NCBI GenBank assembly: GCA_005788815.1
Contig: SYAZ01000023.1
Coordinates: 1 to 35,536, forward strand
Direction: 5' to 3'
DNA length: 35,536 nucleotides
Source: Actinomycetota bacterium
GTDB taxonomy: Bacteria > Actinomycetota > Acidimicrobiia > Acidimicrobiales > Ilumatobacteraceae
Part shown: piece by piece, positions 1-35,536 of the stretch
How positions within the stretch are numbered: position 1 is the first letter of the stretch
Layout: each line of letters starts with the position of its first letter
Notes under the pieces: model-generated
The model's database searches: none
What the model was told of the DNA's origin: nothing
Seen by the model: only the letters and a program-made list of their open reading frames with translations
Program-made: the position numbers and the translations under genes

Positions 1-2
1 TG

Positions 3-617
3 AAAAAGCCCATCTTGTTGCATGCAATTCTTGAAACTGCTCGTGGTGTTGCCAACGTTGAAGAAATCTGTGGTGCTTCACCTCGTATGCAAGGCATCTC
101 ACTCGGGCCAGCAGACCTTGCAGCTAACCGTCGCATGAAGACAACACGCGTTGGCGGTGGACACCCCGACTACATCGTTCGTCAAGACCCGCAAGGCGAC
201 GACTACACCGGCGTTCGTCCTACCTTTCAGCAAGATCTCTGGCACTACACAATGGCCCGCATGGTCGATGCGTGTGTCATGCACGGCGTGTTGCCGTTCT
301 ATGGTCCGTTTGGCGACATCAAAGACGTTGTTGCCTGCGAAGACCAGTTCCGCAACGCATATCTGTTGGGTTGCGTCGGAGCATGGAGTCTGCACCCCGT
401 GCAGATCGACATTGCTAAGCGCGTGTTTAGCCCGCGGCCAGAAGATGTGCGCCAAGCGCAACGCGTCATCGACGCAATGGGTGACGGCACTGGTGCCATC
501 ATGCTCGACGGCAAGATGGAAGACGATGCTTCCGTGAAGCAGTGCAAGGTTGTTGTTGAACTTGCACGTCAGCTTGCTGCACGCGACCCAGAACTTGCCG
601 CTTCATACGGTTTCTAA
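3..617 (+). CDS. HpcH/HpaI aldolase / malyl-CoA lyase-like CoA-ester lyase (5' partial)
   Basis: This is the C-terminal part of a CitE-like lyase of the HpcH/HpaI aldolase superfamily. The reading frame is open to the window's left edge (Lys-Lys-Pro-Ile-Leu precede the first possible start at 15), so the true start lies outside. Recognisable segments are the barrel stretch [14 protein letters not shown], the ISLGPADLA motif that supplies an acidic Mg2+ ligand in this fold, and a closing WSLHPVQI segment equivalent to the family's IHPxQ. The long insert between the GPAD motif and the LHP segment resembles the L-malyl-CoA/beta-methylmalyl-CoA lyase branch more than short citrate-lyase beta subunits. 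Members cleave or form malyl-CoA-type thioesters from glyoxylate and an acyl-CoA in the cytoplasm. A paralogue follows 24 bases downstream. The fold is clear; the exact substrate is inference, and a citramalyl-CoA lyase remains possible. Confidence 0.8.
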
Positions 618-641
618 TTCATTACATTTCTAGGAGACACC

Positions 642-1508
642 ATGTCCGCACTTCGACCACGTCGCTCTGTTCTTTACATGCCAGCCGCCAATGAGCGAGC
701 ACTTGAAAAAGCAAAGGGCATTCCAGCAGATGCCATCATCTTCGATCTTGAAGATGCCGTGTCGCCCGATGCCAAAGACGTTGCTCGCGCACAGGCGATT
801 GCAGCAGTGAATTCGGGTGAATACGGCAAGCGTGAGCTCACCATTCGTTGCAACGCGCTCGCAACCCCATGGGGTCATGCCGATGTCGCAGCGGCTGCCA
901 AAGCATGTGTGTCAGCAGTTGTCATTCCAAAGATCAACTCGGTTGCCGAGGTAAATGAAGTGTCAGCCGCACTCGATGCTGCCAGCGCTCCAAAAGAGAT
1001 CCTGATCTGGGCCATGATTGAAACACCAACTGCCATCATGGATTGTCGCGCAATAGCCGCGCATCCACGCGTTGCTGTTCTTGTGATGGGCACAAACGAC
1101 TTGGCAAAAGAATTGCGTGCTGCTCAAGTACCTGGCCGTCACCCACTTGTACCTAGCCTGCACATGGCATTACTTGCCGCACGCGAAGCAGATAAGCCAA
1201 TTCTTGATGGTGTATACAACGACATCAAGAATGCCGATGGTTTCCGTGTAGAAAGCGTGCAAGGCGCCGAGATGGGATTCGACGGAAAGACCCTCATTCA
1301 TCCGGACCAAGTGGGTATCGCAAACGAAGTATGGTCACCAAGCGAAGACGAAGTCGCCCATGCCCGCGAAGTGATTGCTGCCTTCGACGAAGCTCTCGCC
1401 GCAGGCAAAGGCGTTGTGCAACTCAATGGTCGCATGATTGAAAACTTGCACGTTGCAAACGCACAACGAGCTATTGCAATTGCAGAAGCAATTGCTGAAC
1501 TTGCCTAA
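642..1508 (+). CDS. CitE-like HpcH/HpaI aldolase family protein (malyl-CoA thioesterase or lyase-like)
   Basis: This 288-residue protein has the full CitE-like barrel. It shows FDLEDAV at 34-40, Arg69 in the CoA/acid-binding strand, the Mg2+ ligand Glu127 in MIET, Asp153 in GTNDL, and GFDGKTLIHPDQ at about 212-223. The start is supported by the ribosome site AGGAGA at 632-637, five bases from the ATG. It lies directly downstream of a second, longer-type lyase, so the two are probably co-transcribed. The pairing recalls Mcl1/Mcl2 of Rhodobacter, where one enzyme makes (3S)-malyl-CoA and the other hydrolyses it to malate. Whether this copy is a lyase or a thioesterase cannot be read from the motifs seen here. 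The gene ends 26 bases from the convergent hydrolase gene. Confidence 0.83.
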   Translation: MSALRPRRSVLYMPAANERALEKAKGIPADAIIFDLEDAVSPDAKDVARAQAIAAVNSGEYGKRELTIRCNALATPWGHADVAAAAKACVSAVVIPKINSVAEVNEVSAALDAASAPKEILIWAMIETPTAIMDCRAIAAHPRVAVLVMGTNDLAKELRAAQVPGRHPLVPSLHMALLAAREADKPILDGVYNDIKNADGFRVESVQGAEMGFDGKTLIHPDQVGIANEVWSPSEDEVAHAREVIAAFDEALAAGKGVVQLNGRMIENLHVANAQRAIAIAEAIAELA

Positions 1509-1534
1509 TCACTTCTGACCAGATAATCCGCATT

Positions 1535-2203
1535 CTATAAATGTGCGCGGAACAGCGCGAGCATGCGATCCCATGCCACTTGCGATACTTCAGCGTCATA
1601 CACCTCGGGACGAGTGTCGTTGAAAAAAGCATGCTGCGTGCCCGGATAAACATGGAATGTTGCGTCCTTGCCTTTTGTACGCAACGTTGCTTCTAATTCC
1701 TTCACTGCTTCAGGTGCCGCAGTGCCACGGTCTGTTTCTGCGTAATGCCCTTCGACAACTGCAGCAAGGTTGTCCCACTCAATCACTGTGTCTGGTCGCA
1801 TACCGCCGTAAAACGGAGCGACTGCACTAATCGCGTCGGGGCGCAAGCATGCAGCCATGAGCGCCAACCCGCCACCCATGCAAAAACCAGTAGCCCCAAC
1901 TTTTGTGCGTCCCGTTCGCTCTTGCAATGCATCAACTGCACCGCTGAGATCTTTTCCTGCAGTTGCAAGATTCATACTCATCAACAATTTGCCAGCAAGA
2001 TCTGGCTCAGAGGTGACTTCGCCGTGATACATGTCGGGTGCGAGCGCAACGAATCCTTCGGCTGCAAACCTGTCTGCAATGTCCTTAATGTGTGGCACAA
2101 GTCCCCACCATTCTTGAATCACAATGACTCCGGGACCCGATGTGCCAGCGAGATAGCCCGCACAGGTGCCGCCGTTGCTCTTAAATTCAATCATTTCGCC
2201 CAT
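1535..2203 (-). CDS. Dienelactone hydrolase family protein
   Basis: This is a 222-residue alpha/beta hydrolase of the dienelactone hydrolase (carboxymethylenebutenolidase) family, of usual length. The triad can be placed: nucleophile Cys108 in GFCMGGG, Asp158 as probable acid, and His191 in GTQHAFF; Glu31 in QEWWG matches the conserved Glu that tunes the Cys. The family opens lactone rings such as dienelactone in aromatic breakdown, although many actinobacterial members have other or unknown ester substrates. An upstream-extended reading frame exists, but the start at 2203 has an ideal AAGGAG site (complement of 2209-2214) and begins at the family's usual N-terminus. No signal peptide is seen, so it is cytoplasmic. 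It is divergent from the thioredoxin-fold gene and convergent with the CitE-like gene. No aromatic-pathway neighbours are present, so the substrate is open. Confidence 0.88.
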   Translation of the reverse strand: MGEMIEFKSNGGTCAGYLAGTSGPGVIVIQEWWGLVPHIKDIADRFAAEGFVALAPDMYHGEVTSEPDLAGKLLMSMNLATAGKDLSGAVDALQERTGRTKVGATGFCMGGGLALMAACLRPDAISAVAPFYGGMRPDTVIEWDNLAAVVEGHYAETDRGTAAPEAVKELEATLRTKGKDATFHVYPGTQHAFFNDTRPEVYDAEVSQVAWDRMLALFRAHL

Positions 2204-2208
2204 GTGCG

Positions 2209-2214
2209 CTCCTT
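2209..2214 (-). promoter_or_regulatory. Ribosome-binding site of the dienelactone hydrolase gene
   Basis: The complement reads AAGGAG, five bases before the ATG whose first base is 2203. It decides that start over an in-frame extension to 2365. Confidence 0.75.
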
Positions 2215-2215
2215 G

Positions 2216-2236
2216 TGGTGGTGAACATTGCCACCA
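2216..2236. repeat. Inverted repeat in the divergent intergenic region
   Basis: TGGTGG (2216-2221) and CCACCA (2231-2236) form perfect 6-base arms around a 9-base spacer. They lie between the divergent hydrolase and thioredoxin-fold genes. This could be an operator or a chance repeat; nothing else supports a role. Confidence 0.25.
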
Positions 2237-2276
2237 ACCTAGACCGAAGGGGCGCCCCTGAACTAGCGTTGACACC

Positions 2277-2777
2277 GTGGCAAGTACCCCTCTCCCCCAT
2301 CCAAGCCTGGACCTCTTACTCACCCCCCTTGCTGGCCAAGCCCGCACTTTGCGCGAGTGGCTCACGACTTTTCATATGGCATCTGTTGTCCTCGATCCAT
2401 TTACTAATGAAAGCTCATGGATTCTCGAAACAGCCGTGCGCATCATGCGTCAATTCTCAGGCGCCGCAGCGCGAGTCAACTTCATCATCACGTGCGACTC
2501 TGCCGAGGCTCGCGCATTTCTCGGACCATATGCCGATGAGTTCCTTGTGTATTGCGACCCAGACCGTGCTGCAGTAAAAGCTCTCGGCCTCACCGAGCTT
2601 CCTGCCTTCCTTGTCATCCAAGGAAATGGCTCAATTCCTGCATGCGCTCAAGGGTGGGCCTCGGCCGACTGGAAAGAAGTTGCAGCCAAAGTTGCAACAC
2701 TCACAAGTTGGTCAAAGCCAACTATTCCTGCACCTGGCGACCCCGGCACATTCCGCGGCACGCCCGCACTTGTCTAA
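2277..2777 (+). CDS. Thioredoxin-fold protein lacking a CXXC motif
   Basis: This 166-residue protein begins at GTG. Its middle looks like a thioredoxin fold: a strand (about 34-39), a helix (45-60), a strand VNFIIT (67-72), and TELPAFLVI around 106-114, which has the position and form of the thioredoxin cis-proline loop. The segment where the redox CXXC should sit reads DPFTNES with no cysteine, so thiol-disulfide exchange by the classic mechanism is unlikely. No signal peptide or membrane segment is visible. The gene overlaps the likely hrpB start by eight bases, which suggests an operon with translational coupling. The function is unknown. Binding or scaffolding by a degenerate thioredoxin fold is an inference, and the fold call itself is moderate. 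Confidence 0.62.
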   Translation: MASTPLPHPSLDLLLTPLAGQARTLREWLTTFHMASVVLDPFTNESSWILETAVRIMRQFSGAAARVNFIITCDSAEARAFLGPYADEFLVYCDPDRAAVKALGLTELPAFLVIQGNGSIPACAQGWASADWKEVAAKVATLTSWSKPTIPAPGDPGTFRGTPALV

Positions 2778-5262
2778 TTCTCTAGACAACTCTGGGCTTC
2801 CCATTGAGGAAGCCATCTCTCCACTTCGTGATGCTCTTTCCACGCGACGTCACTGTGTTCTCGTTGCACCACCCGGTGCGGGTAAAACCACCCTTGTGCC
2901 GCTACGTCTACTGAATGAAACATGGCTGAATGGCAAGCGCATTGTGATGCTTGAACCACGGCGACTTGCTGCACGCGCCGCAGCCCAACGCATGGCGCAT
3001 CTTCTTGGTGAATCCGTTGGTGACACGGTGGGATTTCAAACGCGCGATGAACGACGCATTGGTGCATCGACCCGCATTGAAGTTGTCACTGAAGGCATCT
3101 TGACGAGGCGTTTACAAAACGACCCAACACTTGAGGGAACAGGTCTTGTCATCTTTGACGAAGTGCACGAACGCAATGTTCCTACCGACCTCGGCTTGGC
3201 GTTTCTTCTCGATGCAATCAAGACTTTCGATTCTGACATGAAAATTCTGGCCATGTCGGCAACTGCCCAGGCCGAATTGTTTTCGCATGTCCTCGCCGAC
3301 TCCTTAGGAGACGCTTCCGTTATTACATCTGAAGGCCGCACCTTCCCAGTCGACATCAGATACATACCGAAGCAACGCAACGAACGTTTAGAGAACTCAA
3401 TCGGAGAAGCAGTTCTGCAAGCACTACGCAACGACGATGGAGACATTCTTGTGTTTCTCCCAGGTATTGGCGAGATAAACCGCGCTCAAGGTGTTTTGCA
3501 AGATCGCACTCCACCACATGTAGACATCGTGCGATTAGCAGGTGCACTCCCCTTCGCTGAACAAGATGCAGCTCTGCGACCAAGTGCATCGGGGCGACGG
3601 CGCGTGGTTCTCTCTACAGACATTGCCGAGACATCGCTCACTGTTGAAGGTGTACACATTGTGATTGATGCCGGCATTGCTCGTGTACCGCGCCTAGATG
3701 CACGCACTGGCCTTACTGAACTACTCACAGTTACTTCGTCTCGTGCGTCCGCAGATCAACGCAGTGGCCGTGCTGGTCGTGTACGCGAAGGTGTGGCATA
3801 CCGAATGTGGGGTCGCATTGAAGACTCCACACGACTTGCTCACTTGCCTGCTGAAATCACACAAGTTGATCTTTGTTCGGTGGCCCTCGAGATTGCTGCG
3901 TGGGGAACGCCCATTGCTGATCTTCTGTTTCTTGACGAACTCCCTGAACGCTCCTTGCGACTAGCCCACGAAACACTCGCCATGTTGCAATTACTTGACA
4001 ACAATGGAGCAATCACAAAATTGGGTCGCGAGGTACTTGCGTTGCCGCTTCACCCACGCCTCGGCACCATGGTTGCAAGAAACCGCGACAACGATGTTCA
4101 CGGCTGGATTGCATGCATCCTTGCTGCACTTCTCGAAGAACGCGACATTATGCGTGGAAAACCTGACTCGCTACCCACAGACATTGCAATGCGCGCCGGC
4201 ATTGTTGTCGGACTTACTCACCACGATGTCGCAGACCGTGCATCAACACGTCGCGTCATCGATGCGGCAAAAGACATCGCTCGTCGTTCTCGTGTTTCAA
4301 CCGATGCGCACCTATCACTCGACATTCTGGATGCGATGTGTGGTCCCATACTTCTCGCGGCATATCCCGACCGTCTCGCGATGCGCCGCTCTTCTCCGGG
4401 GCAGTTTGTGATGCGCAGTGGCGGGGGGGTCAATATGGATTCAAAAGATTCCATAGCCAAGGATCAGTTCATTGTGGCTGCAGACATCGATGCCCAGCGT
4501 TCTGTTTCACGCCTACGACGTGGCGCAGCAGTTGACATTGAATTCATAGCGCCAGTGCTCGGTGATGATGTTGAAGTCGAGTCGTATCTGTTGTGGGATA
4601 AACAGCGAGATGATTTAGTGCAACGCGTTGTGCGCAAAGTTGGCAGTATCCGCATTGACGAACGAGATTTGCAACCAGTTGCATCAGACGAAACAACTGA
4701 AGCACTGCTTGAACGAGTACGCGCCACCAACTTGGCCGTCCTCGATGGTGGCGCGTCAACAGCATTTCGCCAGCGAGTTGCATTTCTTCGCCACCATCTT
4801 GGTGATGAATGGCCAGACACATCGCAAACACACCTTCTTGCCACCATGCACGAATGGCTACTTCCCTATCTCAGTGGCGCAACAAGCCGCCGTGACCTTG
4901 CCGCCGTCGACATCACCATGGTGTTGCAATCACAACTTGGGTGGGATGCAAGCTCTACCCTCAACTCTCTTGCACCCACTGAATTTGAGCCACCTCGCGG
5001 CAAGCCAGTCACTATCAACTACGCCGAACCAACAGCTCCCACCATTGCGATTCGCGTCCAGCATTTGTTTGGCGTCACCACACACCCCAGTGTCTTAAAC
5101 GGTGCCGTGCCATTACGCATTCAGTTGCTGTCGCCCGCTGACCGACCCATTCAGATCACCGCAGACCTGCCTGGCTTCTGGACAGGCTCGTGGAGCGAGG
5201 TGCGCAAAGAGATGGCTGGGCGCTACCCCAAGCACGATTGGCCCATTAACCCCAGCGCATAG
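2770..5262 (+). CDS. hrpB: ATP-dependent helicase HrpB
   Basis: This is a DEAH-box-type superfamily 2 helicase of the HrpB family, about 830 residues from the proposed start, near the usual 810-840. Motifs are in order: Walker A GAGKTT at about 36-41, DEVH at 130-133, SAT at 163-165 and QRSGRAGR at about 330-337. The helicase-associated domain and the HrpB-specific C-terminal region follow, ending in the typical PKHDWP-like tail. The in-frame reading frame extends upstream inside the thioredoxin-fold gene. TTG at 2770 is the likeliest start because it precedes Walker A by the usual distance and overlaps the upstream stop, but it lacks a clear ribosome site. HrpB acts on nucleic acid in the cytoplasm; its physiological substrate is poorly known in most bacteria. 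A run of seven G at 4433-4439 lies inside the gene. Confidence 0.93.
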   Translation: MSNSLDNSGLPIEEAISPLRDALSTRRHCVLVAPPGAGKTTLVPLRLLNETWLNGKRIVMLEPRRLAARAAAQRMAHLLGESVGDTVGFQTRDERRIGASTRIEVVTEGILTRRLQNDPTLEGTGLVIFDEVHERNVPTDLGLAFLLDAIKTFDSDMKILAMSATAQAELFSHVLADSLGDASVITSEGRTFPVDIRYIPKQRNERLENSIGEAVLQALRNDDGDILVFLPGIGEINRAQGVLQDRTPPHVDIVRLAGALPFAEQDAALRPSASGRRRVVLSTDIAETSLTVEGVHIVIDAGIARVPRLDARTGLTELLTVTSSRASADQRSGRAGRVREGVAYRMWGRIEDSTRLAHLPAEITQVDLCSVALEIAAWGTPIADLLFLDELPERSLRLAHETLAMLQLLDNNGAITKLGREVLALPLHPRLGTMVARNRDNDVHGWIACILAALLEERDIMRGKPDSLPTDIAMRAGIVVGLTHHDVADRASTRRVIDAAKDIARRSRVSTDAHLSLDILDAMCGPILLAAYPDRLAMRRSSPGQFVMRSGGGVNMDSKDSIAKDQFIVAADIDAQRSVSRLRRGAAVDIEFIAPVLGDDVEVESYLLWDKQRDDLVQRVVRKVGSIRIDERDLQPVASDETTEALLERVRATNLAVLDGGASTAFRQRVAFLRHHLGDEWPDTSQTHLLATMHEWLLPYLSGATSRRDLAAVDITMVLQSQLGWDASSTLNSLAPTEFEPPRGKPVTINYAEPTAPTIAIRVQHLFGVTTHPSVLNGAVPLRIQLLSPADRPIQITADLPGFWTGSWSEVRKEMAGRYPKHDWPINPSA

Positions 5263-5296
5263 GGCGTAACACTGCTCTTCGTTCTAGCCTGAGAGC

Positions 5297-6937
5297 ATGC
5301 CTGAGTTTTCCTTTTCAGAGATGTTCCCCCTTGGCCCCGACACCACTGAGTATCGACTCATCGGCAAAGACGGCGTTAGCGAAGTCACGACGCCACTTGG
5401 CACATTCCTGAAAGTGGAACCAGAGGCCATCACGCTTCTCACAGAAACTGCAATGCGAGATATCGCACACTTGTTACGCACAGATCACTTGAAGCAACTA
5501 AAGAAAATTCTTGATGACCCAGAAGCCAGCGCAAACGACAAGTTTGTTGCACTTGACTTGTTAAAGAATGCAAGCATCGCAGCCGGTGGCGTATTGCCAA
5601 TGTGTCAAGACACCGGAACAGCCATCGTCAAGGGTAAAAAAGGCCAGTTTGTTATGACGGGCGGCGGCGACGAAGAAGCCATCGCACGAGGCGTGTTCAA
5701 CACATACCAAACAAGCAACTTGCGCTACAGCCAGATGGCACCCATCACCATGTACGAAGAGAAGAACACGGGAAACAATCTTCCTGCTGAAATCAAAATC
5801 TCAGCAGTCGACGGTGACTCATACAAGTTCTTGTTTATGGCAAAAGGCGGCGGTTCCGCCAACAAGAGTTACTTGTTCCAAGAAACAAAAGCGTTGCTCA
5901 ACGAAAAAGCACTACTTCCCTGGGTCTTTGAAAAAATGATCACACTTGGCACTGCTGCGTGCCCGCCATACCACCTTGCAATTGTCATTGGTGGCACGTC
6001 GGCTGAACAAGCAGTGGAAACAGCAAAACTTGCAAGTGCTCATTACCTTGATTCATTGCCAACAACTGGCAGTGAGAGCGGCCACGCATTCCGAGATCTT
6101 GATCTTGAACAAAAGGTTCTGAAACTTTCGCAAGAAACTGGCATTGGTGCTCAGTTCGGCGGCAAGTATTTCTGCCATGACGTTCGCATTGTTCGCCTAC
6201 CTCGCCATGGCGCAAGCTGTCCAGTTTCGTTTGCGGTGTCCTGCAGTGCTGACCGCCAAGCAGTTGGAAAAATCACACGCGATGGCATCTTTCTTGAAGC
6301 GCTCGAGACAGACCCTGCACAGTTTCTGCCAGAAATCACTCATGAAGACTTGAGTGAAGAAGTAGTTCATATTGACCTCACGCAACCTATGGACACCATC
6401 CGTGCCACTTTGTCGAAGTACCCAGTGAAGACACGCGTGATGTTGACAGGACCAATGGTTGTTGCACGCGACATTGCACACGCAAAACTGAAGGAACGCC
6501 TCGACTCCGGTAACGGATTGCCGCAATACATGAAAGATCACTGCGTGTATTACGCAGGTCCGGCAAAGACTCCCACGGGAATGGCGTCGGGTTCTTTCGG
6601 GCCCACAACAGCAGGACGCATGGATAGCTACGTTGCAGAGTTTCAAGTAGCTGGCGGCAGTTTTGTGATGTTGGCGAAAGGCAATCGCTCGCGACAAGTC
6701 ACGGATGCCTGCAAGACTTACGGCGGGTTCTATTTAGGTTCTATAGGTGGTCCAGCGGCACGGCTCGCTCAGGACTGCATCACCAAAGTTGAAGTTCTGG
6801 AGTATGAAGAACTCGGCATGGAAGCCGTGTGGAAGATCGAAGTTCAAGATTTCCCTGCGTTCATAGTGGTGGATGACAAGGGAAATGACTTTTTTGATCA
6901 GGTGGGCGCAACAGGCACACCCGTTCACCTTCACTAA
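5297..6937 (+). CDS. fumA: Fumarate hydratase, class I (iron-sulfur)
   Basis: This is a full-length (546-residue) single-chain class I fumarase, interconverting fumarate and L-malate in the citric-acid cycle. The three cysteines expected to bind the [4Fe-4S] cluster are present and spaced as in E. coli FumA: Cys103 in LPMCQDTGT, Cys222 in TAACPPYH and Cys316 in AVSCSADRQ. The C-terminal domain includes the family's [11 protein letters not shown] stretch. The enzyme is cytoplasmic and, by family knowledge, oxygen- and iron-sensitive. The start ATG is 34 bases after hrpB and its ribosome site is weak. The gene is followed by a separate promoter for the exported protein, so the transcription unit probably ends here, although no strong terminator hairpin was seen. 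A role for other hydroxy-acids, as in some family members, cannot be excluded. Confidence 0.95.
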
Positions 6938-6966
6938 GCCCCCAGTCGGCCTCTCCCCCTGATCGT

Positions 6967-6995
6967 TTGACAAACTTTTAATAGTTGAATACTAT
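6967..6995 (+). promoter_or_regulatory. Sigma70-type promoter of the exported protein gene
   Basis: A perfect -35 box TTGACA (6967-6972) is followed after exactly 17 bases by TACTAT (6990-6995) as -10. The predicted transcript starts near 7002 and leads to an AAGGGGAA ribosome site (about 7022-7029) before the ATG at 7033. It is the best promoter-like sequence noticed in the window. Confidence 0.7.
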
Positions 6996-6999
6996 TCAA
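6985..6999. promoter_or_regulatory. Palindromic operator-like site overlapping the -10 box
   Basis: TTGAATACTATTCAA is a perfect palindrome with 7-base arms around a central C. It covers the -10 element and reaches the predicted transcription start, where a bound dimeric repressor would block RNA polymerase. The length, AT-richness and symmetry are like MarR-type operators, though the family is inferred. A second, overlapping inverted repeat (AATAGT 6980-6985 with ACTATT 6991-6996) shares the same bases. Confidence 0.55.
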
Positions 7000-7032
7000 G
7001 TCAACCGATCTCGACGATTCTAAGGGGAATTC

Positions 7033-7806
7033 ATGAAACTTCGCACTCTTACAGTTTTGGCTGGCGCACTAGGTCTGCTCATCACTGTTCCATCACCAGT
7101 AAATGCTGCGGCCAAGCAAACCGTCAAGGTCTACATGACCGGTGATTGCGCAGACGGTCAAGCAGTAGAAGGCATCGACGAGGACGACTGTGAACTCACA
7201 GTCAACCTCACCCCAAAGACATCACGCCGTTCCGCTGTGCTTGAAGTTGCATACGATCCCGATGAGCCAGAATGGGAAGAACTCGATGCAGGAAAGACCC
7301 AAAAAGGCCGTCTTGTATTTGATGCGCCAGCAGTTGACGAAGACGACTACTGGATGGATGGTGTAGTGCTCTATCGCGTCACAGTGAAGAAGTCTGGCGT
7401 CAATAAGAAATTCGTCTCTCGCACCTACAAAGTTGCATACACCTCAGCAGACGCGGCAGAAAATGACGAAGACTTGCTAGAAGACCTAGAAGAAGAAACT
7501 CCTGAGGAAAAAGAGTTTAACGAACAAATGGATAGGGCTCAGGAGAACAACAAAAAGTTCAACCCACAGGCCGGCAGTGGTTCTACATCACAATCGATTA
7601 GTGATCGCTCTGGCAAGATCAACCAAGCGTGTGGCTCCATTGGGATGGCCAAAACAAAATGTGATTCGGTTATCGCCGCGAAGAATGGCCTGGATGCTCT
7701 ATCAGTACTTGGCGGAGACGCAGATCGATTCTGTCGCGCAGTATCTCGAATCGCTGTGGGCGTTGAGATGTCATGCAAAGACGTCATGCCAAAACTGTTT
7801 GGCTAA
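7033..7806 (+). CDS. Exported acidic protein with six cysteines, function unknown
   Basis: I do not recognise this 257-residue protein. It begins with a clear Sec signal peptide: Lys/Arg at 2-4, a hydrophobic core at about 6-20 and an Ala-rich cleavage site after VNA (residue 25). The mature part has three sections. The first is a probable beta-rich domain (about 28-138) with Cys39 and Cys53. The second is a strongly acidic, helix-prone linker (about 140-175, many Glu/Asp). The third is a C-terminal section with Cys200, Cys210, Cys234 and Cys248. The six cysteines suggest up to three disulfides outside the cytoplasm. There is no membrane anchor after the signal, no lipobox and no catalytic motif seen. 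It has its own promoter and a palindromic operator-like site, so expression is probably switched. Metal (for example calcium) binding by the acidic region is only a guess. Confidence 0.8.
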   Translation: MKLRTLTVLAGALGLLITVPSPVNAAAKQTVKVYMTGDCADGQAVEGIDEDDCELTVNLTPKTSRRSAVLEVAYDPDEPEWEELDAGKTQKGRLVFDAPAVDEDDYWMDGVVLYRVTVKKSGVNKKFVSRTYKVAYTSADAAENDEDLLEDLEEETPEEKEFNEQMDRAQENNKKFNPQAGSGSTSQSISDRSGKINQACGSIGMAKTKCDSVIAAKNGLDALSVLGGDADRFCRAVSRIAVGVEMSCKDVMPKLFG

Positions 7807-7813
7807 AGAGTTT

Positions 7814-8887
7814 TTAGTCGGCTACAAAGCCAGGCCAGTTTCCCATATACCCAATAAAGGCATCGCTGAGTCCTTCTGCGCGTAGCACTCCACGTGTGAC
7901 TGGCAGAGTGCGCATTGCGAAACTTGAATCATGTGATTGCAATGGAAAATCGTGATTCGTAACTGCGGCACGACCGATTGCAACCATATCTGCTCCTGCA
8001 TCTATTGCGCGTTGTGCGTCTGCTGTGCTGTACAACTTGCCCGCTACCGCTAACCGTGTATTGCCTCTTTCAAGATTCGCAAAAATATCAATCAACTGTT
8101 GACCGGCAAAATCTTCGTCGGCGGCTTCTTTGAAACAGTCCCACAGCGACATGTCAATCATGTCGACCTTGTCCGTGTCAATCAAGCGGCCAAAGATGTC
8201 GACTATCTCATGTGTTTTCATACCGAATCGTTCAGGCGACAACCGAATAGCAACTGCAAAATCTTTGGCACAACGTGCGCGAATACCATCGATAATGTCG
8301 AATATCACGCGCGAACGATTCTCTAGTGAACCACCGTATTGATCGCTGCGAACGTTTAATTCTGCATTCAGGAACTGGCACAACACATAATCATGAGCAC
8401 CGTGAAGTTCTACTCCGTTGTATCCAGCCTTCTCGCTACGTACAGCCGCCTCAATGAAAGCCTCCACCATCGCTTCCACTTCTGCAGTGGTCATTGCCCT
8501 AGCGCCTGCTTTTTCATCATCGCCTGAACTCACAGGTGTTGTACCAATGAGGTCGGCCGGCGAACGACGACCCGCATGATGCAGTTGAACATACGACACG
8601 CTGTCGTTTTTGTTAATGGCCGTAGCTAACCGAGTGAGACCAGCCAGATGCTCATCACCAAAGCAACCCAGTTGACCTGCAAAGCCCTGGCCAATAGCTT
8701 GAACGTGTGAGGCACATGTCATGGTGAGCCCAAAACCACCTTCGGCGCGCTTCACCAACCACGTGAATTCTTCTTCAGACAATGTGCCATCGGGATTGCT
8801 TTGTTGATTAGTGAGCGGAGCCAACATGAATCTGTTTTTCATGGCCGGACCATGAGCAAACGAGACTGAGTCAAAAAGTGAAGTCAT
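7814..8887 (-). CDS. NADH:flavin oxidoreductase / Old Yellow Enzyme family
   Basis: This 357-residue FMN-binding TIM-barrel enzyme is of the Old Yellow Enzyme family. Visible motifs are the N-terminal NRFMLAPLT strand, QLHHAGR at 101-107, HGAH at 162-165 (the paired residues that bind the substrate carbonyl) followed by Tyr167, and QYGGSLENRSR at about 183-193. AIGRAAV near the C-terminus is the usual phosphate-binding end of the barrel. It has no C-terminal Fe-S/FAD extension, so it is a short, single-domain ene-reductase type rather than a 2,4-dienoyl-CoA reductase fusion. It probably reduces activated C=C bonds using NAD(P)H in the cytoplasm. It is the last gene of a long minus-strand block, 33 bases after an enoyl-CoA hydratase gene, which hints at unsaturated acid or CoA-ester substrates. 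It converges with the exported protein gene (7-base gap). Confidence 0.9.
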   Translation of the reverse strand: MTSLFDSVSFAHGPAMKNRFMLAPLTNQQSNPDGTLSEEEFTWLVKRAEGGFGLTMTCASHVQAIGQGFAGQLGCFGDEHLAGLTRLATAINKNDSVSYVQLHHAGRRSPADLIGTTPVSSGDDEKAGARAMTTAEVEAMVEAFIEAAVRSEKAGYNGVELHGAHDYVLCQFLNAELNVRSDQYGGSLENRSRVIFDIIDGIRARCAKDFAVAIRLSPERFGMKTHEIVDIFGRLIDTDKVDMIDMSLWDCFKEAADEDFAGQQLIDIFANLERGNTRLAVAGKLYSTADAQRAIDAGADMVAIGRAAVTNHDFPLQSHDSSFAMRTLPVTRGVLRAEGLSDAFIGYMGNWPGFVAD

Positions 8888-8920
8888 ACATACAGCATGA
8901 CCGTTCAGATGTGTCGTGCC

Positions 8921-9751
8921 TTAATCGGAGGCAGAGTCGTTGATTTCGTTGACTAGTGCACCAAGGCGTAATTCGCCTTCACGTGTTTGCCCACCGCGAG
9001 CCAAGAAATTTTTCATGGCCTTTCGGCTCGCATCAAGGTGTAGCAAACCATTGAACTCACCTGCTTCAGCTAGCAGATCCTCCACCACGTGGTCGTCACT
9101 ACGCAATATAGAACGCTTCGCAGCCTGCACTGCTTCCACTGGGAACGTTGCAATTCTCCGTGCAAGCGCATGTGCGTGAGCAGACGGATTATCGACAACC
9201 CTGTTCACCCAGCCCCACTCGTGTGCGGTCTGAGCATCAATGTCTTCGCAACCAAGAATGACTTCCATTGCCCGCGAACGACCCAGTAGACGAGATAGGC
9301 GAACTGTTCCACTGCCGCCTGGAATGATTCCTAATGCAACCTCAGGCTGGCTAAACACAGCATTCGGGGAAGCAAAGCGCATATCCATACTGAGAGTCAA
9401 TTCACTGCCACCGCCACCAACCCGACCGTCAATGACGCTGATTGTTGGTTTTGGCATTGTGCGGAAGTTCTCGCACATCTGATGAAATTCATTGAGTTCC
9501 GTCGGTGCTGGTCGATGTGTTGGCAAATGCAAGATAAGTGACACATCGAAATGAGCAATAAAGAATTCAGGGTTAGCCGACTCAACAACAACTACTCGGA
9601 CATTGTCGTCATCTCGTAACTGCGATGACAAACGCGACAACTCTGGGTACAACTTGAGATCAAACAAATTGATCGGCGGGTTGTCAATAATTACAGAGGC
9701 GACACCATCTTGAAGTTCTACCCGCAGAGTTTCAAAAGTACCATAATCCAT
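8921..9751 (-). CDS. Enoyl-CoA hydratase/isomerase (crotonase) family protein
   Basis: This is a 276-residue crotonase-fold protein. The oxyanion-hole region GRVGGGGSEL is at about 109-118. Glu117 (SEL) and Glu137 (QPE) are 20 residues apart, as are the two catalytic glutamates of classical enoyl-CoA hydratase, so water addition to an enoyl-CoA is plausible. The first CoA-binding loop (FFIAHFD, 63-69) departs from the usual AGADL, and a loop rich in Pro/His (75-83) follows. The substrate may therefore differ from short-chain beta-oxidation intermediates. It begins two bases after the LLM oxidoreductase stop, so it belongs to that operon, and precedes the Old Yellow Enzyme gene. Together these look like a small CoA or unsaturated-acid redox cassette. 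An isomerase or decarboxylase role is possible. Confidence 0.88.
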   Translation of the reverse strand: MDYGTFETLRVELQDGVASVIIDNPPINLFDLKLYPELSRLSSQLRDDDNVRVVVVESANPEFFIAHFDVSLILHLPTHRPAPTELNEFHQMCENFRTMPKPTISVIDGRVGGGGSELTLSMDMRFASPNAVFSQPEVALGIIPGGSGTVRLSRLLGRSRAMEVILGCEDIDAQTAHEWGWVNRVVDNPSAHAHALARRIATFPVEAVQAAKRSILRSDDHVVEDLLAEAGEFNGLLHLDASRKAMKNFLARGGQTREGELRLGALVNEINDSASD

Positions 9752-9753
9752 CT

Positions 9754-10662
9754 CTAGCGCAACAGGCCCTTCATTGCTTCACGGGTCTGAGCAATCTCGT
9801 CTGGAGTTGCACCAAATTCAACCGCCGCAAAATCTGTAACACCTATCGCGGCCAAAGCCGCCACACGGTCTTGTACTTCACCGATTGTTCCAGTAATTGC
9901 GATATCGGCTGGGCCAGCAGCGCCTTCTTTGTCGAGCATGGCGCGGTAGCTAGGAAGCGTTCCGTACACAGCAAAAACCTTGGCGGCACGTTCTGCCGCG
10001 GCTGCTTTATCGGAAGTAACACACACTGGAAGCGCCGCAATGACGCGTGGGGTTGGGCGACCCAATTCGTCTGCTGCTTTTGTGATGGTGGGAATGGTGT
10101 GACCAGCAAGAGTTGCTGGGCCAGTGCACCATGTCAGAGTTCCATCAGCCATAGCTGCAGTCACTCGCAGCATCTGTTCACCGAGCGCTGCAACAACAAC
10201 TCCGAATCCGTTGGAACCCTTTGCAGAGATTCCACCATGGACTGAATATGTCTCGCCCACAAAACTTGCTGGCTCGTTACGAGACAGCGGCATCAACACA
10301 CTGAGATACTCACGCAAGTGGCGTACTGGTTTGTCGTATGACATGCCAAGCATGCTTTCAATCACAACTTTGTGACTGAGGCCAACGCCGAGCGTGAGGC
10401 GATTACCTGAAGCTGCAGCAACTGTATGGCACTGCTGCGCAATCGCATGTGGGTGCCGCGGGTATGTGGGCACAACAGACGTACCGAGTTCAATACGAGG
10501 AACTTCGCGACCAACAATTGCTAATGCTGTCAGTGCATCGTGACCAAAGATGTTTGGTGCCCAATAGCTAGCAAAACCATCTTGTTCTGCTGCACGGGCC
10601 TCAGCCACTACATCGTCGACTGTTCCGTCGTTTACTGCTCCGCCAAAGATTCCTATTTTCAT
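9754..10662 (-). CDS. LLM-class (luciferase-like) F420-type oxidoreductase
   Basis: This 302-residue protein has the bacterial luciferase-like TIM barrel. Its N-terminus is a typical MKIGIF strand. The stretch at about 56-96 (IELGTSVVPTYPRHPHAIAQQ, then GNRLTLGVGLSH) is characteristic of LLM-class F420-dependent oxidoreductases of actinobacteria. Such enzymes use F420H2 or FMN to reduce or oxidise small organic substrates; the substrate here is unknown. It sits between an ABC-F ATPase gene (36 bases upstream) and an enoyl-CoA hydratase gene (2 bases downstream). No good purine-rich ribosome site precedes the ATG. F420 rather than FMN use is inferred from family and host type. Two more LLM paralogues lie in the window. 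Confidence 0.88.
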   Translation of the reverse strand: MKIGIFGGAVNDGTVDDVVAEARAAEQDGFASYWAPNIFGHDALTALAIVGREVPRIELGTSVVPTYPRHPHAIAQQCHTVAAASGNRLTLGVGLSHKVVIESMLGMSYDKPVRHLREYLSVLMPLSRNEPASFVGETYSVHGGISAKGSNGFGVVVAALGEQMLRVTAAMADGTLTWCTGPATLAGHTIPTITKAADELGRPTPRVIAALPVCVTSDKAAAAERAAKVFAVYGTLPSYRAMLDKEGAAGPADIAITGTIGEVQDRVAALAAIGVTDFAAVEFGATPDEIAQTREAMKGLLR

Positions 10663-10698
10663 AAACAGGGACGGTATCAGGGCAAAGCCTTCACCCTC

Positions 10699-12315
10699 TT
10701 ACGACAGGCTCACCAATTCCAGCCATTCCTTGCTGTAGTAGTCCACTTGGCCATCTGGCATAAGCAGCACTTTGGTGGGAACTACGCGCTTCACGAAATC
10801 CTCATCGTGGCTCACCATGATGATGGCTCCCGGCCAGTTCTCTAACGCCTCAGCCACAGCCTCGCGACTGGAAGGGTCGAGGTTGTTTGTTGGTTCGTCG
10901 AGAAGCAACACATTGTTTCGCCCCACCATCAACATGGCAAGTGTCAGTTTTGTTTTTTCTCCACCAGACAACGAACCAGATTCTTGAAAAACTTTGCTTC
11001 CCTGCAGGCCAAACATGCCGAGCAATGCACGTAGTTGTGTCTCGGTGAGTCCTGAACCATTCGGTAGTTCACGGCGCATGTGCCACATCAGAGATTGTTG
11101 AGGGTCAATGGTGTCGTGTTCTTGAGCAAAGTAACCAACCGCCACGTTGTATCCCCACTCGATATCACCAATATTTGCCTGAGTGGCACCAGCCAAGATT
11201 CGCAGCAATGAAGTCTTTCCGGCTCCGTTTAAGCCCAACACAAGTAGACGCTCTCCACGACCAAGATCAAACGAAACATCTTCAAAAACTGGCGGCCCGC
11301 CGTACCCCTTTGAAAGCCCCTTCGTTGTGACAACGGTGATACCACTTTGTGGAGGCTCGGGGAACTTCACGTGAAGCACTCGATCTTTCTTTCGAACTCC
11401 ACTGCCTTCAGATTCAATACGCGCAATTCTCTTTTCGATGCTGTGCGCCATAGTGGCCTTTGAAGCTTTTGCGCCAAAACGATCAACAACTTCCTGCAAG
11501 CGATTCACTTCCTTGGCCTGCATCATGGCTTTCTTCACGGCACGAGCTTCATCTTCAGCGCGAGAACGCTTGTACTGACTGTATGTACCGCGATATTCGT
11601 ACACCACTCCAGTGTCATCTTCGTCTGGCCTGTCAAGGTGAATGACCCGCGTAATTGCTTCGTCGAGCAATTCAAGGTCGTGACTAATTACTAGAAGTGC
11701 GCCCTTGTAGTTGCGCAAGAAGTTCAGCAGCCACGTTTTGGCATCAATATCTAAGTGGTTTGTTGGTTCGTCTAACAACAACATGTCACTACCCGCAAAG
11801 AGTATGCGCGCAAGTTCAATACGACGCCGTTCGCCACCAGAAAGCACCCCGAGAGCCAAGTCGAGTCGTTCTGCTTTCACGCCAAGACCAGCAGCAATGG
11901 AACGCGCTTCGCTATCGGCTGAATAGCCACCTTTCATGGTGAACTCTTCCTCGGCCTTGGCAAACTTGGCCACATTTTTTGTATTCGGAGATTCCTCCAT
12001 TGCGATGCGCAGTTTCTCAAGGCGAACCAAATCTGCATCAATGTTGCGACCAGACAGAATATGACTAATTGCTGAGCGTAATTCTTGTTCTTTTGAAGTT
12101 CGTGGGTCTTGCGACAGATATCCATATGCCCCGGTGCGCATTACTTTGCCAGCAGCAGGATCCAACTCTCCGCCGAGCACCTTAAACATCGACGTTTTAC
12201 CCGCACCATTACGGCCAACAATGCCGACCTTGTCTCGTGCCATCACCGTAAAAGTCGCGTCCTGCACAACATTTTTTCCACCCACCTCAACGGTGAGGCT
12301 CTGTACCTGCAACAT
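10699..12315 (-). CDS. ABC-F family ATPase (ribosome-associated type)
   Basis: This 538-residue protein has two complete ABC ATPase domains and no membrane segment. Domain 1 has Walker A GRNGAGKTS at about 34-42, signature LSGGE at 158-162 and DEPTNHLD at 182-189. A charged, helical linker follows (about 245-310). Domain 2 has GLNGAGKTS at about 361-369, LSGGE at 449-453 and DEPTNNLD at 473-480. This is the layout of ABC-F translation factors (EttA, YbiT and Uup relatives), which bind the ribosomal E site and act on stalled or initiating ribosomes. No C-terminal coiled-coil extension like that of Uup is present. It starts two bases after the SGNH lipoprotein stop. An antibiotic-resistance ABC-F role is possible but nothing nearby supports it. 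The exact subfamily is not assigned. Confidence 0.93.
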   Translation of the reverse strand: MLQVQSLTVEVGGKNVVQDATFTVMARDKVGIVGRNGAGKTSMFKVLGGELDPAAGKVMRTGAYGYLSQDPRTSKEQELRSAISHILSGRNIDADLVRLEKLRIAMEESPNTKNVAKFAKAEEEFTMKGGYSADSEARSIAAGLGVKAERLDLALGVLSGGERRRIELARILFAGSDMLLLDEPTNHLDIDAKTWLLNFLRNYKGALLVISHDLELLDEAITRVIHLDRPDEDDTGVVYEYRGTYSQYKRSRAEDEARAVKKAMMQAKEVNRLQEVVDRFGAKASKATMAHSIEKRIARIESEGSGVRKKDRVLHVKFPEPPQSGITVVTTKGLSKGYGGPPVFEDVSFDLGRGERLLVLGLNGAGKTSLLRILAGATQANIGDIEWGYNVAVGYFAQEHDTIDPQQSLMWHMRRELPNGSGLTETQLRALLGMFGLQGSKVFQESGSLSGGEKTKLTLAMLMVGRNNVLLLDEPTNNLDPSSREAVAEALENWPGAIIMVSHDEDFVKRVVPTKVLLMPDGQVDYYSKEWLELVSLS

Positions 12316-12317
12316 GA

Positions 12318-13223
12318 TTACGGCACTGTCGTCACAACGGACGGCGCAATGGTTGTCGTGACAATTTTTGTTGTTGTGGTTGTTATCTGCGGGGCAACCG
12401 TTGAGGCTCTAGGCACCGTGGATTGCCCAGCAATACTGCTCGACGGCATGGTGTTGTCACCTGTAACAAGGGAGTCATCGGTGTACTTAGAAGGCAAGCA
12501 ACTACCAGTTCCCATAGGTGCGTTACCTAGTGCAGCGGCGATAGAGCCCACCAGCACTTGACGACCTGTGTCATTTGGATGCACATTGTCTCGATTCATA
12601 AGCCCTGGTTGTGCAGCAGCAGTACCCCAGTCCAGCACGACAACGTTCGGATACTTTGACGCGACAGTTCTAATTACTGCATTCACATCTTGCATTACAG
12701 GTTTAAAAAGTGTTGCTGTTAGCAACAGTGTGGGTCGTGGCGCCAACGCGTCGATGATTGCAGTGAGATCACGAGAGTAATTTGTTGCGCTTCCGCCATA
12801 GTTCGTACCCAAGAACACGACTGCAGCATTCCAGCCTTCATAAATGCGATCTTTCAAAACTGTGCGACCGAACCCCACCATTTGTCCAGCCTCTGCTTCT
12901 ACAGCCACGCTCCACCCAAGTGGTACAAGTGCAGAACACATTGCACCGCCATAGCGACTTGCAGTTGCAGCAAGAATGGAATCACCCAGAACAAGCAACT
13001 TGTTTCCATCGGCTCGAGACCCAAGCGAGCTTCCTTCATAATTTGCATAAGAAGCACGAACACCATTAACCACTACCACTCCGCCAGCAGAGTTGATACC
13101 GGGAATACGACCCACATTGTTCAGTTGCAACACATCTCGACCAGGGGTCGGGTTCAGGCATGCAGAAAGCACGACACAGAGAGTGACCACTGAAATAAAA
13201 GAACGCAGACGAGGGGGTGTCAT
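12318..13223 (-). CDS. SGNH/GDSL hydrolase-family lipoprotein with Thr-rich tail
   Basis: This is a 301-residue exported lipoprotein. A short basic start and hydrophobic core lead to the lipobox LSAC, with Cys22 as the lipid-modified residue. The SGNH hydrolase blocks are present: LGDSI with Ser82, a Gly-containing block II around GQMVGFG (113-119), LGTN with Asn141, and DNVHPND with Asp212 and His215. The fold covers esterases, lipases and peptidoglycan or exopolysaccharide O-acetyl hydrolases and transferases. Acting at the outer face of the membrane, it may trim acetyl groups on cell-wall or capsule sugars (inference). The last 50 residues are low-complexity Ser/Thr/Val/Pro, including TTTTTKIVTTT, typical of stalks in Acidimicrobiia. 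It sits 45 bases after mscL and two bases before the ABC-F gene. Confidence 0.85.
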   Translation of the reverse strand: MTPPRLRSFISVVTLCVVLSACLNPTPGRDVLQLNNVGRIPGINSAGGVVVVNGVRASYANYEGSSLGSRADGNKLLVLGDSILAATASRYGGAMCSALVPLGWSVAVEAEAGQMVGFGRTVLKDRIYEGWNAAVVFLGTNYGGSATNYSRDLTAIIDALAPRPTLLLTATLFKPVMQDVNAVIRTVASKYPNVVVLDWGTAAAQPGLMNRDNVHPNDTGRQVLVGSIAAALGNAPMGTGSCLPSKYTDDSLVTGDNTMPSSSIAGQSTVPRASTVAPQITTTTTKIVTTTIAPSVVTTVP

Positions 13224-13249
13224 GACCTCTCAAGGCTATTGGCTAGAGA

Positions 13250-13263
13250 CCCCAAAAAAGGGG
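13250..13263 (-). repeat. Small hairpin downstream of mscL
   Basis: CCCC and GGGG form 4-base arms around a run of six A (T on the coding strand) between mscL and the SGNH gene. It could be a weak attenuator. It lacks a U-tract, so it is not called a terminator. Confidence 0.25.
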
Positions 13264-13268
13264 CAGAA

Positions 13269-13715
13269 TCAGCCCTTCTCTGAATTGCGAGAGGCCCGCA
13301 ACTCGTCACGAATCTCAACAAGCAAGTCATTCGTATTCAGTGCAGCCTTTGCTTTGTCGTCTGTTGATCGAAATCTGTTGTACAACTTCACCACCATAAA
13401 TAGGGCTAAAGCAACGAAAAAGAAATTCAACGAGGAAGTGGCGAAAGCGCCAAATGGAATATCGCTGCCATTCACGTTGAGAACTTTCTTTGAAAAGTCC
13501 GGTTGCTTGCCACCAAACATGGCGCCGATCAAACCGCCAAGGATGCCAGGCCCTTTTTCGCTACCAGCGAACGAGTCGACAACCGTCTTGAATGCAGCAC
13601 CCATCACAAAGGCCACTGCGATGTCAATGACATTGCCTCGATTGATGAACTCTTTGAATTCAACAATGACGCCACGCTTGGCAAGCTTCTCTACTTTGGT
13701 CATAATCTCAGCCAT
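13269..13715 (-). CDS. mscL: Large-conductance mechanosensitive channel MscL
   Basis: This 148-residue protein has the MscL signature: an amphipathic N-terminal helix, the EFINRGNVIDIAVAFVMG stretch leading into TM1 (about 28-48), a periplasmic-type loop containing GGK and FGAF, TM2 (about 92-113) and a charged C-terminal helix (about 118-145). MscL forms a pentameric pore that opens under membrane tension to release solutes in hypo-osmotic shock. The start at 13715 is chosen over an in-frame ATG at 13733 because AGGAG sits just upstream and the protein then begins in the usual way. The gene overlaps the end of the molybdopterin oxidoreductase by eight bases, so it is probably translationally coupled to it, an unusual partner for a stress channel. 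The loop between the TMs is somewhat longer than in short MscL proteins. Confidence 0.95.
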   Translation of the reverse strand: MAEIMTKVEKLAKRGVIVEFKEFINRGNVIDIAVAFVMGAAFKTVVDSFAGSEKGPGILGGLIGAMFGGKQPDFSKKVLNVNGSDIPFGAFATSSLNFFFVALALFMVVKLYNRFRSTDDKAKAALNTNDLLVEIRDELRASRNSEKG

Positions 13716-15651
13716 GTGCTCCTGCCTTTTCAATAAGAACTAATGCTTCATTGAAGCAGGCTCCGTCGCCTAAGTCATTGACCACGTCTGAAATCAAAGC
13801 ATTTGGGGTGAGATCGCCCTGCATATGACGCATCCAGAGACCTTTGGGAATCTCGCACACACCTGGCCTCATTCGGCTATCGATTGAGACAGGAAGCGTG
13901 ATTGATGCAAGTTCATTTCTTACTTGCACTAGTTCACCATCAACAAGATTTCGTTCACGAGCATCGTTCGGATGTACTGCAATGGCAACCGTCGGTGGGT
14001 CATATTCAGCAAACATTGAGTTTATATTGCGAGCCGTGGCAGAAGTTACCAACCGCAACCATTGGCCCGTGCTAAAACGCCCCACTGCTGGCGATGGGAG
14101 AGGCAACTCCGCTGTTGGCGAATACACGATGGCCCGACCATCTGTGGGAAACACATCACGAAACTGCACCGACTTCTGCGGCGAAATGACGACTTCCATT
14201 GGCTTGATATTGATCTCTTCGGCTCGTGGCGTTGCAATTTCTACATTCAAACGACGGGCAAGTTCACGCCCAAGCCAATCATTGCTACAGGCACCACCCA
14301 CCGGTTCAATTACTTTTTGCACTCGCTGCAGAACGAACGAGCCATAACTAGCAGCAACATCATTCACTTCGAACTGTGTTGTGGCTGGCAGAACAACATC
14401 TGCCATGCGAGCAGTGTCTGTCATCACCTGTTCATGTACCACGGTGAAAACGTTCTCATTCATCATGGCAGCAATCATGCTTTGCTGATCATTAGCAGTG
14501 GCCACCGGGTTGGCTCCCTGCACGACCAACACCTTGGGAGTGGTTGTCTGCTGAAGAAGTCGACCAACATGATTCATATTGATGGAGGTTCGCGATACAT
14601 CAATAGTCGGAAGCATCGCCGATACAGACTCAGACGTTTTCCGAGACGTGGAAGCCAATACACCGCTTCCCTCTTGGCCGAATTTTCCCGCGACAGCCCA
14701 CAGCGACAACACAGCCAACATTCCACTACCGCCGTTGATATTACGTTCTACACCCCACCCAATTCGCAGCATCACTTTTGAGTGCTTCTGCAAGAGGTCG
14801 ACACATTGAGTAATGACCGATGCTTCAACGCCGCACTCCTCAGCACCTCTCTCAATGCTCCATGACGAACAGGCGTGCAAGAACTCATCTGCACCACTGA
14901 CATATTGAGAGATAAATGCAGAGTCGAGCGCCACACGTCGAGACAGTTCAGCCACAAGAGTCATCGCAAAGACAGCATCAGTCCCAGGCAAGAGCGAAAC
15001 ATGAAGGTCACTTCGTTCGGCTATTCCCGTACGTCGTGGATCCACCACCACAACCGTTCCACCATTCTCTTTGCACTTGTTGATGAGCGGTGAAAGGTGA
15101 GAGTTCGATGCAGTGGAGTTAGCGCCCCAAACAAAGATGACTTCCGCAGATGGAATAGTAAAAGGATCGGCAGAGTCCATACCAGGGAAAACTTGCTTCC
15201 ACGCTTCACCAAATGTGAAAGCACAGATGGTGTGCTCAATGTCTGGGCATCCGAGCCGAGCGAATAGTTCGACGGTGCTTCCTTCACTTTCAATGATTCC
15301 AGACGAGGAGTTATATAAGTACGGAAATACGGAATCTACTCCGTAGTCAGCAATTGAAGACGACACACGTAGCGCCACAAGATCAAGAGCCTCGTCCCAC
15401 GAAGCACTTCTGAATTCACCTGAACCTTTGGAACCCGTGCGAATAAGTGGTGTTGCAATTCGTTCGGGAGAATAGATGCGTTGTGGGCTCTTTTGAACTT
15501 TGCGACAGATGAAGCCATCAGTGAATGGACTGGCGTCAGCACCTTTTGCAGCATCAATGTCCGTGATCACTCCGTCAGTCACGGTGACATCAAGCGAACA
15601 TGCGTCGGGACAATCGAGTGTGCATGCTGTTCGAACAACCTTTACGTTCAT
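13708..15651 (-). CDS. Molybdopterin-dependent (bis-MGD) oxidoreductase with [4Fe-4S] site
   Basis: This 647-residue enzyme is of the DMSO-reductase/formate-dehydrogenase (BisC-like) superfamily. The N-terminus carries Cys10-x3-Cys14-x3-Cys18 and Cys49, the ligands of the proximal [4Fe-4S] cluster, with Lys51 two residues later as in the electron-relay lysine of relatives. The Mo-bisMGD domains follow, including VIFVWGANSTAS, VVVVDPRRT, VLVVQGANPVAT and ADVVLPATTQFE. The C-terminal dinucleotide-binding barrel contains VAIAVHPNDARERN. There is no Tat signal, so it should be cytoplasmic, and no ferredoxin-like, diaphorase or membrane-anchor subunit gene is adjacent. The substrate cannot be told. 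The gene overlaps the MFS gene by four bases (ATGA) and mscL by eight. It may accept electrons from, or donate them to, a soluble carrier encoded elsewhere. Confidence 0.9.
   Translation of the reverse strand: MNVKVVRTACTLDCPDACSLDVTVTDGVITDIDAAKGADASPFTDGFICRKVQKSPQRIYSPERIATPLIRTGSKGSGEFRSASWDEALDLVALRVSSSIADYGVDSVFPYLYNSSSGIIESEGSTVELFARLGCPDIEHTICAFTFGEAWKQVFPGMDSADPFTIPSAEVIFVWGANSTASNSHLSPLINKCKENGGTVVVVDPRRTGIAERSDLHVSLLPGTDAVFAMTLVAELSRRVALDSAFISQYVSGADEFLHACSSWSIERGAEECGVEASVITQCVDLLQKHSKVMLRIGWGVERNINGGSGMLAVLSLWAVAGKFGQEGSGVLASTSRKTSESVSAMLPTIDVSRTSINMNHVGRLLQQTTTPKVLVVQGANPVATANDQQSMIAAMMNENVFTVVHEQVMTDTARMADVVLPATTQFEVNDVAASYGSFVLQRVQKVIEPVGGACSNDWLGRELARRLNVEIATPRAEEINIKPMEVVISPQKSVQFRDVFPTDGRAIVYSPTAELPLPSPAVGRFSTGQWLRLVTSATARNINSMFAEYDPPTVAIAVHPNDARERNLVDGELVQVRNELASITLPVSIDSRMRPGVCEIPKGLWMRHMQGDLTPNALISDVVNDLGDGACFNEALVLIEKAGAHG
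13719..13723 (-). promoter_or_regulatory. Ribosome-binding site deciding the mscL start
   Basis: The complement reads AGGAG, three bases before the ATG at 13715, inside the upstream gene's last codons. It favours 13715 over the in-frame ATG at 13733. Confidence 0.65.
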
Positions 15652-16907
15652 GTCTCTATCCGATCTTCTAAATCTTCAAAGCGATCGATGCCCCGTAATG
15701 ACGGGAATGCCACCCACCACACTGCGGCGACAACCATGGTTGCTATGCCCCCGCCAATCACTGTGGCTGGCGTTCCCGCCACGCTAGAGACTGCACCTGA
15801 TTCAAATGCTCCCAGCTCATTTGATGCGCCAATGAATACGTTTTCTACTGCGCTAACTCGACCGCGTTTGTCGTCGGGTGTCACAAGTGGCACCAAAGAA
15901 CTTCGAATGAACACACTCACCATGTCAGCGGCGAATATGACAAGCATTGCGATGAACGCAACTAGATATGAGTGCGTTGTGCCAAGGACAATGGTTGAGA
16001 TTCCAAAAATGGCGACTACCACCAACAACGTTCGACCAACATGACGACGGATTGGCCTAAACGCGAGGAATATAGCCATGGTTGCAGCACCAATGCCGCC
16101 GGCTGCACGCAACCATCCGTAGGCCACGTCGCCAACTTTCAATTGTTCTTCTGCAATAACCGGCAACAGTGCAACGGCTCCTCCAAAGAGAACGGCAAAG
16201 AGGTCCAACGAAATAGCAGCCAGCAGCACTGGAGTTTTGCGAATGAACACCAGGCCTTCAACAGCATCGCGAAGAGTTGGACGCTCGAGAGGCACTACTG
16301 ATTCTGCCACTGGAGGCAACTTCACTAACGAGAGGGAAAACATGCCGCCAGCAATGAGAATTGCCGCCACTCCATACGCAAGTGCAGGGTCGACCGCATA
16401 CAGGAATCCACTAACAGCTGGCCCCAAGATGGCAGCGCCGGTCCATGTTGCACTGTAAAAAGCAATGACGCGGGGCAGGCCCCCTGAAGGAGCAATCATT
16501 GCCGCGATGGGACGCAACGCCGGCGATAGGAACGCACGCGACGCACCGAATAACACCGCAATGGCAAAGATTGGCCCGGCCGATGTTGGGTTTGTTAACG
16601 CATAAAACATCAACAAAATAGATGAGATGAATTCTCCAAACTGTGCAACTAGGGAGATCTTCTTGCGGTTGAGCCTGTCCGCGATTGTGCCAGTGACGAG
16701 TACCAGCAATACGGCAGGCATAAATTCCGCAAGTCCGAGCCACCCGATATCTAATTCAGAATCAGTTATATCGAAGATGTGCTTGCCCAATGCGGCAGCC
16801 TGCAACATGACACCTGTTGTCAAAACAAAACTTGAAATGAGAAGCGGGCGTACTCCTGGCGCAGACAACGCTTCACGGGCAGGCATCGTGCCTGGTTGAT
16901 CGGTCAT
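15648..16907 (-). CDS. MFS transporter (EntS-like MFS_3 type)
   Basis: This protein of about 419 residues has around twelve hydrophobic segments and the major facilitator layout. The loop between TM2 and TM3 reads GTIADRLNRKKIS, the classic MFS motif A region, and a similar region (TPDDKRGRVSAVENV) precedes the later helices. The overall form resembles the EntS/MFS_3 drug- or siderophore-exporter branch. It lies in the inner membrane and is probably a proton-coupled exporter or importer of an unknown small molecule. The start at 16907 forms an ATGA overlap with the SDR stop, which makes it preferable to the in-frame ATG at 16919. Its own stop overlaps the start of the molybdopterin enzyme in the same way. 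The likely job is moving a substrate or product of the neighbouring SDR or Mo-enzyme (inference). Confidence 0.88.
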   Translation of the reverse strand: MTDQPGTMPAREALSAPGVRPLLISSFVLTTGVMLQAAALGKHIFDITDSELDIGWLGLAEFMPAVLLVLVTGTIADRLNRKKISLVAQFGEFISSILLMFYALTNPTSAGPIFAIAVLFGASRAFLSPALRPIAAMIAPSGGLPRVIAFYSATWTGAAILGPAVSGFLYAVDPALAYGVAAILIAGGMFSLSLVKLPPVAESVVPLERPTLRDAVEGLVFIRKTPVLLAAISLDLFAVLFGGAVALLPVIAEEQLKVGDVAYGWLRAAGGIGAATMAIFLAFRPIRRHVGRTLLVVVAIFGISTIVLGTTHSYLVAFIAMLVIFAADMVSVFIRSSLVPLVTPDDKRGRVSAVENVFIGASNELGAFESGAVSSVAGTPATVIGGGIATMVVAAVWWVAFPSLRGIDRFEDLEDRIET

Positions 16908-17683
16908 CGAGCAGTCCAACCACCATCAACCACAACAGTTTGTCCTGTCATAAACGATGAGGCATCACTAGCCATGAACAACAATGCTCCATCAAGTTCA
17001 TGTTCAGCACCCATGCGCGGAATCGGCGAGTTCTGCATCACATACTTTTGTGAACTGTCGTCTGTGTCCATTCCTGCTGTCATCTCACTCACAAACCAAC
17101 CCGGGCATAGAGAGTTCACGCGCACACCTTTACGGGCCCACTGCACAGCAATCTCACGTGAGAGGGCAATGACTGCACCTTTGCTCGCGGCGTAGTTCGC
17201 TTGCTTAATTGGAGTTCCTGCAATCATTCCCAAAATGGATGCAACGTTGACGATGGTGCCTCTTCTATTAGCGACCATATTTTCTCCGGCCAGTTTGCAC
17301 AGATGCCAGATCGCAGTGGTGTTCACTTCCATTGTTTCTTCAAACATGTCAAGCGTTTCAGATTCAATTGCAATTTTGTGAGTAATGCCCGCGTTATTCA
17401 CCAAGATGTCAATGCGCCCCAATTTTGCCAAAACTTCTGCGATCAATTTTTCGCGGTCACTTGCCTGAGCAACGTCGCACTGCACAGCAAGCGAGCCAGG
17501 CAAATCGGCAGAGAGAGACTCAAGGCGGTCGATGCGTCGGGCTGTGACCACCACGGTTGCTCCTGCCGCATGCAAGACCCGAGCAAATCGTGCACCCAGA
17601 CCAGAAGACGCTCCCGTGACAATGGCAATTTTGCCGTCGAGACGAAATTGAGCGATGGGGTCAAAAGAAGTATCAGAAGCCAT
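16904..17683 (-). CDS. Short-chain dehydrogenase/reductase (SDR)
   Basis: This is a 259-residue classical SDR, typical length for 3-oxoacyl reductase/gluconate dehydrogenase-like members. The NAD(P)-binding glycine motif TGASSGLG is at 23-30, NNAG at 96-99, and the catalytic residues are Ser149, Tyr164 and Lys168 in NYAASKGA. The CPGWFVSEMT stretch and the C-terminal TGQTVVVDGGW complete the family pattern. An Asp/Asn after strand 2 is absent and Arg49-Arg50 follow instead, which hints at NADP(H). The reaction is oxidation or reduction of an alcohol/ketone pair; the substrate is unknown. It is the first gene of the minus-strand block and overlaps the MFS transporter by four bases. The 36-base gap to the divergent LLM gene must hold the promoters of both. 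Confidence 0.93.
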   Translation of the reverse strand: MASDTSFDPIAQFRLDGKIAIVTGASSGLGARFARVLHAAGATVVVTARRIDRLESLSADLPGSLAVQCDVAQASDREKLIAEVLAKLGRIDILVNNAGITHKIAIESETLDMFEETMEVNTTAIWHLCKLAGENMVANRRGTIVNVASILGMIAGTPIKQANYAASKGAVIALSREIAVQWARKGVRVNSLCPGWFVSEMTAGMDTDDSSQKYVMQNSPIPRMGAEHELDGALLFMASDASSFMTGQTVVVDGGWTAR

Positions 17684-17719
17684 GCGCCGAGGCTATTGCG
17701 TTAGGCCTCATGTGTCAGC

Positions 17720-18634
17720 ATGGAAAACATGAAGGTTCGCATTGGCTATGGCCTGGGGGTAAGAACAACCCTCAATGACACGGGTTTTCTTGATGTCGTA
17801 GACACTTTGGAGCGCCTGCGCTTTGACAGCCTGTGGTTCAGTGAGCGGATTGGTGGAGATGCCCCTGACCCTCTTGTTGCAATGGCTATGGCTGCTGCAC
17901 GTACCACGCGTCTCAAGATTGGCATGAGCGTCATGGTGTTACCTGGCCGTAATCCCATTGTGTTGGCTAAAGAATTAGCAACGCTCGATCGCATGTCAAA
18001 CGGACGACTACTGCCCGCCTTTGGACTCGGAGTAGCCGACGTCCAAGAACAACAAGCGTTCGGTGTTGAACGCACCAAGAGAGCAAAGATGTTCAACGAG
18101 GCACTTGCGATCCTGCGTTCATGTTGGATGGATGATGAAGTCACATTCCACGGCGAGTTTTACAACTACGACAACTTGCGTGTGAATCCAAAACCAAAAC
18201 AACAACCACCCGATGTATGGCTAGGTGGAATTGCCGAGAGTGAATTGAAGCGAGTCGGACGCCTAGCTGACGGATGGCTACCTTCGTTTGTTACTCCGCA
18301 AGACGCAGAAGCAGGTTGGAAGACAATCAGTACTGTTGCTTCCGAACACGACCGCGAAATCGAAGATGAACACTTTGGCGTACTTATCCCCTATGTCATG
18401 GGAGCTGCACCACCACAATTACTTGCTGGCCTCAAAGCACGTCGACCCGACCTAGACGATGTGTCGGTACTTGTTCCTCAAGGATGGAAACAATTGCAAG
18501 ACACCATTCAACAATTCATTGACGTTGGAGCGTCCAAGTTCGTCGTCATTCCTCTTGCAGAACCATCATCAGTTCCCGAATGGAATGCACATCTAGAAGA
18601 AGCAGCAACGCATTTGTTGCCGCTAGAAAACTAG
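17720..18634 (+). CDS. LLM-class (luciferase-like) F420-type oxidoreductase
   Basis: This luciferase-like TIM-barrel enzyme of 304 residues has its hallmark stretch at about 66-105 (KIGMSVMVLPGRNPIVLAKELATLD, then SNGRLLPAFGLGV). The middle has a WLGGIAESELKRVGRLADGWLPSF segment common in actinobacterial F420-dependent members. A second in-frame ATG at 17729 (MKVRIGYG) is an equally good start and gives a more typical N-terminus. The gene stands alone on the plus strand, divergent from the SDR operon. Its TAG stop is immediately followed by the complement of the pepA stop, with no base between. The substrate is unknown, and cofactor F420 is inferred from family membership. Confidence 0.87.
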   Translation: MENMKVRIGYGLGVRTTLNDTGFLDVVDTLERLRFDSLWFSERIGGDAPDPLVAMAMAAARTTRLKIGMSVMVLPGRNPIVLAKELATLDRMSNGRLLPAFGLGVADVQEQQAFGVERTKRAKMFNEALAILRSCWMDDEVTFHGEFYNYDNLRVNPKPKQQPPDVWLGGIAESELKRVGRLADGWLPSFVTPQDAEAGWKTISTVASEHDREIEDEHFGVLIPYVMGAAPPQLLAGLKARRPDLDDVSVLVPQGWKQLQDTIQQFIDVGASKFVVIPLAEPSSVPEWNAHLEEAATHLLPLEN

Positions 18635-20101
18635 TTACTTCTTTTTTGCTGGCTTAGTGAAGTTGGCGCAGAAGTCGATAAGAAGTCGCGTTCCGTAAGC
18701 AGTTGCTCCACGATTGAGCCACCCGTCGTCACCATCGGCATCCATCGGGCCTGCAATATCAAGATGCGCCCAAGGGGTCGTGCCCACAAACTCATGCAAG
18801 AACAATGCTGCGGTAGTTGCACCTGCATAGGGCCCACCAATGTTTCTCATGTCTGCAACGTTTGAATCTAAGAGACGTCGATAATCGTGGAACAACGGTA
18901 ATTCCCACAACAACTCATCTGTGCGAGAACTGGAATCCATCAATTGAGAGACCACACCAGAGTTGTTGCTGAAAACCCCAGCCATCTTCTTGCCCAATGC
19001 TCCAAGACACGCTCCGGTGAGTGTCGCAATGTCAATCATCGCATCGGGCTTTGACTCTGCACCCAGCGATAGGCCATCAGCCAAGATCAAGCGGCCTTCA
19101 GCATCTGTGTTGTGAATCTCAACAGTCTTCTTGTTGCGCATCGTAAGAACATCGCCCAATTTGAGCGCGCTTCCACTTGGCATGTTGTCTGTGCACATGA
19201 GATAGGCCGTGACTTGAGTCTTTACTTTCAACGCACGAAGCGCACCCATTGTCGCCAACACTGCTGCTGCGCCACTCATATCCATTTTCATCATGGCGTG
19301 CATACCGTCGCTGGGCTTGAGCGAAATACCACCCGAGTCGTACATGACGCCTTTGCCGACAAGAACTACTTTTCCTTTTGCCGCTGTTGGCTTGTAGACC
19401 AACTTCACCATGCGCGGTGGCTCTGTGCTGCCAGCGTTGACACCAACGAGACCGCCACATCCCATTGCAATGAGTTGATCTTTGTTGTACACGGTTGCTT
19501 CAAGACCAGAAGCATTAGCGATTGCCACGGCATGTTCTGCAAACTGGCGCGCCGTGAGGTGCGAGGGCGGAGTGTTTGCAAAGTCGCGTGCGGTGCAGAC
19601 CGCAGTAGATGTAGCAATACCCATCAACATGCCTGCTTGCACTTCTGCAGTTTTTTCAGCCGATACCAAAGTGACGGAAGTAAGTTTCGAAAGTCCTGAT
19701 TTATCGTTCTTCAACGCAACCCAACGATGAAGCGCGAGCGCGATTCCTTCTACAACTGCTTGCGTTGGCACTTTTGCACTGCCACGCATAACGCCAGGCA
19801 ATGTGGTGGCCATTGATTCGTATCGTGCACACGCGCGCGCCGCTGTTGCTGCCACATTACGAAGCGCGCTGGTATCTAGATTGCGTACTTCACCGATACC
19901 GACTAGGACACGTACTGCGGTCTTTCCTGCAGCAGGCGGCAAGGTCTGTGTTTGCGACGCCCGTCCTTCAAACCCAAGGGCAGATAATTGTGCACGGTTG
20001 AGGCCAACTCCACCGGGAACAGGACCAGAAGCAGCAACTGGAATAACGATGGCTGCCACTTTGGCAGGAATGGACTTTGATACAGAAAAAGCAGTATGCA
20101 T
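18635..20101 (-). CDS. pepA: Leucyl aminopeptidase (M17 family)
   Basis: This is a 488-residue M17 cytosolic aminopeptidase, of normal length. The two-zinc site and catalytic residues map well to E. coli PepA: Lys250 and Asp255 in VGKGVMYDSGG, catalytic Lys262 in SLKP, Asp273 in MKMDMSGA, and Asp333, Glu335 and catalytic Arg337 in the signature NTDAEGRL. The usual TFDTGG is here MYDSGG, a mild change next to a metal ligand. The N-terminal macro-like domain (1-about 170) is present. It releases N-terminal amino acids, preferably Leu, from peptides in the cytoplasm, normally as a hexamer. The gene converges with the LLM oxidoreductase at zero distance. It lies 46 bases downstream of the adenosyltransferase gene on the same strand. 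Confidence 0.95.
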   Translation of the reverse strand: MHTAFSVSKSIPAKVAAIVIPVAASGPVPGGVGLNRAQLSALGFEGRASQTQTLPPAAGKTAVRVLVGIGEVRNLDTSALRNVAATAARACARYESMATTLPGVMRGSAKVPTQAVVEGIALALHRWVALKNDKSGLSKLTSVTLVSAEKTAEVQAGMLMGIATSTAVCTARDFANTPPSHLTARQFAEHAVAIANASGLEATVYNKDQLIAMGCGGLVGVNAGSTEPPRMVKLVYKPTAAKGKVVLVGKGVMYDSGGISLKPSDGMHAMMKMDMSGAAAVLATMGALRALKVKTQVTAYLMCTDNMPSGSALKLGDVLTMRNKKTVEIHNTDAEGRLILADGLSLGAESKPDAMIDIATLTGACLGALGKKMAGVFSNNSGVVSQLMDSSSRTDELLWELPLFHDYRRLLDSNVADMRNIGGPYAGATTAALFLHEFVGTTPWAHLDIAGPMDADGDDGWLNRGATAYGTRLLIDFCANFTKPAKKK

Positions 20102-20147
20102 AGCCCCACTCTATGTGGCGGCGCTCACTGCCCTATCGCCGAAGCAA

Positions 20148-20693
20148 CTACAGGCTCTTTACTGGCCGCGAAACGCCCTCTTGCCAGCGAGCCATTGTCC
20201 ACAACAAGTCTGACAAACGATTCAAATACGGCACCACATAACTAGGTGGTGGAGCAGCACCAAATGCTTGACGTTCGGCTCGGCGCACTGTGGTGCGCGC
20301 AAAGTCCAACCATGCAGATACTGGGTGCTCGCCGGGAACCACGAACTCAGTTGGGGGATCAAACTTTGTATCAAGGTCGTCGATGATGGCTTCCAAACGG
20401 TCCACCATCTCGGAAGTGACGCAACTCTTACCAGGCGTAAGTTTGTGACGATTTTCTGGCAGTGTCGCAAGTTCGGCCATGAGGACATACAAGTCCTTCA
20501 TCATCGGAACAACGATGGCGTCTACTTCTGAACCATGACCCGCTGCAGTGCGAACAAGACCGATGACAGCTTGTGCTTCATCGACTGCCCCGTATGCGCG
20601 TGGCAATTCAGAATCCTTCGGTACTCGGCCTCCATAAAAGAGGCCTGTTGTGCCGTCGTCGCCTTCTCGGGTGTAGATCTTCTCGCGAGCCAT
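20148..20693 (-). CDS. Cob(I)yrinic acid a,c-diamide adenosyltransferase, PduO type
   Basis: This 181-residue protein matches PduO/MMAB-type ATP:corrinoid adenosyltransferases. The ATP-binding YTREGDDGTTGLF is at 7-19 and an Ala-Val-Asp-Glu stretch follows (AYGAVDEA, 33-40). FARTTVRRAER is at 131-141 and YLNRLSDLLW at 156-165. It transfers the 5'-deoxyadenosyl group of ATP to cob(I)alamin, making coenzyme B12 for mutases and related enzymes. The start at 20693 gives the family's usual N-terminus; an in-frame extension to 20975 runs into metH on the other strand and is rejected. It is divergent from the cobalamin-dependent metH, a functional pairing around corrinoid use, and upstream of pepA. 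No adenosylcobalamin-dependent mutase gene is seen in the window. Confidence 0.92.
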   Translation of the reverse strand: MAREKIYTREGDDGTTGLFYGGRVPKDSELPRAYGAVDEAQAVIGLVRTAAGHGSEVDAIVVPMMKDLYVLMAELATLPENRHKLTPGKSCVTSEMVDRLEAIIDDLDTKFDPPTEFVVPGEHPVSAWLDFARTTVRRAERQAFGAAPPPSYVVPYLNRLSDLLWTMARWQEGVSRPVKSL

Positions 20694-20729
20694 GCCATTG
20701 ACTCTAAGGGGTAGGGCTCGTCTACGGCA

Positions 20730-20781
20730 GGTTTCACACCTCATATTTGCCACAGAGACAAGCACCACTATGGGTTTCACA
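20730..20781. repeat. 9-base direct repeat between the adenosyltransferase and metH genes
   Basis: GGTTTCACA occurs at 20730-20738 and again at 20773-20781, 43 bases apart (about four helical turns), in the shared region between the divergent genes. It could be a pair of regulator sites. No B12 or SAM riboswitch fold was recognised in this short leader. Confidence 0.35.
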
Positions 20782-20798
20782 AGTAGCGTGGAGCAGTC

Positions 20799-23700
20799 AT
20801 GAGTCGCCAGCCCTACCTCGAAGCCGTCAACGAACGAGTCATCGTTTTTGATGGAGCTTTCGGAACTTTCGTACAAGATCTCGATCTCGGTCCAGAGGAC
20901 TTTGGTGGTGAGTCCCTCGAAGGCTGTAACGAGATGCTGTGCCTCACTCGTCCCGACGTCATCGAGTCTATGCACCGTGCTTTCCTCGACGTTGGAGTTG
21001 ATGCAATCGAAACAGCCAGCTTTGGCAGCTTCTCCACTGTCTTGGCTGAGTACAACATCTCAGACCAGGCCTATGAACTCAACGTTGCCGCCGCCTCTAT
21101 CGCTCGCCGCGTCGCCGACTCGTATGAATCCGATGGTCGCCCACGTTATGTAGCCGGAAGTATCGGACCTGGCACAAAGTTGCCAAGCCTTGGCCATATT
21201 GACTTCGTTACGTTGCGCGATTCATATGAAGAACAAGCTCGCGGCCTCATCGATGGTGGTGCAGATCTTTTCCTCATTGAAACGTGCATGGACTTGTTGC
21301 AGATCAAGGCAGCCATGCAGGCATGTCGTCGTGCAATGTCTGCATGTGGCCGCACGCTTCCCATCCAGGTGCAAGTCACCATGGAAACAACTGGACGCAT
21401 GTTGGTCGGCACCGAGATTGGCGCGGCGTACGCATCGCTACAAGCAATGAAGCCAGACATCATCGGCATCAACTGCGCAACAGGTCCTTCTGAAATGCAA
21501 GAACACTTGCGGTATCTCAGCCAGCACTCGCAAATCCCCATCAGTGTTTTGCCAAACGCCGGATTGCCAAGCGTTGTCGACGGCAAAACACACTACGACC
21601 TCACTCCCGAACAACTTGCCGAATTTCATCGCCGCCACGTGGCTGATCTTGGTATTGGCATTGTTGGTGGTTGCTGTGGAACAACTCCCGAACACTTACG
21701 TCAAGTAGTCGAGGCGGTACGTGGTGTTGCTCTCAAACACCGCACACCAGATTTTGAACCAAGCGTGTCTTCGTTGTACTCCCCTGTCACGCTTGCTCAG
21801 GACAACAGCTTCCTCATTATTGGTGAACGCACCAACGCAAATGGTTCGAAAGCATTTCGTGATGCAATGTTGCGCGAAGACTGGGACACATGCTTGAAGA
21901 TGGCAACCGAGCAAATTCGTGAAGGTTCTCACGTGCTCGACGTATGTGTTGACTATGTAGGTCACGACGGCACCGTCGACATGAATCACATTGCGTCACG
22001 TTTCGCCAGCCAGGCAAGTGTTCCACTTGTTCTTGACTCCACTGAACCAGAAGTTATGGAAGCCGGACTTCTTCACACCGGTGGACGAAGCATCTTAAAC
22101 TCAGCCAACTTGGAAGACGGCGAAGCCCCTGGCAGTCGCCTCGATCGAGTATTCACATTGGCTCGCGACTACGGCGCAGCAGTGATTTGTCTTCTCATCG
22201 ACGAACGCGGGCAAGCACGCGATGTGGAATGGAAGATGGAAGTTGCGCACCGCATCCACAAGATTGCTACGGAGCGGTACGGTCTTTCTGCAAGCGACCT
22301 TATTTTCGATGCGCTCACCTTCCCCATCGGAACCGGCGACGAAGACCTTCGTAAAGATGGCATCGCCACACTCGAAGCAATCAAACGCATCAAGAGCGAA
22401 ATCCCTGGTGCATTCACCACTCTTGGTCTTTCTAATGTGAGTTTTGGTCTGAGCCCTGCAACTCGTCAGGTGCTCAATAGTGTTTTCTTGCACGAAGCCC
22501 GTGAAGTGGGTCTCGACTCAGCAATCGTTCATGCTTCAAAGATTCTTCCGCTGTCGCGCATTCCCGACGAACAGATTGAAGTCTGCACAGACCTTATTTT
22601 CGACCGCCGTTCGCAGGGTTACGACCCGCTGACAAAACTTCTTGAGATATTCGCCGACGTCTCCACTATCGATGCAGTCAAAGAAGATCGCACCGACTGG
22701 ACAATCGAGCAGATCCTGCGCCAACGCATTATTGACGGCGAGCGCGAAGGTCTCATCGGCGACCTTGACGCCGCACGTAGCCAGGGCATTGCACCACTTG
22801 ACATCATTAATGAAGTGCTGCTTGATGGCATGCGCGAAGTGGGCGAACTGTTTGGTTCTGGCCGCATGCAATTGCCTTTCGTATTGCAAAGCGCCGAAAC
22901 AATGAAGACCGCAGTGGCCCACCTTGAACAGTTCATGGAAAAGACCGGCGAAAGCACATCCAAAGGAAAACTTGTGTTGGCCACCGTGAAGGGCGACGTG
23001 CACGACATCGGCAAGAACTTGGTCGACATTATTTGCACCAACAATGGCTACGAAGTGCACAACATTGGTATCAAAATTGGTATCAACGAAATGATTGAGA
23101 AAGTTAAGGAAGTTGGAGCTGACGCCCTTGGTATGAGTGGTCTCCTTGTAAAGAGCACCATCATCATGCGCGACAATCTCCTTGAACTAAATGAACAGGG
23201 CCTCAGCGACATACCAGTACTTCTTGGAGGTGCCGCTCTCACGCGTAGTTACGTGGAACAAGACTTGCGCAAGATCTACAACGGTCGCGTACTGTACGGC
23301 AAAGATGCTTTCGAAGGTCTCTCCACTCTCGACAAATTGATGGATATCAAGAATTCAGGAATTAATGATCCAGATTTCGGTCGCAAGGTAGGCGAACGTC
23401 GTATTCCTCGTCGCGAACAGGTTGAAGTAGATCCATCTTCGCTGCCTGCACGTTCACCAGAGGTTGAAATAGACAACAGAGTCTTTACCCCACCATTCCT
23501 TGGCTCAAAGGTTGTGAAGGGCATCGGTATTGATGAGATTGCTGAATACATCAACGAGACCGCCCTCTACCGCAACCAATGGCAGTACCGCCCTAATGCT
23601 GGCGAGACCGACGAAGACTTCAAATCACGTATTCGCCCCATCCTGCGTCAACAATTGTCAGATGCAAAAGCAAGTGGTGTCCTCGTTCCACAACTTGTGT

Positions 23701-24278
23701 ACGGCTACTTCCCTGTTAATGCCGACGGTGATGACCTTGTGGTCTACACCGACGACACTCGCACTACAGAACAAACACGGTTCCATTATCCACGTCAAAA
23801 AGTTGCACCATTTATGTGCATCTCTGACTTCTTCCGCTCCGTTGAATCTGGTGAACCAGATTATGCAGCGTTCCACATTGTCACCATGGGTCAACCCGTC
23901 AGTGAAAAGGCCGCTGAACTATTCGCAGCAAACAAGTACCAGGATTATCTCGAACTTCACGGCATCGGTGTAGAAATGGCTGAAGCACTAGCTGAATACT
24001 GGCACCATCGCATTCGTACTGAGTGGGGCTTCGTCGATGAAGACGGCCCTACTATTGCTGGACTATTCCGTCAGCAATACCGAGGTGGTCGTTACAGCTG
24101 GGGCTACCCCGCATGTCCAGATCTAGAAGACAATGCACGCGTTGCAGAACTTCTTGAGGCAGGCCGAATTGGTATTGAAGTGAGTGAAGAAACTGGATGG
24201 CAGTACCAACCAGAACAAACGACTTCAGCGATTATCTGTCATCACCCGAAGTCGAAGTACTTCGTCGCTCGCGACTAA
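20799..24278 (+). CDS. metH: Cobalamin-dependent methionine synthase MetH
   Basis: This is a full-length four-module MetH (1159 residues). Module 1 binds homocysteine through zinc: Cys226 in GINCATGP and Cys292-Cys293 in GGCCGTTPEH. Module 2, the methyltetrahydrofolate (pterin-binding) domain, begins at FLIIGERTNANG (about 338-349). Module 3 is the cobalamin cap plus Rossmann domain, with DVHDIG at 733-738 giving lower-ligand His735. Module 4 is the S-adenosylmethionine reactivation domain, ending with the RGGRYSWGYPACPD segment at about 1095-1108. It transfers the methyl group of methyltetrahydrofolate to homocysteine via methylcobalamin. GGAG (20790-20793) precedes the ATG. The adjacent divergent gene makes adenosylcobalamin, so this locus centres on corrinoid use. 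Confidence 0.98.
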   Translation: MSRQPYLEAVNERVIVFDGAFGTFVQDLDLGPEDFGGESLEGCNEMLCLTRPDVIESMHRAFLDVGVDAIETASFGSFSTVLAEYNISDQAYELNVAAASIARRVADSYESDGRPRYVAGSIGPGTKLPSLGHIDFVTLRDSYEEQARGLIDGGADLFLIETCMDLLQIKAAMQACRRAMSACGRTLPIQVQVTMETTGRMLVGTEIGAAYASLQAMKPDIIGINCATGPSEMQEHLRYLSQHSQIPISVLPNAGLPSVVDGKTHYDLTPEQLAEFHRRHVADLGIGIVGGCCGTTPEHLRQVVEAVRGVALKHRTPDFEPSVSSLYSPVTLAQDNSFLIIGERTNANGSKAFRDAMLREDWDTCLKMATEQIREGSHVLDVCVDYVGHDGTVDMNHIASRFASQASVPLVLDSTEPEVMEAGLLHTGGRSILNSANLEDGEAPGSRLDRVFTLARDYGAAVICLLIDERGQARDVEWKMEVAHRIHKIATERYGLSASDLIFDALTFPIGTGDEDLRKDGIATLEAIKRIKSEIPGAFTTLGLSNVSFGLSPATRQVLNSVFLHEAREVGLDSAIVHASKILPLSRIPDEQIEVCTDLIFDRRSQGYDPLTKLLEIFADVSTIDAVKEDRTDWTIEQILRQRIIDGEREGLIGDLDAARSQGIAPLDIINEVLLDGMREVGELFGSGRMQLPFVLQSAETMKTAVAHLEQFMEKTGESTSKGKLVLATVKGDVHDIGKNLVDIICTNNGYEVHNIGIKIGINEMIEKVKEVGADALGMSGLLVKSTIIMRDNLLELNEQGLSDIPVLLGGAALTRSYVEQDLRKIYNGRVLYGKDAFEGLSTLDKLMDIKNSGINDPDFGRKVGERRIPRREQVEVDPSSLPARSPEVEIDNRVFTPPFLGSKVVKGIGIDEIAEYINETALYRNQWQYRPNAGETDEDFKSRIRPILRQQLSDAKASGVLVPQLVYGYFPVNADGDDLVVYTDDTRTTEQTRFHYPRQKVAPFMCISDFFRSVESGEPDYAAFHIVTMGQPVSEKAAELFAANKYQDYLELHGIGVEMAEALAEYWHHRIRTEWGFVDEDGPTIAGLFRQQYRGGRYSWGYPACPDLEDNARVAELLEAGRIGIEVSEETGWQYQPEQTTSAIICHHPKSKYFVARD

Positions 24279-24323
24279 GCCTTCGGCTCGTTCCACCTCA
24301 CCTCTGCAAGATTAGATAGGACA

Positions 24324-25373
24324 ATGTCGAGTGACCGATGGACAATTGAACGAGCCAACGGCTGGAGCGTGCATTCAGGCTGGCTCGTGGGCTGCAATTT
24401 CAGTCCGTCAACCGCCGGTAATCAATTGGAGATGTGGCAGGCGGAGACATTTGACCTTGGAACAATCAACAAGGAATTGGGGTGGGCCGCAGATATCGGC
24501 ATGAACACAATTCGTCTATATCTTCATGACCTCCTATTCACGGAATCACCCGACATTTTCCTTGGCCGCATCGAATCCGTTATCTCTGTTGCCGGATCCC
24601 ACGGAATTGGTGTAATTCCTGTGCTTTTTGACGGAGTGTGGAATCCGAAACCGCGACTCGGAGTTCAGCGAGAACCCGCACCACGGCTCCACAATGCAAT
24701 GTGGGTGCAAAGTCCTGGTTCTGAGATCTTCTATGACCGTTCTCGTTGGGACGAACTTCGCAGTTACGTACAAGAAGTCGTTAACAGATTCAGCAATGAC
24801 TCACGTGTTCTCGCATGGGATTTATTCAATGAACCAGACCAGATTGACACCGTCACTTTGAAACTAGGTTCCCGTGACGAAAAGATAAGAACAGCTACGG
24901 AATTGGTATCGCAGGTATTCAACTGGGCACAAGAGGTATCCCCATCACAACCATTGACTGTTGGGATATGGGAATACAACTCAGAATGGCAGCCCGCAGA
25001 TAACTCTTTGAATGAGTTGATTCTCAATCGCAGTGACATTATTTCATTCCACTGCTACGAGCCTCGCGAGAAACTCATCTCAGTCATTGAATCGCTCAAA
25101 ACTTTTGGCCGACCACTCCTCTGTACGGAATGGTTGGCACGTACTGCAGGCTCAACTGTTGACCTATTAGAGGTCTTTGCACAACAGGGTGTTGGTGCAA
25201 TCAATTGGGGTCTTGTTGATGGCAGGACTCAGACTCGATTTCCATGGCGCTCTTGGACCGAACCGATTACAGAAGATGAGCCATGGTTTCACGAACTACT
25301 TCATCGCGATGGATCCCCATATAACAAGGACGAAGTTGAAACTTTCCGCCGCCTCACTTCACAGCATTCATAA
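24324..25373 (+). CDS. Glycoside hydrolase, GH5/clan A-like, without a secretion signal
   Basis: This 349-residue protein looks like a clan-A (GH5-type) glycosidase barrel. It has an N-terminal GCNFSPSTAGN strand, GMNTIRLYLHD at about 59-69, the acid/base Glu170 in DLFNEPD, HCYEP at 243-247 and the probable nucleophile Glu269 in LLCTEW. The spacing of about 99 residues between the two glutamates is acceptable for the clan. Relatives cleave beta-linked glucans, mannans or xylans. No signal peptide, lipobox or carbohydrate-binding module is visible. It would therefore act inside the cell, perhaps on imported oligosaccharides or a glycosylated intermediate (inference). It starts 45 bases after metH and converges with the ABC exporter genes. 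The substrate is unknown. Confidence 0.85.
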   Translation: MSSDRWTIERANGWSVHSGWLVGCNFSPSTAGNQLEMWQAETFDLGTINKELGWAADIGMNTIRLYLHDLLFTESPDIFLGRIESVISVAGSHGIGVIPVLFDGVWNPKPRLGVQREPAPRLHNAMWVQSPGSEIFYDRSRWDELRSYVQEVVNRFSNDSRVLAWDLFNEPDQIDTVTLKLGSRDEKIRTATELVSQVFNWAQEVSPSQPLTVGIWEYNSEWQPADNSLNELILNRSDIISFHCYEPREKLISVIESLKTFGRPLLCTEWLARTAGSTVDLLEVFAQQGVGAINWGLVDGRTQTRFPWRSWTEPITEDEPWFHELLHRDGSPYNKDEVETFRRLTSQHS

Positions 25374-25390
25374 CCAGCAAGGACAAAATT

Positions 25391-27175
25391 TTACTGGGGT
25401 TGGGTCTTGTTCCATGTTGAAGCAAGAAGGGCGTAATGGCCGTTCAAAGCGATCAGTTCGTCGTGTGTGCCTATCTCTGAGATGCGCGCATCTGCAACTA
25501 CTGCAATCTTGTCTGCGCGCTGCACCGTTGACAATCGGTGTGCCACCACAATCACACTGCGACCAATCATCAGTTTCTCTAAAGCTGCTTCCACCAACAT
25601 CTCAGTACCAGGGTCAAGGTTCGACGTTGCTTCATCTAGCACCAACACGGCGGGGTCAACTAAGGCCGCACGAGACAGCGCAACCAATTGACGCTCGCCA
25701 GCCGAGAGACGCGAGCCACGTTCACGCACCTGTGTGTCCATGCCTTCAGGAAGTGCTTCAAAGCGTTCACGTAACCCGATGTTGTCGAGAGCTCGCAGAA
25801 GTTCAGTTTCGGTTGCAGTCGGCTTAGCAATCAGAAGATTGTCACGAACGGATCCATCAAACAAGAAACCTTCTTGCGGAATCACCACTATGCGTCGACG
25901 CAGGTCTTCCATAGATGCTTGCCGCAGATCCACACCACCGAAAGACACCGAACCACTTTGTGGATCGTAGAGACGCGCCATCAGTTTGGCAAGAGTGGAT
26001 TTACCAGCGCCTGTTGGCCCCACTAGCGCGAGTCTCGTCCCAGCAGTGAGAGTTAAGTTGACGTTCTCCAGAGCCGGCCGTGAACCAGCCGCATACGAGA
26101 ACGTGATGTTGTTGACGACTACATCACCAGTTGCGGGAAGTTCTGTTGGTGATGTCACTTCGTCAACGTCTGGCGTTGCGTCCAAGATGCCAAACAATTT
26201 ATGAAGAGCTGCTGCTGCTGATTGCAAAGTGTTGTACAACTGCGATAACTGCTGAACAGGGTCAAACAAGTTGGCTAATAACAACACGAAAGCAACGACC
26301 GTTCCGAGCGACACCGTTCCCCGGTGAACTAACCAGCCACCAATGCCAATAATCAGAGCAGACGATGCGATGCCTGCAAACTCAATAAGGCCGAAGTACC
26401 AAGTACTGACTTTCACGCTGTGCATATGACTGCGAAAGAGCGCACGATTTGATTCTTCAAATCGACGAATCTGCTCGTCTTCACGCGCATACGCCTGAAT
26501 GACACGAACGCCCGTGATGCCTTCTTGCAACGCAGATAAGTTGGCGCCCACTTTTTCACGCACCTCGAGATAGGCCTTACTGGACTCTCGCTGAAACTTC
26601 ACAGACGCTGCAATGAGAAATGGGAACACAATCAACGTGATCAACGTCAGTTGCCACGACAGGCTCAACAACAAGAAGAATGCCAGGAATAGCAGCAAAA
26701 ATGCAGACAAGAACTGCATGAGACCCCACTGCACCAATTCAGCCATTGATTCAATGTCTGCTGTCATGCGCGCTACTAATACGCCAGCCTTTTCACGATC
26801 GAAAAAGGCCATGGACTGCCGCTGCAACTGAGCAAATACCTTCACGCGCAAGATGCGCAAAAAGCCTTCACCCGCAGAGTTCAAAGACACATACTGAGCA
26901 CGGCCCACCACATAGGCGAGAGTGGTTACAACTAAATACGCCACAACAGTGAAATTCAAAACTCGCTCATCTTTGGCTTTGATGCCTGCATCGATGCCGT
27001 GACGCACCAAAACAGGACCAGCCAACGTGCAAAGAGTGGAAACAGTTACCAGAATCATTGCCCATAATGCTTGGCGCCGAAACTCGCCTGCCATACGAAT
27101 GGAACGCATCAACACCACACGAGTTTGTGATCTGTTTAGTTTATCTTTGCCTCCAACTGCGTCCATCGGATACAT
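25391..27175 (-). CDS. ABC exporter half-transporter, canonical-Walker-B subunit
   Basis: This 594-residue protein has an N-terminal six-helix type I exporter membrane domain (about 35-325) and a C-terminal ATPase domain. Walker A GPTGAGKST is at 386-394, the signature LSAGE at 490-494, and Walker B ends in Asp514-Glu515 (DEATS), so the catalytic glutamate is present. The H-loop (VVAHRLST) follows. The signature is altered from LSGGQ. In heterodimeric exporters the altered signature faces the partner's degenerate Walker B, and the partner encoded just upstream does have Asp there. The pair is probably one TM287/288- or BmrCD-like exporter of lipids, drugs or peptides; the substrate is unknown. 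It begins two bases after the partner's stop. A second in-frame ATG lies at 27166. Confidence 0.93.
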   Translation of the reverse strand: MYPMDAVGGKDKLNRSQTRVVLMRSIRMAGEFRRQALWAMILVTVSTLCTLAGPVLVRHGIDAGIKAKDERVLNFTVVAYLVVTTLAYVVGRAQYVSLNSAGEGFLRILRVKVFAQLQRQSMAFFDREKAGVLVARMTADIESMAELVQWGLMQFLSAFLLLFLAFFLLLSLSWQLTLITLIVFPFLIAASVKFQRESSKAYLEVREKVGANLSALQEGITGVRVIQAYAREDEQIRRFEESNRALFRSHMHSVKVSTWYFGLIEFAGIASSALIIGIGGWLVHRGTVSLGTVVAFVLLLANLFDPVQQLSQLYNTLQSAAAALHKLFGILDATPDVDEVTSPTELPATGDVVVNNITFSYAAGSRPALENVNLTLTAGTRLALVGPTGAGKSTLAKLMARLYDPQSGSVSFGGVDLRQASMEDLRRRIVVIPQEGFLFDGSVRDNLLIAKPTATETELLRALDNIGLRERFEALPEGMDTQVRERGSRLSAGERQLVALSRAALVDPAVLVLDEATSNLDPGTEMLVEAALEKLMIGRSVIVVAHRLSTVQRADKIAVVADARISEIGTHDELIALNGHYALLASTWNKTQPQ

Positions 27176-27177
27176 GA

Positions 27178-28953
27178 CTACTCCACCACCTTTGGCGTTG
27201 CCATTGCGGCAAGTACTTCGCGGTACTTCTCATTTGTTTCTAATAACTCATGGTGACTTCCAGACGCGGCAATCACGCCTTCGTCAAGCAACACCGCCCT
27301 GTCGGCCAACTCGATGGTTGCGGGTCGATGTGCAATCACCAATGTTGTACGTCCGCGCATCACTGTGGCAAGGGCATCACGAATCTCGTGTTCTTTCGTG
27401 GGGTCTACAGCAGAAGTTGCATCGTCGAGCACAAGCACTCGCGGGTCGGCCACAATGGCTCGCGCAATCGCAATACGTTGACGTTGGCCACCAGACAATG
27501 AGAATCCTCGTTCACCCAACACAGTGTCGTACTTTTCAGGTAACTGCATGATGAACTCATGCGCACCAGCTAATTTTGCAGCCCTCACCACAACGTCAGA
27601 GTCAATCCCTGGCTTAGCAAATGCAATATTTGACGACACCGTGTCGTGAAACAAGAGCGTGTCTTCGAATACCACACCAACTGAACGGCGCAACTCGGAT
27701 AGTCGCAGTTCGCGCAGATCGATGCCATCAAGTTCGATGCTTCCAGTTTGTGGGTCATAAAAACGGAGAAGCAAACGCGTAATCGTGGATTTACCCGAAC
27801 CAGTTGCACCAACAATCGCTACGGACTCGCCGGGCTGTACTTCTAACGTCAATCCTTCAAGTACGCGAACATCTGTATGACCAATGTCGTATCCGAAGCG
27901 AACATTGTTGAATCGCAACGCACCAGTGGGTTGAGCAAGCCCCGCCTTTGGCAATTGCCTTGGCTTCACCGGATCTTTGATGGCTGGTTCTTCCGACAAA
28001 ATCTCATTGACACGCAATAACGCAGACGCCGCACGTTGACCAAAGGCAATCGTCATACCAATGTTGCGCATCGGCCAAATAAGCATCGTGAGGTACGTGT
28101 TGAATGCAACTAACCCACCAAGTGTCATGTCGCCAGTAATCACTCGATGCCCACCGAGGCCAAGTACTGCTACAAGCCCAAGTGACGGAAGCAAGTCAAT
28201 AGCGGGTAAGAAGCGACTGCGAATATAAGCCGCCTTCATTGATTCGCGACGAATGTCATCGGCCTCAGTCTGCAACTTGGCCAGCTGCACCCCTTCTGCA
28301 CCAAAGCCCTTAATTACACGTACGCCAGACACCGTTTCTTCCACCACATTGGCTAATTGAGCCTGCTCTTGTTGCACCGCCAACACAGCGGGGTGAATCT
28401 TGTTGGAGAAACGCCGAGCCGACACGTTGATGAATGGCAATGGAGCCAATGACACCGCAGCAAGAATTGGATCGGAGAAGAACAAGATGACGACGACACC
28501 GAGAACCATGGTGATCTGAGACACGAAAATCGGAATGTTGACAACAAACCCTTGTACTTGTTGCAGGTCACTCGACGAACGACTCATGAGTTGACCCGTT
28601 TGAGCTTTGTCGTGGAAGCCAACGTGCAACCCTTGAATCTGCGCAAACAACCGCTCGCGCAAATAGGACTCGGTTAAACGTGATTCACGAAATGCAAAGT
28701 AACGCCTACACGCCGCAAAGAATCCAGCAACTGTTGCCGCAGCAAGAATCAACATGGTCCAGAAAATGAGAGAACCGTCTTTTTCAATCCCTTTGTCAAT
28801 TGCTAGTCGGGTGAGTTGCGGAACAGCCACCTTTCCCAATGTCCACGCTAAGCCAACGCCAGCACCCATACTGAGGCCACGTACCTGCAAACGAAGAGTC
28901 GCAATAAGAAGGAGCCATCCCTCTCGTGTCACACCCTTCGTTTCTTCGGTCAT
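27178..28953 (-). CDS. ABC exporter half-transporter with degenerate catalytic site
   Basis: This 591-residue protein has a six-helix membrane domain followed by an ATPase domain. Walker A GATGSGKST is at 382-390 and a standard signature LSGGQ at 486-490. Walker B ends Asp510-Asp511 (DDATS), so aspartate replaces the catalytic glutamate. This is the known hallmark of the degenerate half of heterodimeric type IV (MsbA-like) exporters. The H-loop histidine is kept (VIAHRPAT). Together with the downstream gene, whose signature is LSAGE, it should form one asymmetric transporter with a single fully active ATP site. It starts three bases before the end of the upstream LLM gene's spacer, so the three genes look co-transcribed. 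The cargo is unknown; the link to a flavin/F420 enzyme may be only positional. Confidence 0.93.
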   Translation of the reverse strand: MTEETKGVTREGWLLLIATLRLQVRGLSMGAGVGLAWTLGKVAVPQLTRLAIDKGIEKDGSLIFWTMLILAAATVAGFFAACRRYFAFRESRLTESYLRERLFAQIQGLHVGFHDKAQTGQLMSRSSSDLQQVQGFVVNIPIFVSQITMVLGVVVILFFSDPILAAVSLAPLPFINVSARRFSNKIHPAVLAVQQEQAQLANVVEETVSGVRVIKGFGAEGVQLAKLQTEADDIRRESMKAAYIRSRFLPAIDLLPSLGLVAVLGLGGHRVITGDMTLGGLVAFNTYLTMLIWPMRNIGMTIAFGQRAASALLRVNEILSEEPAIKDPVKPRQLPKAGLAQPTGALRFNNVRFGYDIGHTDVRVLEGLTLEVQPGESVAIVGATGSGKSTITRLLLRFYDPQTGSIELDGIDLRELRLSELRRSVGVVFEDTLLFHDTVSSNIAFAKPGIDSDVVVRAAKLAGAHEFIMQLPEKYDTVLGERGFSLSGGQRQRIAIARAIVADPRVLVLDDATSAVDPTKEHEIRDALATVMRGRTTLVIAHRPATIELADRAVLLDEGVIAASGSHHELLETNEKYREVLAAMATPKVVE

Positions 28954-28956
28954 GGA

Positions 28957-29970
28957 CTATTTGTGCGCTGCAGGTGAGAGTGATTTCACAGCATCCCAGT
29001 AGTTCAGTTCTGGGTCGAAAGGCATCATCGCCAGAGTTGAAGTGGTGACGCCATTGTCGAAGTATTGACGAATGCGATCGCGACAGTATTCAGGAGAGCC
29101 ATGCACGATCAATGCGTCAACAACCTCGTCGGGGATTGCAGCAAGAGCAGCCTTGCGATCCCCTGCTTTCCAGTTGCTCCACATTCCCTGTAGTTCATCG
29201 TTACGACCCAGCCATGCATGGAAATCTGCATACACCGGCACATTCAGATACGCCGCGATAGCAAAACGTGCGGCTGCACGAACAACATCTTTGTTTTCAG
29301 AGGGACACACAAAGATACGTGCAACAATTTCCTTCGGATTTCCTTCGGCGGCCGAGCGCACTACTTCTGCAACACGAGTGACATCTTCTGCACTCAGCCA
29401 GTTGATAATTGCGCCATCAGCATCGCGCGCCGCAAGACGCAACATTCCTTCGCGCAAGGCTGCAACCAGAATCTGTGGCTTTGCTTCGGGGCGAATCCCA
29501 AGACGGAAACCATCAATGTTGAATGTGTCGTACTGCTTGGTGACTTTCTCTCCTGTCAGAGCGTCATTTAGGAACCGAACCACATCTCGAACCTTCTTGT
29601 AAGGCTCTTCAAATGGAATGCCGTTCCACCGTTGCACGATCACATTGCTTGACGAACCGATACCTATTGCGAATCTGCCAGGTGCAGCGTCTGCAAGCGT
29701 TGCCACAGATTGTGCAAAACAAGCAGGACTACGCGTGTACGCGGGAACAATTGCAGTTCCCAATCGCAAGCGTGGCTCCCATGCGGCAGCTAATGCCAAC
29801 GGCGTGAATGCATCGGCACCATCAGCCTCTGCAGACCAGATGTCGGTGTACCCCATATCTGCAAGCTCTGCCAACTTGTCTTTGTGTGTATGCAAGTGAC
29901 CGGGAAGTGGCACTGTCATTCCTGGGCGCACTGGCAATCCGTGTTGACCTTTTGCTCCGTAGGCATTCAT
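28957..29970 (-). CDS. LLM-class (luciferase-like) F420-type oxidoreductase
   Basis: This 337-residue luciferase-like barrel is the longest of the three LLM proteins in the window. A short N-terminal extension (residues 1-17) precedes the first strand. The hallmark RLGTAIVPAYTRSP and PGRFAIGIGSSSNVIVQRW stretches lie at about 69-115. The end is a YCRDRIRQYFDNGVTT segment common in the TIGR03617-like actinobacterial group (recalled family, not searched). An F420 cofactor is inferred; the substrate is unknown. The start is supported by AAAGGTG about nine bases upstream. It follows the thioesterase gene by two bases and precedes the ABC exporter pair by three, so all four probably form one transcript. 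Confidence 0.87.
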   Translation of the reverse strand: MNAYGAKGQHGLPVRPGMTVPLPGHLHTHKDKLAELADMGYTDIWSAEADGADAFTPLALAAAWEPRLRLGTAIVPAYTRSPACFAQSVATLADAAPGRFAIGIGSSSNVIVQRWNGIPFEEPYKKVRDVVRFLNDALTGEKVTKQYDTFNIDGFRLGIRPEAKPQILVAALREGMLRLAARDADGAIINWLSAEDVTRVAEVVRSAAEGNPKEIVARIFVCPSENKDVVRAAARFAIAAYLNVPVYADFHAWLGRNDELQGMWSNWKAGDRKAALAAIPDEVVDALIVHGSPEYCRDRIRQYFDNGVTTSTLAMMPFDPELNYWDAVKSLSPAAHK

Positions 29971-29972
29971 GA

Positions 29973-30776
29973 TTAATCACCTTTCCACATGCGAACGATG
30001 CAACTCTGACTGGCCGTTGCCATCAGGGTTCCATCTTCCGCAAACATATGTACCAGCCCGTGGCCAAAGCCACGCGCCACTCCTTGTACTCGTATATCGA
30101 GCAACACCCACGTTGTCGGCACCAAGTTCATCACCCGCAGTGTGTTGTCAAGCGAGTTGCCGCCACCACGGATTCCCAATGCTTGCCCCACACCTCGGGG
30201 TACAAAATCTCCGAGCACACCAAGAGTTGCAGCATCGACGCCATCAATCACTTGTGGCAGTCGGGCCCACATCACTGTTTGGCCGTCGCCTGGAGTGCCG
30301 TCGAGTTGTTCTTCGGAGCGCGCTTTCACTACACGTTCTTCCATGAAGTCATGAATCGTGCCTTCAGAAATACGGCGATGACGCCAATTCTTGTATTCGC
30401 CGGGCCGACCAGCTTCGGGTGCCGTTACGAACTGACCCTCGTGTTCAAAATCTCTGTCGCCGAGCGCAGCATTTACCGTGATGATTTCTCGCTCTCCAAC
30501 ATGACCAATCACGCGCGCTTGTGTAATGGCATTACCCGCGACCGGTACATACACATCGATGTCCATCACTTCGCCTGGACGCGCGTAGCTCAGATATTGC
30601 GCAGTGGTCCAAATGACATTTCGCCCAGTTGTGCCTTCAAGGGCAGAAATTGCCGCGCCCAAGGCGCTGCCGCCGTACAAAAAGTTGCCACCGGTACACA
30701 AACGCAAATCGACGGGAAGAAACCATCGAAAAGGATTATGAGTCTGCTGGAGACCGAGAAAAGCGCGAATGTCCAT
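29973..30776 (-). CDS. Acyl-CoA thioesterase, double-hotdog (TesB-like)
   Basis: This protein of about 267 residues has two hotdog folds in tandem. The first half contains LCTGGNFLYGGSALGAA, like the TesB central-helix region. In the second half the TesB catalytic set Asp-Thr-Gln appears as Asp190 (LGDF), Ser208 (NSLDNT) and Gln257 (TASQ), with spacing close to TesB. Serine thus stands in for threonine. It would hydrolyse an acyl-CoA to the free acid and CoA in the cytoplasm. I prefer the ATG at 30776 because GGGAG lies just upstream and the protein then starts at the fold; an in-frame ATG at 30812 would add 12 residues without a ribosome site. It is divergent from the amidase and heads the LLM/ABC run. 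Confidence 0.83.
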   Translation of the reverse strand: MDIRAFLGLQQTHNPFRWFLPVDLRLCTGGNFLYGGSALGAAISALEGTTGRNVIWTTAQYLSYARPGEVMDIDVYVPVAGNAITQARVIGHVGEREIITVNAALGDRDFEHEGQFVTAPEAGRPGEYKNWRHRRISEGTIHDFMEERVVKARSEEQLDGTPGDGQTVMWARLPQVIDGVDAATLGVLGDFVPRGVGQALGIRGGGNSLDNTLRVMNLVPTTWVLLDIRVQGVARGFGHGLVHMFAEDGTLMATASQSCIVRMWKGD

Positions 30777-30848
30777 GGGCTCTCCCACCCTAGTTCGCGC
30801 CAAATTTTCCATAGGGGTCGAGACTTTTGCCTGGACTAAGTTCGACGT

Positions 30849-32243
30849 ATGACAAATACACCCTGGCTTGGCGATGCGTGCTCTCTGGTTGAAGAATTTA
30901 GGGCCGGTCGCCGGTCCCCACGCGAAGAAATGCAGGCAACGCTCGAAGCGGTGAAGAACAGCAAACTCAACGCTGTTTCATTTGTTGACGAGGAAGGCGC
31001 GCTTGAACGCGCTTCTCGTGCGAATATTTCATTGCCATTCGGCGGCATCCCTATGGGCGTGAAAGAACTCGACAATGTCACGGGCTGGCCTGCAACAGAG
31101 GCTTCTGTTCCGTTTGCAGATCGCAAAGCCACCTACACCAGCACCATGGTGACACGTCTCATCGAACGTGGTGGCGCAACTCATTTTGGTCTCACCACCG
31201 CAAGTGAATTTGGTGGCGTCAACGTCACACGCACAGTTCTCAACGGTGTCACGCGTAATCCATGGAATCTCGAACGCACACCAGGTGGATCATCTGGCGG
31301 CGGTGCAGCCGGCGTTGCTGGTGGCCTCTTTGCATTGGGTACGGGCGGTGACGGTGGCGGCTCCATTCGTATACCTGCCGGTTTCAACGGCCTCGTCGGA
31401 TTGAAGTCCACATACGGTCGTATTCCTCGTGGACCACACGCCGAATACGGCAACCTCACTGTCACCATTGGCGGCATGACACGTAGTGTGCGCGACACCG
31501 CACGTTGGTTCGACATCTGCAATGGCCACGACACAACAGATCCCCTGAGCCTTCCAAAAGTCTCAGGATGGGAATCAGGTTTGGGCAGTACTCCAGTTGC
31601 TGGCCTCAGAGTTGCCATTGTTCCTGATTGGGGTGGAGCAGTTGTTTCGCCTGCAATGTGGAACGTGTTGTTAGAAGCAGCAGATCATCTTGTGACATCA
31701 GCCAAACTGCGTCGCGTCGACGGCGTCAACACAGAATTGCCGCGCATGGGCGCAGCATGGAGCATTAGCGGCATGATCGAGATTGTTTCTGCACTTGGCG
31801 ACATGTGGCCAGCATGCGCAGATGACCTCACACCAGAAATGCGTATGGGCCTGCAATTGACGGAAGGTCGATACAACGCATCAGAACGAGCAAAAATTGA
31901 AGCTCGTCGCACGGCTCTCAACATGCGCATGGCAGAAATCTTCCAGCAAGTCGACCTTGTCATCACCGCCTCAAACCCCGACGTTGCATTCATTGCGGAA
32001 GGTCCTCTTCCCAATACATTCGGAGGCATCAAAGCTGGTGCCGGCAACAATGGTTTGCTTACATTCCCATGCAACCTTCACGGAAATCCCGGCATATCAG
32101 TGCCAGCTGGAACTGTTGATGGATTACCAGTTGGCCTGCAGATAATCGGGCCGCATTTCAGCGAGCAAGTGTTGCTGGAATTAGCTCATGTTCTTGAACG
32201 TGAGCGCCCATGGCCATTGACAGCGCCAGCTGCTCCAATCTGA
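30849..32243 (+). CDS. Amidase, amidase-signature family
   Basis: This is a 464-residue amidase-signature enzyme. The Ser-cisSer-Lys triad is complete: Lys72 in GVKELDN, cis-Ser148 in GGSSGGG and nucleophile Ser172 in GGGSIRIPAG, with the 24-residue Ser-Ser spacing of GatA and FAAH. The signature region runs from about 144 to 190. It hydrolyses an amide to acid and ammonia in the cytoplasm. GatA itself is unlikely because no gatB or gatC is adjacent and the C-terminal half differs. The common DTGGS is here DGGGS, as in many catabolic amidases. It stands alone on the plus strand between the thioesterase (divergent) and the acyl-CoA dehydrogenase (convergent, 21-base gap). The substrate is unknown. 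Confidence 0.92.
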   Translation: MTNTPWLGDACSLVEEFRAGRRSPREEMQATLEAVKNSKLNAVSFVDEEGALERASRANISLPFGGIPMGVKELDNVTGWPATEASVPFADRKATYTSTMVTRLIERGGATHFGLTTASEFGGVNVTRTVLNGVTRNPWNLERTPGGSSGGGAAGVAGGLFALGTGGDGGGSIRIPAGFNGLVGLKSTYGRIPRGPHAEYGNLTVTIGGMTRSVRDTARWFDICNGHDTTDPLSLPKVSGWESGLGSTPVAGLRVAIVPDWGGAVVSPAMWNVLLEAADHLVTSAKLRRVDGVNTELPRMGAAWSISGMIEIVSALGDMWPACADDLTPEMRMGLQLTEGRYNASERAKIEARRTALNMRMAEIFQQVDLVITASNPDVAFIAEGPLPNTFGGIKAGAGNNGLLTFPCNLHGNPGISVPAGTVDGLPVGLQIIGPHFSEQVLLELAHVLERERPWPLTAPAAPI

Positions 32244-32264
32244 TTCGGCAATAAAGCCGCAAGA

Positions 32265-33422
32265 TTATTTTGTGAGACTGCGTCCCACAATTTCTTTCAT
32301 AATCTCAGTGGTTCCACCGTAAATCGTTTGGATTCTGCTGTCGGCCCATGCACGAGCAATTGGGTATTCCAACATGTATCCATAACCACCGTGTAGTTGC
32401 AGGCACTTGTCTACAACTTTATTTTGCAACTCTGTGACCCAATACTTTGCGGCAGCAGATTGTTCTGCAGACAACTTTCCTTCACAATGCAATTCAATAC
32501 AACGGTCTACATACACCTGAGCAATTTGCACTTCAGTTGCAAGCTCTGCCAAAACAAATTTTGAATTCTGAAAGTTTGAGATGGATTGTCCGAAGGCTTT
32601 CCGCTCACGCGTGTAATCAAGCGTCCAGTTCAGGGCTGCAGACGCAACCTTGACGCCACCCACTGCCATACCAAGACGTTCCTGAGCAAGATTCTGCATG
32701 AGATACACAAAACCTTGTCCTTCAACACCCAACATGTTTTCTGCGGGCACCTCTACATCTATAAAAGACAACTCAGCCGTGTCTTGCGCGTGCATTCCCA
32801 ACTTATTCAAGTTGCGACCACGTTCAAAACCTTTCATACCTCGCTCTAATACCAAGAGCGACAAACCACGATGACCCGGCTGATCATTAGTACGCACTGT
32901 TGTAATTACGAGATCACTATTGATTCCGTTTGTAATAAATGTCTTCGAACCGTTCACAATCCATGCATCACCACGCTGTACCGCAGATGTGCGCACGTTT
33001 GCCACATCGCTTCCGGTATTTGGTTCAGTGATGGCAAGAGCACCGATCAGTTCACCACGCACCATCTTTGGCAACCACCGCTGTTTTTGATCATCAGTTG
33101 CAAGACCCAGGTAATACGGCAACACGATGTCGTTATGCAATGTCATTCCATTTGCACTACCGATGACGCCAGTCTCCGACACTTCTTCTTGCATGATGGC
33201 GCCGAATTTGTAGTCATCTACTCCGCCGCCGCCGTATTGCTCTGGCACGTGGTAACCCAAGAAACCCAATGACCCTGCCTGTAACCAAATGTCACGTGGC
33301 ACGATCTGATCGGCTTCCCACTTTTCATGGTTAGGCACAATTTCTTTGTCGAGCCATTGGCGAAATGCTGCTCGAAATTGTTCGTGCTCTGCGTTATAGA
33401 TGGTGCGTTCGAAAGTTTCCAC
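32265..33422 (-). CDS. Acyl-CoA dehydrogenase
   Basis: This 385-residue protein has the standard acyl-CoA dehydrogenase layout: an N-terminal helical domain, the FAD-binding signature ITEPNTGSD at 131-139, and the C-terminal helical domain with RKAFGQ, LHGGYGYMLEYPIAR and YGGTTEIMKEIVGRSL. At the position of the MCAD catalytic Glu376 (YEGT) this protein has Gly370. Glu248 in AQERL matches the site used instead by long-chain and isovaleryl-CoA dehydrogenases. It probably oxidises a long or branched acyl-CoA to the enoyl-CoA and passes electrons to ETF (inference). Translation appears to start at GTG (33422) with no strong ribosome site. It lies nine bases after the 8-TM protein and is the last gene of the lipA-led run. 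Confidence 0.95.
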   Translation of the reverse strand: METFERTIYNAEHEQFRAAFRQWLDKEIVPNHEKWEADQIVPRDIWLQAGSLGFLGYHVPEQYGGGGVDDYKFGAIMQEEVSETGVIGSANGMTLHNDIVLPYYLGLATDDQKQRWLPKMVRGELIGALAITEPNTGSDVANVRTSAVQRGDAWIVNGSKTFITNGINSDLVITTVRTNDQPGHRGLSLLVLERGMKGFERGRNLNKLGMHAQDTAELSFIDVEVPAENMLGVEGQGFVYLMQNLAQERLGMAVGGVKVASAALNWTLDYTRERKAFGQSISNFQNSKFVLAELATEVQIAQVYVDRCIELHCEGKLSAEQSAAAKYWVTELQNKVVDKCLQLHGGYGYMLEYPIARAWADSRIQTIYGGTTEIMKEIVGRSLTK

Positions 33423-33431
33423 TTCGACAAA

Positions 33432-34166
33432 CTAGGCCAAGACTGCGCGCGACACGAGGTCGGTGCCAAAAGCAGTGAGGATCGCCAAGTACAAAAGGCC
33501 TGTGGCGGCCATTACAGCCGAATAACTGCGCTCACGCAACGCAGCTCGCGTGACTTCAATCAGTACTGCCGTGGTTACGGCGCACGCAACCCAGAACCAG
33601 CCGAGTGTTCCATTCCAACCATCGTCTATAGCGCCAGACAACACACTGAACATTCCTGTTGGCAACAACATGACTGCGACTTCAAGGGGCAGTACCCAGC
33701 GCAGTGCCGTTACTAATTCACTCAAGATGGAACGTGGAAGACCTGGCTGCACCAGATACCAATGACCAAGAAGCATGGCATCACTCACTGCACCCAAAAA
33801 GACTGTGCCCACAATGACGCGCAACAGGTTGACAGTGACATTGCTTGCGCCATCTGTGGCGTGAATAGCAGCCGCAATCAGACCAATGAAACCAATCACT
33901 GGCGCTACAAGATCTAGGTGCACGTTCTTACGTCGGATTGTTACAAGCGACACCACTGCGACCGCAATGGCACTGACATCTCGCACAGGGAGAAAATCGG
34001 TGGCTATTCCCGCTGCTGCTGCGCCCGCGGCAAGCACCAAGAACGTTGCGCGAATAAGCCAGCTGTATCCAGCACTCATTTCGTGCTTGCGAGTAGTGAA
34101 CCACAAGAACAACAGACCACCCGTGGCCCATTGAAGAAGAACTGTTGCTGCGTCGAGTTTGATCAT
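33432..34166 (-). CDS. Multi-pass membrane protein, function unknown
   Basis: I do not recognise this 244-residue protein. It has about eight hydrophobic segments, near 8-22, 37-58, 64-77, 86-103, 111-139, 150-171, 187-209 and 214-237, with short, moderately charged loops. The most distinctive stretch is AMLLGHWYLVQPGLPR at about 129-144, at the end of the fifth helix; its His, Trp and Tyr could bind a cofactor or partner. There is no signal peptide, no transporter motif and no enzyme motif. It sits 12 bases after the M24 peptidase and nine before the acyl-CoA dehydrogenase, so it is probably co-transcribed with both. A quinone- or heme-linked role near the dehydrogenase is a guess only. Confidence 0.8.
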   Translation of the reverse strand: MIKLDAATVLLQWATGGLLFLWFTTRKHEMSAGYSWLIRATFLVLAAGAAAAGIATDFLPVRDVSAIAVAVVSLVTIRRKNVHLDLVAPVIGFIGLIAAAIHATDGASNVTVNLLRVIVGTVFLGAVSDAMLLGHWYLVQPGLPRSILSELVTALRWVLPLEVAVMLLPTGMFSVLSGAIDDGWNGTLGWFWVACAVTTAVLIEVTRAALRERSYSAVMAATGLLYLAILTAFGTDLVSRAVLA

Positions 34167-34178
34167 TGCGGGCTTTGT

Positions 34179-35294
34179 CTAACGATCAAGAACAACAAGA
34201 TGATGATTGGTGTGGTTCACGGGCTGTGGACCATTTTCTGTGGCCACCACGATGTCTTCTAAGCGCATGCCCCACTTGCCTGGAATGTAAATGCCTGGCT
34301 CCACGCTGTACGCGTGCCCTGCAGCAATTGGCGTGCTATTGCCTTTCACCATGTATGGGTCTTCGTGTGCTTCCATACCAATGCCGTGGCCAGTGCGGTG
34401 CACAAACCACTCGCCATACCCTGCTGCATCTATAACGGCACGAGAAGCGGCATCAACGCCTTCACACATTGTGCCTACCGTGCCTGCAGCAACTCCGGCA
34501 GCTTGTGCTTCGAATAACACTGCGTACGCATCTGCGATGTCTGTTGGGACTTCACCCAAGTGGACACATCGGGTGATGTCACTGCAGTAACCATTCATCG
34601 ATCCACCAAAGTCGCACAACACAATCTCGCCAAATCGAATCACTCGGTCACCTGCATCATGATGCGGACTCGCTGCATTCTCTCCTGCAGCAACGATTGC
34701 AAAGTTCACTTTCTGATGACCTTCAGCAATCAATCGCGCCGAGATATCTGCCGATACTTCTGCTTCCGTGCGACCAACAAGTGCTATGTCCCCTGCTTGT
34801 AACTGAGCAGCAACTCTGTCGGCAGCAGCACCAGCGGCTACCAAGGCTGCGATTTCATCAACGTCCTTACGAGAGCGCAATGCTTCCATCACAACAACAG
34901 ACCGCACATAGGTTGAAGACGGGCGCAGAGCTAGCAGATCAACAAGGAATCGTGACCACATCTGATCACCCACAGCAATAGTGCGTGCTGCACCCAATAA
35001 CTTGTGTGCCAATGCAACTGGATCATCTGTTTCGTTCCAAGGTGCGATCGAGAACACTGTAGGCATCTCGGTCACGCGTGGTGCTTCAAGACGCGGAATA
35101 ATCAACGACGCTTCACCATCACGCGGAACGACCAATACTGTCAATCGTTCGAGCGGCATTGCAAGATAACCGGTCAGATACGGCAGGTCATGGCCCAACG
35201 ACAAGATGAGAGCGTCAACTCCAGTGCGAGCCATTTCTGCACGCGCACGATCGAGGCGTGTCCGGAAAGTGGATTCAGGCGTTAGTGATTTCAT
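34179..35294 (-). CDS. M24 family metallopeptidase (Xaa-Pro aminopeptidase/dipeptidase-like)
   Basis: This is a 371-residue pita-bread-fold peptidase of PepQ/PepP type. The N-terminal creatinase-like domain (about 1-140) precedes the catalytic domain. All five metal ligands are visible: Asp228 (LCDFGG), Asp239 (YCSDIT), His303 (RTGHGIG), Glu332 (YSVEPG) and Glu346 (RLEDIV). It cleaves Xaa-Pro bonds of peptides or dipeptides in the cytoplasm with two Mn or Co ions. The start at 35294 forms an ATGA overlap with the lipA stop. An in-frame extension to 35441 would lie wholly inside lipA and is rejected. Coupling to lipA suggests co-expression, though no functional link is known to me. Confidence 0.93.
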
Positions 35295-35536
35295 CGTGCA
35301 CCAATCTTGACAGGTACGGCATGCGCAGCCGATTCCTTTGCGTGATAACTCGAACGAGTCAACGGGCTTGATTCCACGTGACCAATCCCCAAAGACTCTC
35401 CGACTGCCTTGTATGTGTCGAACATGGCCGGCTCCACCCATCGAGATACAGGAAGATGATTAGTAGTTGGTCGCAGATATTGACCAATGGTCACAATGTC
35501 GACACCGATTGCCGCCAGGTCTGCGAGCACACCAAA
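35291..35536 (-). CDS. lipA: Lipoyl synthase LipA (5' partial)
   Basis: This is the C-terminal 81 or so residues of lipoyl synthase; the gene continues past the right edge of the window. Diagnostic segments are [19 protein letters not shown] and, near the end, [10 protein letters not shown]. The last holds the conserved serine that ligates the auxiliary [4Fe-4S] cluster in LipA. The radical-SAM CxxxCxxC motif lies outside the window. LipA inserts two sulfurs into octanoyl groups of lipoyl-dependent proteins such as pyruvate dehydrogenase E2. Its stop overlaps the start of the M24 peptidase by four bases. Confidence 0.95.

Follow-up and report, generated by a model that had tools for sequence, protein, structure and literature searches.

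A probably exported Ig-like protein of Ilumatobacteraceae with a candidate cation-binding end and a tail open to exchange

The locus raised the question of what is encoded between a fumarase gene and a convergent oxidoreductase gene in an actinobacterial contig. The window, the whole stretch of 35,536 nucleotides that was analysed, originates from a genome assembly of 1.53 Mb on 112 contigs with 68% completeness. The ORF at 7033-7806 on the forward strand starts with ATG and comprises 257 amino acids. A ribosome-site-like AAGGGGA was read by eye upstream of it at 7022-7028. Its neighbours are the fumarase gene (5297-6937) and the gene of an NADH:flavin oxidoreductase (7814-8887), which is convergent and ends 7 bp past the stop codon. 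Ten relatives carry the gene at the corresponding locus, so a chance ORF is ruled out. An Rfam scan of 5200-9000 gave no match. The following parts of the protein were distinguished:

7033..7107, forward strand: Sec-like signal peptide, residues 1-25, from the sequence, with the cleavage after VNA placed by eye
7114..7446, forward strand: predicted Ig-like beta-sandwich, residues 28-138, with Cys39 and Cys53 (AF2 model, Foldseek/VIA and 29-member alignment)
7447..7596, forward strand: acidic linker, residues 139-188 (AF2 model and charge count), mostly absent in the relative G014
7597..7803, forward strand: helical four-cysteine C module, residues 189-257 (models, alignment A2 and module map)

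The first-pass annotation had described an exported protein of no assignable family. This stands against Pfam, NCBIfam and the PDB sequences: neither a usable match nor a confident match to a known family with assigned function appeared there, and an Ig-like class of fold can be assigned to the N domain. Pfam gave no significant match in 20 members. FlgD_ig and Big_3_5, which belong to the same fold class, were matched weakly by one of the 20 members each (E 0.0065 and 0.018, not significant) and the window protein itself had no match to them. NCBIfam matches to HvfA and DjlA were far below the cut-offs. The N-domain profile A3 retrieved only de novo TIM barrels from the PDB, with a best E of 3.3e-6, and these were attributed to composition. 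A tblastn search of the window protein against 50,697 phage records gave no match, and none of the papers listed for exported Ig-like proteins and adhesins of Ilumatobacteraceae dealt with this family.

A search with the window protein matched 17 of 32 genomes of its genus. Profile A3 at E 0.001 matched 24 of 221 genomes of the bacterial family, namely 17 of the own genus, six of g2 and one of g6. One further genus member, G021, showed the tail only, since its contig begins within the gene. The spread in Acidimicrobiia, for which a survey had been proposed earlier, is narrower than the class, covering three of the 27 genera of one family and, in the order, 6 of 397 genomes or 4 of 397 once two matches judged to be chance were removed. 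In the phylum sample the window's own genome was the single match among 296, and absences throughout are not firm because many genomes are incomplete. N-domain matches in G348 and G064 (44-45 of 110 positions) lay in composition-biased frames of 131 and 135 residues with no signal and were judged chance. Left out of the N-domain counts were G028:C50 (23 of 110 positions) and G003:C5 (stop inside). C-module matches were rejected in G028 (E 0.06), where the frame was read and proved unrelated, and in G031:C6 (E 0.035), which has a stop inside. By sequence, the protein is real, belongs to no known family and has been found so far in one actinobacterial family.

The N-terminus of the window protein is signal-like by eye, as the first-pass annotation had stated, and all 29 collected members likewise begin with a signal-like segment. 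Four members of a sister genus (L014, L124, L125 and L127) carry lipoboxes, with homologue sequences LLSAC, VLASC and LLAAC at the signal end, which places the domain outside the membrane. At the corresponding position of the window protein the lipobox cysteine is absent and VNA-A is found instead. Judged from these sequences, the window protein is almost certainly exported, and the proposed envelope or extracellular placement agrees with both the signal-like starts and the lipoboxes.

For the fold of the N domain, an AF2 model was calculated on a 20-row alignment. It reached a mean pLDDT of 80.8, with block means of 82-97 for residues 31-140. Strands A-G were predicted at 30-37, 53-60, 67-73, 82-88, 93-98, 110-118 and 132-137, with a short additional strand at 43-45 within the AB loop. 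The predicted structure is a seven-strand antiparallel Ig-like sandwich, and the beta-like domain with two cysteines that had been recognised in the first reading is beta in this model too. Cys39 and Cys53 were kept in 29 of 29 aligned members. Foldseek and VIA aligned residues 28-140 to many Ig-like domains. The Foldseek matches were generic, starting with nanobodies at E 6.6e-4 and including CBD1 of NCX1 (2dpk, E 3.3e-3, TMq 0.26). VIA gave Z 8.0-9.0 over 89-106 residues at an rmsd of 2.5-3.6, among others for complement C5 (Z 9.0), PorU (Z 8.8) and a family 3 beta-glucosidase (Z 8.6), values little above the level that the tool calls common. The model-based matches therefore fix the fold class and not the family, and an Ig-like N domain is predicted with very high confidence. 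Five members (L017, L018, L064, L126 and L128) consist of little more than this domain.

The AB, CD and EF loops of an antiparallel Ig sandwich all lie at the same end. Their counterparts in the window protein are:

7144..7188, forward strand: AB loop, residues 38-52, acidic (D41, E46, D49-D52), containing Cys39 and followed by Cys53
7252..7275, forward strand: CD loop, residues 74-81, acidic, ending in W81 (29 of 29 members)
7327..7359, forward strand: EF loop, residues 99-109, acidic, with D104

The three loops hold 16 acidic and 0 basic residues (-16), against 9 basic and 0 acidic residues (+9) in BC, DE and FG; the loop-to-end assignment follows strand order and knowledge of the fold. This polarity was reached in 0 of 20000 permutations. 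The first end carried -5 to -18 and the second +2 to +9 in 20 of 20 aligned members, and the same signs were found in nine of nine further ones, 29 of 29 in all, although the members are related and neither polarity nor residue counts are independent observations. Within residues 1-139 of the 20-row alignment, 15 columns were at least 70% D/E, all of them in the AB, CD and EF loops. Of the 20 rows, 18 have a residue at position 46, acidic in each of them, and all 20 are acidic at position 104; in the 29-row alignment the counts were 26 (two Q, one V) and 28 (one S). Acidity could be a general trait of exported proteins in this lineage.

The arrangement resembles that of Calx-beta domains. In the review PMC9820601, the Ca2+-coordinating residues of CBD1 and CBD2 of NCX1 lie on the AB, CD and EF loops, and PMC9820601 and PMC4746289 assign the sites to the C-terminal end of the domain. 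Shared with these domains are the seven-strand Ig-like sandwich, with the 2dpk match, and the acidic residues in the three loops (PMC9820601 and PMC4746289). The acidic residues are a likeness in how the domain may work, read from the sequence. In contrast to Calx-beta and NCX, the window protein is predicted to be exported, is not part of a transporter and carries a conserved cysteine at either end of its AB loop. The Calx-beta profile (PF03160) matched neither the window protein at E 10 nor the 20 members at E 1. Exported Ig-like or cadherin-like domains also occur in the bacterial adhesins BapP and MpAFP RII, for which PMC12153261 and PMC4083281 report or predict Ca2+ binding. Unlike these giant tandem-repeat proteins, the members of the present family are about 150-420 residues long and have one Ig domain, joined in some of them by cysteine modules. 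Repeats of the giant Ca2+-dependent adhesins (Bap/RTX type) were not seen, with one Ig domain in the model and no tandem repeats in the window DNA. By analogy, the acidic end somewhat more probably than not binds a divalent cation of some kind, and Ca2+ in particular would be a plausible ligand at a slightly lower level of confidence.

The linker and the C module follow on the Ig domain. Residues 139-176 comprise 16 D/E and 4 K/R, in keeping with the very acidic linker described before, and were modelled as helices of lower confidence. The C part, for which four cysteines had been noted, was helical in the AF2 model (189-202, 207-214, 219-241 and 248-256) with block means of 90-95 for 191-250. 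The six cysteines are residues 39, 53, 200, 210, 234 and 248, the last four belonging to the C module. Modelled alone, the module reached a pLDDT of 85. Against solved structures its best Foldseek E was 0.71 and its best VIA Z was 4.4, and the VIA rows up to this value were unrelated proteins. Conservation of all six cysteines, a check that had been suggested, held for the N-domain pair throughout, and for the four of the C module in 10 of the 11 fumarase-locus genes, G004 being the exception. G004 has a two-cysteine module instead, a type that also occurs in the genes of G022 and G031 at another locus, in the cut-off G021 gene and in the g2 members L121 and L122. The two-cysteine modules retain the first two cysteines and lack the last two as a pair, a pattern pointing to disulfides C200-C210 and C234-C248. 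This pairing is proposed as a hint from sequence only, because the two module types show weak kinship (hhalign of A2 against A6, probability 40, E 3e-4). Kinship of A2 with A7 (0.2) and of A7 with A6 (0.5) was not supported. The sister-genus lipoproteins L124, L125 and L127 consist of an Ig domain, a second-type four-cysteine module, a linker and a window-type module, and among the collected members from outside the genus only these three hold a clear A2-type module. L024, L025 and L127 extend right up to the end of their DNA, so cysteines missing there are uninformative. Low-complexity linkers with near-exact repeats (such as NNNQGGST, QPGMGGG and QPSSGGS) surround the cysteine modules of L121, L124, L125 and L119, and their copy number is likely to vary.

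The comparison with G014, the nearest relative, separated the tail from the rest of the locus:

7416..7797, forward strand: segment replaced or missing relative to G014, with a sharp loss of DNA identity that is restored at the stop codon

From about 7416 onwards the DNA identity is lost, and it is back at the stop codon. G014 is without 133 bp of the linker and a further 17 bp slightly further on. Amino acid identity and dS were 0.993 and 0.30 for fumarase, 0.92 and 0.46 for the N domain (28-129), 0.66 and 1.75 for the C module and 0.955 and 0.26 for the oxidoreductase, the C module being near-saturated at synonymous sites. The window's gene changes faster than its neighbours. Among the C-module codons with identical residues 24 of 41 differed synonymously, compared with a fraction of 0.17 in the pooled flanks (p 3.3e-9); the N part had 28 of 116 (p 0.055). 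These p values come from 12 chosen pairs of 55 possible and are uncorrected for multiple tests. In the other 11 pairs, the C module exceeded the flanks at p < 0.05 in two (G026/G020 and G009/G020), was below them in one (G026/G009) and did not differ in eight, and the N part exceeded the flanks in three (G026/G002, G026/G013 and G009/G004). The sharp edges of the tail together with its dS of 1.75 against 0.26-0.30 in the flanks indicate an exchange by recombination. As this is clear in the window/G014 pair alone, replacement of the tail is perhaps an occasional event. In principle the assembly could be chimeric, but the two edges fall within a single contig, the reading frame is intact and each flank closely matches the same relative.

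Upstream, two elements were located:

6967..6995, forward strand: predicted promoter with TTGACA at 6967-6972, a 17-bp spacer and TACTAT at 6990-6995 (11 aligned upstream regions)
6985-6999, no strand assigned: dyad TTGAATACTATTCAA over the -10, candidate operator, 7/7 pairs in the window

The dedicated promoter that had been claimed for the gene was supported by footprinting, which favours the elements TTGAYA and TANNNT. TANNNT did not vary among the 11 aligned upstream regions, and the -35 was present in 10 of them, with a gap in G016. At the place of the dyad, 1-5 of 7 pairs formed in the other 10 relatives. When the intergenic region was shuffled by mononucleotides, 55 of 2000 shuffles gave an arm as long, and the dyad was found once in the 68%-complete genome. 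The pattern TTGA-N7-TCAA overlies the -35 in seven of 10 relatives (G026, G009, G014, G013, G002, G020 and G004) and is absent from the upstream regions of G025, G019 and G016. In the window it overlies the -10 instead, as the one occurrence in 35.5 kb. In the eight-member clade, the first 11 spacer columns had a mean identity of 0.86, against 0.63 upstream and 0.62 downstream of the promoter. GAATAnnnTTC over the -10 is common to five of 11 upstream regions. The pattern over the -35 in relatives and the conserved early spacer make an operator in this region possible. They do not prove regulation, because the -35 itself supplies half of the pattern and the members of the clade have a common ancestry.

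Fumarase was found in 28 of the 32 genus genomes. The slot behind it held the window's gene in 11 of the 28, corresponding to 11 of 26 readable slots. Nothing preceded the oxidoreductase in five genomes, an enoyl-CoA hydratase adjoined directly in four, a luciferase-like neighbour was present in two and two slots were unreadable. In four genomes (G001, G008, G012 and G015) in which the window's gene was not found, the slot was filled by a CorA-like gene on the other strand. The G015 copy, the sole slot copy scanned, matched Pfam CorA at E 1.7e-21, and those of G001, G008 and G012 were 57-90% identical to it. The CorA-like gene was recorded on the opposite strand at L098:3148-4146 and in the same slot in L095, L099, L111 and L115. 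Close copies (at least 57% identity) were found only at this fumarase-oxidoreductase slot. Distant family members sit at other loci with varying neighbours (FAD oxidoreductase, nitroreductase, MsrA and unknowns), and no consistent partner gene was seen across the family loci. Short homologues without C module are adjoined by 455-residue proteins at L081:4146-5513 and L082:5952-7319, a possible partner, one of which had a marginal beta-propeller repeat match (E 9.6e-5).

The explanation we favour, tentatively, is an exported Ig-like binding protein that is probably clamped by a cation and has a tail that can be exchanged. After Sec export, the Ig-like domain would be clamped by a Cys39-Cys53 disulfide, a pairing that we infer, and would display the conserved AB, CD and EF carboxylates at one end. 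There they would most likely hold at least one divalent cation, with Ca2+ as the best candidate by comparison with the NCX Calx-beta domains, and the cation would fix the domain end at which the acidic linker exits. This linker would carry the small helical two-disulfide module as a variable, recognition-like part, which recombination could replace with the Ig head left in place. The protein would serve in adhesion or some other surface or matrix interaction; such a binding role may be considered, with some reserve. Tail replacement between close relatives, the faster change of the gene and its occupancy of 11 of 26 readable slots could also result from predation, in which case the protein would be a surface antigen or phage-recognition site with a tail swapped against phages or grazers and the Ig domain only a stalk. 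According to PMC9426551, lake bacterioplankton accumulate nonsynonymous variants in cell-surface modification genes, and its authors tie this to phage, which fits predation as well. Predation leaves the conserved charge polarity unexplained and seems unlikely as the full account; it is compatible with the cation-clamped binding protein.

The polarity itself could serve an electrostatic polymer, the acidic Ig end docking on the next basic end to give head-to-tail fibres that present the tails either on the cell or away from it. Oppositely charged ends in all 29 members, the predicted export and the lipid anchors of relatives suit such fibres, whereas the single Ig domain that the model shows in each chain and the lack of an assembly gene among the neighbours scanned do not. 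Salt bridges alone seldom give stable fibres, and we consider a polymer quite unlikely. Acidic loops and linker, as well as the CorA-like gene in the same slot of four genomes, would suit an extracytoplasmic metal buffer or scavenger rather than a surface-binding protein. Against this, no metal transporter was present among ten neighbours scanned and CorA has no simple link to the gene among the 32 genomes: 18 have the gene (17 via the N domain, G021 via the tail), CorA alone is present in four, 10 lack both at the thresholds applied, and two of the 18 (G025 and G019) combine the gene with a distant CorA elsewhere. CorA as functional counterpart of the window's gene is not supported by this distribution, and a metal buffer is improbable. 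A constant N part with an exchanged C part is also the layout of a secreted polymorphic-toxin-like effector with a toxic tail. The tails of this family are small cysteine modules, repeats or absent, with no catalytic-looking motif by eye, 20 members lack a significant Pfam match, and no immunity gene follows downstream, as the oxidoreductase gene ends so close to the stop codon; a toxin is hardly credible.

The window protein likely belongs to the exported Ig-like proteins with likely cation-binding loops. Beyond this, it is conceivable, and at present rather doubtful, that the family is an undescribed, lineage-restricted and exported one in which a cation-clamped Ig head stays constant and short disulfide-stabilised tail cassettes, of a fold for which no solved relative was found, are exchanged by recombination, possibly between chromosomal loci. 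It would then represent a small diversity-generating surface display of aquatic actinobacteria. A formerly 'unknown' ORF is now a defined family with two testable claims: the conserved acidic end should bind a divalent cation, and the tail should be exchangeable while the rest of the locus stays. If true, this would provide a surface-protein handle on poorly known actinobacteria and a view of how they vary what phages, grazers and neighbours meet.
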